Part shown: positions 1 to 64,000 of the stretch, one piece after another
Layout of the letters: every line of letters starts with the position of its first letter
How positions within the stretch are numbered: position 1 is the stretch's first letter
Source of the DNA: a virus
IMG/VR virus record: IMGVR_UViG_3300020438_000008
Span: 62,001 to 126,000 of that record
Direction: 5' to 3' (one strand)
DNA length: 64,000 nucleotides
Notes under the pieces: model-generated
The model's database searches: none
What the model was told of the DNA's origin: nothing
The model's input: the letters and a program-made list of their open reading frames with translations, nothing else
Made by a program: the position numbers and the translations under genes

Positions 1-159
1 GTCTTGATAAGTTTCTAGTGTTCTACCTAATGCTCTAACACCATGTTCTGGTGTGGCAAAAGAAACAAATGCGCCATCGTCACCTGTCTTACCTTTCCAA
101 GCAGTAGAGTTTGTTCTAATATTGCCTGGGTTATTATTTCTTACACTTCTAACTGCCAT
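1..159 (-). CDS. Virion muralytic enzyme (P5-like), N-terminus only
   Basis: This gene is cut by the window edge; only the first 53 codons are seen. The start ATG (157-159) lies six bases after the gp53 stop, so it belongs to the same baseplate operon. The translation begins MAVRSVRNNNPGNIRT and continues with WKGKTGDDGAF and a PEHGVRALGRTLETYQ segment. The RNNNPGNIR opening and the following GxRAL...TYQ are typical of the phage 'structural protein P5' type of peptidoglycan-degrading domain. The likely role is local cell-wall digestion by the baseplate during infection, comparable to the lysozyme domain of T4 gp5. Function is inferred from the N-terminus only. Confidence 0.6.
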   Translation of the reverse strand, partial: MAVRSVRNNNPGNIRTNSTAWKGKTGDDGAFVSFATPEHGVRALGRTLETYQD

Positions 160-165
160 TATATA

Positions 166-459
166 CTACTTCATGTTATCTAACTGGTTCTTGCTAGGTA
201 TTTTTATTTTTGTTCCTGCCGTAAAATCATTTATTGGGTCCTGTATAATATCAGGATTTCTTTTAGCAAAAATCCACCAGTATTTTGAAGTACCATATAA
301 TTCGTAACTGCATAAGTCAGGTCTGAGATTATAAGTTTGTGGTATTGTGTAAGTTTCGTCTAATGCACTTCTTTGTAAAAATACGGGATTTTGTATATCC
401 AATACTTTATTTTTTAGAACAGTAGTCTTCTTCCACGGAGAAGTTGGATCATAAGCCAT
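166..459 (-). CDS. 53: Baseplate wedge protein gp53
   Basis: A 97-residue protein with the layout of T4-like gp53. The N-terminal half gives the PTSPWKKT opening, and residues 50-90 carry YELYGTSKYWWIFAKRNPD followed by DPINDF and GTKIKIPS, a LysM-like segment seen in gp53. It joins baseplate wedges during tail assembly. The start ATG overlaps the stop of the upstream gp48-like gene by one base (TAATG), which indicates translational coupling. The protein is shorter than T4 gp53 (about 196 residues), as is common in marine relatives. Expression is expected from the late promoter at 1046-1053. Confidence 0.82.
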   Translation of the reverse strand: MAYDPTSPWKKTTVLKNKVLDIQNPVFLQRSALDETYTIPQTYNLRPDLCSYELYGTSKYWWIFAKRNPDIIQDPINDFTAGTKIKIPSKNQLDNMK

Positions 460-1025
460 TATACATACCCCTTATTAGCTAAATTTCCACTTAAATAATC
501 TTGCATATTAAAGTTTTTTCTAACATTCTTTGGAGAATATGTAGTTGTTAATGACATAACAAACATATTCTGTACTGGAACTCTTGCACCATTTGTTTCA
601 ACATAGTCGATATCTGAGTCTAAGTTCCATGTAAAATCTCTTATTAAAACAGGAACATTTTTATAGATGCCATGTGCATCTAATCTCAATATTGGTGGGG
701 GAAGACCAGCATTATCTGATTGCATTCCAAAGTCCATTTTCAATGCGCCTCTTAAGAAGTTAGCCATTTGCAATACAGTTTGTGCCTCACTTGTACTACG
801 AACAATAACTGGAGCAGTCATGTTAAATTCAGTATTTGAAGACATATCGAATGCTCTTTGTTGAAAATTAGTGTGAGATAAGTCATAGGAACTGTATCCA
901 GTACTCGTTAATACTGTGATTGTTGGTGTATATGGGAACTGAATAGTGTTCAATCCAGATGCACTTAATCGTCCACTAGGGTCTCTTAGTGATACTGGTT
1001 GTTGTGTTGCATACATATTGTCCAT
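459..1025 (-). CDS. 48: Baseplate tail-tube cap, gp48-like
   Basis: A 188-residue protein. The central part has the features of the tube-cap family: an FPYTPTI opening, a HTNFQQRAF segment, a FLRGALKMDFG helix, PPPILRLDAHG, and a VPVLIRDFTWNLDSDIDYV strand followed by VPV and a YSPKNVR end. In T4, gp48 sits on the hub and nucleates the tail tube together with gp54. The start at 1025 is preceded by a good ribosome-binding site (AAGGAG on the minus strand) and a late promoter about 20 bases further upstream. It is shorter than T4 gp48 (364 residues), so the exact T4 equivalent (gp48 or gp54) is not certain, but a tube/hub junction role is likely. Confidence 0.6.
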   Translation of the reverse strand: MDNMYATQQPVSLRDPSGRLSASGLNTIQFPYTPTITVLTSTGYSSYDLSHTNFQQRAFDMSSNTEFNMTAPVIVRSTSEAQTVLQMANFLRGALKMDFGMQSDNAGLPPPILRLDAHGIYKNVPVLIRDFTWNLDSDIDYVETNGARVPVQNMFVMSLTTTYSPKNVRKNFNMQDYLSGNLANKGYV

Positions 1026-1045
1026 GTTTAACTCCTTCTTTGTTG

Positions 1046-1053
1046 TATTTATC
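1046..1053 (-). promoter_or_regulatory. Late promoter box for the gp48-gp53 operon
   Basis: On the minus strand the bases read GATAAATA, one mismatch from the T4 late box TATAAATA. It lies about 20 bases upstream of the gp48-like start codon, the right place for a gp55-dependent promoter. Confidence 0.7.
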
Positions 1054-1059
1054 GTTACT

Positions 1060-1076
1060 TAAACTACGAAGTTTAA
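1060..1076. repeat. Inverted-repeat motif, copy 1
   Basis: The 17 bases TAAACTACGAAGTTTAA form an inverted repeat (arms TAAACT and AGTTTA around ACGA; one more pair outside). The identical 17 bases recur at 9371-9387. Here it lies between the minus-strand late promoter of the baseplate operon and the plus-strand promoter of gp55. It may be a protein-binding site; this is inference. Confidence 0.5.
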
Positions 1077-1094
1077 AAATAAGTATTTTAGCAC

Positions 1095-1123
1095 TTGACA
1101 TTGGGTTTCAGATGTATTATAAT
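1095..1123 (+). promoter_or_regulatory. Sigma-70 promoter of gp55
   Basis: TTGACA at 1095-1100 and TATAAT at 1118-1123 are separated by exactly 17 bases. This is a full consensus host promoter and fits early expression of the late sigma factor. Confidence 0.85.
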
Positions 1124-1148
1124 TAATAATATTAATAGGAGCAAAACC

Positions 1149-2021
1149 ATGGCACGTAGAGGTCAAAATTATTTAAACAATAAAGATATGCTTAAAGAAA
1201 TTCATATCTCTAAATCAAACTTTTGTTGGTTTGAAGACAGAGAAACACATCATCAATATGATGTTATCTTAGACGATGTAAGTGAAATTCATAAAGCAGA
1301 AGAACAAGCAAGAACCAATCGAGCAAATAGATTACAAAAAGCCGCTTGGGACTTAAATGAAGATAAAAAGAAAAGACAAGTAGACTTTGCAGTAGATCCA
1401 GCATCTTTCGATAAAGAATTGTTGGTTTTCAGAGTTATGACTTTCGACCATATTCCAGATGAACCTGGTCGTAAAGCAAACCCAAAGTCTGTCGCAGACC
1501 ACAAAGTAAAGCTACATTTCCCACCATATAAACATTATGTTATTGATGGCAAAAAGACAAGAGAAGTAGCATGGTCACATTACAACAAAGACAAAGAATT
1601 TGATTTACGAGGCGGTAAGATTACGGCAACGTTAGCCAATATGTACATCAAATTAGTTGAGCGTTATTCTCAAAGAAGTAACTGGAGAGGCTATACGTAT
1701 ATCGATGAAATGCGTGGACAAGCACTTTTACAACTTGCACAAATTGGATTACAATTCAATGAAGCAAAAAGTGATAACCCATTTGCATATTATACGGCGG
1801 CTGTAAACAATTCATTTACACGTGTTCTAAACACTGAAAAGAAAAATCAAGGTATTCGTGATGACCTATTAGAGAAATCAGGTCAGATGCCAAGTTGGAC
1901 TAGACAATTAGAACATGAAATGAAATCTCAGGAAAGATGGCAAAAAGTAATTAAAACAAGAATTACTGATGAACAAATTCCAACAGAAACTATCAAAGAG
2001 ATTTACGCCGACAATGACTAA
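1149..2021 (+). CDS. 55: Late transcription sigma factor gp55
   Basis: A 290-residue protein. The start at 1149 (MARRGQNYL) is chosen because AGGAG stands eight bases upstream; an in-frame ATG at 1095 falls inside the promoter itself. The middle and C-terminal part contains RGYTYIDEMRGQALLQLAQ and NPFAYYTAAVNNSFTRVLN followed by NQGIRDDLL, the sigma region-2-like segment conserved in gp55. gp55 replaces host sigma on RNA polymerase and directs it to TATAAATA-type late promoters, many of which are seen in this window. The protein is longer than T4 gp55 (185 residues); the extra length is N-terminal. Its stop overlaps the gp47 start by eight bases, so the two are coupled. Confidence 0.9.
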   Translation: MARRGQNYLNNKDMLKEIHISKSNFCWFEDRETHHQYDVILDDVSEIHKAEEQARTNRANRLQKAAWDLNEDKKKRQVDFAVDPASFDKELLVFRVMTFDHIPDEPGRKANPKSVADHKVKLHFPPYKHYVIDGKKTREVAWSHYNKDKEFDLRGGKITATLANMYIKLVERYSQRSNWRGYTYIDEMRGQALLQLAQIGLQFNEAKSDNPFAYYTAAVNNSFTRVLNTEKKNQGIRDDLLEKSGQMPSWTRQLEHEMKSQERWQKVIKTRITDEQIPTETIKEIYADND

Positions 2022-3030
2022 TCTATTTAAAAAAGCCGCTTGGTTCACTGATATACATTATGGTATGCGTAACAACGCACGCCAACATAATATCGATTGT
2101 GATGAATTCATAGACTGGTTTATTCAAGAAGCTAAAGCTAAAGGTTGCGAGACTTGTATCTTTGGTGGTGACTGGCATCATAATCGTGCTAGTTTGAATA
2201 TCTCAACTATGAAGTATAGCCTTGCAGGTTTACGAAAACTTAATAATTCGTTTGAAAAAGTTTACTTTATTTTAGGTAATCATGATTTGTTTTATCGTGA
2301 AACACGTGATGTAAACTCAGTAGAGTTTGCAAAAGAATTACCTAATATAGTTCTAATCGATGATAAACTAGTTGAAGGCGATGTAGCATTGACTAGTTGG
2401 TTAGTTGGGGATGAATGGAAAAAGATACCAAAGATAAAAACAAAATATATGTTCGGACACTTTGAACTTCCAACGTTCAAATTAAATGCGATGGTAGAAA
2501 TGCCAGACCATGGTGGACTAAAAAGTGAAATGTTTGAACATCAAGATTTTGTTTTCTCAGGACACTTTCATCATCGTCAAGTAAAAGGCAACGTGATATA
2601 TACAGGTAATGCATTTCCACACAACTTCTCAGATGCAGGAGATGATGAACGTGGTTGGATGTTCTTAGAATGGGACAAAGAACCGGAATTCTTTGCATGG
2701 CCTGATGCTCCTAAATATAAAAATATCACGTTGTCTACACTACTTGAAAATCCATCGAAGTACTTGTTACCTAAAACAAGTGCAAGAATAACACTTGATA
2801 TAGACATTACATATGAAGAAGCTACGTTCATTAAAGATACGTTTGTTGAAGCATATGACTTACGAGACATTGCATTACAGCCAATGAAGAACAGTGAGCA
2901 TGAAAGCGACACTGGTGCTGAAATTCATTTTGAAACAATCGATGAAATTGTAATTTCACAATTAAACTCTATTGATGATAATGGTAGCTTTAATAAAAAA
3001 GTTCTTGTTGAACTATATCAGAATTTATAA
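2014..3030 (+). CDS. 47: Recombination endonuclease subunit gp47 (Mre11-like)
   Basis: A 338-residue metallophosphoesterase. The phosphodiesterase motifs appear in order: D13-I-H15, GGD at 51-53 followed by WHHN, GNHD near residue 88, GHF near 150 and GHFHHR near 190. With gp46 it forms the SbcCD/Mre11-Rad50-type nuclease that resects DNA ends for recombination-dependent replication. The start at 2014 overlaps the gp55 stop; an upstream in-frame ATG (1969) lies deep inside gp55 and is not favoured. An SDR-like gene separates it from gp46, which differs from the T4 spacing. Confidence 0.92.
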   Translation: MTNLFKKAAWFTDIHYGMRNNARQHNIDCDEFIDWFIQEAKAKGCETCIFGGDWHHNRASLNISTMKYSLAGLRKLNNSFEKVYFILGNHDLFYRETRDVNSVEFAKELPNIVLIDDKLVEGDVALTSWLVGDEWKKIPKIKTKYMFGHFELPTFKLNAMVEMPDHGGLKSEMFEHQDFVFSGHFHHRQVKGNVIYTGNAFPHNFSDAGDDERGWMFLEWDKEPEFFAWPDAPKYKNITLSTLLENPSKYLLPKTSARITLDIDITYEEATFIKDTFVEAYDLRDIALQPMKNSEHESDTGAEIHFETIDEIVISQLNSIDDNGSFNKKVLVELYQNL

Positions 3031-3031
3031 T

Positions 3032-3637
3032 ATGAAAAAAGATTTATATGTATTAATCACAGGGAACAAGTACTATGGGCTTTGCAAAGCGATATGCAAT
3101 CTTTTTGATAGTGTGGATAATATTAGTTATCGCACTGCTAGTCGTACAAATGATTGGTCGTTAGATAAGAATTCTGAACAAGAAAGATTGGCTGAGTATT
3201 TTGTCAATGAAGGGTTTGATATCTTCATTAACAATTCAGCATTATGGAAATTTCACCAGATAATGATTGCAGAACATGTTTATAATAAATGTGTAGAAAA
3301 AGAAAGGTCTGCACATATTATTAATATAGGTTCTACTGCCGATACAGGTGTAAAAGGTAGAACATGGAGATATCCAACAGAAAAGAAAGCACTAAAAGAT
3401 TATAATCGTGATTTAACATACATGACAATGGGAGGTTCTAATATCAAATCAACACTGATATCACCGGGTAGTTTAACAACACCAAGTGTAATGAAGAAAC
3501 ATCCTGATAGAAAGTTCTTAGATACAGAGTATGTAGCTGAGTTGATTTTATGGTTGATTAATCAACCAGATTATGTTAATATTAATGAAATTTCTGTAGA
3601 TCCAATACAGACAGGAATATACGCAAGAGAGAGGTAG
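3032..3637 (+). CDS. Short-chain dehydrogenase-like protein
   Basis: A 201-residue protein with a Rossmann layout. The N-terminus gives LITGNKYYGLCKAI, a degenerate form of the nucleotide-binding TGxxxGxG motif. Residues around 100 read IINIGSTADTG (the active-site Ser strand), followed by YPTEK, which fits the YxxxK catalytic pair. ISPGSLTTPSV matches the PG motif after beta-6. The substrate is unknown; the degenerate glycine motif leaves open a non-catalytic role. The gene starts one base after the gp47 stop and ends just before the gp46 start, so it is co-expressed with the resection nuclease. Confidence 0.65.
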   Translation: MKKDLYVLITGNKYYGLCKAICNLFDSVDNISYRTASRTNDWSLDKNSEQERLAEYFVNEGFDIFINNSALWKFHQIMIAEHVYNKCVEKERSAHIINIGSTADTGVKGRTWRYPTEKKALKDYNRDLTYMTMGGSNIKSTLISPGSLTTPSVMKKHPDRKFLDTEYVAELILWLINQPDYVNINEISVDPIQTGIYARER

Positions 3638-3641
3638 ACGT

Positions 3642-5459
3642 TTGTTAAAAATTAAGAATATAACGGTCCGTAACTTTATGAGTGTTGGGAACGTAACACA
3701 GGCAGTAGACCTGGAACGTGACAACTTAACACTTGTATTAGGTAACAACCTAGACTTAGGTGGTGATGGTTCTCGTAACGGTACGGGTAAAACTACACTC
3801 ATCAATGCATTATCATATGGTATGTATGGTAACGCACTTACCAATATTAGAAAAGATAATCTAATTAATAAGACAAATGGTAAGAACATGATTGTTACTA
3901 TTGACTTTGAATTTAACGGAAGTCAATACAGGATTGAACGTGGACGTAGACCTAATGTATTTCGTTTTATCAGAGACGGTATCGATTTAAACGATGGCGG
4001 TGGTGATGAAGCACAAGGTGAAATGAGACAAACTCAAACAGAAGTTGATTCTATTATTGGTATTTCTCATTCAATGTTCAAACACATTGTTGCACTTAAT
4101 ACGTACACAGAACCATTTCTTTCAATGAGAGCAAATGACCAACGTGAACTAATCGAAGAACTATTAGGTATTACTGAATTGTCTCGTAAAGCAGAGGCAC
4201 TTAAAGAAGTAATCAAAGAAACAAAAGACCAGATGAAAGACGAAGAATACAGTCTTAAAGCAAAAGAAGATGCAAACACTCGTATTCTAAAAAGTATTTC
4301 AGACATTGAACGTAGACAACGTATCTGGAAAGATAAACACGAAACAGAATTAAAAGAATTAGAGTCAGCCTTAGAGGCGTTATCTCATGTAGACATCAAA
4401 CAAGAGATTGCTAATCATCAACTATTAAATGAATTTACCGAAAAGAAATCTAAGTTAGATGAAGCACAACGATGGGTTGATAGTATCAATACTGATAATC
4501 AAAAATTTTCCGATTTAGAAACAAGAGTTATTAGTGATATAGAAAAGATTAAAGACCATAAATGCTTTGCATGTGGACAAGAAGTACACGATAGCAAACA
4601 AGAAGAAATTCTAAAAGAAAAAGAAGAACTATTAGGTGAAACTAAATCTCATTTAATGGAAAATGCAACTAAGTTAGAAACACATACATCAGTAATTAGT
4701 GAAGTAGGTGAACTTGGTAATAAGCCTACAGTATTTTATGATGATTTAAATGATGCATACGAACATCAAAACTCAGTTAGTATGTTGAAAGAACAAATCG
4801 AAACTAAAAAGAAACAAGAAGATCCTTATACTGAACAGATTAAAGAAATGCGTGAAAGTAGTTTAGAAGAACTAAATTACAATACAATGAATGCACTTGT
4901 TTCTTATCGTGAACACCAAGACTTCTTAATGAAACTATTAACAAATAAAGATAGTTTTATTCGTAAAAAGATTATTGACCAAAACTTATCTTATCTAAAC
5001 ACACGTTTAGAAAAGTATCTTGATAGACTAGGTTTACCTCATGAAGTTAAATTTATGAGTGACTTAACTGTAGAAATTACAGAGTTAGGTCGTGAACTAG
5101 ACTTTGACAATCTATCAAGAGGTGAACGTAATAGACTTATTTTAGGTCTATCATGGGCTTTCCGTGATATATACGAGTCACTATATAGCACTATTAATGT
5201 TCTATTTGTTGATGAACTTATTGATAGTGGAATGGATACGAACGGTGTCGAATCATCACTAGCAGTTCTTAAGAAAATGCAACGTGATAGAAATCGCTCT
5301 ATCTTTTTAGTATCTCATAGGGACGAATTATATGGTCGTGTGACTAATGTTCTTAATGTGATTAAAGAAAACGGCTTTACTACTTTCTCACAAGAGGATG
5401 CAATAGAGGCGGAAACAAATGAAATGACTAAACCACAAGAAGGAGTACCAAATGTCTGA
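3642..5459 (+). CDS. 46: Recombination endonuclease subunit gp46 (Rad50-like)
   Basis: A 605-residue SMC-like ATPase. The Walker A is GSRNGTGKTT near residues 43-52; a coiled coil follows with a CxxC zinc hook (C-F-A-C, about 308-311); the ABC signature LSRGERNRL lies near 490 and the Walker B VLFVDELID near 520, with a SHRDE switch after it. It pairs with gp47. The start is a TTG at 3642: it gives the expected MLKIKNITVRNF opening and has GAGAGG a few bases upstream, whereas no ATG exists in the right place. The C-terminal end overlaps the next small gene by eight bases. Confidence 0.93.
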   Translation: MLKIKNITVRNFMSVGNVTQAVDLERDNLTLVLGNNLDLGGDGSRNGTGKTTLINALSYGMYGNALTNIRKDNLINKTNGKNMIVTIDFEFNGSQYRIERGRRPNVFRFIRDGIDLNDGGGDEAQGEMRQTQTEVDSIIGISHSMFKHIVALNTYTEPFLSMRANDQRELIEELLGITELSRKAEALKEVIKETKDQMKDEEYSLKAKEDANTRILKSISDIERRQRIWKDKHETELKELESALEALSHVDIKQEIANHQLLNEFTEKKSKLDEAQRWVDSINTDNQKFSDLETRVISDIEKIKDHKCFACGQEVHDSKQEEILKEKEELLGETKSHLMENATKLETHTSVISEVGELGNKPTVFYDDLNDAYEHQNSVSMLKEQIETKKKQEDPYTEQIKEMRESSLEELNYNTMNALVSYREHQDFLMKLLTNKDSFIRKKIIDQNLSYLNTRLEKYLDRLGLPHEVKFMSDLTVEITELGRELDFDNLSRGERNRLILGLSWAFRDIYESLYSTINVLFVDELIDSGMDTNGVESSLAVLKKMQRDRNRSIFLVSHRDELYGRVTNVLNVIKENGFTTFSQEDAIEAETNEMTKPQEGVPNV

Positions 5460-5709
5460 TTTTAAAATGGTTCATAAGCCACATAAAATGTTAGAATGGC
5501 TTGAAGGTGAATGCACTGAATGGGCTCATGGCATAATCAAAGAACATTTTCAAGTAGAAGATACTGATACATTATCTAAGGAACAAATCGAAGAAGTTAT
5601 TGCTGAATGGGAATTACTAGCCGATAGTCCAAGTTATGATTTCTTGTCAATGGGTTTCAGAAACATAATTAGTTCGTGGGAAAATGAACACGATGATTAT
5701 TTAATTTAA
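5452..5709 (+). CDS. Small acidic protein of unknown function
   Basis: An 85-residue acidic protein that I do not recognise. It is rich in Trp and Glu, with predicted helices at 10-35 and 43-60. The ATG overlaps the end of gp46 by eight bases and has AAGGAG inside gp46 as ribosome-binding site. Its place at the end of the gp55-gp47-gp46 operon suggests an accessory role in early metabolism or transcription, but nothing in the sequence shows this. Confidence 0.7.
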   Translation: MSDFKMVHKPHKMLEWLEGECTEWAHGIIKEHFQVEDTDTLSKEQIEEVIAEWELLADSPSYDFLSMGFRNIISSWENEHDDYLI

Positions 5710-5721
5710 AAGGAGTATAAC

Positions 5722-5898
5722 ATGAGTATACATGAACAAATCGTACAACAATACGAAAACTATTTAAGTGAACATGCCGCATGGGAAGACAAGGGCGTTA
5801 AAGCCGCGGCCGCTAGAGCAAGAAAGGCTTTAGGTGAAATTGGAAAACTTACAAAAGAAAGACGTAAAGAAATCCAAGAAAAGAAAAATAATATGTAA
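5722..5898 (+). CDS. Small basic Ala/Lys/Arg-rich protein
   Basis: A 58-residue protein read directly from the sequence. It begins MSIHEQIVQQYENYL and has a basic C-terminal half, KGVKAAAARARKALGEIG followed by KLTKERRKEIQEKK. The pattern resembles small histone-H1-like or DNA-associated proteins found in marine T4-like phages. It has a strong ribosome-binding site (AAAGGAG, eight bases before the ATG) and is the last gene before a new promoter at 5906. Nucleic-acid binding is inferred from charge only. Confidence 0.7.
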   Translation: MSIHEQIVQQYENYLSEHAAWEDKGVKAAAARARKALGEIGKLTKERRKEIQEKKNNM

Positions 5899-5905
5899 AA
5901 AGGTG

Positions 5906-5934
5906 TTGACAAGGCTTTCTGATAATGTTATTAT
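5906..5934 (+). promoter_or_regulatory. Sigma-70 promoter of a small RNA
   Basis: TTGACA (5906-5911) and TATTAT (5929-5934) are 17 bases apart. Transcription is expected to start near 5941. No ribosome-binding site and ORF follow before the terminators. Confidence 0.75.
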
Positions 5935-5940
5935 AGAGTC

Positions 5941-6053
5941 ATAATAAAAGATGCAAAGTGTCTCCTCTCAACCTCTCTCATCTAACTGAGCATCTTTTTT
6001 TATTCTCACACAGAGAGCAACACAAACCCGGCACTTCTGTGTCGGGTTTTTTT
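5941..6053 (+). ncRNA. Candidate small RNA with CU-rich loop
   Basis: A promoter at 5906-5934 is followed by about 60-110 bases without a credible gene and then by two terminator-like hairpins. The first has arms AAAGATGC (5947-5954) and GCATCTTT (5990-5997), running into seven T. The second is a nine-pair stem (6026-6034 with 6039-6047) with loop TTCT and seven T. The 35-base loop of the first hairpin is almost purely pyrimidine and contains GTGTCTCCTCT (5958-5968), the exact complement of the ribosome-binding region 40293-40303. This suggests a regulatory antisense RNA. No known RNA family is recognised. Confidence 0.55.
6026..6053 (+). terminator. Rho-independent terminator
   Basis: Stem ACCCGGCAC / GTGTCGGGT (one G-U pair), loop TTCT, then seven T. 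It closes the small-RNA unit. Confidence 0.85.
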
Positions 6054-6072
6054 ATTTAGAAAGAGTCCGAAA

Positions 6073-6264
6073 ATGCATAAGCCCGTTGATAAAAATAAAA
6101 TTAAAGAAGAAGAAAAAGAAAAACTAAATAAACAAGTACAAGAATTTTTAAACAAAGGTGGAAAGATTTCCATCATGCCTGAAGGCGCAATCACAGAAGA
6201 AGGCCAACTGAATTATAAATTCAGACGTGGAAAGAAAAAGAACACAACTAATGAAAAAACGTAA
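6073..6264 (+). CDS. Small charged protein with KGGKI motif
   Basis: A 63-residue, Lys/Glu-rich protein. The centre reads VQEFLNKGGKISIMPEG, a motif shared by many small phage proteins of unknown role. The C-terminus is basic. It follows the sRNA terminator by about 20 bases with only a weak AAAGAG ribosome-binding site, so it may depend on read-through. It starts a run of four overlapping or adjoining small genes. Function unknown. Confidence 0.6.
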   Translation: MHKPVDKNKIKEEEKEKLNKQVQEFLNKGGKISIMPEGAITEEGQLNYKFRRGKKKNTTNEKT

Positions 6265-6448
6265 ATTACTTAGTGGAGAAGAAGTAATTGAATTAGAACG
6301 TGCAACTACGTTAAAAGTTTACACAAAATGTCCTAACAAATACAAACTTATCGATATGGAAACAGGCGAAGAATATATCGGTATTGATTCAGAAAACTCT
6401 CATTGGGACAAGATAGAAAAGAAAGTTTCAAAGGATGGCGAAACCTAA
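6251..6448 (+). CDS. Small protein of unknown function
   Basis: A 65-residue charged protein (start MKKRKLLSGEEVIEL). The start at 6251 is preferred over the longer reading from 6227 because it overlaps the previous stop by 14 bases and gives compact operon packing. It has a short beta-rich middle with YKLIDMETGEEYIGID, which looks like a small SH3-like or barrel fold, but I do not recognise the family. Confidence 0.6.
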   Translation: MKKRKLLSGEEVIELERATTLKVYTKCPNKYKLIDMETGEEYIGIDSENSHWDKIEKKVSKDGET

Positions 6449-6668
6449 AGTACAAGGATGGGAATTCGATGTAGATGATATACATTGGATTGAACATTCC
6501 CTTTCATATAGATTAGGAAGACTAATCAAACGTGAAGGCTTAGTTGAAAAAGAAACCAGTCGTTTAGCAATACAATCAGAAATAAAAGTCATAAGAGACT
6601 TGCAAGGTAAAATACATCATCAAAAGAATTTCTATAGACCCACTAAAGGGGTTTATGTTAGCGGTTAA
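6435..6668 (+). CDS. Small protein of unknown function
   Basis: A 77-residue protein, mostly helical after residue 15, with GWEFDVDDIHWIEHSL near the N-terminus. The start overlaps the previous gene by 14 bases. Its stop codon TAA lies in the left arm of the perfect palindrome at 6666-6689. Family not recognised. Confidence 0.6.
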   Translation: MAKPKVQGWEFDVDDIHWIEHSLSYRLGRLIKREGLVEKETSRLAIQSEIKVIRDLQGKIHHQKNFYRPTKGVYVSG

Positions 6669-6689
6669 CTTAACAACGTTGTTAAGTTA
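6666..6689. repeat. Perfect 24-base palindrome
   Basis: TAACTTAACAAC is followed at once by its reverse complement. The left arm includes the stop codon of the preceding gene. There is no immediate T run, so it is either a weak terminator or a dyad protein-binding site. Confidence 0.6.
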
Positions 6690-6714
6690 GAGACATTTTT
6701 CCATAAATATTTGT

Positions 6715-6945
6715 ATGAAAGTGATTATGATTATTGTCTTTATCCTTGCCTCCGGAGAGCAGATTGTGCCTCAAGGTTGGGAGCCAAGACAAATGACTTC
6801 AATAGAAGAATGCCAACGCAAAAAATCTGCGGCTGTAGAATTTATCGAATACGGTATTTCTAATGGTCAGTTACCTAAACAATATATTGGGTACAAAGTT
6901 AGTTGTGTTGTACAAGAGATAGATATATTATCTCCGGAGAAATAA
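6715..6945 (+). CDS. Small protein with N-terminal hydrophobic segment
   Basis: A 76-residue protein beginning MKVIMIIVFILASGEQ, a short hydrophobic stretch that could be a membrane anchor or signal peptide. Two Cys residues follow (near 34 and 65), consistent with a disulfide outside the cytoplasm. No ribosome-binding site precedes the ATG. A late-type box CATAAATA (6702-6709) ends only five bases before it, so the message may be leaderless. Function unknown. Confidence 0.55.
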   Translation: MKVIMIIVFILASGEQIVPQGWEPRQMTSIEECQRKKSAAVEFIEYGISNGQLPKQYIGYKVSCVVQEIDILSPEK

Positions 6946-6946
6946 A

Positions 6947-7075
6947 ATGTTTAAGTGGCATAAAAAACAAACAGAATATTGGCAAAATAAATTTAATGTA
7001 GATTCATATACTATGATGTGGATAGCCTATGTTAAAGGCCTAATTATGGGTTTACTTATTGCTTGGTTTATTTAA
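6947..7075 (+). CDS. 42-residue single-span membrane peptide
   Basis: A short gene read directly from the sequence. It starts MFKWHKKQTEYWQNK and ends with a hydrophobic segment GLIMGLLIAWFI, giving one membrane span with the N-terminus polar and basic. GGAGA stands seven bases before the ATG, overlapping the end of the preceding gene. With its neighbour it forms a pair of small membrane proteins. Its last eight bases overlap the end of the convergent nuclease gene. Confidence 0.65.
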   Translation: MFKWHKKQTEYWQNKFNVDSYTMMWIAYVKGLIMGLLIAWFI

Positions 7076-7598
7076 TACCTTCAATGCAGTGACGTTCAAA
7101 TACGTCTGAATTGTACTTCCAAAATTCTTCTGCACTTGTTAGTATCCAACAACCATTCTTCTCAGACTTGTAAGTTACACTAATCGGTGAACGCCATCCG
7201 AGTCCATTCATACGGTCTTGAAACGCAACATAAGTTCCTATACGATTAAATTTCATAAAGATAATGTTAACATCACTATCTTCTGCAATCTCCATAGTTT
7301 GTACAATCCAGTCCTCCAAAAGAGGAATTTTTTTATCATACAATAAATGGTGCCAAGGGAATTCTTTATAAAACTTACACTCACAGTTAAAGTACTTCCA
7401 GTTATCAGGAGGTATAATATCTCCTTTAAAACCTCGTACTTGTCCTTCGCTTAAGTTAGTTGCTCTATGGAAATTACTTCCACCTATAAATGCTCCAGAA
7501 TTAGGGACACGTACAAAACTACCATTATATTTTTCACTTAGAAATTTTGCTTGTTCTCTTTCATATCCAGAACCCTTAGATTTGCTTTTACTTGGCAT
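7068..7598 (-). CDS. PD-(D/E)XK nuclease, Holliday-resolvase-like
   Basis: A 176-residue protein. The N-terminus reads GSGYEREQAKFLSEKY, followed by SFVRVPNSGAF and, near residue 60, RGFKGDI and then CECKFYKE. The order E ... GD ... ExK is that of PD-(D/E)XK nucleases of the archaeal resolvase (Hjc) type. It may take the role of T4 endonuclease VII (gp49) in cutting branched DNA, or nick specific DNA; which one cannot be read here. It is transcribed from its own sigma-70 promoter (7699-7727) with a leader of about 90 bases. Confidence 0.55.
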   Translation of the reverse strand: MPSKSKSKGSGYEREQAKFLSEKYNGSFVRVPNSGAFIGGSNFHRATNLSEGQVRGFKGDIIPPDNWKYFNCECKFYKEFPWHHLLYDKKIPLLEDWIVQTMEIAEDSDVNIIFMKFNRIGTYVAFQDRMNGLGWRSPISVTYKSEKNGCWILTSAEEFWKYNSDVFERHCIEGIK

Positions 7599-7698
7599 AT
7601 GTTTAATCTCTTTTCATTATAAAAGGTCTAAAGACCTAATCCCAATTAATATTCATTCGTTAGCACTCATTCATATTAATCGGTATTTCTATTTCTTT

Positions 7699-7727
7699 AT
7701 TATATAACATTAATTGGTATAAGTCAA
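7699..7727 (-). promoter_or_regulatory. Sigma-70 promoter of the nuclease gene
   Basis: On the minus strand TTGACT (7722-7727) and TATAAT (7699-7704) are separated by 17 bases. The nuclease start lies about 100 bases downstream. Confidence 0.7.
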
Positions 7728-7740
7728 ATGATATTATATT

Positions 7741-8160
7741 ATGAGTCTCTGTCCCGTGAAGAAGCCATAATTGCCCTGTTGCCAGGACAATTAAAAAATG
7801 GCTGTACAGAAAATCTTGTCTTATCTGTCCCTTGCTCATCGCCTCTATGTCTAAGTTAGTCGCTAGTTACGACGGAGTCGGTTGACGATCCCTCCTTAAC
7901 TTAGTATTGCATCTTTCGATTCAACGGCACCCTTTATAATCCACATAGATAGAAACTATAAAAAGCAGATAGTGTTATAAAAACCTATCATCGGTAATAT
8001 TATACTAGTCAACCATGTTCTTTAGGAACCATGGCTGTTTTATGATTATGAATACTCTTTGTGGTTTACGAGAAGAATGTCAGAATTCATCCTGACTAGT
8101 CCGACGGCAAACACTACGTTTGCAGTCTCAATCCCGTGTCGGCAACCCGACAAACGATTC
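7741..8160 (-). ncRNA. Structured RNA candidate in a 640-base gene-free stretch
   Basis: No credible gene lies between 7599 and 8238. The segment 7741-8160 is dense in hairpins: 7768-7793 (11 pairs), 7851-7904 (an eight-pair stem enclosing hairpins 7859-7873 and 7874-7895, a three-way junction), 8013-8034, 8079-8096, 8107-8123 and 8138-8151. The strand is set by 7768-7793: read on the minus strand it has a G-U pair and a GCAA tetraloop, whereas the plus strand would give a C-A mismatch. Two near-identical 15-base motifs (7744-7758 and 8124-8138) bracket the region. I cannot assign it to tmRNA, RNase P RNA or an intron. It lies downstream of gp26/gp51 on the same strand. Confidence 0.5.
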
Positions 8161-8238
8161 CACTATGTATGCTGAGATATTAGTCATTCCCTTTTCCTAT
8201 TCGCCGAGATATATATTAGATTGTATTAGTTTTATTAG

Positions 8239-9299
8239 TTATAGTATTGGCATTCCTGCCTTTTTACTCATTTCAAAATTCTGGTCAATAATCTCATTCA
8301 GATGTTTGATATGATTCACTGGCATTTCATGAAGTTCTGAGATAGAAACCCCACCCCTCATGTACCAAGATAATTGTAACAGATTCTTATGTACCTTGTC
8401 AAGTTCTTTTTCAAACTTTTTTTGTTTTTCTGCAATTTCTTCACCGCTGGCGGTTGCTAGCCAGCCTAGGAAAAATTTGCAGGATTAATCTCTATATTAA
8501 CTTTTTGTACATGGTCGCATTCTGGACATTTAAATTCAAAATTGTTTAACGCTTCTGGCTTTTTAGCTATGTCTTTAACTCTTTTATCCATATTTGTAAC
8601 TACTGATGTAGGAACATTAGCAAGAAATTCAATAATTTGTTTCTTGTCAGTGACCTCACCTTCTGGTGTTTCTATCTTATCGATAGTCTCTGAAATCAAA
8701 TCAACATTGTATTCAGCTACACGTTTGAAACTTTTGTAAAACTTTTTCGCAAGTTCCAACTCATCCTTATCATTAGTAATATCATTTTTGACATTATTAA
8801 CGATTCGCTGTTCTTCAAGCTGGATAAGAGCAACCCGTGTAACACTTTCTAGTGTTGGTGGTCTCATATGGATTGTTAAATTTTCATATACTACAGGCTC
8901 AACCTTATTAATTTCAGGGAACTTGTTTAGTACAAAATCGATATCAATATTGAAATCATTCTTATTCTCACACTCTTTACATGTATGAGTATATGTGAGA
9001 TTACTACCGTTTGTTGCGTATTGAATAGCCATATAAAGTGCTTCTGCATCAATGTTGCATAATTTTCTTGCATCTTTGATACTAGGAACACAACTTTCTA
9101 TTAAAGAAATCATTGCCTCACCATTAAGAAGTGCATCTGGATTACGCATTGTAATCTCATCGATAGCAGTCATAGGCATAACGCCCACTTCTTCAATAAT
9201 AGTTTGGTCTATTTCTGGGTTAAATTTACCTTTAGTTGGTAAACTAACATATATAGCTGGCTTTCTAAAGTACTTAGTTAGCGGGTTATCGGTCATCAT
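8239..9299 (-). CDS. gp26-gp51 fusion made by -1 frameshift
   Basis: The gp26 frame ends at a TAG (8466-8468), but the -1 frame continues for about 78 codons to a TAA at 8239-8241. The join has the parts of a programmed -1 site, read on the minus strand: slippery heptamer A-AAT-TTT (8478-8472), a six-base spacer that contains the stop, and a GC-rich stem GCTGGC (8465-8460) with GCCAGC (8451-8446). The extension reads FFLGWLATASGEEIAEK and then QLSWYMRGGVSISELHE, ending KKAGMPIL, and resembles gp51-like hub assembly proteins. This is analogous to the lambda G/GT tail chaperones. A separate start for the extension has no ribosome-binding site. Confidence 0.7.
8446..8478 (-). promoter_or_regulatory. 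Programmed -1 frameshift signal
   Basis: The heptamer AAATTTT is in phase as A AAT TTT, so both tRNAs can re-pair after slipping back one base. Six bases later a six-pair GC-rich stem with an eight-base loop begins. The stem is conspicuous in this AT-rich genome. Confidence 0.7.
8466..9299 (-). CDS. 26: Baseplate hub/tail assembly protein gp26
   Basis: A 277-residue protein with the features of T4-like gp26: an N-terminal YVSLPTKGKF with EVGVMPMTAIDEI and PDALLNGEA, then a Cys pair CKEC near residue 110, MRPPTLES near 150, and a C-terminal zinc-like pair CPEC before the ending INPANFS. It acts in hub assembly. The start at 9299 (MMTDNPL) has AAGGAA upstream. It has a perfect sigma-70 promoter (9367-9395) on the same strand. 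A share of ribosomes is expected to frameshift near its end and make the longer gp26-gp51 product. Confidence 0.75.
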   Translation of the reverse strand: MMTDNPLTKYFRKPAIYVSLPTKGKFNPEIDQTIIEEVGVMPMTAIDEITMRNPDALLNGEAMISLIESCVPSIKDARKLCNIDAEALYMAIQYATNGSNLTYTHTCKECENKNDFNIDIDFVLNKFPEINKVEPVVYENLTIHMRPPTLESVTRVALIQLEEQRIVNNVKNDITNDKDELELAKKFYKSFKRVAEYNVDLISETIDKIETPEGEVTDKKQIIEFLANVPTSVVTNMDKRVKDIAKKPEALNNFEFKCPECDHVQKVNIEINPANFS

Positions 9300-9313
9300 T
9301 AATTCCTTGGATT

Positions 9314-9321
9314 GATAAATA
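9314..9321 (+). promoter_or_regulatory. Late promoter box upstream of the tape-measure gene
   Basis: GATAAATA followed by C, 87 bases before the ATG at 9409. The distance is longer than for other late boxes here, so the assignment is likely but not certain. Confidence 0.5.
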
Positions 9322-9366
9322 CACTTATAATAAACTTTAAGTGGTTATATACGTATATTTAGATGT

Positions 9367-9395
9367 ATTATAAACTACGAAGTTTAACTTGTCAA
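9367..9395 (-). promoter_or_regulatory. Sigma-70 promoter of gp26
   Basis: Read on the minus strand: TTGACA (9390-9395), 17 bases, TATAAT (9367-9372), a full consensus. The spacer contains the inverted-repeat motif also found at 1060-1076, so the promoter may be controlled by a factor binding there. Confidence 0.8.
9371..9387. repeat. Inverted-repeat motif, copy 2
   Basis: Identical over 17 bases to 1060-1076. It fills the spacer of the gp26 promoter. Confidence 0.5.
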
Positions 9396-9408
9396 GAGGT
9401 ATTTTGTA

Positions 9409-11646
9409 ATGGCTGAAGGAAATGTGTATATTGAAGGTATTGATCCTTCGATCCCTGGTTGGGCAACCGAAACTACGATGTCCCAAATACGCCAAATACT
9501 GGCTGGTTTAGCCGCAGACCAAGGCGCAACTAATAAAGCATTAGACCAAATGAAAAATAGTGAAGGTGGGGATGCCCAAAAAGCATATAAAGTTTTACAT
9601 GATACATTGGGAGAAGTTAGACAACAAGGTGCTAAAGAACAAAAAGCTAACCAAGAAGAAAAGAATGATAGAACAAGGTTAGCTGGACAAAATACTAAAA
9701 TAGCAGGATACTTTGAACAACTTATAAAACAAAGCGAAATATCAAATGAAATTGCCAGAAGTTCAGCCGAAAGAGATAGAGAACAATTTATAAAGAAAAC
9801 AACTGGTCAAAATCCAAATATCACAGAAGAAATGGCAGGTATGGAATTTGATAAAGAAAAACTTAAGAAAAACTTTGAAGATGTTAGTGCCGCAGTAGGA
9901 AAATCTGCAATCGGTATTTTAGCAAGTACAGGCATGATTAATAGTTTTATGGGCCAACAAACAGAAGACAGATTTAATATGGCCCAAGAAATTAGACAGT
10001 CAGGTTTAATGGCAGGTTTTGATTCTGTGACTGCTAGTCTTTCAGAAATGTCTGGAATGATTAATGAAAATAACTTTACTTTGGGTGAAGCGGCAGAATT
10101 TACAAAAAGATTTTCAAGGTCTGTTGGTATGGTAGGGGTAGAGGCTTCATTAAAGTTTGCTAACTCACTAACAAAATCTCAGGAAGCAGGTGGTCTTGAT
10201 TTAATGGGAAGATTTGGTCTTGAATTTGGTGAAGTAACATCAATGGCAGGAGAATACCTAGACTCATTAAGAAACATGGGCATGCTTGATAGAATGAGTC
10301 AGCAACAATTACGTGACGGCATGGACGATTTTATGTCAGGTGTTTCTTCAACTGCAAACGTTTTAAAGATAAACATGGAAGATGCGGCTAAGATGATTTC
10401 ACAAACTCTACAACGTGACGATGTAACATCAAGATTAGTTACTATGGATCCTAATAGAGCGGATGCTATTAGAGAAACTATTGGCTCAGCAGGAATGTTA
10501 GAAGGTACATTAGGTCAAGCAGTTATCGAAAGAATGGCATCAGGAAGCCAAGGCGCATTTGTACGTGAACAAACATTCCAACAATTAAGTGGTACCGGTA
10601 TTGGTAAAGAATTACTTCCAATAGTAGAACGACTTGCATTGGCAGGCGAACAAGGACCAGAAGCATTTCAAACTGCTATTGCTGATTTATCTCCTGACAT
10701 TGAGTCTATCATTGCAAGTGCAAGTACAGAAGGCAATCGTGCAGTTTTACAAACAGACCAATTTTTACAGTCAATGGTTGCAGACTTGTCTCGTCTTAGA
10801 GCAACAGTGGAAGATGCAGATGCAGGACCGGTAGCACCATCACAAGAAGATAAGGCTGTTTTACAAGGAATAGAAAATAGAAGACAGGCTATTATTGGAT
10901 TAGAAGATATATTCAATACACAAGTTAAAGGTTTTACGGATATATTAGGAGAAATGAACGCCGCCAACGCAGAATCAATTAAAGAATTTAGAAGATTAGG
11001 AAATGAATTAGGACCAGTAGCAACTGTTATTACAGATTTATCTGGAACATTTGAGGTAATAAAAACAGATTTCTTTACATCATTGGCAGGTATGGCCGCA
11101 GATATAAGTGCATGGTCTACAGAAAATCTTGGGATAAGGGATGAAAATCAAGACCAAAAAAATCTTGAAAACGAAATTACATCCTCAGAAGCAACAAAGA
11201 ATTTAACCGAAGGTAAAGGAAAACTCAGGGACGAGGATTCAGGTGTAATCACAGATAATAATAATCAAAATATATTCGACCAAATTATGAAAGGCTTAGA
11301 GGCAACTGGATCAAACCGGGACGAAAAAATTGCTAAAAGTACAGAAAAAATGGTTGAGTTGATGGGAATGTTTGATAATGGTGATAGCATAGCAGACAGA
11401 GAGGCGCAGATGGTAGAATTCGCAAAAGTACTAGAGGTACTTTCGAAAACTGATGCGGCTCAAACTGAGGATGGAAAGAAAAATCTTGAAGCAATATATG
11501 AGGCTTTAACTAACATGGATACGAATATGGCTTCTTGGTTTAAGCCAAAATCTGTAGATGACCGTAATACGGCAGAAAACCAAGCAGAACAAAACGCTAT
11601 ACTGGTAGAATTACAAAAGCTAATAAATGCGTTAAATAACATATAA
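9409..11646 (+). CDS. Large virion protein, putative tail tape measure (gp29-like)
   Basis: A 745-residue, mainly helical protein rich in Gln, Glu, Met and Ala, with repeated amphipathic segments and one hydrophobic patch near residues 160-180 (SAIGILASTGMINSF). These traits, the size (T4 gp29 has 590) and the neighbouring gp26-gp51 chaperone-like gene suggest the tail length ruler. No motif proves it; another hub or internal virion protein remains possible. The start has AAGAGG eight bases upstream. It lies before the portal gene, unlike the T4 order. Confidence 0.45.
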   Translation: MAEGNVYIEGIDPSIPGWATETTMSQIRQILAGLAADQGATNKALDQMKNSEGGDAQKAYKVLHDTLGEVRQQGAKEQKANQEEKNDRTRLAGQNTKIAGYFEQLIKQSEISNEIARSSAERDREQFIKKTTGQNPNITEEMAGMEFDKEKLKKNFEDVSAAVGKSAIGILASTGMINSFMGQQTEDRFNMAQEIRQSGLMAGFDSVTASLSEMSGMINENNFTLGEAAEFTKRFSRSVGMVGVEASLKFANSLTKSQEAGGLDLMGRFGLEFGEVTSMAGEYLDSLRNMGMLDRMSQQQLRDGMDDFMSGVSSTANVLKINMEDAAKMISQTLQRDDVTSRLVTMDPNRADAIRETIGSAGMLEGTLGQAVIERMASGSQGAFVREQTFQQLSGTGIGKELLPIVERLALAGEQGPEAFQTAIADLSPDIESIIASASTEGNRAVLQTDQFLQSMVADLSRLRATVEDADAGPVAPSQEDKAVLQGIENRRQAIIGLEDIFNTQVKGFTDILGEMNAANAESIKEFRRLGNELGPVATVITDLSGTFEVIKTDFFTSLAGMAADISAWSTENLGIRDENQDQKNLENEITSSEATKNLTEGKGKLRDEDSGVITDNNNQNIFDQIMKGLEATGSNRDEKIAKSTEKMVELMGMFDNGDSIADREAQMVEFAKVLEVLSKTDAAQTEDGKKNLEAIYEALTNMDTNMASWFKPKSVDDRNTAENQAEQNAILVELQKLINALNNI

Positions 11647-11656
11647 GGAAAGAGTA

Positions 11657-11685
11657 TTGACAACGATATCAAATTATGATAGAAT
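11657..11685 (+). promoter_or_regulatory. Sigma-70 promoter before the portal gene
   Basis: TTGACA (11657-11662), 17 bases, TAGAAT (11680-11685). It starts 20 bases before the portal ATG and would allow host-sigma transcription of a virion gene. Confidence 0.7.
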
Positions 11686-11704
11686 TAACTCTAAGGATTA
11701 AAAA

Positions 11705-13402
11705 ATGAGCTGGAAAAAATATTTTAAAACATACGACGGAATGCCAGAGAAAATGCCTGCATCGACAGGTACTGGTTATGCCGGAGATGCAGACACAAAA
11801 CGATATAGTAGTTGGTTACCTGAGGTTTATCAGGGACAACCTAATCGTGTTCAACGATATGGTCAATATGACCAAATGGATTTAGATAGTGAAGTAAACA
11901 CTGCGTTAGATACTATTGCAGAATTTTCTACACTAAAAAACGAACAATCTAAACTTCCATTTCATGTCGAATATAATGAAGACCAAACTGAAACTGAAAA
12001 TGACGTTATTCAAAAGTCATTAAGACAGTGGTGTGCAGTAAATAAACTTTCTAAAAGAATGTTTCGTATTTTCAGAAATGCAGTAAAATACGGAGACCAA
12101 ATGTTCATTCGTGATCCTGAAACATATAAACTTTTTTGGGTAGATCCAGCTAAAATCGAAAAAGTTATTGTGAACGAAGGTAAAGGAAAAAAGATTGAAG
12201 CATATTATATTAAAGATTTAGATATCAATCTGCAAAGTCTTAATATTACAGCCGATACAACTAAACTATTACAAACACAAACAGGGTTAACAGGTGCACC
12301 TAACATCAATGCTAATACAACACAAGGCTTTGGTGGCGGAGCGGCAGGCGGAACACGTTTTGTTTCAGACCAAACTTCAACTCCTGTAGATGCTAAACAC
12401 GTTGTACACGTTTCATTGAATGAAGGTATCGATGGCTTCTGGCCTTTTGGTAACTCAATTCTTGAACCAGTGTTCAAAGTTTACAAACAAAAAGAATTAT
12501 TAGAAGATGCTATTCTGATTTATCGTGTTCAAAGAGCACCAGAACGTAGAGTATTCTATATCGATGTTGGTAACATGCCAACACACAAAGCAAGAGCCCA
12601 CTTAGAACGTATTAAAAGTGAAATTCATCAAAGACGTATTCCAAGTAAAACAGGCGGTGGACAAAACATCGTTGATAGTGCATACAATCCACTATCTATT
12701 ATGGAAGATTACTTCTTTGCTCAGACGGCTGAAGGTCGTGGTTCTAAAGTTGAGACACTACCAGGTGGTGAAAACTTAGGACAGATTGATGATTTAAAAT
12801 ACTTCAATGATAAGATGATGCGTGGACTTAGAGTCCCACCAAGCTATCTAGGTAGCTTAGACAGTGACGGTAACGGCTACAATGATGGTCGTGTAGGCAC
12901 TGCATTCATTCAAGAATTTAGATTTACTAAGTTCTGTGAACGTTTACAAGCATTAGTATGTGAAGACTTAGACAGAGAGTTTAAGATGTTTATGAAACAC
13001 AGAGGTGTGTTGATTGAAAGTTCTTTATTCGACTTGAAATTTAATCCTCCACAAAACTTTGGTAAGTATCGTCAAGCAGAAGTAGACCAAGTTATGATGA
13101 ACGTATTTACTGCAATCGAAGGCGCAGATTATGTAAGTAAACGTTTTGCAATGAAACGTTTCTTAGGTTTATCAGAAGAAGAAATTATGATGAACGAAAA
13201 AATGTGGCATGAAGAAAAAGGCACTGGTGACCCACAAGATGCAGACGGACTTAAATCAGTAGGAGCAAGTGTTCCTGGTGGTGAGTTTGAAGGCGGCGAA
13301 CCAGAGTTTGATGAAACAGATGCAGAAACAGATGAAGAAGGTTCACCAATAAGTGGCGCGGAAAATTCCGAAGAAGGCGAAGAAACGCCTATAAACGTAT
13401 AA
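11705..13402 (+). CDS. 20: Portal vertex protein gp20
   Basis: A 565-residue portal protein. Hallmarks are DLDSEVNTALDTIAEF near 60, the FRNAVKYGDQMF segment near 125, YRVQRAPERRVFYIDVGN near 280, NPLSIMEDYFFAQTAEGRG near 335 and LPGGENLGQIDDLKYF near 360. The C-terminus is acidic. It forms the dodecameric ring through which DNA is packaged and to which the neck binds. Start at 11705 (MSWKKYFK) with CTAAGGA upstream. It opens the head operon gp20 to gp23. Confidence 0.95.
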   Translation: MSWKKYFKTYDGMPEKMPASTGTGYAGDADTKRYSSWLPEVYQGQPNRVQRYGQYDQMDLDSEVNTALDTIAEFSTLKNEQSKLPFHVEYNEDQTETENDVIQKSLRQWCAVNKLSKRMFRIFRNAVKYGDQMFIRDPETYKLFWVDPAKIEKVIVNEGKGKKIEAYYIKDLDINLQSLNITADTTKLLQTQTGLTGAPNINANTTQGFGGGAAGGTRFVSDQTSTPVDAKHVVHVSLNEGIDGFWPFGNSILEPVFKVYKQKELLEDAILIYRVQRAPERRVFYIDVGNMPTHKARAHLERIKSEIHQRRIPSKTGGGQNIVDSAYNPLSIMEDYFFAQTAEGRGSKVETLPGGENLGQIDDLKYFNDKMMRGLRVPPSYLGSLDSDGNGYNDGRVGTAFIQEFRFTKFCERLQALVCEDLDREFKMFMKHRGVLIESSLFDLKFNPPQNFGKYRQAEVDQVMMNVFTAIEGADYVSKRFAMKRFLGLSEEEIMMNEKMWHEEKGTGDPQDADGLKSVGASVPGGEFEGGEPEFDETDAETDEEGSPISGAENSEEGEETPINV

Positions 13403-13405
13403 ATA
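13398..13405 (+). promoter_or_regulatory. Late promoter box
   Basis: A perfect TATAAATA overlapping the portal stop codon, about 24 bases before the next ATG. Confidence 0.75.
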
Positions 13406-13428
13406 GATATAGTAAACGGAGTTTTTAA

Positions 13429-13647
13429 ATGAAGTATAGTGATATTACTGAAAACTATTCTCCCGATAGGGATGAACACAATAGTATAGAATTAGATGAT
13501 ACAAGAAAAAATCGTCTAACACTTACTCACCTTAACGACTTACGTAAGATGCGAGAGTACAGAAAAGTACAGAATTCAGAAGAAAAAGACAGACTAAAAA
13601 CACAATATGGTGGTAGTTCTGAGGCATCTTCTGAGCCTGAATTATAA
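13429..13647 (+). CDS. Small head-region protein of unknown function
   Basis: A 72-residue protein with a basic middle (RLTLTHLNDLRKMREYRKV) and an acidic tail. Small proteins of this kind follow the portal gene in marine T4-like phages; T4 has the prohead core gene 67 in a comparable place. The ATG has a GGAG ribosome-binding site and its own late box. A head-assembly role is inferred from position. Confidence 0.65.
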   Translation: MKYSDITENYSPDRDEHNSIELDDTRKNRLTLTHLNDLRKMREYRKVQNSEEKDRLKTQYGGSSEASSEPEL

Positions 13648-13738
13648 TACTTAAGTGTCAAATAATTGTTTGAAAAAGCAGTTATATATGTATATAAGTT
13701 AGATATGACCTTTGTTAAATAACTTATATCAGTAAAAC

Positions 13739-13761
13739 CGGCTAAAAAATAGCCGTTTTTT
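13739..13761 (+). terminator. Rho-independent terminator
   Basis: Stem CGGCTA / TAGCCG with a five-A loop and six T. A second weaker hairpin (arms ATATAAGTTA / TAACTTATAT, about 13691-13728) lies just upstream. Confidence 0.7.
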
Positions 13762-13791
13762 ACTATTTCCGTAATAAACCCCAAAAACCTC

Positions 13792-13799
13792 TATAAATA
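13792..13799 (+). promoter_or_regulatory. Late promoter box for the prohead operon
   Basis: A perfect TATAAATA followed by C, about 90 bases before the core-protein ATG at 13891. Between the terminator and this gene nothing else is seen. Confidence 0.75.
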
Positions 13800-13890
13800 C
13801 ATGTGAAACAAATAGAAGTGTTTCTACAACCTTGCCACATCAAACGACTTTAGTTTTTTTTGGCGATTATAGAAGATAAGGAGACAAATT

Positions 13891-14817
13891 ATGTCAGACA
13901 GAAGTACATTAGAACAAGTACTAGAACTTCTAATCAATGAGGAAAAAGACGCCGCAGAAAACATGCTACACGATTTTATCGTAGCAGAGGCTCGTAGGAT
14001 CCACGAAGAACTTCTTAACGATAGTGATGAAGTTGTAGAAGAAGACCTTGAGGATATTGACGAATCTGAGGCCGAAACTGACCAAGTTGAGGACAAAGAA
14101 GAAGTACAAGAAGTAGCATCAATCGAAGATGGCGAAGCTATCGAAGATGATACTGCTGAAATTGAAAATGAAGAATTCTATGATGCAGACGAATCAGACG
14201 AAGACGAAGCAGTTGCAGACCTAGAAATGGGTGATGCAGAAGCAGAGGCTCCGGCAGATGATATGGAAGCACGTGTAGACGACCTAGAGTCAAATCTAGC
14301 GGATCTTGAAGCGGAATTCGAAAAAATAATGTCAGGTGAAGGCGATGACATGGAAGACGAAGCTGATGAAGAAGAAAAAGCTGAGGACGACATGGAAGAA
14401 AACACTGAAATTGAAGTTGCAGAAGAAGACGCAACAGAAGGTTCAGATGAACTAGAACTTGATTTAGAAGAATCAGAAGACGAAGCAGAAGCAGACAAAG
14501 TAGAAGAAAAATCTACAGATGAAGAAGCAGATGAGAAGTTAGAAGAATATGTAACTCCAGCAACTGCCTCAGCAGGCGATGACGGCGATAAAGCGGCATC
14601 ACCAGTTAATGCTAATGCAAAACGTCCTGGTGACGACTCAAATGCAAAACCAGTAGGCCAAAACGATGGTAACACATCAGGCGGCAAAGGTGATGCACCA
14701 AAAGATATGTCAACAGGTAACGTAAACGTATCTGGAAACAGTAAAGCACCTGCTATGAAGTCAGAGAAGGCTTCTGAAGGTGATGGCGGCGCTAACACCA
14801 AGTCAGTTAGTAGCTAA
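13891..14817 (+). CDS. Acidic prohead core protein
   Basis: A 308-residue, extremely acidic protein. Residues 1-40 (TLEQVLELLINEEKDAAENM, then IVAEARRIHEELL) are ordered and helical; most of the rest is low-complexity Asp/Glu/Ala, with a Gly/Asn/Lys-rich tail. This fits prohead core proteins (T4 gp67/gp68 type) that are degraded by gp21 into internal peptides; many (I/L)xE cleavage-type sites are present. It has a strong AAGGAG ribosome-binding site. The AGGAGAC in its leader is complementary to seven bases of the CU-rich sRNA. Confidence 0.7.
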   Translation: MSDRSTLEQVLELLINEEKDAAENMLHDFIVAEARRIHEELLNDSDEVVEEDLEDIDESEAETDQVEDKEEVQEVASIEDGEAIEDDTAEIENEEFYDADESDEDEAVADLEMGDAEAEAPADDMEARVDDLESNLADLEAEFEKIMSGEGDDMEDEADEEEKAEDDMEENTEIEVAEEDATEGSDELELDLEESEDEAEADKVEEKSTDEEADEKLEEYVTPATASAGDDGDKAASPVNANAKRPGDDSNAKPVGQNDGNTSGGKGDAPKDMSTGNVNVSGNSKAPAMKSEKASEGDGGANTKSVSS

Positions 14818-14837
14818 TAAAACTTTGGAGAAAACCA

Positions 14838-15467
14838 ATGACCGTTCTTATTGAAAGATTATCTCACAAACAAGCGAATGTGAAGTCACGTATCGTTGAA
14901 GGTGATGACGGTGGAAAAAACATGTTCATGGAAGGCATTTTCGTTCAAGGTAACGTAAAGAATGCTAACCAAAGGGTATACCCTGTATCTGAAATTACTA
15001 GGGCTGTTGAATCAGTTCAAGCTAAAATCAGTGAAGGATTCCCGGTTTTAGGTGAATGTGACCATCCGCCAGAATTAACCGTAAACGTTGACCGTGTTTC
15101 GCATATTATTGAAAGTATGTGGATGGATGGACCGAACGGATATGGTAAACTTAAAATTGTTCCTACACCCATGGGTAACATTATCAGAACATTAATCGAA
15201 TCAGGTGCCACGCTAGGTGTCTCATCTCGTGGTTCTGGTGAAGTTGGCAATAATGGGAATGTTAGCAATTTTGAGATTGTCACAGTGGACATCGTAGCAC
15301 AACCAAGTGCTCCGGATGCCTATCCGAAGGCAATCTACGAAGGTTTAATGAACATGCGTGGTGGTTTCCAAACTTGGCAACTAGCACAAAATGTACAAAC
15401 AGACAAGGTCGCTCAAAAATACTTGTCAGAACAAATCGTTAAGTTCATTAATGAACTTAAACTATAA
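14838..15467 (+). CDS. 21: Prohead core protease gp21
   Basis: A 209-residue serine protease of the herpesvirus-like prohead family. FPVLGECDHPPEL near 66-79 supplies the active-site His and GVSSRGSGEV near 126-135 the Ser; VDIVAQPSAPDAYPKAIYEG follows, as in the family. It cleaves scaffold and capsid proteins at (L/I)xE sites during maturation. TTGGAGA precedes the ATG. It is encoded directly before its substrate gp22. Confidence 0.93.
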   Translation: MTVLIERLSHKQANVKSRIVEGDDGGKNMFMEGIFVQGNVKNANQRVYPVSEITRAVESVQAKISEGFPVLGECDHPPELTVNVDRVSHIIESMWMDGPNGYGKLKIVPTPMGNIIRTLIESGATLGVSSRGSGEVGNNGNVSNFEIVTVDIVAQPSAPDAYPKAIYEGLMNMRGGFQTWQLAQNVQTDKVAQKYLSEQIVKFINELKL

Positions 15468-15481
15468 CAGGAGAAGCAACA

Positions 15482-16600
15482 ATGGCAAACGAAATCCTTG
15501 CTAATCTTTTAGAGTCCGGAGCACTTTCCGAAGAGGCAGGCGCTCAGATTAAAGAGGCTTTAGAAGCAAAATTGAATGAAGCAAGAGAGGAGATTACAGC
15601 CGAGTTGCGTGAGGAGTTCGCACAGAAGTTTGAACACGACAAATCAGTAATTGTTGAAGCAATGGACAACATGCTAAACACAACAATTAAAACTGAAATG
15701 GAAGAGTTTAAAACAGACCGTGAGGCTCTTATCGCAGAACGAGTAGCATATAAGAAAGCAATTTCTGAACATGCTAAACTCCTTGAAAAATTCATTGCAT
15801 CTCGTTTGGCGACCGAAGTTAAAGAACTCAGAGCAGATAGGGCAAAAGTTAACGAAAATCTACAGGAAACTAAGAAATTCGTTGTTAAACAACTTAGCCG
15901 TGAACTAGCTGAGTTCCACAACGATAAACGTGAATTAGTTAACACTAAAGTACGTTTAGTAGCAGAAGGTAAGAATATTCTTAACAAGACCAAAGATTCG
16001 TTTATTAAACGTTCAGCGGAACTTGTTGAAAATACAATCAAGAATTCTTTACGTTCAGAAATGAAAAACTTAAAAGAAGATATCGTACAAGCTAAAGAAA
16101 ACGAGTTTGGACGTAAGGTCTTTGAAGCATTTTCAGGTGAATTCATGGCTTCACAATTAAATGAAGGCACAGAAGTAGCTAAAGTGAACAAGAAACTTGA
16201 CGAATCTGCTAATAAGGTTGCAGAACTTGAAAAAGTGATAGCTGATAAAGATGCAGACATTGAAGGCGCTAAGAAGGCTCAACGTATACTAGAAGACAAG
16301 ATGAACAGAAAAGAAGTTCTATCAGGTTTACTAGCACCGTTAGGCAAAGAAAAAGCAACAGTAATGTCTGATTTATTGGAATCAGTAAAAACTTCAAATC
16401 TACAAACAGCATTCAAGAAATATCTACCGGCTGTTTTAGATGAAAAGAACGTTTCAACGAAAGAAGAAACACAAACATTAACAGAAGGCAAAGTGACTGA
16501 AATTACTGGTGACCGTGAGGTAGCAACACACGTGGAATCACAGTCGTCAGGAAGCGATGCCGAAATTATTCAGCTTAAAAAATTAGCTGGATTAAATTAA
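15482..16600 (+). CDS. 22: Prohead scaffold protein gp22
   Basis: A 372-residue, largely coiled-coil, highly charged protein lying between gp21 and gp23, as T4 gp22 does. The N-terminus reads LANLLESGALSEEAGAQIKEALEAK, shown here in parts (LANLLESGALSE, then KEALEAKLNEA), and the C-terminus ends in IIQLKKLAGLN, a short conserved end. It forms the inner scaffold on which capsid protein assembles and is then digested. The ribosome-binding site is AGGAGAAG. Confidence 0.9.
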   Translation: MANEILANLLESGALSEEAGAQIKEALEAKLNEAREEITAELREEFAQKFEHDKSVIVEAMDNMLNTTIKTEMEEFKTDREALIAERVAYKKAISEHAKLLEKFIASRLATEVKELRADRAKVNENLQETKKFVVKQLSRELAEFHNDKRELVNTKVRLVAEGKNILNKTKDSFIKRSAELVENTIKNSLRSEMKNLKEDIVQAKENEFGRKVFEAFSGEFMASQLNEGTEVAKVNKKLDESANKVAELEKVIADKDADIEGAKKAQRILEDKMNRKEVLSGLLAPLGKEKATVMSDLLESVKTSNLQTAFKKYLPAVLDEKNVSTKEETQTLTEGKVTEITGDREVATHVESQSSGSDAEIIQLKKLAGLN

Positions 16601-16626
16601 CCAGGATAATATCAGGAGAATAAAAG

Positions 16627-17781
16627 ATGGAAAATCTTTTTGAAGGAAATAACTGGGACGGTACACGTGATGCTCTTTTAGAAGGTCTAGAAGGCACAAA
16701 ACGTGACACAATGTCCGCAGTTTTAGAAAACACTAAAGTAGCACTTAATGAAAGTGCAACTGCTGGTGCAACACAGGCTGGTAACATCGCAACACTAAAC
16801 AAAGTGATTCTACCAGTTATCCGTCGTGTAATGCCAACAGTTATCGCAAACGAAATCATCGGCGTACAGCCAATGACTGGCCCAGTTGGCCAAATTCACA
16901 CATTACGTGTACGTTACGCAGAAGCAAAAGCTGGCGTGGCGGCAGGTGATGAAGCACTAAGTCCATTTGAAATTGCTAACGCATATTCAGGTGACGCGGC
17001 AGGGGCTCCGGCTTCTACAGCATCACTAGAAGGTGAAGCAGGTTCAAAAATGTCAATTCAAGTGTTAAAACAAACTGTAGAAGCTAAAACAAGAAAGCTA
17101 TCTGCACGTTGGACATTTGAAGCGGCTCAGGACGCTAACTCAATGCACGGTTTAGATATCGAAGCTGAAATCATGGCGGCATTAGCAATGGAAATCACTG
17201 CTGAAATCGACCAAGAAATCTTAGGTTCACTATCAAGCCTAGCAACAACTGGCGCTACATATGACATGTCAGCATCTTTCACAGGTACACCAACATTTAT
17301 TGGTGACAGACATGCCGTTCTTGCGACATTAATTAACCAACAAGCTAACCTAGTTGCTCAACGTACTCGTAGAGGCGCGGCAAACTGGGCAGTTATCTCA
17401 CCATCAGCACTAACAGTTCTACAATCTGCAACTACATCAGCATTTGCACGTACAACTGAAGGTACTTTTGAAGCACCAACAAATACTAAATTCGTAGGTA
17501 CTCTAAACAGTACAATGAGAGTATATGTTAACACATATGCATCAAACGATGACGTATTACTTGGTTACAAAGGTCAAGGCGAAATCGATGCGGCGGCATT
17601 CTATTGTCCGTACGTACCGCTAATGTCTTCAGGCGTTGTGGTAGATCCAAGTTCATTCGAACCAGTAGTGTCATTCATGACTCGTTACGGTTACGTTGAA
17701 CTAACAAATACTGCATCATCTCTAGGTAATGCGGCAGACTACGTATCTAAAATCGCAGTCTCAAATCTATCTTTCGTATAA
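16627..17781 (+). CDS. 23: Major capsid protein gp23
   Basis: A 384-residue HK97-fold capsid protein. Conserved parts include VILPVIRRVMPTVIANEIIG with VQPMTGPVGQI near residues 58-90, WTFEAAQDANSMHGLDIEAE near 160, NQQANLVAQRTRRGAANW near 240 and VPLMSSGVVVDPSSFEP near 335. It is clearly shorter than T4 gp23 (521), as in other distant marine relatives. The N-terminal part is expected to be trimmed by gp21. A strong terminator follows, so the transcript ends here. Confidence 0.96.
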   Translation: MENLFEGNNWDGTRDALLEGLEGTKRDTMSAVLENTKVALNESATAGATQAGNIATLNKVILPVIRRVMPTVIANEIIGVQPMTGPVGQIHTLRVRYAEAKAGVAAGDEALSPFEIANAYSGDAAGAPASTASLEGEAGSKMSIQVLKQTVEAKTRKLSARWTFEAAQDANSMHGLDIEAEIMAALAMEITAEIDQEILGSLSSLATTGATYDMSASFTGTPTFIGDRHAVLATLINQQANLVAQRTRRGAANWAVISPSALTVLQSATTSAFARTTEGTFEAPTNTKFVGTLNSTMRVYVNTYASNDDVLLGYKGQGEIDAAAFYCPYVPLMSSGVVVDPSSFEPVVSFMTRYGYVELTNTASSLGNAADYVSKIAVSNLSFV

Positions 17782-17804
17782 TTCGTTATACACAGATTAC
17801 GAAG

Positions 17805-17833
17805 AAAGCCGGGATTTATTCCCGGCTTTTTTT
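17805..17833 (+). terminator. Rho-independent terminator after gp23
   Basis: Perfect stem AAAGCCGGGA / TCCCGGCTTT with loop TTTAT, then T run. Confidence 0.9.
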
Positions 17834-17856
17834 ATGGCTAAAAAACCAAGAAATCT

Positions 17857-17864
17857 GATAAATA
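17857..17864 (+). promoter_or_regulatory. Late promoter box
   Basis: GATAAATA followed by C, 42 bases before the next gene. Confidence 0.75.
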
Positions 17865-17906
17865 CAATTAAGATAAGAGACATAACCGTTTTGAGAGAGA
17901 ATTCAC

Positions 17907-19631
17907 ATGGCAGAACAAATTAAATTTGGTGACAGATTATTTCTAAAAGGCGAAAAGCTAATATTAGATTCTGTTGCAAATGCAGTAATAAAACCTAATC
18001 AAGGTACACTAGAAATTGAAGGTAATTTACTAGTATCAGGTACAACTACCACAGTTAATTCAGAAACAGTAAGTATCGCTGATCCATTTATGTTATTAAA
18101 TGGTGATTTGACATCATCAACTGCACCAACAGAACCTGTTGGTATTGAAATTAATAGAGGTTCTTCTGATAATAAGAAATTTGGATGGGACGAAACAAAT
18201 TCTAAATTCTCAACATTTAGTGATGATTTAAAAACAGCCGCCATTGAAGCAACTGATATAGTTCTTACAGGTTCTTTAGTAGGTGATATTGCCTCAGAAC
18301 TAGGTGATACAATAATTGATGTAACAGGCAACGGTACAGTAGATATCAACTCAGGTAATATTGACGGTACTGTTATTGGTGCAACTGCACCAGCACAAGC
18401 AACTTTTACTTCACTTACTTGGTCTACTACATCTAATACTACAGATGATTTAACTGAAGGTACAACAAATCAATATTACACAGATGCAAGAGCAAGAGCG
18501 GCTATCAGTATGAATGCTGGTAGTGAATTGACTTATGATCCAGCAACTGGTATAATATCTTTTTCAGGAAATTATTATCAAGATTCAGATGCTAGACAGG
18601 CAATCAGTGTAACAGGTAATGAAATAGGTTATGATAATACAACTGGTGTTATTAGTTATGATGCTCCTACAGACTTTGGTCTTTTAACAGATACAAATGT
18701 TATTTCAGGAAGCACAGGAGGCTCAACAGGTTCTAGTTTACCAACTAATGTTAGTTCTTTGTTTAATGATGCAGGGTATGTTACACAGAGTTATCAAGGC
18801 TTCACCGCAGATTGGCAAGCAGATGATGTAACTAATTTAAATGCGGCAAAGGCTTACACTGACCAACAAATTAATTCGGTTGTTGACGTTGCTCCGTTAC
18901 AATTAAACACATTAAAAAAATTAGCGGCGGCAGTAAATAACGATGCCAATTATAGTACATCAATACAAAATCAAATTAATGCTATGGCAATAGCCAATAA
19001 TTTAGCAACTGTGGCTACATCAGGTAGCTTTAATGATTTACTAGACCAACCAACTATTCCTGTAAACGTAAGTGACTTACCAAATGATAGTGGTTACTTA
19101 ACTTCTGGTGATTTACCAACTAATTATATGATTAATAATGGTAACAACACAGTAGCAGGAAGTATCACACCATTAAATGATGCATCTTTCAGCTTGGGTA
19201 CTCCAACAAAAAGATGGGAATATGTTTATGGTGAAACAGTTGAGGCAACATATGCCGACTTAGCAGAAAGATATGAAGCAGATGATATTTACGAACCAGG
19301 AACTGTTCTTATATTCGGTGGTGATAAAGAAGTTACTAAAACAGATGTACATACTGATTATAGAGTAGCAGGTGTTGTAAGTACTAATCCAGCTTATAAA
19401 ATGAATTCAGATGCAGGTGCAGATGACACTCATCCTTACATTGCATTACGTGGTAGAGTTCCATGTAAAGTGGTGGGACCAGTAGCTAAAGGCGACTTGA
19501 TGGTAACATCTAGCGTCAAAGGACATGCAAAAAGTGTCGCTGGTGCTGATATGGGACGAGCAGTTTTTGCCAAATCCTTGACAAATGATGCTTCTGAAGG
19601 TTCAAAAATTATTGAAGTTGTAATACTTTAA
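17907..19631 (+). CDS. Modular tail-fibre-type protein A
   Basis: A 574-residue beta-rich protein. Residues 35-110 contain the GTTTTVNSETVSIADPFMLL module with GIEINRG and FGWDETNSKF, also present in fibre B. TDDLTEGTTNQYYTDARARA (near 185) is a unit of the repeat found in fibre B. The C-terminal 130 residues start YADLAERYEADDIYEPGTV and include THPYIALRGRVPCKV; the same domain closes fibre C. The likely role is host attachment or a fibre-associated structure; receptor unknown. Confidence 0.65.
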   Translation: MAEQIKFGDRLFLKGEKLILDSVANAVIKPNQGTLEIEGNLLVSGTTTTVNSETVSIADPFMLLNGDLTSSTAPTEPVGIEINRGSSDNKKFGWDETNSKFSTFSDDLKTAAIEATDIVLTGSLVGDIASELGDTIIDVTGNGTVDINSGNIDGTVIGATAPAQATFTSLTWSTTSNTTDDLTEGTTNQYYTDARARAAISMNAGSELTYDPATGIISFSGNYYQDSDARQAISVTGNEIGYDNTTGVISYDAPTDFGLLTDTNVISGSTGGSTGSSLPTNVSSLFNDAGYVTQSYQGFTADWQADDVTNLNAAKAYTDQQINSVVDVAPLQLNTLKKLAAAVNNDANYSTSIQNQINAMAIANNLATVATSGSFNDLLDQPTIPVNVSDLPNDSGYLTSGDLPTNYMINNGNNTVAGSITPLNDASFSLGTPTKRWEYVYGETVEATYADLAERYEADDIYEPGTVLIFGGDKEVTKTDVHTDYRVAGVVSTNPAYKMNSDAGADDTHPYIALRGRVPCKVVGPVAKGDLMVTSSVKGHAKSVAGADMGRAVFAKSLTNDASEGSKIIEVVIL

Positions 19632-19667
19632 GTATTATATACTAATAGTCACAAATACTCCAATCCA

Positions 19668-19675
19668 GATAAATA
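19668..19675 (+). promoter_or_regulatory. Late promoter box
   Basis: GATAAATA, 72 bases before fibre gene B. Confidence 0.7.
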
Positions 19676-19747
19676 AAGATAGATTACACTTAACCCAATT
19701 CAGTGTAGTTTATAATAAATCGATTTTTTATAGACGGGAGAAACAAT

Positions 19748-21742
19748 ATGGCGGCATATGCAATACAGTTCCGTCGTGGGACAACGACACAACACTCATC
19801 ATTTACTGGCCTAGTAGGTGAGGTTACTGTCGATACTGACAAGAAAACACTTGTAGTCCACGATGGTTCAACAACCGGCGGCTACCCACTTATGAGAGAA
19901 GGCGGATCTTCGTCTTCGACAACAGGTTCGTTCTCAAGTAACGTAACTGTTGGGGGTACTCTAGCGGTAACAAATACAGCTACATTCTCGGCAGGCGTAA
20001 ATGTAACAGGTGATTCAGAATACACCGGTCACATCTTACCTGGCACAGATGATACTTTTGACTTAGGCTCAACAACAAAAAGATGGCGTGACTTATACTT
20101 AGGCCCTGGCTCACTTTATGTTAACAACAAGAAAATTCTTGAAGATGACAGTGGTACCATTACTATCAAAACTGATACTGATGAAAACCTAAAATTAGTG
20201 ACTACAGGTACTGGTACGATGCAAATCGAATCAAGCAACGGAATTCAGTTCACAGGCGAACTTAAAACTTCATCTGGTGATATTCAGGTCGGTGACCACA
20301 TTGACATGAACTCAAATATCATCAAAGAAGTTGGCGCTCCAACAACTGGCTCTGATGCGGCCAACAAAACATACGTAGACAATGCAGTTAGTACAGGTAT
20401 CGGTTCAGGCGCCAATGCTGTTTCAGGTACAACTGGTGCGTTTACAAGTGATGTAACTATTGGTGGTGACTTAACAGTTAATGGAACAACTACTACAATT
20501 AACACTTCACAAATCAACTTAGCAGACAACATTCTATTATTGAACTCAGATGCAACTGGCTCAGCTACAGCATCAGGTGGTATCGAAATAGAACGTGGCG
20601 ATGACTTAAACGTTCAGTTACTATGGGACGAAACTAATGACCGTTGGTCAATTGGTGCAGAAGACCTATATTCATCAGGTGACTTTATCGGTAATTTAAC
20701 TGGTAACGTAACTGGTAATGTAACTGGTAACGTAACAGGCACTACAAGTGATATTTCAAATCACGACACAGATGCCCTAGCAGAAGGTACAAATAAATTA
20801 TACTTCACAGATGCAAGAGCAAGAGCGGCAATTTCAGTTTCAGGTGACTTAACATATAATCCTACAACTGGTGTAATTTCGACTCAAGGTCTAGCTTCAA
20901 GTGATACTGATGACCTTGCAGAAGGTTCAACAAACCTTTACTACACAGATGCACGTTTTGATACAAGATTAGGCACTAAAGATACAGACGATGTATCAGA
21001 AGGCTCATCTAACTTGTATTACACAGATGCACGTTGGGACTCAAGACTATCTACTAAGAATACAGATAGTTTATCAGAAGGCTCATCTAACTTGTATTAC
21101 ACAGATGCACGTGTAGGAACTTATCTAACAACTAACTCATACGCAACTGAGGCATTCGTAACAAGTGCAGTTCAAGGCGTTGATAACTCAGACGAAATTA
21201 CTGAGGGTTCATCTAACTTGTATTTCACAGACGAAAGAGCCCAAGATGCGGTAATGGCTAATGTTTCTGCAGGAACAGGTATCAACGTATCATATGATGA
21301 TGCGGCGGGTACATTAACTGTAACTAACACACAAACAGAAGTCAATGACTATGTAGATGGTGCTTCATTCTCAGGCGGTACACTAACTTTATCAGTTGGT
21401 ACTCAATCAGATGTAACAGTATCTTTAGATGGTCGTTATGCACAGTTAGGAAACACTTCTAAAAAACACACACATGCTTATGAGGCAACTGCACAAGACG
21501 AAACAGATAACACTGGTTCATCACATGCAATCACATGGGCTAACTTAACTTCTGGTAAGATTGACACTGGTGGTGTTGATTTTGCATCAGAAATTAATGA
21601 TTCACCGTATGCTGTTGTTTATATCAACAGAATTATGGTGAGAGCAAATGAGGTATCTATTACTTCAACAGGATTAACTTTTGCATCAGACGTTCTTACA
21701 GAAGACGATGAAGTAGAAGTAGTCTACATGGACGAGCAATAA
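19748..21742 (+). CDS. Modular tail-fibre-type protein B with DAR repeats
   Basis: A 664-residue protein. The N-terminal 50 residues (IQFRRGTTTQHSSFTGLVGE, then VDTDKKTLVVHDG) match the N-terminal domain of major-tropism-determinant-type proteins. A GTTTTINTSQINLADNILLL module near 240 is shared with fibre A; GNVTG tandem repeats follow near 320, then five units of a repeat with core EGSSNLYYTDAR (about residues 340-500). The C-terminus (DDEVEVVYMDEQ) is a separate small domain. A trimeric fibre is likely. AAAAA-poor, Thr/Ser/Asn-rich composition is typical of such fibres. Confidence 0.68.
   Translation: MAAYAIQFRRGTTTQHSSFTGLVGEVTVDTDKKTLVVHDGSTTGGYPLMREGGSSSSTTGSFSSNVTVGGTLAVTNTATFSAGVNVTGDSEYTGHILPGTDDTFDLGSTTKRWRDLYLGPGSLYVNNKKILEDDSGTITIKTDTDENLKLVTTGTGTMQIESSNGIQFTGELKTSSGDIQVGDHIDMNSNIIKEVGAPTTGSDAANKTYVDNAVSTGIGSGANAVSGTTGAFTSDVTIGGDLTVNGTTTTINTSQINLADNILLLNSDATGSATASGGIEIERGDDLNVQLLWDETNDRWSIGAEDLYSSGDFIGNLTGNVTGNVTGNVTGTTSDISNHDTDALAEGTNKLYFTDARARAAISVSGDLTYNPTTGVISTQGLASSDTDDLAEGSTNLYYTDARFDTRLGTKDTDDVSEGSSNLYYTDARWDSRLSTKNTDSLSEGSSNLYYTDARVGTYLTTNSYATEAFVTSAVQGVDNSDEITEGSSNLYFTDERAQDAVMANVSAGTGINVSYDDAAGTLTVTNTQTEVNDYVDGASFSGGTLTLSVGTQSDVTVSLDGRYAQLGNTSKKHTHAYEATAQDETDNTGSSHAITWANLTSGKIDTGGVDFASEINDSPYAVVYINRIMVRANEVSITSTGLTFASDVLTEDDEVEVVYMDEQ
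20696..20745 (+). repeat. Short tandem repeats coding for GNVTG
   Basis: A 12-base unit close to ACTGGTAACGTA is repeated about four times with small changes and codes for GNLTGNVTGNVTGNVTG inside fibre B. Confidence 0.7.
20768..21245 (+). repeat. Fibre B repeats, core EGSSNLYYTDAR
   Basis: Five degenerate units. The two best copies (from 20995 and 21073) share 40 identical bases and are spaced 78 bases (26 codons) apart, which points to recent duplication. Confidence 0.75.
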
Positions 21743-21752
21743 AACTTAACAA

Positions 21753-21776
21753 CGTAGGGGAGTAAAATCCCCTACG
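21753..21776 (+). terminator. Hairpin after fibre B
   Basis: Perfect nine-pair stem CGTAGGGGA / TCCCCTACG with loop GTAAAA. There is no T run, so termination or message stabilisation is possible. Confidence 0.55.
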
Positions 21777-21830
21777 GTTCAATTATGAACATGAGGTCAT
21801 CTAAAGACCTTTCGATTTAAGGAGACAATC

Positions 21831-23018
21831 ATGGGAAGAAAATTTAGACACAATGGTTCTACGAATACAAAAATTGGTCGTGGAACTACATTCAAGTACG
21901 ACACAAGTGGAAACTTATCACAAATTACAGGTACAATAGATACAACTACTGACGATATTATTTTCACTGGTACAAAATCAAACTTAAGACGTATAGCAGA
22001 CCTAGAACGTAACGTATCTATTCTTGCATCACAAGATAGAGGTGACGGTGGTTCAGCTACTGGTAAACAATTTGGTGGTAAAGTAAAATTTAAAAATCAA
22101 ATTGAAGTTGATGGAACTTTAAAAGCAGATGGCGATGTTGACGTTGCAGGTACACTAGATGTACAAGCAGGTCTAACTCTTGGTGCAACTGCACAAGAAG
22201 TTGTTCAAGACTTAATCGGTGGTATGGCTAACACAGGCCTATCATACGATGATGCAAATAATCAAATTAATGTTGATACATCAACAATCGCAACACAATC
22301 TTACGCAGATACGGCCGCTCAAACAGCCGCAGATGCAGTAGTGGCGGCGGCACCTGGTTCATTAGATACTCTAAACGAACTAGCGGCGGCCTTAGGCGAT
22401 GATGCCAACTTTGCTACAACGGTAACTGACTCAATCGCTACAAAAGCCGCACACGCAAGAACTATTACTGCGGGTAACGGTCTTTCAGGCGGTGGTGACT
22501 TAAGTGCAGATAGAACAATCGCAATGGACGGTTCATATACTGGTGACTTTACAGTATCAGGTGATATCACTGCTAACGGTGGTGACATGACAGCAACACG
22601 TTTCAACGGTGAAGCAACAACGGCAAAATATGCCGACCTTGCAGAACGTTATGAAGCAGATGCAGAATACGATGAAGGCACAGTAATGATGTTTGGTGGA
22701 GAAGCAGAAGTAACAGCGGCAGAAGGTCACGGTTGTGACAGACTAGCAGGTGTTGTTTCAATGAAACCAGCTTATCTAATGAACGGCGAAGCGGGTAGTG
22801 ATATAACTCACCCAGCTATCGCATTACAAGGTCGTGTTCCAGTTAAAACTATGGGTGCAGTCAAAAAAGGCGACATCATGGTAGCGGCTGATAACAAGGG
22901 ACATGCTACAGCATGGAAAGAAGACCACGATCCTAAAATGACGGCATATATCGGTATCGCAATCAAAGATAAAATCGAAGAAGGCGAAGGTATGGTCGAA
23001 GTTAAAGTAGGTAAGTAA
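21831..23018 (+). CDS. Modular tail-fibre-type protein C
   Basis: A 395-residue protein. The N-terminal 70 residues read GRKFRHNGSTNTKIGRGTTF and on to a short helix (ADLERNVSILASQD). The middle has a GTLKADGDVDVAGTLDV strand-repeat segment. The C-terminal 130 residues, from KYADLAERYEADAEYDEGTV with THPAIALQGRVPVKT, are paralogous to the end of fibre A. It has a strong AAGGAGAC ribosome-binding site. The common C-terminal domain may bind a shared partner or assist trimerisation. Confidence 0.62.
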   Translation: MGRKFRHNGSTNTKIGRGTTFKYDTSGNLSQITGTIDTTTDDIIFTGTKSNLRRIADLERNVSILASQDRGDGGSATGKQFGGKVKFKNQIEVDGTLKADGDVDVAGTLDVQAGLTLGATAQEVVQDLIGGMANTGLSYDDANNQINVDTSTIATQSYADTAAQTAADAVVAAAPGSLDTLNELAAALGDDANFATTVTDSIATKAAHARTITAGNGLSGGGDLSADRTIAMDGSYTGDFTVSGDITANGGDMTATRFNGEATTAKYADLAERYEADAEYDEGTVMMFGGEAEVTAAEGHGCDRLAGVVSMKPAYLMNGEAGSDITHPAIALQGRVPVKTMGAVKKGDIMVAADNKGHATAWKEDHDPKMTAYIGIAIKDKIEEGEGMVEVKVGK

Positions 23019-23045
23019 GTAACTTAATAATTTTACAATATAGAG

Positions 23046-23078
23046 AAGGTCGGCATTACAGTCGGCCTTCTTTTTTTT
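23046..23078 (+). terminator. Rho-independent terminator after fibre C
   Basis: Stem AAGGTCGGC / GTCGGCCTT (two G-U pairs), loop ATTACA, then C and eight T. Confidence 0.85.
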
Positions 23079-23093
23079 AAGGAGGAGAAAGTT

Positions 23094-23198
23094 ATGAAAA
23101 AACTAATGAAGAACAAGAAAGTATGGATTGCAGTAGCAGTTGTAATAATTGTTGCATGGTACATGTTCGGTGGTCAAGCACCAGTCGAAGCAGTGTAA
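23094..23198 (+). CDS. 34-residue single-span membrane peptide
   Basis: A short gene read directly. It begins MKKLMKNKKVWIAVAV and continues with a hydrophobic VVIIVAWYMF, then GGQAPVEAV. The basic N-terminus and single hydrophobic span are those of a small membrane peptide. AAGGAGGAG stands seven bases before the ATG, one of the strongest ribosome-binding sites in the window. The T run of the preceding terminator ends only ten bases before this site, so expression should depend on read-through. A lysis-related or membrane role is possible but unproved. Confidence 0.6.
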   Translation: MKKLMKNKKVWIAVAVVIIVAWYMFGGQAPVEAV

Positions 23199-23221
23199 CA
23201 ATTCAATTATAAAAGATAATC

Positions 23222-23245
23222 AAGGGCGCTTATGGCGCCCTTTTT
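23222..23245. terminator. Terminator between convergent genes
   Basis: Perfect eight-pair stem AAGGGCGC / GCGCCCTT, loop TTATG, five T on the plus strand. It may serve both directions. Confidence 0.8.
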
Positions 23246-23948
23246 ATTCGTCTTCTCCGCAGAAGAAATTCTTAAGTGTTTGATATAGTCCCCCACCCTG
23301 AGTATTAGTATTTTCTTCAACCCATTCAGGAAACTTTTCAAATAATCTTTTCCATTGTAGCATTTCATTATGTAAATCTATCACTTGTTTATAGTATTCA
23401 CTTTTATTTGCAAAACCAAGTTCTTCTCTGATTTTAATAATTCTTTCTCTACATTCTTTTAAATCCAGTATATCTTTATCAACTGCAACAATAATATCAT
23501 CAAATGATTTTTTGTCAGAAAACTTATCTATTAAAAACTTATGATGTTTGTTTTTTGGCTTGCCATCATAAAGAAACATAATTTCTTGTAAATCATAGTA
23601 CAATGCTTTTACTGGATTTATAGTTTCTCTATATCTTTCTGTAACTTCTTTAATTTCAAATCTTATATCGTCTGTTGATAACTTTTCTAATGTTGCTAAT
23701 GCAATTATATTAATCTTTTGTCTACTACCTGTAATTTTCTTTTGTGATGATAATCTTATCTTTTTGATTACAGTATCTATTATTATAATTGTATCTTTAT
23801 CAATATCTTTCTTAATGTATTCTATATATTCAGGTGTGGCACTGTTAACGATGGCTCGTAATTCAGCCTCGGCATTCCCGGTCTTTAGGTACTCAATACA
23901 GTCCCTAATGAACTTTTGCTTCTTGAAATCTATTATGCCTGTTTCCAC
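23244..23948 (-). CDS. Unknown helical protein
   Basis: A 234-residue charged, largely helical protein that I do not recognise. It has a Lys/Ile/Asp-rich composition and a Trp-rich C-terminal part (MLQWKRLFEKFPEWVEE) before a Gly-rich GGGLYQ end. It is the last gene of the minus-strand group gp14-gp15-Nudix, so it is probably expressed late with neck genes. A virion or assembly role can only be guessed from position. Confidence 0.6.
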   Translation of the reverse strand: METGIIDFKKQKFIRDCIEYLKTGNAEAELRAIVNSATPEYIEYIKKDIDKDTIIIIDTVIKKIRLSSQKKITGSRQKINIIALATLEKLSTDDIRFEIKEVTERYRETINPVKALYYDLQEIMFLYDGKPKNKHHKFLIDKFSDKKSFDDIIVAVDKDILDLKECRERIIKIREELGFANKSEYYKQVIDLHNEMLQWKRLFEKFPEWVEENTNTQGGGLYQTLKNFFCGEDE

Positions 23949-23988
23949 TCATTTCTCCCATACAGTATTTAATAGTTTCATTAAGAAG

Positions 23989-24414
23989 TTATAGTGACGA
24001 TATAATATCCCTAATAACTTTTAACTTATTCTTTTTAAACAATGTTCTACGAGTTCCTGGGTGAAGTGGCTTTGGAAAATATTCATGCTCTATCCAAGCA
24101 TACCCTCCACTTTCATGATTTAGTGTAGGTATAAATTCTTTCTTTATAACTATTACAAAAGAGTAATAACTAAAATCTTTATTTCTGGAATGATATTGGT
24201 CTAGTGGATATATCTTTCGTACATCTTTCTTAATATCAAGTCCTAGTTCTTCACACACTTCTCTTAGCAACGCTTGTGAAATATTTTCATTATCCTCAAC
24301 TTTGCCTCCCCAAAATCCCCAATTTCGTGGATGCGAACCTAACTTGTCTCTTTGTTGAAGGATAATTCTTTTTGTGTCTTTAGCGATTATACATGCGCCT
24401 GCGGCTTTTAACAT
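23989..24414 (-). CDS. Nudix hydrolase
   Basis: A 141-residue protein with a complete Nudix box at about residues 37-59: G, five residues, E, seven residues, REVCEELGL. The opening AAGACIIAKDTKRIILQQR and the GFWGGKVE segment are typical of NTP-type pyrophosphohydrolases. It could clean damaged dNTPs, cap-like RNA ends or signalling nucleotides; the substrate is not readable. It lies between gp15 and an unknown gene on the minus strand, an unusual setting for a metabolic enzyme. Confidence 0.88.
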   Translation of the reverse strand: MLKAAGACIIAKDTKRIILQQRDKLGSHPRNWGFWGGKVEDNENISQALLREVCEELGLDIKKDVRKIYPLDQYHSRNKDFSYYSFVIVIKKEFIPTLNHESGGYAWIEHEYFPKPLHPGTRRTLFKKNKLKVIRDIISSL

Positions 24415-24427
24415 TGATACGACTTTC

Positions 24428-25804
24428 CTACTGTAATAATTCTAGTCGCCAATAGCCTGCATCATAAATTCCTTGGAATGTATCATTCCATTCACCGTCT
24501 TCAAATTTAAATTGTTGTCCAGTAAAAGTATTAGAAACATATGCTCTTAAAGTATACGCACTTGCATCAAATGATTTAACCCATGAACTACCATTATATT
24601 CAATGATATCATTCTTAGATGCATCTATTCCCCACGGTCCACTAGCAGAAACGTCTGTCAATGATAGATATCTTTGTCCAATTGCTGGGCTTGGTATATT
24701 ATTAAAACCAGGTTTCGCAGTTGTGGCATCTATGACTCTATCTACTGCCGTGATAGTATTAGTAGGTAATGTATCTTTGTCTACTGTAAATTCTAATATT
24801 TCAGGATTGGCTGTTGAACTCAGTGAACCTATAACGTCAGCCTCAAGGTTATCTAATTCACCGTGAAACTTAAGTCTGAGTCTTGATATTCCATCGTCAA
24901 GGGATCCATAATTAGTCAATACATCTTCCCATGTAACACCATCTTCATAGTTTCCATTTTTTAATGGTTGACAGAAGTACTTACCGTTTGTTTCTGTAAC
25001 TTGTAATGCATAATTCTCTGGTGTTACAACTACTGTTGCTTGTTGTTTTAAATCACTAAAGAATTCAAATGCATCAGGATCATAATCTAATGTATCTAAA
25101 TCTGTATATGTGTATAAGTTGTGTATAATATTTCTTATTACGTTTTGTCTTGTTACTTGTGCTGGAGGATTAATCCAAATAGGAATTTGAAAGAACATTG
25201 TAGCAATGTCTATTTGGTCTTCAATTCCTGCAGGTATTCCTCTGCTACTCCACTGAATATCAGATAATTCAACAGTAGTGATAGTTGTCCAATCTACTGG
25301 ATTATCATTGTGTTGTATTTCTAATGCTGGATTAAATAAAACTAAAATTTGTTCCATTAACTGTAACTTTTGGTCTGTATTGGAAGTCCAAACATCTACT
25401 TGCATATTCAAAAGATAAGGAACAGGCATAAGTCTTTTTACATTAAATCTGTTTCCATCTTCATTTACGTATTTGTTTGTTGCTTGGTCAAACTTTCTTT
25501 CCGTTACTGCTACTGCATCATTAAAGAATGGCTCTTGAACTCTTGCTCTATCGGGTTGAAGACTTTGTATCCAACAACCGATAAATGGTGCAGAATTTAC
25601 GATATTTTCAGAATTGCCTTTCATAATAGTAGCGGCCATTCTTGATATATCACCGTATCTTGCTGGTACACGAATATAATAATCAGTTGTACCATCATTC
25701 ATTTTCTTCCCTGTTTTTACGCTGAACCCACTGAATATTCTGATAAATTGTAGAATATATCTTCTTATCTGTTCATCGTAAAAGTGATGTTGCTTTATCG
25801 CCAT
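24428..25804 (-). CDS. 15: Tail terminator / sheath stabiliser gp15
   Basis: A 458-residue protein whose first 265 residues have the gp15 pattern: YDEQIRRYILQFIRIFSGF, VPARYGDISRMAATIM, then PFIGCWIQSLQPDRARVQEP, LMPVPYLLNMQVDVWTSNTD with QLMEQILVLFNPALEIQ, and the later SDIQWSS. In T4, gp15 caps the sheath and tube and joins the tail to the neck. The protein is far longer than T4 gp15 (272); the extra C-terminal part includes an IIEYNGSSWVK module also found in gp14 and gp18. The start lies one base after the gp14 stop. Confidence 0.75.
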   Translation of the reverse strand: MAIKQHHFYDEQIRRYILQFIRIFSGFSVKTGKKMNDGTTDYYIRVPARYGDISRMAATIMKGNSENIVNSAPFIGCWIQSLQPDRARVQEPFFNDAVAVTERKFDQATNKYVNEDGNRFNVKRLMPVPYLLNMQVDVWTSNTDQKLQLMEQILVLFNPALEIQHNDNPVDWTTITTVELSDIQWSSRGIPAGIEDQIDIATMFFQIPIWINPPAQVTRQNVIRNIIHNLYTYTDLDTLDYDPDAFEFFSDLKQQATVVVTPENYALQVTETNGKYFCQPLKNGNYEDGVTWEDVLTNYGSLDDGISRLRLKFHGELDNLEADVIGSLSSTANPEILEFTVDKDTLPTNTITAVDRVIDATTAKPGFNNIPSPAIGQRYLSLTDVSASGPWGIDASKNDIIEYNGSSWVKSFDASAYTLRAYVSNTFTGQQFKFEDGEWNDTFQGIYDAGYWRLELLQ

Positions 25805-25805
25805 T

Positions 25806-26801
25806 TTAATCTACCTTTGGTTTAACTGCCTTAGACAAGTTAACCTTTCCTGCAATAGTGGTACCATCTTCAAGTTTGACAACGCCATCATTGTTAATGA
25901 ATTTATGGTGTAAGTGGTTACCAACTTCCCAACCACCATCACTATCTTCAATTTTATACCACTTAATTCCTTGATATTGAAATAATCTGTTAGGATTATA
26001 ATCAGTTCTTAAGAAGTAAGAATTTTCTGCTGGGTTGCTAGGAAATCTTGTACCACTTGCAACAGTTGCCATGTCTACATCTTTAGGATGTTGTCCTTCG
26101 GGTGCATATTGCAAGTTGTTAGTTCTATAATCCCAGTATTTTCCAGGAACATTTTCTTGTGCTTCTTCAACGATTGCATCATTGATTTGAAGTTCTTTAT
26201 TGTAAGTAGACAGTAGATTTTTTAAATCGTCTGCTTCTTCGCCTGTTCCAAGAATATCTGAGTACTCTTGTGTATCTTGTAATTGCTTACAACGAACACG
26301 CCATATGTGCGGCCACCAACCTGGGTCAAAGCCTTCTGCGGCCTTTGATGCATCTTGCACTACCCAATATTGATTGACTGCTGGAGCGTCCTCGTCAAGT
26401 AACAAATCTTCTCTCATATGAGGAAGTTCAATGACATCTCCTGTCATTAATTTTCTTCCCATTTTTTCTACCATATCGTTTATAGACATTGTGAATATAA
26501 TTTGGTCATTGCCCAAAAACATTCCAAACTGAGATAGGTCCATATCTTGGTCTGAAACTGTATACACACCACGTAAGTCATATATGTTATCATCATACTT
26601 TCTGTCACGATTCTCCATGAACAACAAATCTTGTATTGCTGGTTTGGTAGGATCATAGTTAGGATCAGTTGTATCTTGTGAACCTAAATATTTGTGAACA
26701 AGTAGCGAAGTGCCTCCATGTTCGAAGTGCGCCTTCACCATCTTATCGATGAATTTGTAATCATTTCCCTTACGAGGGTTCCATAAACTTAATCTTGGCA
26801 T
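25806..26801 (-). CDS. 14: Neck protein gp14
   Basis: A 331-residue protein. Characteristic gp14 segments are YDDNIYDLRGVY near 70, NDQIIFTMSINDMVEKMGRK near 98 followed by GDVIELPHMRED, QYWVVQDASKAAEGFDPGWW near 143 with PHIWRVRCK. With gp13 it forms the neck that closes the filled head. The C-terminal third carries a module YFLRTDYNPNRLFQYQGIKW with relatives in gp15 and gp18. It is transcribed from a late promoter at 26826-26833 on the minus strand, opposite to gp13. Confidence 0.85.
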   Translation of the reverse strand: MPRLSLWNPRKGNDYKFIDKMVKAHFEHGGTSLLVHKYLGSQDTTDPNYDPTKPAIQDLLFMENRDRKYDDNIYDLRGVYTVSDQDMDLSQFGMFLGNDQIIFTMSINDMVEKMGRKLMTGDVIELPHMREDLLLDEDAPAVNQYWVVQDASKAAEGFDPGWWPHIWRVRCKQLQDTQEYSDILGTGEEADDLKNLLSTYNKELQINDAIVEEAQENVPGKYWDYRTNNLQYAPEGQHPKDVDMATVASGTRFPSNPAENSYFLRTDYNPNRLFQYQGIKWYKIEDSDGGWEVGNHLHHKFINNDGVVKLEDGTTIAGKVNLSKAVKPKVD

Positions 26802-26811
26802 ATTTTTTTCC

Positions 26812-26840
26812 TTGACTTCTAACTGTATTTATCATATAAT
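26812..26840 (+). promoter_or_regulatory. Sigma-70 promoter of the dioxygenase gene
   Basis: TTGACT (26812-26817), 17 bases, TATAAT (26835-26840). The spacer contains the minus-strand late box of gp14, so the two promoters overlap completely. Confidence 0.75.
26826..26833 (-). promoter_or_regulatory. Late promoter box for gp14-gp15
   Basis: Minus-strand GATAAATA followed by C, about 25 bases before the gp14 start. It sits inside the plus-strand promoter 26812-26840. Confidence 0.75.
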
Positions 26841-26864
26841 GAAGGTATCTTGAAGGAGAAGTGA

Positions 26865-27563
26865 ATGGAACAACTTCCAAATAGTAATGGATATACTATT
26901 GTACGTGATTATTTACCAGGAATAGCGATAGAACAATTCAGAATGTGGGCAATGAACCCTAATAATGCTCATAGAGGCAACGGGTCAGATGGGATTTACT
27001 ACGATAAACATGATGGAAAACGAACATATGATGTTTGGTGGACAACAGCACCACCTAAAGAAATGTGGTTACCAGTAGTTTTAGGACTGAAAAAATATAT
27101 TGATGTATTATTTGGGTCTATTCAATGGGGAATTCATGCAGTTGATTGTATTACTACTGCACCTCAATCAAGTAAAATCTATGCACATATAGATACCCCT
27201 TATCGATTCGAAAAATATGCTAAGGTAGATGAGACACTAGGTGTACAAATAATTATACCTCTTAATGCTTTTACTTTAGAGAATGGCGGCACTGCATATC
27301 TTCCAGGTTCGCACTTAGAAAATTTATATTATAAAGATATCGAAGATAATCAACAACACTATAATGATAGATTAGTCAATGAAGGTCATCAATTTTTAGC
27401 AAAAGCAGGTGATGTATTAATGTATGACGGTCGAACATTACATAGCACAATGCCTAACAAATCTAATTTATATAGGAGTGCCTTACTTATAAATGCATTA
27501 CGTGAACATGTACTTGAAGATGCTCTTTTGTTAGATAATAACACAGATAACCTTAAAACTTGA
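26865..27563 (+). CDS. Phytanoyl-CoA-dioxygenase-like 2OG-Fe(II) oxygenase
   Basis: A 232-residue protein with a double-stranded beta-helix pattern. AHIDTPYRF near residue 107 supplies the H-x-D iron ligands, and GDVLMYDGRTLHSTMPN near 185-200 the distal His, with an Arg (YRSALLIN) after it for 2-oxoglutarate. GVQIIIPLNAF and NGGTAYLPGSH are typical of the PhyH family. The substrate is unknown. A sigma-70 promoter and an AAGGAG ribosome-binding site point to early expression. Confidence 0.78.
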   Translation: MEQLPNSNGYTIVRDYLPGIAIEQFRMWAMNPNNAHRGNGSDGIYYDKHDGKRTYDVWWTTAPPKEMWLPVVLGLKKYIDVLFGSIQWGIHAVDCITTAPQSSKIYAHIDTPYRFEKYAKVDETLGVQIIIPLNAFTLENGGTAYLPGSHLENLYYKDIEDNQQHYNDRLVNEGHQFLAKAGDVLMYDGRTLHSTMPNKSNLYRSALLINALREHVLEDALLLDNNTDNLKT

Positions 27564-27588
27564 CAAAAATAGCTATTTGTAGTTAAAT
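27560..27588 (+). promoter_or_regulatory. Possible sigma-70 promoter
   Basis: TTGACA (27560-27565), 17 bases, TTAAAT (27583-27588). A TATAAT at 27595-27600 is too far for this -35. The -10 is weak. Confidence 0.4.
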
Positions 27589-27634
27589 AGAAACTATAAT
27601 AAATTGATTCGAAACATTACGGAGCGAGATTTAA

Positions 27635-28912
27635 ATGGCATTGGCGAAAAAAAGAAAATCACTAAAGAGAGCCCCATCCAAACGCGGAGCAAAACTTGAA
27701 TCACCTAAATGGGAAGGATGGGAAAAATTATCAGGACAAGAATTCCATCGTAAAAAAGAAGGCGCTCGTTCTTTTTATTATGAAAACTATCAAGCCAAAG
27801 ATTTATATGCATTTGTGTTCACTTGGATGGCTAAGAATGATTATACAAATGAAGATATTAAATTAGCTAAACTCCCACCAGAACATATGATAAGCATTAC
27901 TTGTGCGATATGTTGCAAATTGTTACTAGATGGTATGCCAGACTTTGTTCAAGTAGAAGATGATTATTGGCAAACTCTTGCTGGTACTAGCGGACATATA
28001 ACTCCTATTACTGACTTTATTAAGAAACGTATAACAGAAACAATAGAGGCTGGCAAAGTAATCAAAGAAAAGAAATTAGAAGTAGAAAAAGAAGAAGCTA
28101 AAAAGAAGAATGTTTATAGACCTAGTATACAAGAACTTCTACGTCTAAAAGCATTGACTATGACAGACGATATTGAAAAGTTTATCGATGATTTTGATAT
28201 GGATGTAAAGTCGTTAAAAGACTTTAAACCTCTGAATCTTTTACGTAGAAAAGAAGCAAAGGCAAATCATGCCAAAGTTATTAGAGAGTTATATACTGGT
28301 AACTTTGCTGAATATGATGAACTTGTTAACCCACCTTCAACAAAAGGTATGGACGAGAAAGAGTTAGATTATCATAATCAGTTGATAGAAGGGTACAATC
28401 ATTTAGATAAGTCTGAAATCAAAGCAATGCATGAAATGTACAAAAGCATTGTACAAGCATGTGATATGATTATTGCTAATGCAAAATTTGACCGAAAACC
28501 ACGTAAACGTAAAGTAGTTAGTGCAGAGAAATTAGTATCTAAAATGAAGTTTATGAGAGAACATACAGAAACAGGTACAGTTAGTATAAATCCAGTTGAG
28601 ATTGTTGGAAGTAACATATTGCTTATATATAATACAAAGTCACGAAAAGTCGGTATATATCATACAAGTAATGTGGATCCAATGAACCAAAAACGTGAAG
28701 GAAGTGGTCTAACAGTAAAAGGCACTACAATGATACGTTACAACGAAGAAACTAGTGTACAGAAGACACTACGTAAGCCTCAAGAGCAATTAAAGATGTT
28801 CAAAGATATTACAAAAAGGTCTCTCAATAAACAGTTTGAATCAGTAAAAAGTGTACCTACTAAAATGAATGGTAGAATTAATGAACATACACTGCTCCTT
28901 AAGGTATTTTGA
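27635..28912 (+). CDS. Unknown basic protein
   Basis: A 425-residue protein, very basic at the N-terminus (MALAKKRKSLKRAPSKRGAK), with a long charged helical middle (about 130-300) and a beta-rich end (GSNILLIYNTKSRKVGIYHT, then GTTMIRYNEETSVQ). I do not recognise the family. The N-terminal tail suggests nucleic-acid or capsid interaction. It lies between an early dioxygenase and a late gene whose promoter box overlaps its stop codon. Confidence 0.65.
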   Translation: MALAKKRKSLKRAPSKRGAKLESPKWEGWEKLSGQEFHRKKEGARSFYYENYQAKDLYAFVFTWMAKNDYTNEDIKLAKLPPEHMISITCAICCKLLLDGMPDFVQVEDDYWQTLAGTSGHITPITDFIKKRITETIEAGKVIKEKKLEVEKEEAKKKNVYRPSIQELLRLKALTMTDDIEKFIDDFDMDVKSLKDFKPLNLLRRKEAKANHAKVIRELYTGNFAEYDELVNPPSTKGMDEKELDYHNQLIEGYNHLDKSEIKAMHEMYKSIVQACDMIIANAKFDRKPRKRKVVSAEKLVSKMKFMREHTETGTVSINPVEIVGSNILLIYNTKSRKVGIYHTSNVDPMNQKREGSGLTVKGTTMIRYNEETSVQKTLRKPQEQLKMFKDITKRSLNKQFESVKSVPTKMNGRINEHTLLLKVF

Positions 28913-28918
28913 TAAATA
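28911..28918 (+). promoter_or_regulatory. Late promoter box
   Basis: GATAAATA overlapping the TGA stop of the upstream gene, 61 bases before the ATG at 28979. Confidence 0.7.
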
Positions 28919-28978
28919 GATGTAGATACTGACGAGTATACTAAATTAACTATTAATTTATATCCCGGGAGAGATAGA

Positions 28979-29467
28979 ATGGCAGACAAAAAAAGACATT
29001 ATTTTGCGGAAGTTAACATTCCCGATGCCGTAATTACGGCTCAGGGTGGCGCAGAAGTTCCTGGCACAAAGATGATCCAAAATCTTTTAGATGCTTATAT
29101 TGAGGAAACTAACACTAAATATGCGAGAGCATTAAAAGATTTCATATACGAAACTGCAAAACCATATGGTTGGCATTCATCAGATGCTAATAAATGTGCA
29201 TATGGTATCACATTTATCAATGCAAGACATTGGGCGAACTATTCGGCGTACACTGCTCCATTTAGACAGTGGTTAAATGATACACATGGTGTAACATATA
29301 CATATGAAGTTAAAACAGATGTACCTTACGAAATTGCTGAATCAGGAGTTTCGGGTGCAGGCGAACCAGTCAAAGATGATGATGGGTTCAATCACACATA
29401 TGCAACCGCTAGTCAAAATGAGATATTAGTTAATATCCCTACAGACCGTGGTTACACTATAGCATAA
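28979..29467 (+). CDS. Late protein of unknown function
   Basis: A 162-residue protein, not recognised. It has aromatic-rich central segments (YGITFINARHWANYSAYTAP) and no low-complexity parts. A private late promoter upstream and a strong terminator downstream make it a single-gene late unit, so a virion or assembly protein is likely. The GGGAGA ribosome-binding site is good. Confidence 0.65.
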   Translation: MADKKRHYFAEVNIPDAVITAQGGAEVPGTKMIQNLLDAYIEETNTKYARALKDFIYETAKPYGWHSSDANKCAYGITFINARHWANYSAYTAPFRQWLNDTHGVTYTYEVKTDVPYEIAESGVSGAGEPVKDDDGFNHTYATASQNEILVNIPTDRGYTIA

Positions 29468-29486
29468 TAACTAAAAATTTCAACAA

Positions 29487-29517
29487 AAAGAGCCCATTCT
29501 TGAGTGGGCTTTTTTTA
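29487..29517 (+). terminator. Rho-independent terminator
   Basis: Stem AGCCCATTC / GAGTGGGCT (one G-U) followed by seven T. Confidence 0.85.
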
Positions 29518-29531
29518 TATCTCCACTAAAT

Positions 29532-29539
29532 GATAAATA
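29532..29539 (+). promoter_or_regulatory. Late promoter box for gp13
   Basis: GATAAATA followed by C, 24 bases before the gp13 ATG. Confidence 0.78.
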
Positions 29540-29563
29540 CTGTATATAGTTGGAGTAATATCA

Positions 29564-30313
29564 ATGGCTAAAAATACAAAAATTAGAAATAATGTAATCA
29601 AGGAAGTAAGACTATTACTAGGTGATGGTATGGTCGATATTGAACTTGATCCAGACCACTATGATTTAGCAGTAGATGTTGCTTTATCAAAGATAAGACA
29701 AAGGTCTGAAAACGCAGTAGAAGAAGATTTCTATTCAATAGAACTAAAAAAAGATGTAGACGAATACACTCTACCAGCAGAGATTACAGAAGTCAAACAA
29801 GTTTGGCATCGTTCATTTGGACATGGTATCTCTGGAGGCGTTGATATGGATCCATTTGAATTAGCATATGCTAACTCATACTTTTTCTTAAACAATCACA
29901 TTGGTGGTATCGCAACTTTTGATGCATTTGCACAATATCGTGAAGCATTAAACAGAGTAGCCGCTACAGATATCCAATTCATTTGGAATCCAAGTACAAA
30001 AAAATTAAAACTACTACGAAGAATGAGAGCCGATGAAATGGTTCTAATTCATGTTCACTTAGAAAGACCAGAAGAACAATTACTTGAAGATCCGTATCTT
30101 AAATCATGGATGAGAGATTATACTTTAGCATATTGTAAAAAGATGTTAGGTGAAGCAAGAAGTAAATTCTCATCATTACCTGGTGCTCAAGGCGGAGTAA
30201 CATTGAATGGTGCAGAAATGAAAAACGAAGCAGATGTTTTAATTGACAAGTTGGAAAGTGAACTACAAACTTATGTTGATGGTTCTGCTCCACTTGGGTT
30301 TGTAATTGGATAA
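29564..30313 (+). CDS. 13: Neck protein gp13
   Basis: A 249-residue protein with gp13 features: VRLLLGDGMVDIELDPDHYD followed by ALSKIRQRSENA, SIELKKDVDEYTLP near 62, and the C-terminal MRDYTLAYCKKMLGEARSKF with LPGAQGGVTLNGAEM. gp13 and gp14 together close the portal after packaging. It is somewhat shorter than T4 gp13 (309). It is on the plus strand, away from gp14 and gp15. The end overlaps the radical SAM gene by eight bases. Confidence 0.88.
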   Translation: MAKNTKIRNNVIKEVRLLLGDGMVDIELDPDHYDLAVDVALSKIRQRSENAVEEDFYSIELKKDVDEYTLPAEITEVKQVWHRSFGHGISGGVDMDPFELAYANSYFFLNNHIGGIATFDAFAQYREALNRVAATDIQFIWNPSTKKLKLLRRMRADEMVLIHVHLERPEEQLLEDPYLKSWMRDYTLAYCKKMLGEARSKFSSLPGAQGGVTLNGAEMKNEADVLIDKLESELQTYVDGSAPLGFVIG

Positions 30314-31430
30314 TTCATCTAACACTGCTTGTTCATTATTATGGTCTCATGCTAGACTTAAAGTAGACGGTACCGTTCTGCCTTGTTGTTTCGTAGAAGA
30401 AAATAATATCCCAAATTTAAACGAAGCCCCAAAATTATCTGATGGATTGAATAACGCATTCAATTCTAAATTCTTTGACGATATAAGAAGTGAAATGTTG
30501 AAAGGTAAAAAACTTTCAATGTGTGACAAGTGTTGGAATGCAGAAGATAATGGTATTGAATCATTCAGACAACAGTATAAACAATACGATAAATTTATAG
30601 GGCAACAACCAAAGATAAGATATATTGAAACTGCTTTATCCACACATTGTAATTTATCATGTAGAATGTGTAATGATACATTTAGTAGTAAATGGAAACT
30701 TATAAAAAATCCTGGAATGTCAGTTGATGTTTCAGTTGATTCATTTGACTTAGAATATTACGACACTGATTTATCTAAATTAGATTTCGTTAAGTTTGTT
30801 GGTGGAGAACCGTTAATAGATAAAAAACATGCAAACTTTTTAAAACAAATTATAAGCAAATCAGATGATCCAAGTAATGTAAAATTGTTCTACAATACTA
30901 ACGGTACAATAATACCAAAACAAGAAATATTTGATGCATGGTCTAAACTAAAAGAAGTAGAAGTTACATTTAGTATCGATGCTATAGGCGAAGCAAATGA
31001 GATACTAAGACCCCCACACAAATGGGATACTATTCAAAGCGCCATAAATCACTTTACAGAGCATAAATCAGATAATATGACGTTAGGTATGCATACTGTG
31101 ATAAACGTCTTTAACATACACCTATTAAAGGATATAGTAGAGTTTTCATACGGTCACTTTGGGAAGATGCCTTATTTTGATATATTAGACTATCCAGAGC
31201 ATATGTCATTAAAGAACTTAGAAAGTAGTTTAAAGATTAAACTATCTAATGTACTCAAACATGCATTTGAGGGACAAGAAGAATTACAATTTTTATTAGA
31301 ATTTATAAATCAACCAACAAAGTATTCATATACCCTTGACCAAATTATAGACAAAGAAAAAGAAAATGATATTAAGGTAAATACATTGATAGAAAAATTA
31401 GGAACAAGAGAAATATGGAATTCTTTTTAA
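30306..31430 (+). CDS. Twitch-domain radical SAM protein
   Basis: A 374-residue iron-sulfur enzyme. The N-terminal part carries an auxiliary-cluster region: C9, then VDGTVLPCC near 20 and MCDKCWNAED near 72. The radical SAM triad follows as CNLSCRMC near 113-120, with VKFVGGEPL near 160 (the GGE motif) and YNTNG near 195. Such proteins occur in marine T4-like phages, with unknown substrate. The start is TTG at 30306, eight bases inside gp13; it is chosen because the first cysteine lies at residue 9 and no ATG exists nearby. Confidence 0.78.
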   Translation: MDNSSNTACSLLWSHARLKVDGTVLPCCFVEENNIPNLNEAPKLSDGLNNAFNSKFFDDIRSEMLKGKKLSMCDKCWNAEDNGIESFRQQYKQYDKFIGQQPKIRYIETALSTHCNLSCRMCNDTFSSKWKLIKNPGMSVDVSVDSFDLEYYDTDLSKLDFVKFVGGEPLIDKKHANFLKQIISKSDDPSNVKLFYNTNGTIIPKQEIFDAWSKLKEVEVTFSIDAIGEANEILRPPHKWDTIQSAINHFTEHKSDNMTLGMHTVINVFNIHLLKDIVEFSYGHFGKMPYFDILDYPEHMSLKNLESSLKIKLSNVLKHAFEGQEELQFLLEFINQPTKYSYTLDQIIDKEKENDIKVNTLIEKLGTREIWNSF

Positions 31431-31738
31431 AAGCATTAATATCAGGAATAGTAATAGCATCAGTTAGTATGGTGGCTCAAAGAAGTGCTACAATGGCGGC
31501 ATTTTTATTGGGTATACCTTTTACTGCCTTTCTTGCAATGATTTTTATGTGGTATTCAGGCATTGATGCAGATACTTTTGCAAAATTTAGTTTCGAAACT
31601 ACGTATTTTGTCTTGACAAGTCTCGTATTTTTTGTTATATTTGGGTTACTAGTTACAAAGATAGGATTTTGGTGTAGTGTTATAGCCGGTTTATCTGTAA
31701 CGATAATACTGTATAACATTCTTTTGAGGATTATATGA
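31415..31738 (+). CDS. DUF3147-like four-span membrane protein
   Basis: A 107-residue protein with four hydrophobic segments (about 5-22, 26-47, 62-82 and 86-105). The opening LKALISGIVIASVSMVAQRS, the ...GIPFTAFLAMIFMWYSG turn and the GFWCSVIAGL end look like the small DUF3147 family of inner-membrane proteins. Function unknown. The ATG overlaps the radical SAM gene by 16 bases and its end overlaps the kinase start (ATGA), so it is translated in a tight late operon. Confidence 0.6.
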   Translation: MEFFLKALISGIVIASVSMVAQRSATMAAFLLGIPFTAFLAMIFMWYSGIDADTFAKFSFETTYFVLTSLVFFVIFGLLVTKIGFWCSVIAGLSVTIILYNILLRII

Positions 31739-32361
31739 AAAAAATTATAGGTATCTGTGGGCTAATAGGTCATGGAAAAGACACGGTCGCAGGTCACTTA
31801 ATTGAAAACGGCTTTCAACGAATAAGTTTTGCAGGAGTTCTAAAAGATGCATGTGCAAATATATTTGGATGGGACAGAATTCTTTTAGAAGGTAATACAT
31901 CAGAGAGTAGAGTATTCAGAGAACAAGTAGATGAATGGTGGGCAAAAAGATTAGGTATTCCTAACTTCACACCAAGATGGGCCTTACAACATGTAGGTAC
32001 AGATGTGTTCAGAACACATTTTCACCCAGATATCTGGGTAGCGGCTTGTGAAAGACAAGTCGAATTAACAGACAAAAATGTAGTCATTTCTGATTGCAGA
32101 TTTTACAATGAATTAGATGTTATTAAACGATTAGGTGGCAAGACTACTGTAGTATGGCGAAAAGAAAAGCCTGAATGGTGGCAGAATGCTTGTACATCAA
32201 ATAAGACTAAATCAGAGAATATGCTTGATCCCATGAAACGATATCCAGACGTACATAAAAGCGAGTATAGTTGGGCTGGATGGGACTTTGACATAGAATT
32301 CGACAATTCTAAAGACTTGGAGCATCTATATAGCCAAGTTACAGATGTATTGTCTACGTAG
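31735..32361 (+). CDS. 1: Deoxynucleoside monophosphate kinase (gp1-like)
   Basis: A 208-residue P-loop kinase. GLIGHGKDTVAGHLIENGF at residues 9-27 is the phosphate loop and first helix, characteristic of the T4 gp1 family; TPRWALQHVGTDVFR near 80 and VVISDCRFYNELDVIK near 118 are further family blocks. It phosphorylates dNMPs for phage DNA synthesis. Unlike T4, it is embedded downstream of neck gene 13. Confidence 0.85.
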   Translation: MKKIIGICGLIGHGKDTVAGHLIENGFQRISFAGVLKDACANIFGWDRILLEGNTSESRVFREQVDEWWAKRLGIPNFTPRWALQHVGTDVFRTHFHPDIWVAACERQVELTDKNVVISDCRFYNELDVIKRLGGKTTVVWRKEKPEWWQNACTSNKTKSENMLDPMKRYPDVHKSEYSWAGWDFDIEFDNSKDLEHLYSQVTDVLST

Positions 32362-32395
32362 TTAATTCAAAAACAGCCACTTTTTTGTGTTTTTC

Positions 32396-32403
32396 GATAA
32401 ATA
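32396..32403 (+). promoter_or_regulatory. Late promoter box for gp18
   Basis: GATAAATA, 58 bases before the sheath ATG. Confidence 0.75.
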
Positions 32404-32461
32404 GTAGTAGCAATAAAAGAATTTTGCTACAATGCAATTTATATAATTAAGGAGAAACAGA

Positions 32462-35140
32462 ATGCCTACATTAGTATCACCGGGCGTGTCAGTTGTTGTT
32501 AGTGATGAGTCGCAATATGCGGCCGCTACACAAGGTACACTTCCACTACTAGTCGTTGCTACGGCAACAAACAAAACAGACGCATCTGGTTCAGCAATCG
32601 CATCTGGAACACTTGAGGCTAACGCCGGTGTTGCATATCTTGTTTCTTCACAACGAGAATTAGTTGAAACTTTCGGCGAACCTGTGTTCTATGAAGTTGG
32701 CGGATCGGTTGTGCAAGGAGCAGAGACAAGTGAATATGGCCTACTAGCCGCGTATCAATACTTAGGAGTTTCAAACAACGCCTATGTTGTACGTGCTAAC
32801 GTGGACATGTCACAATTAGAAGCGACTTCAAACGAACCAGCTGGCGCAATTACAAACGGAACATATTGGCACGATACGTCAACATCTGATTTTGGTATCT
32901 TTAAACATGATGGTACAGACTGGAAAGCAGTTACACCTAAAGTGTTAACAGATGCACCAGGAACAGGTAATGTTGAGGCTATCAATGCTGATGGTTTTGC
33001 ATCACCGAAAAACACATTCGGTTCTGCAGGAGACATCGCCGTTGTAACATCAACAACAAAAATTACTTACTGGGAAAAAGTAGGTGTTAACTGGGTCATC
33101 ACTGGTGACACTGGTTCATCAGATTTTCAGTGGTCTGCTTTTGCACCAACAACTAAATCAGATAACAATGCTTTAGCGGGTGGCGAAATTTATGTTAGAC
33201 TTACAAAACAAGGCGGTGGTTTAGATTTATCAGCGGCTGTTTATAATTCTACTACAGGCTTATGGACATCAGTTCAAGCACCACTATATTCTACAGATGA
33301 TATCGCAGGAACATCATTAATTGATGAAGGTGATATCTATGCACGTTATAACTCAGCATTAGGTTTCGTTGAGTTACGTAGACATACTGGTAAAGTAGCT
33401 ACAACAATCACAACAGGTCAAATCCCTGATACTACAAGTATCACTGCGGACTTCACAGTTGAAGGTACACAGTTCAATGTTACTGCGGTAACATTAGATG
33501 CTCTTGTAGTACAAATGCAAATGAACACAAATTTAAATGCGGCTAACGTTTCAGTTGAAAAAATCGGTGCTGATAAAGTCAGATGGACTAAATCAGACGG
33601 ATTAGAACTAAACATCGTATTTTCTTCTGGTTTCAATGCAATGGGACTTGCTCAATCAACAAACATTGATAGTGTTTGGGCAGACTTATCATATGAAGCA
33701 TCTTCATCTACACCAAAAGGTGCAGTAGCAGAAGGTACTCTATGGTTTGATGCAGATTTAAAAATTGAAGTACTTAGAAATGCTTACGTAAGTGGTGTTC
33801 AGCAATGGCAACAACATGCTTGGTCTGAGGACACAGACGGTTTAATGGGCAATGAATTACAATTACGTTCAGGTATGCCAACAAAACGTAAAGATGGTAC
33901 AACTAATCTATTCACTGGCGACATTTGGGTAGATAGTGATGCTATGCCTTATCCACATGTCTATCGTTGGGACGGTGGCAAATGGGTTAAACTAGATAAT
34001 GCTGACCAATCATCTAGCAATGGTATCGTTTTCTCTCATTTCTCAGAGGAAGCACCATACGATGCAAACGGAAACATTAATTCACGTACTGCACATGCCA
34101 AAACAGCAAATGCTGAATTGCATCCAGACGGTATGTTATTAGTGAACATGGATTACTCTACTTACAATGTTAAAAAATATGTTAACGGTAAGTGGGAATG
34201 GGCATCAGGTTCTAACTTAGATGGCTCAGGCAAATTCGGTAAAGAAGCACAACGTAATATGGTTGTGGAAGCTATGCAGGCGTCAATCGCAGGTAATGAT
34301 GGTATTCGTTCAGAATCAGTTTACTTTAACTTGATTGCGGCTCCTGGTTATCCAGAACTAATGGACGAAATGATTGCTCTAAACAAAGATAAGAAAGAAG
34401 TTGCTTTCGTTATTGGTGATACACCAATGGACTTGAAATCAGATTCTACATCTATGAAAAATTGGGCAACTGATAACGTTCCAGCAGAATCATATGCAGG
34501 CGTTTATTACCCACATGGTCTTTCAACAGACTTATCAGGTAATGATGTTGTTATTCCATCATCAGCAATCGCACTACGTACTATCGCATTCTCAGACCAA
34601 GTATCATTCCCATGGTTCGCTCCAGCGGGCTTGACACGTGGTGTTGTAACGAATGCAAGTAAAGTAGGTTACGTAACAGATGAAAGTGAATTTGCACAAG
34701 TTCGTTTAAGTAACGGACAACGTGATGCACTTTACACTTCACGTGTTAATCCAATCGCAGACCTTCCAAATCAAGGTCTAGTAGTTTATGGTCAAAAAAC
34801 AGCACAGGCATTTGCATCAGCACTTGACCGTATTAATGTTGCGAGACTTGTAAACTATATGCGTTTCAATTTGGATCAATTATCTCGTGGTTTCTTATTC
34901 GAACAGAATGACAAAATCACACGTGATAACATGCGTGATGCAGTAGAACGTTTCTGTGGTGAACTAGTAACTAACAGAGGTCTATTCGACTTCTTAGTTG
35001 TTTGTGACGAATCAAACAATACTCCGGCTCGTATCGATAGAAACGAGTTATGGGTAGACGTTGCAATTCAACCAGTGAAAGCAGTAGAGTTTATCTACAT
35101 CCCACTACGTATCAGAAATACAGGCGAATCTCTAGCGTAA
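32462..35140 (+). CDS. 18: Tail sheath protein gp18
   Basis: An 892-residue sheath protein. The N-terminus (VSPGVSVVVSDESQYAAATQ) and the conserved end (QPVKAVEFIYIPLRIRNTGE, after the RFCGELVTNRGLFDFLVVCD segment) are typical of contractile sheaths. It is longer than T4 gp18 (659) because about 400 residues in the middle form repeated units with a GxIWxD...VYRWDG..W pattern (for example NGTYWHDTSTSDFGIFKHDG near 130 and GDIWVDSDAMPYPHVYRWDG near 483). These probably project outward. Ribosome-binding site AAGGAGA. Confidence 0.95.
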   Translation: MPTLVSPGVSVVVSDESQYAAATQGTLPLLVVATATNKTDASGSAIASGTLEANAGVAYLVSSQRELVETFGEPVFYEVGGSVVQGAETSEYGLLAAYQYLGVSNNAYVVRANVDMSQLEATSNEPAGAITNGTYWHDTSTSDFGIFKHDGTDWKAVTPKVLTDAPGTGNVEAINADGFASPKNTFGSAGDIAVVTSTTKITYWEKVGVNWVITGDTGSSDFQWSAFAPTTKSDNNALAGGEIYVRLTKQGGGLDLSAAVYNSTTGLWTSVQAPLYSTDDIAGTSLIDEGDIYARYNSALGFVELRRHTGKVATTITTGQIPDTTSITADFTVEGTQFNVTAVTLDALVVQMQMNTNLNAANVSVEKIGADKVRWTKSDGLELNIVFSSGFNAMGLAQSTNIDSVWADLSYEASSSTPKGAVAEGTLWFDADLKIEVLRNAYVSGVQQWQQHAWSEDTDGLMGNELQLRSGMPTKRKDGTTNLFTGDIWVDSDAMPYPHVYRWDGGKWVKLDNADQSSSNGIVFSHFSEEAPYDANGNINSRTAHAKTANAELHPDGMLLVNMDYSTYNVKKYVNGKWEWASGSNLDGSGKFGKEAQRNMVVEAMQASIAGNDGIRSESVYFNLIAAPGYPELMDEMIALNKDKKEVAFVIGDTPMDLKSDSTSMKNWATDNVPAESYAGVYYPHGLSTDLSGNDVVIPSSAIALRTIAFSDQVSFPWFAPAGLTRGVVTNASKVGYVTDESEFAQVRLSNGQRDALYTSRVNPIADLPNQGLVVYGQKTAQAFASALDRINVARLVNYMRFNLDQLSRGFLFEQNDKITRDNMRDAVERFCGELVTNRGLFDFLVVCDESNNTPARIDRNELWVDVAIQPVKAVEFIYIPLRIRNTGESLA

Positions 35141-35168
35141 GCTGAGAAAAACCAATAAAAATCTTAGA

Positions 35169-35195
35169 AACCCGGCAGTAATGTCGGGTTTTTAT
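35169..35195 (+). terminator. Rho-independent terminator after gp18
   Basis: Stem AACCCGGCA / TGTCGGGTT with loop GTAA, then T run. Confidence 0.88.
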
Positions 35196-35224
35196 TAACT
35201 ACAACTTTAATTATATTCATAAAA

Positions 35225-35232
35225 GATAAATA
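35225..35232 (+). promoter_or_regulatory. Late promoter box for gp19
   Basis: GATAAATA followed by C, 46 bases before the ATG. A 16-base palindrome AAAGTTTCGAAACTTT lies between box and gene. Confidence 0.75.
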
Positions 35233-35277
35233 CTCTTATATAAAGTAAAGTTTCGAAACTTTTTAGGAGACAAAAAC

Positions 35278-35877
35278 ATGGCAAGAACATTAAATACTTT
35301 TGGTGTACCTACAGACAGCGGCGATGGCGTAACTGGCTCAGGTATTCTACAGCCTAAATTAAACTATCGTTTCCGTGTTCAAGTAGCAGGTTTCGGTGGA
35401 GTGGCTACAAACACTACCGAATTCACAAGACAAGTTATGAACGTAACTCGTCCAAAGATTACACACGAATCAATTCCTGTAGATTCATATAACTCTCGTA
35501 TGTATATGATGGGTAAACACACTTGGGAACCTATCACAATTACTCTACGTGATGATATTGCAAACAATTTAACTAAACTAGTAGGTAGACAAGTACAATC
35601 ACAGTTGAACCACAGAAATCAAGCTGGTCCGGCGGCAGGTACTAACTACAAGTTTTCTACATTAATTGAAATACTTGACGGTAACTCAGGCAATCCAAAC
35701 GAACAATGGCAACTAGAAGGTTGTTTTGTTCAGAATGCAGATTATTCTCAGTCAGATTACTCAGTTTCAGATCCTGTGACAATCGCACTAACACTACAGT
35801 ACGATAACGCAGTATTCACTGATACTGAAATTATGCCTGACACAACATTCGTTAATAATTCAAGTATTCTTGGTTAA
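35278..35877 (+). CDS. 19: Tail tube protein gp19
   Basis: A 199-residue tube protein. NYRFRVQVAGFG near residue 30, the TRQVMNVTRPKITHESIPVD segment near 50, KHTWEPITITLRDD near 80 and a C-terminal EGCFVQNADYSQSDYS are the family blocks. It forms stacked hexameric rings inside the sheath. Ribosome-binding site TTAGGAGAC, which contains the AGGAGAC complementary to the CU-rich sRNA. It directly follows the sheath gene, as in T4. Confidence 0.93.
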   Translation: MARTLNTFGVPTDSGDGVTGSGILQPKLNYRFRVQVAGFGGVATNTTEFTRQVMNVTRPKITHESIPVDSYNSRMYMMGKHTWEPITITLRDDIANNLTKLVGRQVQSQLNHRNQAGPAAGTNYKFSTLIEILDGNSGNPNEQWQLEGCFVQNADYSQSDYSVSDPVTIALTLQYDNAVFTDTEIMPDTTFVNNSSILG

Positions 35878-35893
35878 TCTGAGGTAGGCTATT

Positions 35894-37504
35894 ATGGCTA
35901 CACAGAAACAAGGCGGCAACAATAAGCAAGGCAATATTGTAGTTCAGGATAGCAGTAATGCCAGAAAAAGATTTGGGTTCGACGGCGTCGGACCCATTAC
36001 TACAGCTCCAAAATTTGGAGATATGTGGTATGTGGAATTCCACACAGTTGAATCAGGCGCCTTAGGCCAATCACTTCCAAATAACAGATTCGTTAAAGCA
36101 GTAGGTGGGGTATCTATTGCCACTTCCACTGTACCAATCGATAGATATGGTAAACGAACATATATTCCTACACGTGTAGATTTTGGTGAAGTATCGATTA
36201 GTATGTATGATACTATTAATGGTGATACTTTTAACTTCATGAAAGATATCTATAAAAGATTTTTTAATAACAGTGATATACCAACCGATACAGCAAATAT
36301 AGAAAAAAGTATTGCTGATATAAATCAAGGTAGAAGGTTCCCAACATCTGGAAAATCATTTCATCAAAATTTTGAAAAAGTTGTAATATTTCACTTCTTT
36401 GGTAACTTAGACGGTGCACCAAGTCCAACTGACTTTACTGGTACTGTACATGACCAAGTAGGCACAGGAAAAATTCAAAAAATTACACTAGTTAACCCTT
36501 TAGTTACATCTATTAATTTCTCACCGAGTGATTATGCCGATGCACAATTAAAGATGATTGACTTTAATCTGCAACCAGAAAATGTCACATTCGAAACAGT
36601 TACAGATGAGATAGCATTCCCTAAATGGATGACAGATGGTCAACCGTATATACTGGAGTCTTTAGTTAGTCAATCAAGTGTTCGTGACACAGAAGCAGGG
36701 ACGAATGAATGGAATAATAGACTTAATGACCTATTAGCACAATTTAAGAAAGATCCAAGTGATGTTCTTAGTGCAGTAAACGAAGAACAAGAACTTCCTT
36801 TCTGGTCAAAGAATACTGATAGGTCTTCACTTGCTAACCAAACTGCGGAAACACAAGCACTTATCAATCAACAAAAACTTGATGAGTTAACAAAACTTAA
36901 TAATGCAGTAAAATTTTCTGGTTTACCTATGAATGAATTCAATGGCCAAGACATTGACCCTGCTCAATTTTCAAATGTGTTAGATGCACAGAATGAAATT
37001 GCACAAGCAGAATTTGAAGAAGCAAAATCAAGACATCAGTTTGTAGAGGCTCTTCCAACAAATGAAAGATTTACTGATCCTTTTGTTCCAGAAACAAAAT
37101 ATCCTCAAATAGCAGATTTTGCCAACTTAGGTAACACATATGACGGCGGTACAGGAAGATACGGTGGAAGTAACTTAGGAGGAGCGATTAAAAACGAATT
37201 AGTAAATGCTTTCTTCAATGGAAGAAGTATTAATTGGGGTAACATAAGAGATTCAGCGGCTCAAGGCCTTTTAGGAAATTCGGGTATCGGTTCTATACAG
37301 AATTTAAGTAAAACGAAACAAAGTAAGTTCGGTATCTTAGGAGATTTAGTTAGAGACGGTATTAATAATTCAAATACAAGAAGTGGTGGACAAGCAAATC
37401 AGACTGTTACTGTCCCTTCAAATGGAACATCGGCAAATGCTACTTCACTTAACAACGCACAATCTTCTATTAATGTGTTAAAGAATTTAACGAGGGGTTT
37501 ATAA
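35894..37504 (+). CDS. Tube-like virion protein with long extension
   Basis: A 536-residue protein. Residues 30-230 look like a second tail-tube domain: MWYVEFHTVESGALGQSLPN, then GGVSIATSTVPIDRYGKRTY and ISMYDTINGDTFNFMKDIYK. The remaining 300 residues are Gln/Asn-rich and end in a low-complexity stretch. A tube domain fused to an extension fits a tube initiator or baseplate-tube junction protein (gp54- or gp48-like), but the T4 equivalent is not clear. It starts 16 bases after gp19. Confidence 0.55.
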   Translation: MATQKQGGNNKQGNIVVQDSSNARKRFGFDGVGPITTAPKFGDMWYVEFHTVESGALGQSLPNNRFVKAVGGVSIATSTVPIDRYGKRTYIPTRVDFGEVSISMYDTINGDTFNFMKDIYKRFFNNSDIPTDTANIEKSIADINQGRRFPTSGKSFHQNFEKVVIFHFFGNLDGAPSPTDFTGTVHDQVGTGKIQKITLVNPLVTSINFSPSDYADAQLKMIDFNLQPENVTFETVTDEIAFPKWMTDGQPYILESLVSQSSVRDTEAGTNEWNNRLNDLLAQFKKDPSDVLSAVNEEQELPFWSKNTDRSSLANQTAETQALINQQKLDELTKLNNAVKFSGLPMNEFNGQDIDPAQFSNVLDAQNEIAQAEFEEAKSRHQFVEALPTNERFTDPFVPETKYPQIADFANLGNTYDGGTGRYGGSNLGGAIKNELVNAFFNGRSINWGNIRDSAAQGLLGNSGIGSIQNLSKTKQSKFGILGDLVRDGINNSNTRSGGQANQTVTVPSNGTSANATSLNNAQSSINVLKNLTRGL

Positions 37505-37505
37505 G

Positions 37506-37775
37506 ATGGCATTCGACATAGATGTATTAAAGGCAAAATTCCGAAAGAAAGGCTTCACAGAAGCCAAAGCAGATACGTTTGCTAGAGAAATAACAAACGT
37601 AGCAAGAAGTTACGGACTAAATCCATACCAACTAGTCGATGAAATTAAACCTAACTTTGACTTAAATGATTTAGGCGCATTTGTAATTAATAGTTCTTTG
37701 AGATTTGGTTATCAGACTGGTACAATAAAACCATCTAAACCTAACGCTATGGTCCAAAGAGCAATTATTAAATGA
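37506..37775 (+). CDS. Small protein of unknown function
   Basis: An 89-residue, slightly basic helical protein (MAFDIDVLKAKFRKKGFTEA). It starts one base after the preceding stop and overlaps the gp4 start (ATGA). It belongs to the late tube-to-gp4 operon; a tail or head completion role is inferred from position only. Confidence 0.65.
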   Translation: MAFDIDVLKAKFRKKGFTEAKADTFAREITNVARSYGLNPYQLVDEIKPNFDLNDLGAFVINSSLRFGYQTGTIKPSKPNAMVQRAIIK

Positions 37776-38233
37776 GACAGAAATATCATCAAGGAAAATA
37801 TACAATAAAAAACCCACAGAAGTACTCTGGGAGGGGTGAGCCTACTTTTAGAAGTAGTTGGGAACACACTTTCATGAATTTCTGTGATGATAATCCAAGT
37901 GTTGTAGCTTGGGCAAGTGAACCTTGTAAGATAACATATCAAAACCCTTTAAATGGCAAAGTTACTGGATACGTTCCTGACTTTATCATTGTTTATATGG
38001 ATAAAAAGGGCAATAAGAATGCAGAGTTGGTTGAAATCAAACCTTCAACACAATCTAACCCAGAATTAGCAAGAAGAAGAACAGACAAAGCGGCTGTTGT
38101 ACAGAATTTTGCTAAATGGGATGCGGCAACCTCTTGGGCTAAGAAAAGAGGCATGCGTTTTCGTGTATTAAACGAAGGTGACATATATCAAAACACAAAA
38201 AAGCCTAAACCTGTCAAAAGAAAAAAGAAATAA
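37772..38233 (+). CDS. 4: Head completion nuclease gp4
   Basis: A 153-residue protein with the TnsA-like nuclease pattern. FRSSWEHTFMNFCDDNPSVV followed by WASEPCKITY gives the first acidic residue, TGYVPDFIIVY the second, and ELVEIKPS the ExK. In T4, gp4 is needed to complete heads so that tails can join. The size matches T4 gp4 (150). The basic C-terminal tail (KKPKPVKRKKK) probably binds DNA. Confidence 0.9.
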   Translation: MRQKYHQGKYTIKNPQKYSGRGEPTFRSSWEHTFMNFCDDNPSVVAWASEPCKITYQNPLNGKVTGYVPDFIIVYMDKKGNKNAELVEIKPSTQSNPELARRRTDKAAVVQNFAKWDAATSWAKKRGMRFRVLNEGDIYQNTKKPKPVKRKKK

Positions 38234-38244
38234 TTTTTAGCAAT

Positions 38245-38252
38245 GATAAATA
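38245..38252 (+). promoter_or_regulatory. Late promoter box for gp16
   Basis: GATAAATA followed by C, 31 bases before the ATG. Confidence 0.75.
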
Positions 38253-38283
38253 CTATTAACTACTGATATAATAGGAATAACAG

Positions 38284-38847
38284 ATGACTAAAAAATTAGA
38301 AGAAACGTTTAACATTACAGGCGCGGAAGAAGACAAGACATATGAGAATGAAGTTGAACGTGACACACCTTCTATAGAAGAATCTAACGAAATTACCAAA
38401 ATCATCAATACTGAAATGAAAAATGCAGAGAAAATCGATGCATCACTTCCTATGGTATCAGATTTAAATGAACATGACAGAGAAATGGACGATATTCATG
38501 GAAAAGCCATGCAAACATTTGAAGATTTACTGCAATTAGGTATGAATGTAGAAGTACATGCAGGTGCAAAGATATTAGAGACAGCAAATCAGCTATTAAA
38601 GACAGCTAAAGAAGCCAAAGACAGTAAAGTAGACAGAAAACTCAAAATGATTAATCTACAGTTGCAAAAAGCGAAGCTAGACCATCAAAAAGATAGGGAT
38701 ACTAGCAAAGATGACAACGAATTAGAGTCAGAAGGCTCTCTAAACCTTGATAGAAACGAATTATTGAAGCGAATTGCTAATGCACAAAAGGTTGCAGATG
38801 AAGTAACTGGTAAAAAACCAGAAAAAAATAACAAAAATGATAAATAA
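38284..38847 (+). CDS. 16: Terminase small subunit gp16
   Basis: A 187-residue coiled-coil protein. DIHGKAMQTFEDLLQLGMNV near 75 and GAKILETANQLLKTAKEAKD with KLKMINLQLQKAKLD near 120 form the central helical hairpin of T4-like gp16. The ends are charged and disordered. It regulates gp17 and selects DNA for packaging. It lies next to gp4 and about 6.4 kb before gp17; in T4 the two terminase genes are adjacent, so here they are separated. Confidence 0.8.
   Translation: MTKKLEETFNITGAEEDKTYENEVERDTPSIEESNEITKIINTEMKNAEKIDASLPMVSDLNEHDREMDDIHGKAMQTFEDLLQLGMNVEVHAGAKILETANQLLKTAKEAKDSKVDRKLKMINLQLQKAKLDHQKDRDTSKDDNELESEGSLNLDRNELLKRIANAQKVADEVTGKKPEKNNKNDK
38839..38846 (+). promoter_or_regulatory. 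Late promoter box
   Basis: GATAAATA overlapping the gp16 stop codon, 24 bases before the ATG at 38870. Confidence 0.72.
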
Positions 38848-38869
38848 GAGTAGTACGTTGGAGAGCAAC

Positions 38870-39436
38870 ATGAAACAATTTAAAGAGTTTTTAACAGAAT
38901 CAGAAAAAGAACATAAATTCACAATGCGTTTTTGCTGTGAATTAGATACTAATGCAGAAGATAGAATTGAAAAGTTTTTAGGCAAATATGACCTTAGAAC
39001 GATGTCAAAAACATCTACTACACCAGTATCAAAAAACCCAATGTTCTTTAAAGAGGTAGAAAATTCAGAAGTATCGAAGATTGATGTTGTTACAGGTTAT
39101 CCTGTATCAGCCGATATCTTACGTCAACAACTTTCTGATTTGTTAGGTATGCATTTAACACACGTTGCAGTACATCCAGAAGGATGGGAACCAACAGAGG
39201 AAGAAGCAGAAGAAAACAAAGAAGCAAAACTTACTTCCGAAGAAGAATCAAAATCAGACGATGGTGCAAACTATGGTCGTACTTTCATAAGTGATTTTCT
39301 AAAGTCATTAACACCAAAAGAAACTGACACAGTAGAAAATGAACTAAGTCCGAAAGAAGTACGAGACCAAGCACCAGAACAAATGGATACAGAAGAAAAA
39401 TCTAGTCCATCTGTTATCTCAGGAGATAAAAAATGA
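38870..39436 (+). CDS. Candidate internal head protein with capsid-targeting leader
   Basis: A 188-residue protein. The start at 38870 (MKQFKEFLTES) is chosen over 38837 because GGAGAG stands seven bases upstream and the earlier ATG lies inside the late box. The first ten residues resemble the capsid-targeting sequence of T4 internal proteins (MKTYQEFIAE), including a cleavage-type LTE site for gp21. The body has a small mixed alpha/beta domain up to residue 120, then an acidic tail. Packaging inside the head is inferred. Confidence 0.55.
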   Translation: MKQFKEFLTESEKEHKFTMRFCCELDTNAEDRIEKFLGKYDLRTMSKTSTTPVSKNPMFFKEVENSEVSKIDVVTGYPVSADILRQQLSDLLGMHLTHVAVHPEGWEPTEEEAEENKEAKLTSEEESKSDDGANYGRTFISDFLKSLTPKETDTVENELSPKEVRDQAPEQMDTEEKSSPSVISGDKK

Positions 39437-40233
39437 GCAAACATTATAATTTAACTGTTACTGATGATAACGGAAAGTCAGTTACTACATCGAACACAAG
39501 CACAGAACATCCAGAAGAAGTTCTACGTATGATGCAACTTGCAGGTATGCAATCAGAACCACAATGTGGTATGGAAAGTGTTGAAGAAAACGAATATCAG
39601 GCTACACCGGCTAATGACAAGTTAGATTTAGACGATTACTCAAAGAAATCTCCAGAAAGCATTTCAAAACAACCTAAAAAGTTACAACCTTCAAGAGGCG
39701 ATAACCCGTTAGAATATTCACTAGATGAAAATGAAATTTTTGAATCTTTAATGAATGAATTTGAAACAGTTGACGAAGGTAAAGTTAATCCAGGTCTTCA
39801 AGCATACCTAGATAAGAAAAAAGGTAAAAAAGATGACAAAGATGACAAAGATGACAAAGTAGAAGAAAAAGCAAAACCAGATTTTGCAGATATCGATAAA
39901 GACGGCAATAAAAAAGAAACAATGAAAAAAGCGGCTAAAGATAAAAAAGAAAAAGCTGACGAATCAATCAATGAAGCAAAATGTGATTGTGATTGTGGAA
40001 AAGACCCATGTGAAGAATGTGGCAAGTCTCATCATAAAGTAAAAGAAGAAAGCACAGAATTAGCTAGACTAAGAAAACTTGCAGGCAACGAAAAAGTAGA
40101 TGAAGTACTTCCATTGGCGGCAATAGCTGTTGGTAAGGCTGTCGGCGGTGCGGCAAAGTTGGCAGGAAAAGCTATCAAGCATGGTGCTAAAGCAGTCGGC
40201 TCTATGGCGGCGGCTCATAATTCTAACAAATAA
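39433..40233 (+). CDS. Charged low-complexity head-type protein
   Basis: A 266-residue protein overlapping the previous stop by four bases (ATGA). It has Lys/Asp repeats (KKGKKDDKDDKDDK), an EF-hand-like DIDKDGNKKETMKK near 155, a Cys cluster CDCDCGKDPCEECGK near 182, and a hydrophobic Ala/Gly-rich end (AIAVGKAVGGAAKLAGKAI). Such composition is common in processed head-internal or membrane-active phage proteins. No specific family is assigned; the C-terminal segment could insert in membranes. Confidence 0.55.
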   Translation: MSKHYNLTVTDDNGKSVTTSNTSTEHPEEVLRMMQLAGMQSEPQCGMESVEENEYQATPANDKLDLDDYSKKSPESISKQPKKLQPSRGDNPLEYSLDENEIFESLMNEFETVDEGKVNPGLQAYLDKKKGKKDDKDDKDDKVEEKAKPDFADIDKDGNKKETMKKAAKDKKEKADESINEAKCDCDCGKDPCEECGKSHHKVKEESTELARLRKLAGNEKVDEVLPLAAIAVGKAVGGAAKLAGKAIKHGAKAVGSMAAAHNSNK

Positions 40234-40252
40234 TCAATAATTTAAAGAATCC

Positions 40253-40260
40253 TCTAAATA
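40253..40260 (+). promoter_or_regulatory. Possible late promoter box
   Basis: TCTAAATA followed by C, two mismatches from TATAAATA, 47 bases before the ATG at 40308. Confidence 0.45.
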
Positions 40261-40307
40261 CAGTTACAACTTGATAATTCTATCAAGTGTGAAGAGGAGA
40301 CACACTA

Positions 40308-40673
40308 ATGTATCATTCAGAAACTATGATCCAGATGATGGAAGACCTGCAACGTCAGGCTTCTGAAATGGAAAAACATGTCAAAGACATGATGGAAGCA
40401 GAAGGTAGAGCATGTGGCATCGAACTTGATAAAAGAAAAAATGCACGTGACCTAATGCACGAACTAATGGAACATCAATCACATCAGGAAAACCAAGCAG
40501 AAATGACATGGGCTTATGTACCTGCAGAAAATGTAGACTATGACACTCATTCAACTGATTGGGATAACTCAATGCATTCACCATGGGCAGGAGCAAATGG
40601 CGAAATGTTAACAGAGCAAGATTTGTGGCATGACGGTGGCGACATGGATGGCCACGAAGACCACCAAGAATAA
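40308..40673 (+). CDS. Met/His/Asp-rich small protein
   Basis: A 121-residue acidic protein with many Met and His residues (TMIQMMEDLQRQASEMEKHV near the start; WHDGGDMDGHEDHQE at the end). The N-terminal 70 residues are likely one long helix. Metal binding by the His/Asp tail is possible. Its ribosome-binding region AGAGGAGACAC (40293-40303) is the exact complement of 11 bases in the CU-rich sRNA at 5958-5968. It is a single-gene unit with a terminator after it. Function unknown. Confidence 0.65.
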   Translation: MYHSETMIQMMEDLQRQASEMEKHVKDMMEAEGRACGIELDKRKNARDLMHELMEHQSHQENQAEMTWAYVPAENVDYDTHSTDWDNSMHSPWAGANGEMLTEQDLWHDGGDMDGHEDHQE

Positions 40674-40690
40674 AAAATTCATTAAAATTT

Positions 40691-40720
40691 AAAAGCAGTC
40701 TTTATTTAGACTGCTTTTTT
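40691..40720 (+). terminator. Rho-independent terminator
   Basis: Eleven-pair stem AAAAGCAGTCT / AGACTGCTTTT with loop TTATTT, then T. Confidence 0.88.
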
Positions 40721-40728
40721 GATAAATA
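40721..40728 (+). promoter_or_regulatory. Late promoter box
   Basis: GATAAATA immediately after the terminator, 43 bases before the ATG. Confidence 0.75.
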
Positions 40729-40771
40729 TGATTAACAGAGATTAAAAAGAGTTATTCTAAGGGAGACTAAG

Positions 40772-42040
40772 ATGGCAAAATATCGTGGTTTAACCTGGCA
40801 AAATGCCGGAGCAGGACCAAAAGTAAGAGTAAGACGTTCTATCTGGCTGGCAGAATTAGGAGACTTCGGAGCAATTACAGACTCCGCAGATGACTTACCA
40901 ACAAGAGGTGCTCTACACAGAGGTTCTAATGGTTCTACATCAGGTACACGTGGTTATGTAAACCTTTCAACAGTAAATGATTTAGCAGTGGTCGATACAC
41001 AAGACCAAGGACTAATAACAGATACAGCTATATCAGCCGCTATCTGGAAAACAAATTCAGAAAATACAAACGTGGTTGTCCCAGCAACACAGGCAGATTT
41101 TGCAATTCAATCTTCTTCTAACTTTACAAGTTGGAATTTCGGAGACAGTGCAAATCCAGTAAACAGAAGTAATACTATGGGCGTTTACAGACTTGCTAAG
41201 ACTATGCAAACTACCACTTCATCAGGTAATCAAGAACCAGGTGATAGTGGATATGAAGTAGTTACATCGGCAACTGGTGGTTCAGGTGATACACCTATTA
41301 TTGGTTGGCGTAGAATCAATAATCCTTCAACATCTTCATCTACAACTTATAGAGTTTACTCATATCAAGCAATGGGTATTAGCAGAAACAATGCAACAAA
41401 CCAAGAGTCAGGTCAACAAGTAATACACGCCTGGGATATTGAAGTTCCGGCAAATGGTGCATTATTTGTAAGACCAGGACAAAATGCCCAAAGAGGTGTT
41501 TGGGGTGATCCAAATAATGGAGGTTCTCTGTCTTACGCAAATAGTTATACAGGCGGTACTGGTGGTGCAGGTCAGATAATGATTTATGATCCAAGCGTTT
41601 CAACAGGTACAACTATAGACGGTGTTGCAACAAATAGTATTCTTGCTATAACTTCATCAGGAGCAGGAACATCAAGTAGTAATGGAACAACGACTTCAAC
41701 AATTACTGCTTCAACTAGTTTTCAGACGTACTATTCAACTGATGGTACAACAAATATTATTCAACAAGGTTCAATGTCGGGTTCAGCCCCGCCTGCATAT
41801 ATTGAGGCTTACGGTGGTTATCCAAATGGTTCAGGTAGCACAAGTTTACCTAGAAGCGATAATGGGTATACATCAACTTATGTGACACCCGTAAATGATT
41901 GGGATGGCAGTGAAATAGGTGTAAACTATGGTGCAGTAACTGGAACAAACTATTATTTAGGTGGTAGAGCAAATAGTACAAATACTCCAGGACCAAAAGG
42001 CAAATTTGTATTTGTATCTGGAGCAGTTAAAGATTCATAA
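40772..42040 (+). CDS. Fibre-like virion protein D
   Basis: A 422-residue protein of two parts. The first 105 residues (KYRGLTWQNAGAGPKVRVRR, then LAELGDFGAITDSADDLPTR and VNLSTVNDLAVVDTQDQG) are nearly the same as in the next gene and form a shared attachment domain. The rest is Ser/Thr/Gly/Asn-rich and beta-type, with RPGQNAQRGVWGDPNN near 235 and an end GPKGKFVFVSGAVKDS. A virion decoration or fibre tip is likely. Ribosome-binding site GGGAG. Confidence 0.6.
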   Translation: MAKYRGLTWQNAGAGPKVRVRRSIWLAELGDFGAITDSADDLPTRGALHRGSNGSTSGTRGYVNLSTVNDLAVVDTQDQGLITDTAISAAIWKTNSENTNVVVPATQADFAIQSSSNFTSWNFGDSANPVNRSNTMGVYRLAKTMQTTTSSGNQEPGDSGYEVVTSATGGSGDTPIIGWRRINNPSTSSSTTYRVYSYQAMGISRNNATNQESGQQVIHAWDIEVPANGALFVRPGQNAQRGVWGDPNNGGSLSYANSYTGGTGGAGQIMIYDPSVSTGTTIDGVATNSILAITSSGAGTSSSNGTTTSTITASTSFQTYYSTDGTTNIIQQGSMSGSAPPAYIEAYGGYPNGSGSTSLPRSDNGYTSTYVTPVNDWDGSEIGVNYGAVTGTNYYLGGRANSTNTPGPKGKFVFVSGAVKDS

Positions 42041-42052
42041 GGAGATATATAG

Positions 42053-43336
42053 ATGGCAAAATATCGTGGTATAACTTGGCAGAACTCAGGTGCTGGCCCA
42101 AAAGTAAGAGTAAGACGTTCTATCTGGTTAGCGGAACTAGAAGACTTCGGAGTAATAACAGATTCGGCAGATGACTTGCCAACAAGAGGTGCTCTACACA
42201 GAGGTTCTTTAGGAGCAACATCAGGTACACGTGGTTATGTTAACTTATCTACAGTAAACGATTTAGCAGTGGTTGACACACAAGACCATGGACTAATAAC
42301 AGATACGGCTGTAACAGCCGCATGGAAAACAAATCCAGAAAACACAAACGTTGTCACTCCTTCAACACCTACTTATGCATTAACACATAATGCAGGAACA
42401 AGTGTAAACGAAGGCACAACAATAACATTTACATTTACTACAACACTTGTAGCAGATGGTACTCAATTCTTGACCTCAATTACTGGGCAACATACTACAG
42501 GTAGTAGTTTTGACTTCAACACTGATATCTCTGGTGGCGGTGTCACCGATGGAACACAAGACGGTTCCGCTCCTGGCTATCCAATTGGAACACAAATAAT
42601 AACAGTTAATAATAATACTGCTACTTTTCAAATAACAATTAATGCAGATGACATGGATGATGGTACCGGTATAGAAAGAATTAAAGGCAAGGTTCATAAC
42701 ACAGATTTAAACGGTCTAGCTTTCCCAGCCACAACGGTAGCCGAGACTGCATACATTACAATTAACGACACATCAACGTCAACACCAGCACAAGCACGTA
42801 CTCATTATCTACGTATTACAGGTGCTAGTTATAATACTAGTATAAATTCTTACGTAAATGACCATGTTGACATGTCTAGTGACCACCCTGATTGGACTGC
42901 AAATGGTATGACTACAGACGTAACAATCGTTAAATTTGCACATGCCCCATCAGGTAGAATAATAGAATTAAGTGATACAATACCGTCTAATGTGTTTAAT
43001 TTGACAACTAACAGTGCATATCATATTTGGGGATTAAATGATACTGCATACACGACTATTCATGCACCAACTGGATATCGTATATCAGGATTTACAAAAG
43101 ATTCTCAGACAAGTTATACAAGATGGAACATTGATTATGACGGTTCTCAATTCGGTGCAAGAGCAACAGTACTTGACCAATTGTTTGAAGGACAAGTAAT
43201 TAATAATTATGAAAATACTACATGGCTTACTTTATATGATACTGATGGCTATAAATATGAGTTTTCTCATCATAGAAGAAGTACAAATGGTTACTCTGAC
43301 CAGTTCGAATATAACGGCACAACACAAGTATATTAA
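42053..43336 (+). CDS. Fibre-like virion protein E (paralogue of D)
   Basis: A 427-residue protein. Residues 1-105 duplicate the N-terminal domain of protein D with about ten to fifteen changes; the remainder differs. Residues 110-235 look like a Calx-beta or Ig-like module (LTHNAGTSVNEGTTITFTFT and, later, TVAETAYITINDTS), and the end is a separate domain with Trp and Tyr. The pair looks like a duplicated anchor with exchanged outer domains. It starts 12 bases after D with AAGGAGA. Confidence 0.6.
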   Translation: MAKYRGITWQNSGAGPKVRVRRSIWLAELEDFGVITDSADDLPTRGALHRGSLGATSGTRGYVNLSTVNDLAVVDTQDHGLITDTAVTAAWKTNPENTNVVTPSTPTYALTHNAGTSVNEGTTITFTFTTTLVADGTQFLTSITGQHTTGSSFDFNTDISGGGVTDGTQDGSAPGYPIGTQIITVNNNTATFQITINADDMDDGTGIERIKGKVHNTDLNGLAFPATTVAETAYITINDTSTSTPAQARTHYLRITGASYNTSINSYVNDHVDMSSDHPDWTANGMTTDVTIVKFAHAPSGRIIELSDTIPSNVFNLTTNSAYHIWGLNDTAYTTIHAPTGYRISGFTKDSQTSYTRWNIDYDGSQFGARATVLDQLFEGQVINNYENTTWLTLYDTDGYKYEFSHHRRSTNGYSDQFEYNGTTQVY

Positions 43337-43360
43337 TAATTTTCAACTTATCTAAAATTA

Positions 43361-43386
43361 AAAGGGAGTTTAGGCTCCCTTTTTTT
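43361..43386 (+). terminator. Rho-independent terminator
   Basis: Stem AAAGGGAG / CTCCCTTT with loop TTTAGG and T run. Confidence 0.85.
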
Positions 43387-43389
43387 ATG

Positions 43390-43397
43390 CATAAATA
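43390..43397 (+). promoter_or_regulatory. Late promoter box
   Basis: CATAAATA, 31 bases before the amidinotransferase ATG. It would drive the operon amidinotransferase, oxygenase, gp17. Confidence 0.7.
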
Positions 43398-43428
43398 GTA
43401 TTATATTAGAAGTTAATTAGGATAATAC

Positions 43429-44463
43429 ATGATATGGACAGAATGGGATAAACTAACAGAGATTATTGTTGGTTCCACTTATGATACAAAGTCTTTAGAA
43501 CAATTCGATGATACACAATTTGTTGATAGTATGTCAAAGATACTAGAAGAAACAGAGCAAGATTTTCAAAAATTATCAGATATATTTAAATCAGCAGGTG
43601 TTAAAGTTCACAGACCAAATCCTCTACCTTTGAAATCTGAAAGTACAAGACAATGGAAATCAGATTTTCCATATCCTGCTATATGTCCTCGTGACCATCA
43701 TATAGTTTATGGAGATACTATTATCAATACTATAGGTGGTGACTGTAATAGATATACTGAAAGTGATTACTTCTTAGATATAATGTTAGAAAAACATAAA
43801 GAAGGAAGAAACTATATTGCAATGCCTAGACCTTTATTACAATCTCAGTATCAACATTATGAGACAATGGAACCTCAGATAATGTATCATGCCGCAAATA
43901 TTATAAAATGCGGAGATACATTAATTCATTCAAGACCTTATAATGATTCTGAAGGCAGAGACTTTGGAGCAAGAGGCACAAGAACAGGATTAGATTGGGT
44001 AAAAAGAAATATAGGTTGTGAAACTAAATGGATAGAAGTACCTGAGTGTGGACATGTCGATGGTATGTTAGCAATTATTAAACCAGGATTACTAATGACA
44101 TGGAAAGAAGAATATATTCCCGAAGAATTAAAACATTGGGATAAGATTATTTTAACACCATGGGATTTACCTGAGTGGTTTCATGAAATGAGAATACAAC
44201 ACTTCTATAAAGATAAAGTAGAAAATTGGCTATCACATTGGATTGGATATGTAGACGAAACAGTATTTGATTTAAATGTAGTAAGTATTGACGAAAACAC
44301 AGTAATTACAAATGGTCATGATAAAAGAATTGAAACTGAGTTAAAGAAATATGGTGTAGAAATGATACCGTTTGATTTTAGACATAAATATTTCTGGGAC
44401 AGTGGATTACATTGCGTAACACTTGACTTAAGCAGAAATGGAGAAAGAGAAAGCTATGTATAA
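43429..44463 (+). CDS. Amidinotransferase-family protein
   Basis: A 344-residue protein with the five-bladed pentein pattern of glycine amidinotransferases and related guanidine-modifying enzymes. FPYPAICPRDHHIVYGD near 80 holds the Asp of the family, ECGHVDGML near 205 the catalytic His-x-Asp, and YFWDSGLHCVTLDLSR near 323 the active-site Cys. The enzyme could move an amidino group from arginine or hydrolyse a guanidine; the substrate is unknown. It is expressed late, upstream of terminase gp17, which is unexpected for a metabolic enzyme. Confidence 0.78.
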   Translation: MIWTEWDKLTEIIVGSTYDTKSLEQFDDTQFVDSMSKILEETEQDFQKLSDIFKSAGVKVHRPNPLPLKSESTRQWKSDFPYPAICPRDHHIVYGDTIINTIGGDCNRYTESDYFLDIMLEKHKEGRNYIAMPRPLLQSQYQHYETMEPQIMYHAANIIKCGDTLIHSRPYNDSEGRDFGARGTRTGLDWVKRNIGCETKWIEVPECGHVDGMLAIIKPGLLMTWKEEYIPEELKHWDKIILTPWDLPEWFHEMRIQHFYKDKVENWLSHWIGYVDETVFDLNVVSIDENTVITNGHDKRIETELKKYGVEMIPFDFRHKYFWDSGLHCVTLDLSRNGERESYV

Positions 44464-45229
44464 TGTTGTAATGAGAACACCTGAGTGTTTAGTAATTGAT
44501 GACTTCTTACCAGAAGAAGCACAAGATAAAATTTTAAATCAAGTACAAGTCGATGAGTGGGAACAAACTCAAGGAGACGATAAGTTTTGGCATTATACAG
44601 ATGGTGCAAATTATAAAAATCAAAAGCGTTGGCAAGGTAAATATCCTTATGGTGATAATTGTGATGTTTGGTTTGAACATTTTAATAAGTTTTTAAATGA
44701 GTATGAGCATATCGGTGACTATGTTGAAGGTGGAAAGTTTGAAGATTATGCAATGCGTTGTCATGCATATCCTGTAAACTCAAAAAACCCATGGCATAGT
44801 GATTTAGGTTTTACAACATATACGTATTATGTTCATAAAGATTGGCAAATAAATTGGGACTCTACATTATTAATTGTTCCTATGGGAAGTGTACCAGAAT
44901 ACTCTCAGTGGATAGAATTAATGGAAGGAACAAAACATTATGATAGTTATAAAGAATTACGAAGTCCAATGGAAATGTTTCAACAAAAAGAAAAGTTTCA
45001 ATCATTAATAGATAAAGGTGTGGGTACATTTGTAAGTCCTAAACCAAATAGATTAGTATTAATACAAAAGAATTCAGTACACGGTATTACACGTGTTGAT
45101 CCAGATGCTGGTGATAATATAAGAGTTACACTCACAGGTGCAATCGGAGAAGTAGGTTGGCGTGATAGAGTTACAAGACTAGCAGATGCAGAAATTAAAG
45201 AAGACGGAAAAGTCGGAATAAAAAAGTAA
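44456..45229 (+). CDS. 2OG-Fe(II) oxygenase
   Basis: A 257-residue protein. PWHSDLGFTTYTYYVHKDW near 115-130 gives the H-x-D iron ligands, and VLIQKNSVHGITRVDPDAGD near 200 the distal His, with R in NIRVTLTGAI for 2-oxoglutarate. The N-terminus (CLVIDDFLPEEAQDKIL) is typical of prolyl-hydroxylase-like phage oxygenases. The start at 44456 is preferred to 44438 because GGAG lies 11 bases upstream. It overlaps the amidinotransferase stop and abuts gp17. A protein or nucleotide modification role is possible. Confidence 0.72.
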   Translation: MYNVVMRTPECLVIDDFLPEEAQDKILNQVQVDEWEQTQGDDKFWHYTDGANYKNQKRWQGKYPYGDNCDVWFEHFNKFLNEYEHIGDYVEGGKFEDYAMRCHAYPVNSKNPWHSDLGFTTYTYYVHKDWQINWDSTLLIVPMGSVPEYSQWIELMEGTKHYDSYKELRSPMEMFQQKEKFQSLIDKGVGTFVSPKPNRLVLIQKNSVHGITRVDPDAGDNIRVTLTGAIGEVGWRDRVTRLADAEIKEDGKVGIKK

Positions 45230-46789
45230 ATGGCAGATTTAACTAAAAAAGCATATCAAAAAACAAAGTTCAGTAATGCACAACTATTAGAATTTAGTAA
45301 GTGTGCAAATGATCCTTTTTATTTTTTAAACAATTATTTTAAAATACAACACCCTACTAAAGGTAGTATGACATATGATGCTTATAAATTTCAAAAAGGA
45401 TTACTGAATTCTTATCATAACTATAGATTTTCTATTTCTATGCTAGGTAGACAGATGGGTAAATCTACTACTGCGGCAGGTTATCTATTATGGTATGCTA
45501 TGTTTATGCCAGACCAAACTATTCTAATTGCGGCTCACAAGTATTCAGGTGCTCAAGAAATTATGCATAGAATTAGACATGCGTATGAATTATGCCCTGA
45601 CCACATTAGAGCAGGTGTTACAAGTTATAATAAAGGTAGTTTAGAATTCGATAATGGTTCACGTATCATAGCACAAGCAACTACAGAAAACACAGGTCGT
45701 GGTCTTTCAATTTCTTTACTATACTGTGATGAGTTTGCATTCGTTAGACCTAATATTGCAAAAGAGTTTTGGACTTCAATATCTCCTACTCTAGCAACAG
45801 GTGGTAAAGCAATTATTACTTCAACACCAAACTTAGATGATGACCAATTTGCTCTCATATGGAGTGGTGCTAATAAAAATATAGATGAACACGGTAATGA
45901 AAAAGAGACAGGTATCAATGGCTTTAAACCATTTAAAGCTATTTGGGACGAACATCCTGATAGGGATGAAATCTGGTCTAAAGAAGAAAGAACACGTGTT
46001 GGTGAAGAAAGATTTTTGCGTGAACATGAATGTCAATTTATTGCGTTTGATGAAACACTTGTAGATAGTATCAAACTTTCTCATTTAGAAGGCAAAGAGC
46101 CTCTTATGAAAACTGGGCAAGTAAGATGGTATGAAAAAATTAATAAAAATTCTACTTACGTTGTTGGTCTTGATCCTGCTATGGGTACTGGAGGAGATTA
46201 TTCAGCAATCGAAGTTTGGTCTTTGCCAGAATTAGTACAAGTAGCAGAATGGCAAAGTAATCGTACAGATGTAAGAGGTCAAGTAAAAACAATGCATGAT
46301 ATCCTAACTATCTTAAATGATGAAATGAATGAATTAGGAAATCGAAGACCAGAGATATATTGGTCTGTAGAGAATAACTCACTTGGAGAAGCCGCTCTTA
46401 TTGTTATTGATGAAATGGACGAAGATAAATTTCCAGGTGAATTCTTACATGAACCAAAGAAAAAAGGTATTCAAAAAGCGATAAGAAAAGGATTTACTAC
46501 ATCTTATAAAACAAAGATAACTGCATGTATGAAATTAAAATCTTGGATTGAGAGTGATAAAATGGTACCACTCAGTAAGAATTTAATTAGAGAATTTAAG
46601 ACATTTATTGCAAAAGGTAAAAGTTTCGAAGCAAAATCAGGCGAAACAGACGATTTAGTAAGTGCTACATTGCTTTGTATCAGACAAATTCAAGTAATAT
46701 CACGATTCGATGAAGAATTTATGGAGACATTAGGAGAATCACTTGATAGTGAAGACGATTTTAATGACCCTCTTCCTGTACTATTTTGA
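45230..46789 (+). CDS. 17: Terminase large subunit gp17
   Basis: A 519-residue packaging motor. The ATPase domain shows the Walker A GRQMGKST near 73, Walker B LLYCDEFAFV near 163 and coupling motif ITSTPN near 198. The nuclease domain shows VVGLDPAMGTGGDYSAIEVW near 310, SVENNSLGEAA near 383 and the last acidic motif ETDDLVSATL near 475. It translocates and cuts concatemeric DNA. The ATG directly follows the oxygenase stop. Confidence 0.96.
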   Translation: MADLTKKAYQKTKFSNAQLLEFSKCANDPFYFLNNYFKIQHPTKGSMTYDAYKFQKGLLNSYHNYRFSISMLGRQMGKSTTAAGYLLWYAMFMPDQTILIAAHKYSGAQEIMHRIRHAYELCPDHIRAGVTSYNKGSLEFDNGSRIIAQATTENTGRGLSISLLYCDEFAFVRPNIAKEFWTSISPTLATGGKAIITSTPNLDDDQFALIWSGANKNIDEHGNEKETGINGFKPFKAIWDEHPDRDEIWSKEERTRVGEERFLREHECQFIAFDETLVDSIKLSHLEGKEPLMKTGQVRWYEKINKNSTYVVGLDPAMGTGGDYSAIEVWSLPELVQVAEWQSNRTDVRGQVKTMHDILTILNDEMNELGNRRPEIYWSVENNSLGEAALIVIDEMDEDKFPGEFLHEPKKKGIQKAIRKGFTTSYKTKITACMKLKSWIESDKMVPLSKNLIREFKTFIAKGKSFEAKSGETDDLVSATLLCIRQIQVISRFDEEFMETLGESLDSEDDFNDPLPVLF

Positions 46790-46795
46790 TAAATA
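46788..46795 (+). promoter_or_regulatory. Late promoter box
   Basis: GATAAATA followed by C overlapping the gp17 stop codon, 21 bases before the next ATG. Confidence 0.75.
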
Positions 46796-46816
46796 CATCT
46801 ATAAGGAATCAATAAT

Positions 46817-48262
46817 ATGGCTGTAAATTATTCAACTATCGCAGAAAAAATAATGAGAATTATTCAAGGGAATGGTATTCCTTTGAAAATGTTTAATTCT
46901 GATAATGGTAAAAGTGTTGCTAATCCAGAGGAAGCAAGATTTTTTTACATTGACGAACCAAACATGATGGTGTCTATTGATGAGGGAACTAATGAAGTTA
47001 AACTTCATTTTGGTGAAGGCGTTGATATTGATAAACCAAAAGCAGAAAAATTAATGAATAGTTTAAGACAGTTATCACGTGAGTACATGTTAGATTTTGA
47101 CATGCGTTCATTTGGTAAACATATTGAACCTAAAAACTATGCTTATAAATTAGAAAATGATAAGGAGCAGACTATGAGTGACGTAATGAAAGAAGGCTTA
47201 TCGCCTTTAGAAGGCTCATCACGTACCAGTCGCCAAACACTAGAAAATGTAAGACTAATCGTCAAACACCGTGCTCCAGTAAACGAGGAATCACGTGGAT
47301 CACGTTCTCGTAATATTTCAGCAATCTTTGTTGAAAATGCTGAAGGTGAACGTTTCAAATATCCATATAAACATTTGAACGGCGCAAGAGCAATGGCGAG
47401 ACATGTATCACATGGTGGTGTACCTAGCGACATGGTGGGCGAAGCGATTGTGGAACTTTCAACAAACTTAGCAAAACTAAAAGAGTTTATGAATGTTGTT
47501 AACAAGCAATCACTAATCAACGAAAACAATCGTTCAGTTGTACTAAATGTAAAACGTAGAATGGAATCAATCAAAGAATCTATCAAACGTGTACAAGGTG
47601 CAAAAGGATATACAAACTTTGTTGAAAAATTAGCAACAACAGAAGCAAAAGAAAATGCTGAAATCACAGAAGATACAGTAAACAAATATGTTTCTAAATT
47701 TACAAAAACAACTTTTGAAGAATCTTTAAGGGATGTTCTTCCGCTTATACATCGTGTAAACGAAGAAGAAATGGAAGATAATCGTGCAGACCAAATCTCA
47801 CGTGTTAGAGAAATCATTGTAGCAAAAGACAAGAAAACAGGTCAAAAGAAAAATAAAATTACTTTTCCTAAAGACCCTAATGCTGAATACAACTTTGATA
47901 AAATCAAAAAACAATATGCTGAACCTCGTAGTCCACAAGAAGCTGAGGAACAGAAGAAACTTATGTTAGCTTTATCAATCGATGATTTAGCAGATAGAGT
48001 CGATGTTGATACTACAGATGATAACAAACGTAAAAATAAAGGTCACGATAGAGCGGCTGAATTGTCAATGTTCTTAATGGATATGGCAAATGCGATTCGT
48101 TCAGGTCAAGGTCTTACAAAAGAAAAGATTCAAATGACTGGATACTTAAGAAAATTAGCGGCACAGAGTAACGAAGCAGTAGAAACTGTGGGTAAACCTG
48201 TGAATGAACAATTCGATTCAATGCTTTCAGAAGCATTCGCTAAGTTCGAAATACCAGCATAA
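46817..48262 (+). CDS. Large late protein of unknown function
   Basis: A 481-residue charged protein, helical from about residue 120 onward. The N-terminal 110 residues form a small alpha/beta part (FFYIDEPNMMVSIDEGTNEV), and the middle has GVPSDMVGEAIVELSTNLAK. I recognise no family; large proteins of this kind follow terminase genes in marine T4-like phages. Its private late promoter and terminator, and multiple (L/I)xE sites, fit a virion or prohead component. Confidence 0.65.
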   Translation: MAVNYSTIAEKIMRIIQGNGIPLKMFNSDNGKSVANPEEARFFYIDEPNMMVSIDEGTNEVKLHFGEGVDIDKPKAEKLMNSLRQLSREYMLDFDMRSFGKHIEPKNYAYKLENDKEQTMSDVMKEGLSPLEGSSRTSRQTLENVRLIVKHRAPVNEESRGSRSRNISAIFVENAEGERFKYPYKHLNGARAMARHVSHGGVPSDMVGEAIVELSTNLAKLKEFMNVVNKQSLINENNRSVVLNVKRRMESIKESIKRVQGAKGYTNFVEKLATTEAKENAEITEDTVNKYVSKFTKTTFEESLRDVLPLIHRVNEEEMEDNRADQISRVREIIVAKDKKTGQKKNKITFPKDPNAEYNFDKIKKQYAEPRSPQEAEEQKKLMLALSIDDLADRVDVDTTDDNKRKNKGHDRAAELSMFLMDMANAIRSGQGLTKEKIQMTGYLRKLAAQSNEAVETVGKPVNEQFDSMLSEAFAKFEIPA

Positions 48263-48285
48263 CGTACCAAAAAACCAATAAAATC

Positions 48286-48313
48286 AGGGATCCTTAGTGG
48301 GTCCCTTTTTTTT
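48286..48313 (+). terminator. Rho-independent terminator
   Basis: Stem AGGGATCC / GGGTCCCT (one G-U), loop TTAGT, seven or more T. Confidence 0.85.
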
Positions 48314-48347
48314 GTGGAAAAAATTACAAAAAATACGTATTTAACGC

Positions 48348-48376
48348 TTGACTTTGACTCCAAAGATAAGTATAAT
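48348..48376 (+). promoter_or_regulatory. Sigma-70 promoter of gp32
   Basis: TTGACT (48348-48353), 17 bases, TATAAT (48371-48376). The gp32 ATG lies 84 bases downstream. Confidence 0.75.
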
Positions 48377-48459
48377 TGTAAGCATGTTTAAAAGTAAACT
48401 GTTTACATTTAGGCTAATACAAACAAAAACTAATACAGGCTAATATAGGAGAATACAAT

Positions 48460-49476
48460 ATGGCTACACTAGCAGAAATCCGTGCAAAACTTCTTGCACA
48501 AGATTCAAAATCGGCAGACAATGCCAACGCAAATAGAGGCACAGACGCCATCTATCCTTTCTGGAACATGGACACTGATTCAACATCAGTAATTCGTTTT
48601 CTTCCAGACTCAGATAACTCAAATACTTTTTTCTGGCGTGAGCGACAAATCATCAAGATGCCTTTTCCAGGTGTCAAAGGGGGTGACGTGTCAAAACCAG
48701 TAACAGTTCAAGTTCCATGTATCGAAATGTGGGGTGATACTTGTCCAGTACACGCAGAAATTCGTCCTTGGTTCAAAGATCCAGCAATGGAAGACATTGG
48801 ACGTAAGTATTGGAAGAAACGTTCATACATCTTTCAAGGATTTGTAGTAACGGATCCGATGAATGAAGAAACTCCAGAGAATCCAATTCGTAGATTCGTA
48901 ATTGGGCCACAGATTTTCAAACTATTGAAATCGGCTCTTATGGATCCAGATATGGAAAATCTTCCAACTGACTATGATGCAGGTACAGACTTCCGTCTTA
49001 CTAAAACTCAAAAAGGTCAGTATGCAGACTACTCAACTTCAAATTGGGCACGTAAAGAACGTTCTCTAAATGAGGAAGAACGTCAGGCGATTGAAACTCA
49101 TGGTCTTTATGACTTAAATGATTTCATGCCAAAGCGTCCTAATGAGGAAGAGCAACGTATCATTATGGAAATGTTTGAAGCATCAGTTGATGGGCATCTT
49201 TATGACCCAGAAAAATGGGGTTCTTTCTATAAACCATATGGATTGGATGTTGGTAATTCTAAGCCAGCTAATGCACAAACAACTGCACCAGCAGTTGAAG
49301 AAGCAAAGGCTCCGGTAGCACAAAATTCAACTCCAGCTGAAACACCGGCTCCTGCTCCAAAGGCAGTAGCAACTCCTCAACCAGCAATGGCAGAGGCGAG
49401 TGCACCAGCAAGTGGTGGTCAGGGAACTGACGCCGCTGATATCCTGAAAATGATTAGAAGTCGTAAGGCTGACTAA
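48460..49476 (+). CDS. 32: Single-stranded DNA-binding protein gp32
   Basis: A 338-residue protein. The basic N-terminal arm (TLAEIRAKLLAQDSK) is followed by IYPFWNMDTDSTSVIRFLPD near 30, CIEMWGDTCPVHAEIRPW near 87, KYWKKRSYIFQGFVV near 112 and a long acidic/Ala-Pro C-terminal tail. These are the OB-fold blocks of gp32. It coats ssDNA and organises replication and recombination proteins. The T4 zinc ligands are not all evident. An imperfect hairpin separates it from uvsX. Confidence 0.93.
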   Translation: MATLAEIRAKLLAQDSKSADNANANRGTDAIYPFWNMDTDSTSVIRFLPDSDNSNTFFWRERQIIKMPFPGVKGGDVSKPVTVQVPCIEMWGDTCPVHAEIRPWFKDPAMEDIGRKYWKKRSYIFQGFVVTDPMNEETPENPIRRFVIGPQIFKLLKSALMDPDMENLPTDYDAGTDFRLTKTQKGQYADYSTSNWARKERSLNEEERQAIETHGLYDLNDFMPKRPNEEEQRIIMEMFEASVDGHLYDPEKWGSFYKPYGLDVGNSKPANAQTTAPAVEEAKAPVAQNSTPAETPAPAPKAVATPQPAMAEASAPASGGQGTDAADILKMIRSRKAD

Positions 49477-49488
49477 TTGTTAACAAAC

Positions 49489-49510
49489 GAGGGAGGCTTA
49501 GGTCTCCCTC
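49489..49510 (+). terminator. Hairpin between gp32 and uvsX
   Basis: Seven-pair stem GAGGGAG / CTCCCTC with an eight-base loop and no T run. It may stabilise the gp32 message or reduce read-through. Confidence 0.5.
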
Positions 49511-49532
49511 ATAATATCAAACGGAGAAGAAT

Positions 49533-50624
49533 ATGGCAAGAGCATTTGACGTAAGTAAATTCAGAAAAAGTATTACAAAAGCGGTACCAGGCGTAAGTGC
49601 TGGTTTTCGTGATCCTGATACTTGGATTTCAACAGGTAACTACTGTCTAAACAAGTTAATCAGTGGAGACTTTTATAAAGGTATTCCATTAGGAAAAGTA
49701 ACAGTACTAGCAGGTGAAAGTGGTGCAGGTAAATCATATATCGCCGCAGGTAATGTTGTTAAAAACGCACAAGACCAAGGTATCTTTGTAGTTCTTATCG
49801 ATAGTGAAAATGCACTAGATGAGAAATGGCTACATGCATTGCAAGTAGACACAAGTGAAGATAAATTATTAAAACTAAACGTAGCAATGATTGACGATGT
49901 TGCTAAAATTATTAATGACTTTATGAAAGATTATAAGGCAGAATATGCCGATAAAGACGAAGAAGAACGTCCTAAAGTGTTATTTGTTATTGATAGTTTA
50001 GGAATGATGTTAACACCAACAGATGTTGACCAGTTTCAAAAAGGTGATATGAAAGGTGACATGGGTCGTAAACCTAAAGCACTTGCATCATTAGTACGTA
50101 ACTCAGTTAATATGTTTGGTGATTATAATGTTGGTCTAGTAGCAACAAATCATACATATGCATCACAAGATATGTTTGACCCTGATGATAAGATTTCAGG
50201 TGGTCAAGGTTTCATTTATGCTTCAAGTATTGTTGTAGCAATGAAGAAACTAAAACTAAAAGTAGATGCAGATGGTAACAAAACATCACAAGTACATGGC
50301 ATTAGAGCGGCATGTAAAGTGATGAAAACAAGATATGCAAAACCATTTGAAGGTGTACAGGTAGAAATTCCTTATGAAACAGGAATGAGTCCTTATAGTG
50401 GTTTAGTAGATTTCTTTGAAGCAAAAGGAATCTTAGTTAAGTCAGGCAATAAGTTGGCTTACACAACTAAGTCAGGTGAGATTATGTCAGAATTCAGAAA
50501 GAATTGGACAAATGAAAAACTTGAAGTAGTAATGAATGAATGGAATGATAGGAATTTTGATGATGAATCACATGAACTTGAAGTTCCAGAAGATAATAAC
50601 TTAGAAGTAAATGAGGAAGCATAA
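49533..50624 (+). CDS. uvsX: Recombinase UvsX (RecA-like)
   Basis: A 363-residue strand-exchange protein. GESGAGKSYIAAGNVVKNA near 61 is the Walker A; VLIDSENALDEKWL near 89, VLFVIDSLGMMLTPTDVDQF near 150 (Walker B) and VGLVATNHTY near 207 with the DKISGGQGFIYASSIVV block follow. It pairs homologous strands for replication restart and repair. Ribosome-binding site ACGGAG. Its stop overlaps the next ATG by one base (TAATG). Confidence 0.95.
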   Translation: MARAFDVSKFRKSITKAVPGVSAGFRDPDTWISTGNYCLNKLISGDFYKGIPLGKVTVLAGESGAGKSYIAAGNVVKNAQDQGIFVVLIDSENALDEKWLHALQVDTSEDKLLKLNVAMIDDVAKIINDFMKDYKAEYADKDEEERPKVLFVIDSLGMMLTPTDVDQFQKGDMKGDMGRKPKALASLVRNSVNMFGDYNVGLVATNHTYASQDMFDPDDKISGGQGFIYASSIVVAMKKLKLKVDADGNKTSQVHGIRAACKVMKTRYAKPFEGVQVEIPYETGMSPYSGLVDFFEAKGILVKSGNKLAYTTKSGEIMSEFRKNWTNEKLEVVMNEWNDRNFDDESHELEVPEDNNLEVNEEA

Positions 50625-51070
50625 TGGCTAAATATTTTTCGACCAAGTGCTATGGGCATAACATTGGACTAAGTGCAGTGTTTAGACAGCCTAACGCACA
50701 CTCACATTGTAAATTGCTACACGGATATAGTTTATCTTTTAAATTCACATTTGGTTGTGATGAATTAGATGAACGTAATTGGGTAGTTGATTTCGGTGGA
50801 CTTAAACCTCTGAAAGCATGGCTTGAAGATACGTTTGACCACAAAGTTGTAATTGATGTAAATGATCCTAAGAAGAATGATTTACTATTGTTAGAGAAAC
50901 AAGGTCTCGCAAGTATTGTACAACTAGATGGTGTGGGGGTCGAAAAATTCTCAGAACACGCATGGCGTTTCGCTGATAAACTTGTCAGAGATATGTCAGA
51001 CAATCGTTGTTACTGTGTGAAAGCCGAATGTGCGGAACATGGTGCTAATTCAGCCATCTTTGAGGCTTAG
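50624..51070 (+). CDS. QueD / 6-pyruvoyl-tetrahydropterin-synthase-like protein
   Basis: A 148-residue T-fold protein. CKLLHGYSLSFKF near 29-41 is the Cys-...-His-Gly motif, VVDFGGLKPLKAWLEDTFDH near 54-74 the conserved DFG..K segment, and KAECAEHGANSAIFEA the C-terminal Glu/His end. The usual HGH zinc motif reads HGY here, so one metal ligand is replaced; the same variant is known to me from marine phage homologues. The enzyme could feed queuosine or deazaguanine synthesis, or pterin metabolism. Its place between uvsX and uvsY is odd. Confidence 0.8.
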   Translation: MAKYFSTKCYGHNIGLSAVFRQPNAHSHCKLLHGYSLSFKFTFGCDELDERNWVVDFGGLKPLKAWLEDTFDHKVVIDVNDPKKNDLLLLEKQGLASIVQLDGVGVEKFSEHAWRFADKLVRDMSDNRCYCVKAECAEHGANSAIFEA

Positions 51071-51075
51071 GTCTA

Positions 51076-51300
51076 ATGGCGGCAGTTGAATTAGAAACAG
51101 TATTTGAGTTATGGGACAAAGTTAAAGGCTTTATTCCGGCGAAAGACAAATTAGAAGCGGCAGAAACATTTATTAAAGTATGTGATGATAGTGGTATCGA
51201 ACAACATGAGATAGATGAATTTGCAGATGGTGACAAAATACTTGAGACGGCGGTAGACAGGTATTTTGATGAATGGGAAGACGAAGAGGAAGATTGGTAA
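51076..51300 (+). CDS. Small acidic protein of unknown function
   Basis: A 74-residue, strongly acidic protein ending DEWEDEEEDW. It is helical throughout (ETVFELWDKVKGFIPAKDKL). Its start follows the QueD-like gene by five bases and its stop overlaps the uvsY start (TAATG). An accessory role in recombination or transcription (for example a gp33-like coactivator) can be considered, but no motif supports it. Confidence 0.65.
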   Translation: MAAVELETVFELWDKVKGFIPAKDKLEAAETFIKVCDDSGIEQHEIDEFADGDKILETAVDRYFDEWEDEEEDW

Positions 51301-51770
51301 TGGAAAATTGGTATAATAAGGTAGTTAAGGATTGGAGTAAAATTCCAGAAGCCGTTGACTATTTTACCAATGAAGTCGCAGAAGCAAGAAAAGAAGTTAA
51401 AATATATGGTAATGTAGAAAAGAATGCTACACATTTGCCGTCATATGTAGAATTGCGTTTTGCACAGTTACAAGAACTAGAGGCTATCCTAGAACACTTA
51501 AATATACAACTTAGAAAGAAACGTAGTGAGTATCTAAGAAAATACTTAGAAAACTACAATAAAGCACTTAGTTCACGTGATGCAGAAAAGTATGCAGATG
51601 GTGAAACTGAGGTTGTAGCAATAAGCGAATTAATCAATCAAGTTGCATATACACGCAATCAATATTTGGGGATAACTAAAGGTTTTGAAATTAAACACTT
51701 TCAACTAACTAATATTATCAAATTACGAGTAGCAGGAATGGAAGATGCAGAAATAAACAACAGACATTAA
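51300..51770 (+). CDS. uvsY: Recombination mediator UvsY
   Basis: A 156-residue protein. ELEAILEHLNIQLRKKRSEY near 60, YLENYNKALSSRDAEKYADG near 84 and NQYLGITKGFEIKHFQL near 122 ending in KLRVAGMEDAEI are clear UvsY blocks. It loads UvsX on gp32-covered ssDNA. The start at 51300 is chosen over 51273 because it forms TAATG with the upstream stop. The order gp32, uvsX, uvsY places the three partners in one transcription unit. Confidence 0.92.
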   Translation: MENWYNKVVKDWSKIPEAVDYFTNEVAEARKEVKIYGNVEKNATHLPSYVELRFAQLQELEAILEHLNIQLRKKRSEYLRKYLENYNKALSSRDAEKYADGETEVVAISELINQVAYTRNQYLGITKGFEIKHFQLTNIIKLRVAGMEDAEINNRH

Positions 51771-51816
51771 TGAACAGTGGGAATGTGTAAATACATTACC
51801 AGCAAGAGAGACAGAT

Positions 51817-54129
51817 ATGAGCGAAATACAAGTAATTAAAAGAGACGGCACTCCAGAGCCGCTAGACCTGGAAAAAATGCACAAAGTTGTGATGTTTGCA
51901 TGTGAAGACATTGCGGCGGTTAGTGCAAGTGAAGTAGAATTAAAATCACATATTCAATTTTATGATGGCATAAAAAGTGAAGAAGTACAAGAGACTTTAA
52001 TTAAAGCGGCCGCAGACTTAATTTCAGAAGAAACACCAAATTATCAATGGGTTGCAGGCAATCTAGTGAATTATCATTTGAGAAAAATGGTATATAACAG
52101 TTTCGACCCATGGCATATTAGAGATATTATCAAACTTAATACTAAAAATGGTTTTTATGATCCGGCATTACTTAGGGATTACTCAAAAAAAGAATGGGAT
52201 GAAATTAATAGTTTTATCAAACATGATAGAGATTTTAATATTGCATATGTTGGTATGGAACAATTTCGTGGAAAATATTTAGTACAAAATCGTGTAACTG
52301 GTAAGCATTTTGAAACGCCACAAGTTGCATATGTTTTAATTGCCGCTTCATTATTTGGTAATTATCCTAAGGAAACAAGATTGAAATATGTCAAAGAGTA
52401 CTATGATGCTATTAGTAGTTTTGATATATCTCTACCTACACCTGTCATGGCTGGCGTAAGAACACCACAAAGACAGTTTTCATCCTGTGTTTTGATTGAG
52501 ACAGACGACTCACTTGATTCTATAAATGCTACCTCAAGTTCAGTAGTTAAGTATGTTTCTCAAAAAGCAGGAATTGGTATTGGTGCAGGTAGCATACGTG
52601 CTATCAATTCACCGATACGTAATGGTGATGCAAGTCATACAGGTGTTATTCCTTTTTATAAACTATTTCAAGCAAGTGTAAAATCATGTTCACAAGGTGG
52701 TGTACGTGGTGGAGCGGCTACTTTGTATTATCCTATTTGGCATTACGAAGTAGAAGACTTACTTGTTTTAAAAAATAACAAAGGCACAGACGATAACAGA
52801 GTACGTCATATGGATTATGGTGTGCAATTTAATAAACTAATGTATGAACGTCTAATGACAGGTGGAAACGTTTCATTATTTTCACCTAGTGATGTTCCTG
52901 GTTTATACGAAGCATTCTTCAATGACCAAGATAAGTTTAGAGAACTATACGAAAAAGCAGAACGTAATACAAGATTACGTAAAAAATCTATTCCTGCAAC
53001 TGAGTTATTTTCTTCATTTATGAATGAAAGAAAGAATACAGGTCGTATCTATTTGATGAACGTTGACCATGCAAATGACCATAGTTCATTTGTAACAGAG
53101 AAAGCACCAATCAAACAATCTAACTTATGTTGTGAAATTAATTTACCTACTAAACCTTTGAAACATATGCATGATGAAGAAGGTGAGATTGCTCTTTGTA
53201 CTCTTAGTGCTATTAATTGGGGTACTATTAGAACACCAGAAGAATTTGCTAAGCCTTGTGAATTAGCAGTACGTGGATTAGATGCTCTATTAGATTATCA
53301 GAGATATCCTGTACTTGCGGCTGAAATTTCAACTAACAATAGAAGACCTCTTGGTGTTGGTATTATTAACTTTGCATATTGGTTAGCTAAGAATGATACA
53401 AACTATTCAAATCCAGATTTAAAACTAATAGATGAATGGGCAGAGGCTTGGTCATATTATCTTATTAAATCATCAAATATCTTAGCACAAGAAAAAGGTG
53501 CATGTCCATTATCTAACGAGACAAAGTATGGTAACGGACTTTTACCAATAGATACATATAAACCTGAGGTTGATGAATTAGTTAAAAGAAAATATACCCA
53601 AGATTGGACTTCACTAAGAAAAGATTTAAAAGAACATGGTATTCGTAATTCTACATTAATGGCTCTTATGCCAGCAGAGACATCTGCACAAATATCGAAT
53701 TCAACTAATGGTATTGAACCACCAAGAAGTATGGTCAGTATCAAGCAATCAAAACATGGCGTTTTAAAGCAAGTTGTACCCGGTATTCACAAGTTAAAGA
53801 ATAAATATGAGTTACTATGGGAACAAGAATCTCCTGAAGGATATCTAAAAATTATGGCAGTATTACAGAAATATATCGACCAAGGTATATCTGTCAATAC
53901 AAGCTATAATCCAATATTCTTTGAAGATGAAAAGATTCCTATGAGTATTATGTTGCAACATCTTATTATGTTTTACAAATATGGTGGAAAGCAACTTTAC
54001 TATTTTAACACATTCGATGGACAAGGTGAAATCGATGTGAGCAAAGACATTCCAGAAGAATTAAAATCAAGGGATGAATTTGATAGTGATTTAGAATATG
54101 AAGAATATTGTGATAGTTGTGCTATCTAA
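51817..54129 (+). CDS. nrdA: Ribonucleotide reductase alpha subunit NrdA
   Basis: A 770-residue class Ia large subunit, very close in layout to E. coli NrdA. The N-terminal ATP-cone region (IQVIKRDGTPEPLDLEKMHK) is present. Active-site Cys are in RQFSSCVLIE near 225 and EIALCTLSAINWG near 465, and the QSNLCCEINLPTKP segment supplies Asn, Cys and Glu. PAETSAQISNSTNGIEPPR follows near 622. The C-terminus ends CDSCAI, the swinging dithiol. It makes dNDPs with NrdB for phage DNA synthesis. Confidence 0.97.
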   Translation: MSEIQVIKRDGTPEPLDLEKMHKVVMFACEDIAAVSASEVELKSHIQFYDGIKSEEVQETLIKAAADLISEETPNYQWVAGNLVNYHLRKMVYNSFDPWHIRDIIKLNTKNGFYDPALLRDYSKKEWDEINSFIKHDRDFNIAYVGMEQFRGKYLVQNRVTGKHFETPQVAYVLIAASLFGNYPKETRLKYVKEYYDAISSFDISLPTPVMAGVRTPQRQFSSCVLIETDDSLDSINATSSSVVKYVSQKAGIGIGAGSIRAINSPIRNGDASHTGVIPFYKLFQASVKSCSQGGVRGGAATLYYPIWHYEVEDLLVLKNNKGTDDNRVRHMDYGVQFNKLMYERLMTGGNVSLFSPSDVPGLYEAFFNDQDKFRELYEKAERNTRLRKKSIPATELFSSFMNERKNTGRIYLMNVDHANDHSSFVTEKAPIKQSNLCCEINLPTKPLKHMHDEEGEIALCTLSAINWGTIRTPEEFAKPCELAVRGLDALLDYQRYPVLAAEISTNNRRPLGVGIINFAYWLAKNDTNYSNPDLKLIDEWAEAWSYYLIKSSNILAQEKGACPLSNETKYGNGLLPIDTYKPEVDELVKRKYTQDWTSLRKDLKEHGIRNSTLMALMPAETSAQISNSTNGIEPPRSMVSIKQSKHGVLKQVVPGIHKLKNKYELLWEQESPEGYLKIMAVLQKYIDQGISVNTSYNPIFFEDEKIPMSIMLQHLIMFYKYGGKQLYYFNTFDGQGEIDVSKDIPEELKSRDEFDSDLEYEEYCDSCAI

Positions 54130-54701
54130 TGAGAGATATAAACTCTGTATTAGCTAAGGGAACTATCGCAGAATATTATTCATTTTTTAAGAGTGACGAG
54201 GAAAAAGTGGGATGGGTCTGTGTCAGACCAGATTATAATCCTGCAATACCTAATTTTGTGTGGTCTAAAACATGTAGACAACATAAACACGACCAGAACA
54301 TATGTAATATGTTTATGGATAGTAAGGAAGACTTTAGATACGTTGACCTTAAAATTAAAGGAGATAGGGAACACAAAGACTATGATGAATTTTTAGATAA
54401 ACTAATTGAACGTATGAATAAAAATGCAATGCTTATTCATATATCTAGTTGGATTAGTGGTAAAGATACATCTACAACCTTAAGTAGTAATGGATTATTT
54501 GAGTACGTTTTAAATAGAATATGTGATGAAGTAAACAATCACTTTATTTTAGAAATAACAGACAAAATGTCAAATATAGACGAACCATCGGCTTTAGATT
54601 TTATTACAAAAAGGGTAAATACAATAGATAATTGTGTAACTGCATCTTATCAAAGAGAATTAATAAACGAAGATTTAATTGATTATGTTAGAATCAAATG
54701 A
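54129..54701 (+). CDS. Unknown protein between nrdA and nrdB
   Basis: A 190-residue protein, start MRDINSVLAKG at the TAATG overlap with nrdA; its own stop overlaps the next ATG (ATGA). It has a Cys/Trp-containing N-terminal half (VGWVCVRPDYNPAIPNFVW) and a helical C-terminal half. I do not recognise the family. Strict coupling on both sides suggests a role tied to ribonucleotide reduction, but this is inferred from context. Confidence 0.65.
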   Translation: MRDINSVLAKGTIAEYYSFFKSDEEKVGWVCVRPDYNPAIPNFVWSKTCRQHKHDQNICNMFMDSKEDFRYVDLKIKGDREHKDYDEFLDKLIERMNKNAMLIHISSWISGKDTSTTLSSNGLFEYVLNRICDEVNNHFILEITDKMSNIDEPSALDFITKRVNTIDNCVTASYQRELINEDLIDYVRIK

Positions 54702-55873
54702 CAAAGAAACAGAATAAGAAAGATAAGAAAGAGAGAAATAAAATGTCAGTATTCAATTCCGACAATAGGGCAGACCATACGAAAGCCTTAGCATTTTTAG
54801 ACCCATCGGGTGGGGTAGCAATTCAACGTTATGATATGCTAAAGTATAAACAGTTTGATAAGTTAACAGACAAACAGTTAGGTTTCTTTTGGAGACCAGA
54901 AGAAGTGGACGTTCTTAAGGATGCGAATGACTTTAAAAATTTAACAGCCCACGAACAACATATTTTTACAAGTAATCTAAAGAGACAAATTCTTTTAGAT
55001 TCTGTACAAGGTCGTGCACCAGTCGAGGCATTCTGTCCGATTGTATCTATTCCAGAACTAGAAGCATGGATTCAAACTTGGACATTTTCAGAAACAATTC
55101 ACTCACGTTCTTACACACATATTATTAGAAATGTGTATTCTGACCCATCAAAAATCTTTGATGAAATGATGGACATCAATGAGATTATGGATTGTGCAGA
55201 TGATATTTCTAAAAACTATGATGAATTAATTGAAATGACAGGTTACTATAATTTACTAGGTGAAGGCACTCATACAGTAAATGGTAAAAAAGTAGCAATC
55301 AGTAAATACGAAATTAAAAAATCTCTATACAAAACTCTTATGAGTGTAAACATTTTAGAAGGTGTTCGTTTCTATGTTTCATTTGCTTGTAGTTGGGCGT
55401 TTGCTGAACTAAAAAGAATGGAAGGCAATGCAAAGATTATTAAACTTATTGCACGTGACGAAAACTTACACTTAGCAAGTACACAAACTCTACTAAAACT
55501 TCTACCAAAAGACGATCCAGATTACATAAAGATTGCAAAAGAAACAGAAGAAGAATGTATTAAGATGTTTGTAGATGCAGTAGAACAAGAAAAACAATGG
55601 GCTGAGTATCTATTTAAAGATGGTTCGATGATTGGTCTAAACGCAAAACTACTTGAAGATTATATTGAGTGGATTTGTTGTAAACGTATGACCGCAGTTG
55701 GACTAAAATGCCCATACAAAACATCACAAGCTAACCCATTACCGTGGACACAAAAATGGATTGCTGGTGCTGATGTACAAGTTGCACCTCAAGAGACAGA
55801 GATTTCATCTTATGTTATTGGTGGTGTAAAACAAGACGTTGATAAAGAGACATTTGGCGGAATGACTCTATGA
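54698..55873 (+). CDS. nrdB: Ribonucleotide reductase beta subunit NrdB
   Basis: A di-iron tyrosyl-radical subunit. FFWRPEEVDVLKDANDF near 65 and ILLDSVQGR near 98 (Asp ligand) are followed by TWTFSETIHSRSYTHIIRN near 128, with the Glu and His ligands and radical Tyr; FYVSFACSWAFAE near 225 and KLIARDENLHLASTQ near 250 give the remaining ligands. Two starts are possible: ATG at 54698 (overlap with the upstream stop, 391 residues) or ATG at 54743 (MSVFNSDN, 376 residues, with AAGAGAG before it). The second fits the family better because the extra residues are only Lys/Asn. Confidence 0.95.
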   Translation: MTKKQNKKDKKERNKMSVFNSDNRADHTKALAFLDPSGGVAIQRYDMLKYKQFDKLTDKQLGFFWRPEEVDVLKDANDFKNLTAHEQHIFTSNLKRQILLDSVQGRAPVEAFCPIVSIPELEAWIQTWTFSETIHSRSYTHIIRNVYSDPSKIFDEMMDINEIMDCADDISKNYDELIEMTGYYNLLGEGTHTVNGKKVAISKYEIKKSLYKTLMSVNILEGVRFYVSFACSWAFAELKRMEGNAKIIKLIARDENLHLASTQTLLKLLPKDDPDYIKIAKETEEECIKMFVDAVEQEKQWAEYLFKDGSMIGLNAKLLEDYIEWICCKRMTAVGLKCPYKTSQANPLPWTQKWIAGADVQVAPQETEISSYVIGGVKQDVDKETFGGMTL

Positions 55874-56124
55874 TTGACACAAATGCAATAGGTGATATTG
55901 TATACGATGTAGAAGACCATGTAGCGATAACACCGAAAACTGATGCTCATTATTGCTTAATACCAAAGGTTGTAGAACAAAACGTTATCTTAAAACTACA
56001 AAAGATAATGATGGATATCGGCAATCATAATGTTGAAAACGATAACTGTCAGAGTTATGAAGTGACAATGAGATTTATAAACAATCACCCTGTAGTGGAA
56101 ATGTTTATTAACAAAGAGGACTAA
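55870..56124 (+). CDS. Small protein downstream of nrdB, unknown
   Basis: An 84-residue protein overlapping the nrdB stop (ATGA). It looks like a small alpha/beta domain (HYCLIPKVVEQNVILKLQKI, SYEVTMRFINNHPVVEMFI). Not recognised. It ends one base before the methyltransferase start, so it belongs to the nrd operon. Confidence 0.65.
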   Translation: MIDTNAIGDIVYDVEDHVAITPKTDAHYCLIPKVVEQNVILKLQKIMMDIGNHNVENDNCQSYEVTMRFINNHPVVEMFINKED

Positions 56125-56763
56125 ATGACTGAATTCACAGAAGAATGGATTAGACTTAATAATTTCAAATTTGCTATGTCTAATGAAGTAGCAAGATTAC
56201 CAGAAACTGAACTAGATAGAAAACTAATAGATAGACAATTACCACCATTTGTACAGGCTTCATATCCAGATAAGAAAGATATCAATATACTTGATATTGG
56301 CTGTAACGAAGGCTATGCTATGGAAAAATTTTCCGAGTTGGGATATACCAACGTTCAGGGAATTACTATTGAAAAAGAAGAATGGGATAAATGTAAAGCA
56401 AAAGACTTAAAAGTGCATCTTATGGATTATAACTTTAATCAAGTAATGAACAACTATTTTCATATTGTATGGATGCGACAATCATTACAGTTTTCTCACA
56501 TGCCTTTTTATACTATGTTAGAACTCAATAGAATGATGAAAATCAATGGTTGGGCTTACATAGAAGTACCACATTCAGCGAATCAACACAAATATTATGC
56601 TACATTGCATCCGGATAATTATAGATTGTTTATGATTCGTGCAGGTTTTGAAGTAGTACAATACGACTCATATGAACTATCTTCTGGTGATGAAAAAGAA
56701 AATCATGTCTTTTTTGCGTTAAATAAAAGAAGAAACGTAACTTTACCTGACGCCACTGCTTAA
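56125..56763 (+). CDS. Class I SAM-dependent methyltransferase
   Basis: A 212-residue protein. ILDIGCNEGYAMEKFSELGY near 51-70 is motif I, followed by VQGITIEKEEW (motif II acidic) and FHIVWMRQSLQFSHMPFY near 112 and GWAYIEVPHSANQHKYY near 142. There is no DNA-methylase catalytic motif (NPPY/DPPY), so a small molecule, lipid or protein substrate is more likely. It is the last gene of the nrd unit. Confidence 0.72.
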   Translation: MTEFTEEWIRLNNFKFAMSNEVARLPETELDRKLIDRQLPPFVQASYPDKKDINILDIGCNEGYAMEKFSELGYTNVQGITIEKEEWDKCKAKDLKVHLMDYNFNQVMNNYFHIVWMRQSLQFSHMPFYTMLELNRMMKINGWAYIEVPHSANQHKYYATLHPDNYRLFMIRAGFEVVQYDSYELSSGDEKENHVFFALNKRRNVTLPDATA

Positions 56764-56805
56764 AAAGTCCAATATTTCTGCGGCTTTTTAATATATATTT
56801 TTTCC

Positions 56806-56834
56806 TTGACATACTATGCAACTTATGATATTCT
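56806..56834 (+). promoter_or_regulatory. Sigma-70 promoter
   Basis: TTGACA (56806-56811), 17 bases, TATTCT (56829-56834), followed by a strong AAGGAGG ribosome-binding site before 56859. Confidence 0.72.
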
Positions 56835-56858
56835 ATATCCTAAGAAAAGGAGGTACTT

Positions 56859-57176
56859 ATGTTTAATTGGTTAAACGGTACAAGTACAAAAAAATCTTTT
56901 TCTAAATTAGAAAAAGGAGAAACGATGAAAACATCAAAACAAGACAGAATAATCAATGCACTAAAAGACGGAGAGGCATTGACGGAAGCAACTATCAAAA
57001 ATAGATATGGTGTTGCTAATCCGAGAGCAACTATCAGTGCTTTGAGAATGAAAGGTTACGCCGTATATGCTAACAAAAGCAAACACGGTAAAACTGTGTA
57101 CAGACTCGGCGCTCCACTAAGAAGGGTTGTAGCCGCTGGTTACAGAGCCCTAGCAGACGAAAAAGTGTTTGGGTAA
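56859..57176 (+). CDS. Winged-helix DNA-binding protein
   Basis: A 105-residue protein. From residue 23 (MKTSKQDRIINALKDGE) it has the layout of a small helix-turn-helix domain: EATIKNRYGVANPRATISAL as the recognition helix pair, then RMKGYAVYANKSKHGKTVYR as a beta wing. It may be a transcription regulator or act in host takeover. An internal ATG at 56925 has its own GGAGA and would yield the domain alone. Early expression is expected from the promoter just upstream. Confidence 0.65.
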   Translation: MFNWLNGTSTKKSFSKLEKGETMKTSKQDRIINALKDGEALTEATIKNRYGVANPRATISALRMKGYAVYANKSKHGKTVYRLGAPLRRVVAAGYRALADEKVFG

Positions 57177-57187
57177 AACATAACATA

Positions 57188-57334
57188 ATGCCCTGGCCTG
57201 ATGAAGAAGCACCAGATTGGCCCGATTGTCACATTTGTGGTCAATCACTTGATGAGTGTGAATGCATCTGGCCAGGGCAAAACAATCAACCAAAGATGAT
57301 TTATGACGAGAAAAATCAAAGTGAAATTCACTGA
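57188..57334 (+). CDS. 48-residue zinc-finger-type peptide
   Basis: A short gene read directly: MPWPDEEAPDWPDCHICGQS, then LDECECIWPGQ. The C-x2-C ... C-x-C cluster suggests a bound zinc. No ribosome-binding site is evident. TGCCCTGGCC (57189-57198) near its start and GGCCAGGGCA (57270-57279) near its end form a perfect ten-base inverted repeat, so the message can fold end to end. It overlaps the next gene by 32 bases. Whether it is a real gene or part of an RNA structure is open. Confidence 0.45.
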   Translation: MPWPDEEAPDWPDCHICGQSLDECECIWPGQNNQPKMIYDEKNQSEIH

Positions 57335-57494
57335 TGATAAAGAATTTACAGAAGAAAAAGAAGGTTTAGGACTTAAAAAACTATTCAAATCAATTAAGGC
57401 GCCCGATGGCCTTACTCATTTAAGAGTAGAATATACTAACAGAAAAGGCACAAAAATCGATAGATGGGCGAAAATACCGAAAAATAAAGACTAA
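57303..57494 (+). CDS. Small basic protein of unknown function
   Basis: A 63-residue basic protein (MTRKIKVKFTDDKEFTEEKE, later LRVEYTNRKGTKIDRW) with a likely beta-rich fold. Its ATG overlaps the preceding short gene. Not recognised. Confidence 0.55.
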   Translation: MTRKIKVKFTDDKEFTEEKEGLGLKKLFKSIKAPDGLTHLRVEYTNRKGTKIDRWAKIPKNKD

Positions 57495-57508
57495 AAATGG
57501 CGAAAAAC

Positions 57509-57536
57509 TTGACATTATAGTGATTCGTGTTATTAT
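57509..57536 (+). promoter_or_regulatory. Early promoter, copy 1 of a duplicated cassette
   Basis: TTGACA (57509-57514), 16 bases, TATTAT (57531-57536). With the following ATATACATAAT it matches the promoter at 59025 in 34 of 39 positions. Confidence 0.72.
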
Positions 57537-57569
57537 ATATACATAATCAAAAGAGAGGGACTAAACATT

Positions 57570-57992
57570 ATGGCTTATATATCAACTAACGAAGTTAAAG
57601 AAGTAAGAAAAGCATTAAAAGAAAAGTTCGGTAAGAATATTAAATTCTCAGTAACACGTGACCATTATACAGGTATTCGTGTTGCAATTATGGAAGGTGT
57701 AATGGACTTCTATAATGATGGAGACATGGATCACACTGATAAGTATTCAGGTCGGGTTCATAAGTTTGATGGATACTCTCAAATCAATCATTATCACACA
57801 CATTTTTATGGCAAGTTTGCATCGTTGTTTGACGATATAAAAGAAATTTGTCATACTGCTCCTGCTAAAGCTGAAGGCGGTAGAGCATACTACGATAACT
57901 CAGATGCCATGATTGACTACTTTGATACTGCATTTTATGTAAGCATCAATGTTGGTAAATGGGACAAACCTTATATTCAAAAGGCGGCATAA
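57570..57992 (+). CDS. LPD29-domain-type protein
   Basis: A 140-residue protein. The N-terminus YISTNEVKEVRKALKEKFG followed by IKFSVTRDHYTGIRVAIMEG resembles the LPD29 domain found in large polyvalent mobile-element proteins and in small free-standing phage proteins. The role is unknown. It is the first gene after a duplicated early promoter. His-rich HYHTHFYG near 75 is notable and could bind a metal. Confidence 0.6.
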   Translation: MAYISTNEVKEVRKALKEKFGKNIKFSVTRDHYTGIRVAIMEGVMDFYNDGDMDHTDKYSGRVHKFDGYSQINHYHTHFYGKFASLFDDIKEICHTAPAKAEGGRAYYDNSDAMIDYFDTAFYVSINVGKWDKPYIQKAA

Positions 57993-57997
57993 TTTCA

Positions 57998-58138
57998 ATG
58001 TACATAGTAAAGGTGAAAGAGACTGGTGAAGTTGTAGCATATTGTTCCGACTGGAAAGATGCTCTATCATATTTTGCTAGTGGTAAAATCGATAAAGTAA
58101 CATATGTTATCGAACAAGAAGTGGAAAAGAAGAAATGA
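57998..58138 (+). CDS. 46-residue protein of unknown function
   Basis: A short gene read directly: MYIVKVKETGEVVAYCSDW and DALSYFASGKIDKVTYVIEQ, ending in Glu/Lys. It forms a small beta-alpha-beta unit in prediction. Its stop overlaps the next ATG (ATGA), which supports it as real. Function unknown. Confidence 0.6.
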   Translation: MYIVKVKETGEVVAYCSDWKDALSYFASGKIDKVTYVIEQEVEKKK

Positions 58139-58392
58139 ATTTGAAGAACCAAACTTTAGAAGAGGCTGTCTCTAAAAATATTCCGGTATATTTGGTATAC
58201 AAGGAAGACACTAAAGAGATTTTAGAATGGTGGCCTTTCGGTGAGGGACTAGCAAGTTCCAGTGCAAGTATGCGTAACAATATGCATGGACCTGATAGTC
58301 ATAATTATGCAAGTTGGAAAGATTACGTAGTGATACGTGATAATCACAACAAGCATCTTAAACAATTGGAAGAAATAGAACGGAGATTATGA
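58135..58392 (+). CDS. Small protein of unknown function
   Basis: An 85-residue protein with LEEAVSKNIPVYLVYKEDTK at the N-terminus and a helical end (NKHLKQLEEIERRL). It is coupled to its neighbours on both sides through ATGA overlaps. Not recognised. Confidence 0.62.
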   Translation: MNLKNQTLEEAVSKNIPVYLVYKEDTKEILEWWPFGEGLASSSASMRNNMHGPDSHNYASWKDYVVIRDNHNKHLKQLEEIERRL

Positions 58393-59036
58393 TGCCTGCA
58401 TGTAAAGGAGATACGTATTCGGTTCCACGCCCGTTTTGTTTAACAGAGGGTTGTGATAATTTGGCACACAATACTGCATCAGCGGCTAAGCCAGTCTGGC
58501 GTAAATATTGTGGTAAGTGTCATACGATACGTAGAAAGAATTTTCAAAATTTATCAGCTAATTTATCTAAAAGTCAATATCCTACTTGTTGTATAAAAAA
58601 CTGTAGGAAAAAAGTAACACTATTAGGAACAGACCATCATGGTAATTTAAAGTTTTCTCAATACTGCGAAAAACACGGAGGAGTCCCATTTCATTTAACG
58701 TGGAGAAAACCTGCATGTGATAATATAAATGGTAAAGGAATGTTATCAGATAGAAGTCCTATTGGGTTTAATTGTACAACTTATATACATTACGACCCGC
58801 CCCTTCCTAAGGGAACAAAGTGGTTAGTAGATTATGGCTTCCCACAACCAATGTTACAAGTTGACCATATAGACGGCCATCCATATAATGAACCATTAGA
58901 TGGGTCTAATTTTCAGACTTTATGTGCTTGTTGTCATAACTATAAAACTTGGAAATCTGGTGATGGACAAACCGCAGGTAGAAAAACCGCACAAAAATCA
59001 ACAAATAATAATGTTGTCCAAAACTTGACAATATAG
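58389..59036 (+). CDS. HNH endonuclease
   Basis: A 215-residue protein with several Cys pairs (FCLTEGCDNLAH, YCGKCHTIRRK, CCIKNC, YCEKH) that may bind zinc, and a C-terminal HNH domain: LQVDHIDGHPYNEPLDGSNF followed by QTLCACCHNYKTW. It may act as a homing-type nuclease or in phage DNA processing. The start may be 58389 or 58392 (MM). Its last codons overlap the -35 of the promoter at 59025, which suggests that its C-terminal end was extended into a pre-existing regulatory region. Confidence 0.78.
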   Translation: MMPACKGDTYSVPRPFCLTEGCDNLAHNTASAAKPVWRKYCGKCHTIRRKNFQNLSANLSKSQYPTCCIKNCRKKVTLLGTDHHGNLKFSQYCEKHGGVPFHLTWRKPACDNINGKGMLSDRSPIGFNCTTYIHYDPPLPKGTKWLVDYGFPQPMLQVDHIDGHPYNEPLDGSNFQTLCACCHNYKTWKSGDGQTAGRKTAQKSTNNNVVQNLTI

Positions 59037-59052
59037 CGAATCGTGTTATAGT
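59025..59052 (+). promoter_or_regulatory. Early promoter, copy 2 of a duplicated cassette
   Basis: TTGACA (59025-59030), 16 bases, TATAGT (59047-59052). It is nearly identical to the cassette at 57509 and drives the AAA ATPase gene. Confidence 0.72.
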
Positions 59053-59091
59053 ATATACATAATGAAAATTAACACACAAAGGAGTGAACAT

Positions 59092-60099
59092 ATGAGTGAG
59101 AACATAGTAGCACAAATTGAAAAAGGCACATACAGAAATCAATCTGTAGAAGGTGCGTTTCCCGTAGTGCAGGAACTTAAACAAGCTAAAGACGGTAGTT
59201 GGTTTATTACTGTTAATGCTGAGGACACTAAGTTTAAAAGTTCTAAAATTAGAGTTAAAGTTAACCCAGAAAATGTAAAAGTTTCTGAAGGTACTGTTGA
59301 ATCAATCAACGAGTCTGATGATGATGCAATGAATAGGATTGCAGAAAGGTTTGCAATTCTTGATGAAATGACCGAGGCAACAATCGATGGTGTTGTTAGA
59401 GGTATGGTAGTTTCAGGCCCTCCAGGTGTTGGTAAAACATATGGTGTTGAGCAAGTACTTGAGAAAGATTCAATCTTTGATATGATGGCTGATAAGCCTC
59501 TTAGACATACTTTTGTAAAAGGTACAATGTCTGCGATTGGTCTTTACTCTACACTTTACAAATACTCTGATCCAAAGAGTATCGTAGTACTAGACGATTG
59601 TGATAGTATTCTTTTTAATGAGGATGCACTAAACATTCTTAAGGCCGCTCTTGATAGTGGTAAGAAGAGGAAGATTTCTTGGAACTCTGACTCGCATTTC
59701 TTAAGAAGGGAAGGTGTTCCTGATACTTTCGAATTCAAAGGTTCAGTTATCTTTATCACTAACTTGAAATTTGATAAAGTTAAAGGTAACAAAATCAAAG
59801 ACCACTTGGAAGCAATTCTTTCAAGGTGTCACTATCTTGATTTGACTATGGACACTGCAAGAGATAAGATTTTGAGAATCAAACAGATTGCTAGAGACGG
59901 TGGTTTATTTGATACTAAAGGTCTTACTAAGGATCAAGAAGTTGAGATTATCGATTTCATGGTTGAGAATCAAAAGAAACTGAGAGAAGTTTCTTTGAGA
60001 ATGGCTCAGAAAATTGCAGACCTTAGAAATATGTCTAAGTCAGGAGATAGATGGAAGAGTTTAGCCGAGTCAACTTGTATGAAGAGGTCAGCGGCTTAA
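59092..60099 (+). CDS. AAA+ ATPase
   Basis: A 335-residue protein. GPPGVGKTYGVEQVLEKD near 109 is the Walker A, SIVVLDDCDSILFNEDALNI near 160 the Walker B, and FIFITN-type sensor 1 appears as VIFITNLKFD near 222. An N-terminal domain of about 90 residues precedes it. Such single-domain AAA proteins occur in marine phages; the substrate is unknown. The start at 59092 is chosen over 59062 for its AAAGGAG ribosome-binding site. Terminating hairpins follow. Confidence 0.78.
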   Translation: MSENIVAQIEKGTYRNQSVEGAFPVVQELKQAKDGSWFITVNAEDTKFKSSKIRVKVNPENVKVSEGTVESINESDDDAMNRIAERFAILDEMTEATIDGVVRGMVVSGPPGVGKTYGVEQVLEKDSIFDMMADKPLRHTFVKGTMSAIGLYSTLYKYSDPKSIVVLDDCDSILFNEDALNILKAALDSGKKRKISWNSDSHFLRREGVPDTFEFKGSVIFITNLKFDKVKGNKIKDHLEAILSRCHYLDLTMDTARDKILRIKQIARDGGLFDTKGLTKDQEVEIIDFMVENQKKLREVSLRMAQKIADLRNMSKSGDRWKSLAESTCMKRSAA

Positions 60100-60103
60100 C
60101 AGT

Positions 60104-60127
60104 TAACTAAGAGCCATCTTAGTTAAA
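60104..60127 (+). repeat. Hairpin before the terminator
   Basis: Perfect ten-pair stem TTAACTAAGA / TCTTAGTTAA with loop GCCA, directly upstream of the terminator, so the message ends in tandem hairpins. Confidence 0.65.
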
Positions 60128-60132
60128 ACCGG

Positions 60133-60176
60133 GACGGTATTAGGTTTCTCTCACTCGCCTAATACCGTCTTTTTTT
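60133..60176 (+). terminator. Rho-independent terminator
   Basis: Perfect 12-pair stem GACGGTATTAGG / CCTAATACCGTC, 13-base loop, seven T. Confidence 0.92.
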
Positions 60177-60186
60177 ATATCTACTA

Positions 60187-60215
60187 TTGCATTTTCTTTC
60201 GAAACATGCTATAAT
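60187..60215 (+). promoter_or_regulatory. Sigma-70 promoter of the SufT gene
   Basis: TTGCAT (60187-60192), 17 bases, TATAAT (60210-60215). The ATG lies ten bases after the -10, so the message is nearly leaderless. Confidence 0.6.
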
Positions 60216-60224
60216 TTAAACATC

Positions 60225-60566
60225 ATGAATATAGAAGAAACAAAACAAAAGATTATAGAGAATCTTAAAGGCGTTCACGACCCTGAAATGGATTGTGATG
60301 TTTATAATCTTGGATTAATTTACGAAGTAAACGTTGGAGAAATGCCTGATACTAAAAAGTATTGTAATATATTAATGTCTCTAACCAGTGCTTTTTGTCC
60401 TGCCGCGGACATGATAGTAAATGATGTAAAAGGAGCGGCGTTAACAGTAGAGGATGTAATAGATTGTCAAGTAGAAGTAACGTTTAACCCTGCTTGGACT
60501 CCTGACAGATTAACGGAAGACGGTCATGCATATCTAAACTATATGTATTCAGATTATATGGATTAA
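60225..60566 (+). CDS. SufT / DUF59-family iron-sulfur assembly protein
   Basis: A 113-residue protein with the MIP18/DUF59 pattern: LKGVHDPEMDCDVYNLGLIY near 14-33, ILMSLTSAFCPAADMIVNDV near 49-68 with the conserved Cys, and VEVTFNPAWTPDRLTEDG near 86-103. Family members help mature iron-sulfur proteins. The window encodes a radical SAM enzyme and two non-heme iron oxygenases, so a phage need for Fe-S assembly is plausible. It is transcribed together with uvsW. Confidence 0.82.
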   Translation: MNIEETKQKIIENLKGVHDPEMDCDVYNLGLIYEVNVGEMPDTKKYCNILMSLTSAFCPAADMIVNDVKGAALTVEDVIDCQVEVTFNPAWTPDRLTEDGHAYLNYMYSDYMD

Positions 60567-60569
60567 TAA

Positions 60570-62015
60570 ATGAAAGAATGTATCATCAAAATTAAGGACG
60601 AAGTAAACATTAAGTTGGAAGGTTTGGATCCTGGTACACGTAGAAAGTGTTCTAATAAACTCAAATTCTTTTTACCACATGCTTATCATATGCCAGCTTA
60701 TAAACTTGGTCGTTGGGATGGTACAGTTAGATTCTGTGATGTTGGTGGTCGTACATTTTTAAATTTACTTGATGATATCTTGCCTGTAATTATGGAAGAA
60801 GGATATGAAGTAAAGATTGATGATGACCGCCAGTTACACAACCTAGAGTTTACTCAAGTTAAGGAAGATTATTGGGGTGATGCAGTATGGCCAGCTGGAC
60901 ACATACAAGAGGGCCAAAACATACGTTTAAGAGACTATCAGGTAGATATAGTCAATAAGTTCATAGAACACCCTCAATGCTTACAAGAGGTCGCCACAGG
61001 CGCAGGAAAGACGATAATAACTGCTACTTTATCTAGTCTAGTAGAACAATATGGACGTAGTATAGTTATTGTGCCAAATAAAGATTTAGTTAGGCAGACA
61101 TTTGAAGATTATGAAAACTGTGGATTAGATGTAGGTGTATATTTTGGTGATAAAAAAGATATCGGTAAAACACATACAATCTGTACTTGGCAAAGTTTGA
61201 ATTCATTATTAAAAAGAAGTAAAGCCGGAGAGGCTAATATACAAGATTTTATTGAAGACGTAATCTGTGTTATGGTTGATGAGGTTCATCAGGCAAAGGC
61301 AGATGTATTGAAAGATTTACTTACAGGTGTTTTTGCTAATATGCCAATTCGTTGGGGACTAACGGGAACGATACCAAAGAGTGATTGGGAATCAGCTTCA
61401 TTAAGAAGTTCTTTAGGAGAAGTTATTCATAAACTTGCGGCTAAAGAATTACAAGACCAAGGAGTACTTGCTAAATGTCATGTCAATATTGTACAGACGG
61501 CAGAAACGGCAGAATATGGGGATTATCAGAGTGAACTAAAGTTTTTATTAGAAGATAAAAAACGTATGCAGTATGTGTCAAATATGATTAGAGATATAGC
61601 TAAATCAGGTAACACATTGGTTCTAACTGGTAGAATTAGTAACGGAAATATGTTACAGGAACTATTAGACGGTTCTGAATTCGTTCAGGGATCAATGAAA
61701 GTAGTTGATAGAAAAGATGCATACGATGAAATAAATCAAGCAACTAACTCAATAACTATTGCGACTTACGGTGTCGCCGCAGTGGGAATTAATATTCCAA
61801 GAATATTTAATCTGGTTTTGCTTGAGCCAGGCAAAAGTTTTGTAAGAGTAATACAATCAATAGGACGAGGTGTACGTATTGCAAAAGATAAAGATTTTGT
61901 TAATGTTTGGGATGTAACTAGCAGATGTAAATTTAGTAGACGCCATTTAACAGAACGTAAAAAATATTATAAGGATGCTCAGTATCCTTTTACAATAGAT
62001 AAGGTAAATTACTAA
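60570..62015 (+). CDS. uvsW: DNA/RNA helicase UvsW
   Basis: A 481-residue SF2 helicase. An N-terminal domain (FFLPHAYHMPAYKLGRWDGT) precedes IRLRDYQVDIVNKFIEH (Q-like motif), VATGAGKTIITATLSSL near 140 (motif I), CVMVDEVHQAKA near 232 (DEVH box), GLTGTIPKSD near 263, and motif VI SIGRGVRIAKD near 430. It remodels branched DNA and R-loops and switches off origin-type replication. Its stop overlaps the next ATG. Confidence 0.94.
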   Translation: MKECIIKIKDEVNIKLEGLDPGTRRKCSNKLKFFLPHAYHMPAYKLGRWDGTVRFCDVGGRTFLNLLDDILPVIMEEGYEVKIDDDRQLHNLEFTQVKEDYWGDAVWPAGHIQEGQNIRLRDYQVDIVNKFIEHPQCLQEVATGAGKTIITATLSSLVEQYGRSIVIVPNKDLVRQTFEDYENCGLDVGVYFGDKKDIGKTHTICTWQSLNSLLKRSKAGEANIQDFIEDVICVMVDEVHQAKADVLKDLLTGVFANMPIRWGLTGTIPKSDWESASLRSSLGEVIHKLAAKELQDQGVLAKCHVNIVQTAETAEYGDYQSELKFLLEDKKRMQYVSNMIRDIAKSGNTLVLTGRISNGNMLQELLDGSEFVQGSMKVVDRKDAYDEINQATNSITIATYGVAAVGINIPRIFNLVLLEPGKSFVRVIQSIGRGVRIAKDKDFVNVWDVTSRCKFSRRHLTERKKYYKDAQYPFTIDKVNY

Positions 62016-62518
62016 TGAAAATTTTAACACCAGAAAACATATGTTATGAAATGAATTCTCTTCCAGAAAACGAGATTGAAGACATAAGATATTGTGTAAT
62101 GGATGTAACGGATAAGAATGAACCAGATTTCTTTTTTATACCGTTAGTATTCATTGAAACATTTAACGCACCTAGTATTAACTTAAGTATAGGTCCTTGG
62201 ACAATAGAAATGCCAATCGATTGGAATATTCTTATTGGGGATCCAGATATGGGACAACTAGAATTTATTCCATTAACAAGTATTAATGAAAGACCTTTTC
62301 AAACTATCTTGACAAATCCTCTCGCAGGCTTTACAATGGGATGGGAAGACATAAAAGTAAACAATGTATTTGCAGATGTAAAATGGTTTTTTCCAAAACT
62401 CAAATATGGTCATATATTAGTTATACCATTAGAGCATGGACCAAAACCAAAGTGTGCATATTTTGTAAAAGACTTGAATAGAATACCAGACGTATTAAAC
62501 AGTTATGACTTTTTTTAA
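62015..62518 (+). CDS. Unknown protein between uvsW and gp62
   Basis: A 167-residue, mainly beta-strand protein (MPIDWNILIGDPDMGQLEFI, FVIPLVFIETF-type strands, and GHILVIPLEHGPKPKCAYFV). The start is in a TAATG overlap with uvsW. I recognise no family. The place between a helicase and the clamp-loader gene suggests a replication-linked role. Confidence 0.65.
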   Translation: MKILTPENICYEMNSLPENEIEDIRYCVMDVTDKNEPDFFFIPLVFIETFNAPSINLSIGPWTIEMPIDWNILIGDPDMGQLEFIPLTSINERPFQTILTNPLAGFTMGWEDIKVNNVFADVKWFFPKLKYGHILVIPLEHGPKPKCAYFVKDLNRIPDVLNSYDFF

Positions 62519-62528
62519 GGAGTAAACA

Positions 62529-63011
62529 ATGGCAGAAAAAATACCATTAAAAGAAATTCTCGGTGCAATGGATCGCCGTGATTTTAATTGGTATTCGAAT
62601 CTTGATGATGAGAAAAAGAAACAATTTTCAAGTTGGTTATTTCTCAGATATGCAAGTAGTGCCAAAGGTAAAGATAAAGATGAAGTTCTGTTGAATACAA
62701 ACGAATTTGTAAACAAGTATTATAAAGATTTATATAAGCATGAAGACTTGATGTGGAAGTTATTTTGCTTAACATCTACAGGAAAAAATCAATTCCATGA
62801 GTATATAAAACCGCCAAACTCACGTATCAAGACAGATACAATATCTCAGTTTATATCACAAACATATCCTCACATGAAAGGTGATGAAATTGAATTGTTT
62901 AGACAGTTGAATTCTGATGATGATATAAAACAAATGGCAAGAGATACTGGAATGACTGATAAAGAGTTTGATGAAATTTTTGGTAAAACGAAAAAAAGGA
63001 AAAAGAAATGA
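62529..63011 (+). CDS. 62: Clamp-loader subunit gp62-like
   Basis: A 160-residue helical protein. DFNWYSNLDDEKKKQFSSWL near 18, then NTNEFVNKYYKDLYKHEDLM near 57 with WKLFCLTSTGKNQFHEYI, and ISQTYPHMKGDEIELFRQL near 118 fit the T4 gp62 family (187 residues in T4), the small clamp-loader subunit that works with gp44 to place gp45 on DNA. gp44 and gp45 are not in this window. Ribosome-binding site AAGGAG. Confidence 0.75.
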   Translation: MAEKIPLKEILGAMDRRDFNWYSNLDDEKKKQFSSWLFLRYASSAKGKDKDEVLLNTNEFVNKYYKDLYKHEDLMWKLFCLTSTGKNQFHEYIKPPNSRIKTDTISQFISQTYPHMKGDEIELFRQLNSDDDIKQMARDTGMTDKEFDEIFGKTKKRKKK

Positions 63012-63238
63012 CAAATGACGAACTAGTAACAACAATTAAAATACTCGTAAGTGAAATCGAGGTACAAAAATTAAGAATTCAACCACATGACACTGGTCAC
63101 ATACATACTACTATCGGCGTATTAGAGGATAGAGTAGAAGAACTTTTAAATGAAGTTAAGACAGGTGTTAATATGTTTTCTTCATCTACCTATGTAGGTG
63201 TAGAAAATGGAAAATACGTAGGCGTTAAAGATGTTTAG
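63008..63238 (+). CDS. Small protein of unknown function
   Basis: A 76-residue protein coupled to gp62 by an ATGA overlap. A helical N-terminus (NDELVTTIKILVSEIEVQKL) precedes HIHTTIGVLEDRVEELLNEV. It may be a coiled-coil dimer. Not recognised. Confidence 0.62.
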   Translation: MTNDELVTTIKILVSEIEVQKLRIQPHDTGHIHTTIGVLEDRVEELLNEVKTGVNMFSSSTYVGVENGKYVGVKDV

Positions 63239-63252
63239 TGGTTGAGATAAAC

Positions 63253-63329
63253 GGACCCGTAGTTCAGCTGGATAGAACGCCTGTCTACGAAACAGGAGGT
63301 CAGAGGTTCGAATCCTCTCGGGTCCGCCA
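63253..63329 (+). tRNA. tRNA-Arg (anticodon ACG)
   Basis: A complete cloverleaf: acceptor GGACCCG with CGGGTCC, anticodon stem CCTGT/ACAGG with loop CTACGAA (anticodon ACG), T arm AGAGG-TTCGAAT-CCTCT, discriminator G and an encoded CCA. The A of the anticodon would need conversion to inosine by the host to read CGU/CGC. Confidence 0.95.
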
Positions 63330-63342
63330 GAAAGAGAAGTCT

Positions 63343-64000
63343 ATGTTTGAATGTAAATTTTGTGGAAAAAGTTTTAAGAGAGAAAAGACTCTTATTGCCC
63401 ATATGTGCGAACAGAAAAGAAGATTTACAAACAAAGATTCAAAATATGTAAGATTAGGATTTCTTGCATATAATCGTTTTTATGAAATATCTCAAAGAGG
63501 CACAAAACAAAGAACATACGAAGACTTTTCTAAAAGCAATTATTATACTGCATTTACAAAGTTTGGTAAATATATTATAGAAGTAAATGCTATAGACCCA
63601 GAAAAGTTTATAGATTTTGTTATAACAAGCGGCGTAAAGCTGGATAAATGGTGTTCTGATACTGTTTATGAAACTTATATCAGAGAACTAAATAAAAAAG
63701 AGACAGCCGAACGTGCAGTTGAAAGAGGCATCTTATTGATGCAACAATGGGGAATGGAAAATGATAGACCGTTTAATGTATTCTTTAGGGAGATTAGTAA
63801 GCCACGTGCTATACACTGGATCAAATCCGGACGCATTAGCCCTTGGATTATTTTTAATTCTATGTCTGGTACTGAACTTTTAAATAGTTTCAATGACCAT
63901 GAGTTAAATTTGATTAATGAATATCTTGAGCCTACTTTCTGGACAAGAAAGTTTGAGGTCAGAAAAGACGATGTTATTTTTGTAAAAGAGATTCTAGAGA
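63343..64000 (+). CDS. Zinc-finger N-terminal protein, C-terminus beyond window
   Basis: The reading frame is open from the ATG at 63343 to the window end (219 codons). The first residues read MFECKFCGKSFKREKTLIAH, then MCEQKRR, a C2H2-like or C-x2-C...H...C zinc finger. The rest is charged and mixed, with no motif I recognise (RAIHWIKSGRISPWIIFNS near 150). Proteins with this zinc-finger start occur in marine T4-like phages, with unknown function. It starts 13 bases after the tRNA, with AGAGAAG as ribosome-binding site. Confidence 0.68.
   Translation, partial: MFECKFCGKSFKREKTLIAHMCEQKRRFTNKDSKYVRLGFLAYNRFYEISQRGTKQRTYEDFSKSNYYTAFTKFGKYIIEVNAIDPEKFIDFVITSGVKLDKWCSDTVYETYIRELNKKETAERAVERGILLMQQWGMENDRPFNVFFREISKPRAIHWIKSGRISPWIIFNSMSGTELLNSFNDHELNLINEYLEPTFWTRKFEVRKDDVIFVKEILE

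Follow-up and report, generated by a model that had tools for sequence, protein, structure and literature searches.

The locus studied here raises the question of how a phage reads the end of its gene 26, where the frame of a gp26-family protein stops and the -1 frame runs on across the stop. We analysed a window, meaning the whole stretch of 64,000 nucleotides that corresponds to bases 62001-126000 of a 160,851-bp IMG/VR virus record, and the coordinates given below for this locus are those of the window. The source virus appears to be a large marine virus of bacteria. Pfam searches placed several T4-type genes nearby, namely portal gp20 at 11705-13402, the prohead protease at 14838-15467 and the major capsid protein gp23 at 16627-17781, and the virus is best read as a T4-superfamily phage. 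Further along, a 664-aa protein (19748-21742, plus strand) carries a major tropism determinant N-terminal domain (PF18454, E 3.1e-16). The features of the gene 26 locus are as follows.

8466-9299, minus strand: gp26-family open reading frame, predicted short product (TAC-N) of 277 aa, with PF12322 and phrog_150 matches
8472-8478, minus strand: putative slippery heptamer A AAT TTT, in phase with gp26, supported by clade conservation and codon choice
8466-8471, minus strand: 6-nt spacer TCCTAG, which contains the gp26 stop TAG (8466-8468)
8446-8465, minus strand: stem-loop GCTGGC-TAGCAACC-GCCAGC, 3' of the heptamer, supported by pairing across the clade and by its fold z
8239-8472, minus strand: tail that would be read in the -1 frame after the slip, 77 aa and TAA, called gp51 by position

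The gp26 open reading frame belongs to the Pfam family T4_baseplate (PF12322, E 1e-18), with a score of 68.3 bits against the curated cut-off of 24.5, and it also matches the baseplate hub family phrog_150 (E 3.3e-24). Its 3' end on the minus strand reads GCA AAT TTT TCC TAG, and the -1 frame is open from stop to stop over 8239-8484. The original prediction, that the gp26 frame ends at 8466-8468 and the -1 frame continues for about 78 codons, was thus confirmed on the minus strand. The same holds for the heptamer AAATTTT, the six-base spacer and the six-pair stem that it had placed in phase: all three were found at 8446-8478, with a zero-frame A AAT TTT and stem arms GCTGGC (8460-8465) and GCCAGC (8446-8451) that form 6 bp around a loop of 8 nt. 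The RNA of positions 8400-8480 folds with -24.3 kcal/mol (z -3.6). A slip at this site would join 276 gp26 residues to 77 new ones (FLGW...PIL) in a fusion of 353 aa, whose join region reads INPANF followed by FLGWLATASGEEIAEK. Among the 80 window ORFs of at least 90 aa, nine have an in-phase XXXYYYZ within the last 20 codons and 18 have a -1 frame that stays open for at least 50 codons beyond the stop, and a single one, the gp26 ORF, has the heptamer and the open -1 frame joined. As expected for programmed -1 frameshifting, the upstream frame has an X XXY YYZ heptamer in phase close to its end, a potential stimulatory structure stands within about 5-9 nt downstream (6-nt spacer and 6-bp stem, in the window clade), and coding selection is seen on both frames, with pN/pS values of 0.30 for the tail and 0.53 for the last gp26 codons.

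Based on these observations, we suggest the following mechanism. A ribosome on the gp26 mRNA would arrive at A AAT TTT and hold AAT in its P site and TTT in its A site; the stem 6 nt downstream would slow it there, and in a fraction of passes both tRNAs would re-pair one base back (AAA TTT). The majority of ribosomes would stop at TAG two codons on, giving the 277-aa short protein, and a minority would continue in the -1 frame, giving the 353-aa protein with the 77-aa tail. The short and long proteins would then hold the tape-measure protein during tail tube building, in the manner of G and GT of lambda. We infer the slip in vivo, and likewise its rate. To the reading that the -1 slip yields short and long tail assembly chaperones (TAC) holding the tape-measure protein we assign a probability of roughly 0.86.

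The production of short and long isoforms from one gene or from a duplicated pair characterizes tail assembly chaperones, and at the sequence level this arrangement was found here. Vladimirov et al. reportedly proposed in 2022 that gp26 and gp51 are tail assembly chaperones in T4-like phages. According to the PRFect paper, the TAC of some T4-like phages is encoded by two genes, one short and one a longer fusion, for which it cites Vladimirov, Gautam and Davidson 2022 (PMC10885494), and a paper on phage Adele cites Vladimirov 2022 for poly-T frameshift signals in the TAC-N genes of T4-like phages (PMC12846349). By these two papers, the tail-chaperone frameshift is already known in kind and the window locus is an unannotated further case; the titles and abstract openings of the literature searched yielded no paper on the gp26 slip of jumbo phages. 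Considering the literature on T4-like TACs together with the short/long architecture, we infer a chaperone role for gp26 and the fusion, and the predicted pair of gp26 and gp26-51 chaperones is the best reading of the locus. The AlphaFold2 model of gp26 (mean pLDDT 68) adds a likeness that is suggestive only: the HK97 TAC 2ob9 came second of 490 re-aligned chains (Z 6.0, 99/107 residues, rmsd 5.7), tied with unrelated rows and at background level. The best VIA row against this model was a prefoldin (Z 6.1), and Foldseek found no PDB match to it below E 1.3.

It should be considered that the short and long proteins might be parts of the virion baseplate hub instead of chaperones. This is what the Pfam and PHROG names say, and relatives are labelled 'baseplate hub' or 'structural protein'. 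These hub names of the gp26 and gp51 families, which we take to descend from T4 genetics, count for little in that direction, and a short/long pair made by a -1 slip is a hallmark of tail assembly chaperones, the role for which the two papers above cite the T4-like genes. We therefore consider hub parts unlikely, and continue with the chaperone pair.

If the pair is made by frameshifting, the signal should be kept where the two frames are kept. We searched viral contigs with the -1 tail protein, using six search peptides of which one overlaps the join and five do not, and obtained 50 loci, 31 of them distinct. All 50 loci (31 distinct) found in this way carry an in-phase A AAT TTT at one and the same position and the tail in the -1 frame, and in all 31 distinct alleles the tail is 78 codons long from the slip; the upstream ORFs of the 31 representatives measure 280-316 codons from stop to stop. 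Three further relatives found with gp26 sequences (L011, L084 and L085) have AAATTTTTTC and an open -1 tail; L012 and a second copy, L094, stop short of the join. The clade alleles are related to each other, and thus these counts are not independent events.

The codon choice in an alignment of 30 of the 31 alleles is informative. First, AAATTTTT and GCTGG are invariant. Second, whether Val, Ala or Ile is encoded just before AAT, the codon ends in A in 30/30 alleles. Third, the Asn of the slip site is AAT in all 30, and the Asn three codons upstream is AAC in 16 and AAT in 14. Finally, the codon at the start of the stem encodes Ser, Gly or Arg and yet ends in GC in 30/30, and Ser in the 3' arm is encoded by AGC in 26/29, with Thr in one allele. 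The tail has a median pN/pS of 0.30 in the -1 frame compared with 1.26 and 2.26 in the other two frames (431/435 pairs, those with pS >0.05), and across it the -1 frame has no stops and the gp26 frame has 6-12. Judging from these values, selection on the tail acts on the protein read in the -1 frame, and it is purifying. Tail codons 12-24 (8400-8441, minus strand) also show an excess of synonymous identity among the 30 alleles, for example Leu as CTT in 27/28; the slip signal does not explain this constraint, which may reflect relatedness or another element.

The stem was examined in the same clade, where its spacing from the heptamer is constant in the alignment. It is paired in 98.1% of 156 cells (26 distinct rows) compared with 16-72% when slid by 1 to 3 columns, RNAalifold retains five of its pairs, and unpaired cells occur in two of the six pairs (in 1 and 2 of the 26 rows). 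No two-sided change was found in the 26 distinct rows. By eye, the outer G-C pair is changed to A-U in L085, which is a two-sided change, and is a broken A-C in L084. The predicted stem is upheld as to pairing in the clade and register, and is weaker as to covariation, with the one two-sided change in L085. Judged on sequence, the frameshift passes every test run except two-sided covariation of the stem in the 26 rows, and signal, conservation and selection on both frames support the programmed -1 frameshift that had been predicted.

The clade also bears on the possibility that the tail is made alone, by re-initiation at a start near the gp26 stop, with no fusion formed. An ATG lies 15-18 codons upstream of the slip in 4/30 clade alleles, and GTG or TTG only is available before tail codon 26 in 7/30, which would allow re-initiation in these alleles. 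However, tail codon 26 is not preceded by any ATG, GTG or TTG in 19/30 alleles, the window's included, and the earliest start common to all 30 is codon 38 of 78. We return to this possibility with the wider set of phages.

A tblastn search of a phage collection with gp26 gave 62 records, all less than 60% identical, of which 60 were listed, mostly with genomes of 280-490 kb. Among the 62 we examined 16 jumbo-phage records, many of the rest being near-copies. All 16 have a heptamer in phase and, joined to it, an open -1 frame; the heptamer is T TTT TTC in 15 and T TTT TTT in RAS14. These 16 loci contain 101 ORFs of at least 100 codons, 32 of which have a heptamer and 16 of which are joined, one per locus and in each case gp26. 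The heptamer marks the exact point at which the -1 frame opens in Munch and Hallingskeid. Annotation of a frameshift is absent from all 16 records. The tail is annotated as a separate 'hypothetical protein' in 14 and is missing in two, Paride and RaK2. In both of the latter (L014 after 4849 and L029 after 4349, respectively) an unannotated -1 tail, open and conserved, was seen.

Cyanophage and rhizobial relatives show the same arrangement, with gp51 in the -1 frame of gp26 in P-SSM2, S-PM2 and phiM7. A scan with the gp51 tail of P-SSM2 gave at least 600 matching stretches, and among the best 80 loci, 78 of them distinct, gp51 lies in the -1 frame with an in-phase T TTT TTC and is joined open in 78/78. 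A scan with phiM7 gp26 gave 78 loci, of which 4 run off the contig and 18 are repeats; the 56 left all have an in-phase T TTT TT[C/T] and a -1 frame that stays open from the slip for 61-75 codons, and in none of the 56 does the +1 frame run for at least 35 codons past the stop. A tail scan with the Phosso sequence gave no matches, and a scan based on alignment A1 was dropped for insufficient conservation. In short, the heptamer and the frame relation are kept in every locus examined, as expected from the original prediction, and the contrary case that it named, loss of the heptamer with both frames kept, was not seen in any of them.

The other contrary case named there, a well-placed start for gp51, is partly present. 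Among the 78 distinct cyanophage-type loci, at least 59 have an ATG 2 nt past the gp26 stop, so that free gp51 could additionally be made there, and in Atu_ph07, Phosso and 121Q an ATG overlaps the stop; the annotators' division into two genes in 14/16 jumbo records also agrees with re-initiation. On the contrary, the slip site persists even alongside the ATG, Paride has no nearby ATG, 44/56 gp26-type loci have none from -13 to +43 nt around the stop (ATG only being checked), and T4 carries the fused form. Together with the 19 clade alleles that offer no start, these observations make re-initiation without a fusion highly improbable, and frameshifting remains the preferred explanation.

The slippery sequences themselves differ between groups. 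In L011, L084, L085 and L065/L066, A AAT TTT and T TTT TTC overlap in AAATTTTTTC, which also occurs in 6/56 gp26-type loci. The remaining window-clade alleles have AAATTTTTC followed by C, A or T, and since this base spoils the second heptamer, the slip in them would have to use A AAT TTT, one codon earlier. It appears from these sequences that the slip site moved by one codon with the reading of the join unchanged. The runs of T might instead be taken for sites at which RNA polymerase slips and puts the tail in frame, as most relatives outside the window clade have at least six T in a row. However, the window has only AAATTTTT, and the A that is kept before AAT across three amino acids and the stem at constant spacing matter to ribosomes, not to polymerase, which leaves this reading still less probable than re-initiation. 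A sequencing error or a decayed gene split in two is favoured by the frame break itself and nothing more, and is refuted, to the point of being negligible, because the break is conserved, lying at the identical position in all loci examined with the -1 frame under purifying selection. Based on the loci above, the slip at gene 26 looks like an unusually broad and clean record, and the two-gene layout of T4 looks exceptional.

The original prediction also took the large neighbouring gene to be the ruler of the tail.

9409-11646, plus strand: neighbour encoding 745 aa (P0003), unproven candidate tape measure or virion protein

A large gene beside gp26 on the opposite strand is found in 13/16 jumbo records (not in Atu_ph07, Vibrio 2.275.O and RAS14), and the lengths of the encoded proteins are 745 aa in the window, 720 in RaK2, 734 in 121Q, 798 in Paride and 832 in Phosso. 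P0003 is similar to the Paride protein (BLASTP E 3e-10) and weakly to the Phosso counterpart (E 3e-4); no similarity to the 121Q counterpart and no significant Pfam, PHROG or PDB sequence match was found. The annotator of RaK2 noted a tape-measure similarity for its counterpart, and the 121Q and RaK2 counterparts are in phrog_14121, which PHROGs labels 'head and packaging'. The AlphaFold2 model of P0003 is all-helical and of low confidence (pLDDT 41). With the opposite strand, the absence of family and PDB matches and this model, the assignment as the ruler is plausible and unproven.

On the other side of the locus, 640 nt lie between the tail stop and the resolvase gene.

7620-8182, minus strand: apparent large structured non-coding RNA, 3' of the tail stop, with covariation and, in Rfam, no match at threshold
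7068-7598, minus strand: resolvase/PDDEXK gene, next downstream (Pfam PF24608, 1.5e-23; phrog_244 RusA-like, 1.3e-14)

The 640-nt gap is strongly structured on the gene strand (z -4.1, 20 shuffles). It is 91-95% identical in L036, L042, L043 and L045-L048, and the gp26 protein is 66-86% identical in L036, L042, L043 and L045. A structure of 129 pairs has 94.8% of its cells paired among 22 distinct alleles. Two-sided changes occur in 49/129 pairs compared with 27.3 (sd 2.6) in shuffles, none of 500 reaching 49, and in 228 cells compared with 71.8 (sd 7.6) in shuffles and 6-35 in slid versions; these counts are biased towards the structure, since it was derived from the same 22-allele sequences. 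Covariance models of two domains found held-out relatives, L011 and L084 by both models and L085 by one. A coding reading of the region was rejected: a 59-aa ORF (7660-7839, minus strand) is whole in L034-L036 and L038-L040 and broken in L037, L041-L043 and L045-L048. Rfam gave no match at threshold and one chance-level match (E 2.6), named phages contain no similar DNA at E 0.1, and in distant jumbo loci the best hit of the covariance models was 14 bits (E 0.12), outside the gaps; the filters-off covariance search was for the R1 model only. No paper on this RNA was found among the titles and abstract openings of the literature searched. Based on these results, 7620-8182 is apparently an undescribed structured RNA of about 560 nt as judged by covariation, and it may be a more novel object than the frameshift.

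Two observations concern the ends of this RNA. At its 3' end, a hairpin AGGTCT...AGACCT (7624-7637, minus strand; helix 24) is paired in 100% of cells of the 22 alleles, and this hairpin may be a terminator or a processing end. Upstream of the RNA, immediately past the tail stop, inspection by eye of columns 36-68 of alignment A8 showed in many relatives (L051, L053 and similar) a TTGACA separated by about 17 nt from a TATAAT-like box, as if the RNA had its own promoter in those relatives; the window sequence showed no such boxes there.

In enterobacterial and Xanthomonas jumbo phages, a mutually conserved gap of 768-836 nt precedes an endonuclease VII gene, at or close to the equivalent position.

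L015, 5047-5882: equivalent gap
L021, 4544-5347: equivalent gap
L022, 4544-5329: equivalent gap
L028, 4544-5346: equivalent gap
L031, 4541-5308: equivalent gap
L024, 5469-6260: equivalent gap

In these six sequences two-sided changes occur in 47/179 pairs and in 63 cells, compared with a shuffle mean of 16.7 and a maximum of 27 in 200 shuffles, and the fold z of the six gaps ranges from -0.3 to -4.3. The XbC2 gap has an open run of 147 codons, and small hypothetical genes are annotated in the corresponding stretches of Hallingskeid and Kaldavass, so that these gaps may be coding. Covariance models detected no relation between the window RNA and the enterobacterial/Xanthomonas RNA. Of the other gaps, that of RAS14 does not fold better than shuffles (z -0.65), and Phosso has 1014 nt before its resolvase gene (L016 6233-7246) with a fold z of -5.7. 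Phage ICP1 reportedly makes an abundant non-coding transcript of about 800 nt, likened in size to GOLLD and ROOL (PMC7567579). If confirmed, the RNA adjoining gene 26 would be a phage RNA in the GOLLD/ROOL size class.

The tail had been predicted to be gp51-like, and this stood as to position and architecture and was weaker as to sequence. No convincing Pfam or PHROG match was found for the window tail, and HMM searches found no gp51 family match either to the isolated tail or to the fused protein, which matched over gp26 only. Five of 18 aligned tails match phrog_18291, which has no stated function. Comparison of the window tail with cyanophage gp51 by hhalign was weak (probability 11.7, E 0.0026), and profiles detected no homology to cyanophage or T4 gp51 tails; for this reason the tail is called gp51 by position. 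Residues 1-201 of T4 gp51 match PF12322 (E 3.9e-52), as does T4 gp26 (8.8e-64), phrog_634 is matched by T4 gp51 residues 147-246 and by cyanophage gp51 tails, and phrog_150 spans T4 gp51 residues 3-248, with the cyanophage tails matching its end from position 231 onward. By these matches, T4 gp51 is a gp26-family domain with a C-terminal tail, a one-frame version of the fusion, and since it spans PF12322 and phrog_634, a single T4 frame encodes what the other phages appear to obtain by the slip.

Taken together, we lean towards a view in which the T4 superfamily, with its jumbo, cyanophage and rhizobial branches, ancestrally made the long tail chaperone by the -1 slip at gene 26, T4 being derived, and in which an undescribed class of structured RNA of about 560 nt lies downstream on the same strand, a separate structured RNA being at the equivalent place in enterobacterial/Xanthomonas jumbo phages; we hold this joint view with clearly less confidence than the chaperone reading itself. 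In many T4-superfamily phages, two genes that have been annotated separately or missed would become one gene with a recoding signal, and their annotation would be corrected accordingly. The slip sites T TTT TTC, T TTT TTT, A AAT TTT and the overlapping AAATTTTTTC form a natural series that would show a signal moving without loss of its product.

Lambda makes the tail chaperones G and GT, and the genes for G/GT of lambda, E/E' of P2 and similar tail assembly chaperones immediately precede the tape-measure gene, with which they share a strand. The window locus resembles these systems in having a short product and a frameshifted long one. However, the large neighbour here is divergent, and since 9409-11646 is on the opposite strand, the locus is not filed as a lambda-type operon. 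P-SSM2, S-PM2 and phiM7 are closer, with gp51 in the -1 frame and a gp26 that has T TTT TTC or T TTT TTT close to its end, but the slip is one codon further on, the tail sequence differs and many have an ATG after the stop. RaK2/121Q/PA5oct-type phages, Phosso and Atu_ph07 share the slip architecture, a gp26 that is 26-32% identical and, in 13/16, the gene order; unlike the window, they use T TTT TTC or T TTT TTT and not A AAT TTT. In T4, the tail of gp51 has no detectable homology to the window tail, and the likeness lies in the short part, which is in PF12322, and in a gp51 that consists of that domain and a C-terminal tail. T4 has separate, divergent genes 26 and 51 (one Straboviridae record), whereas the window has one gene and a -1 slip, and the T4 genes, called hub assembly genes, would be recast as a split chaperone pair.
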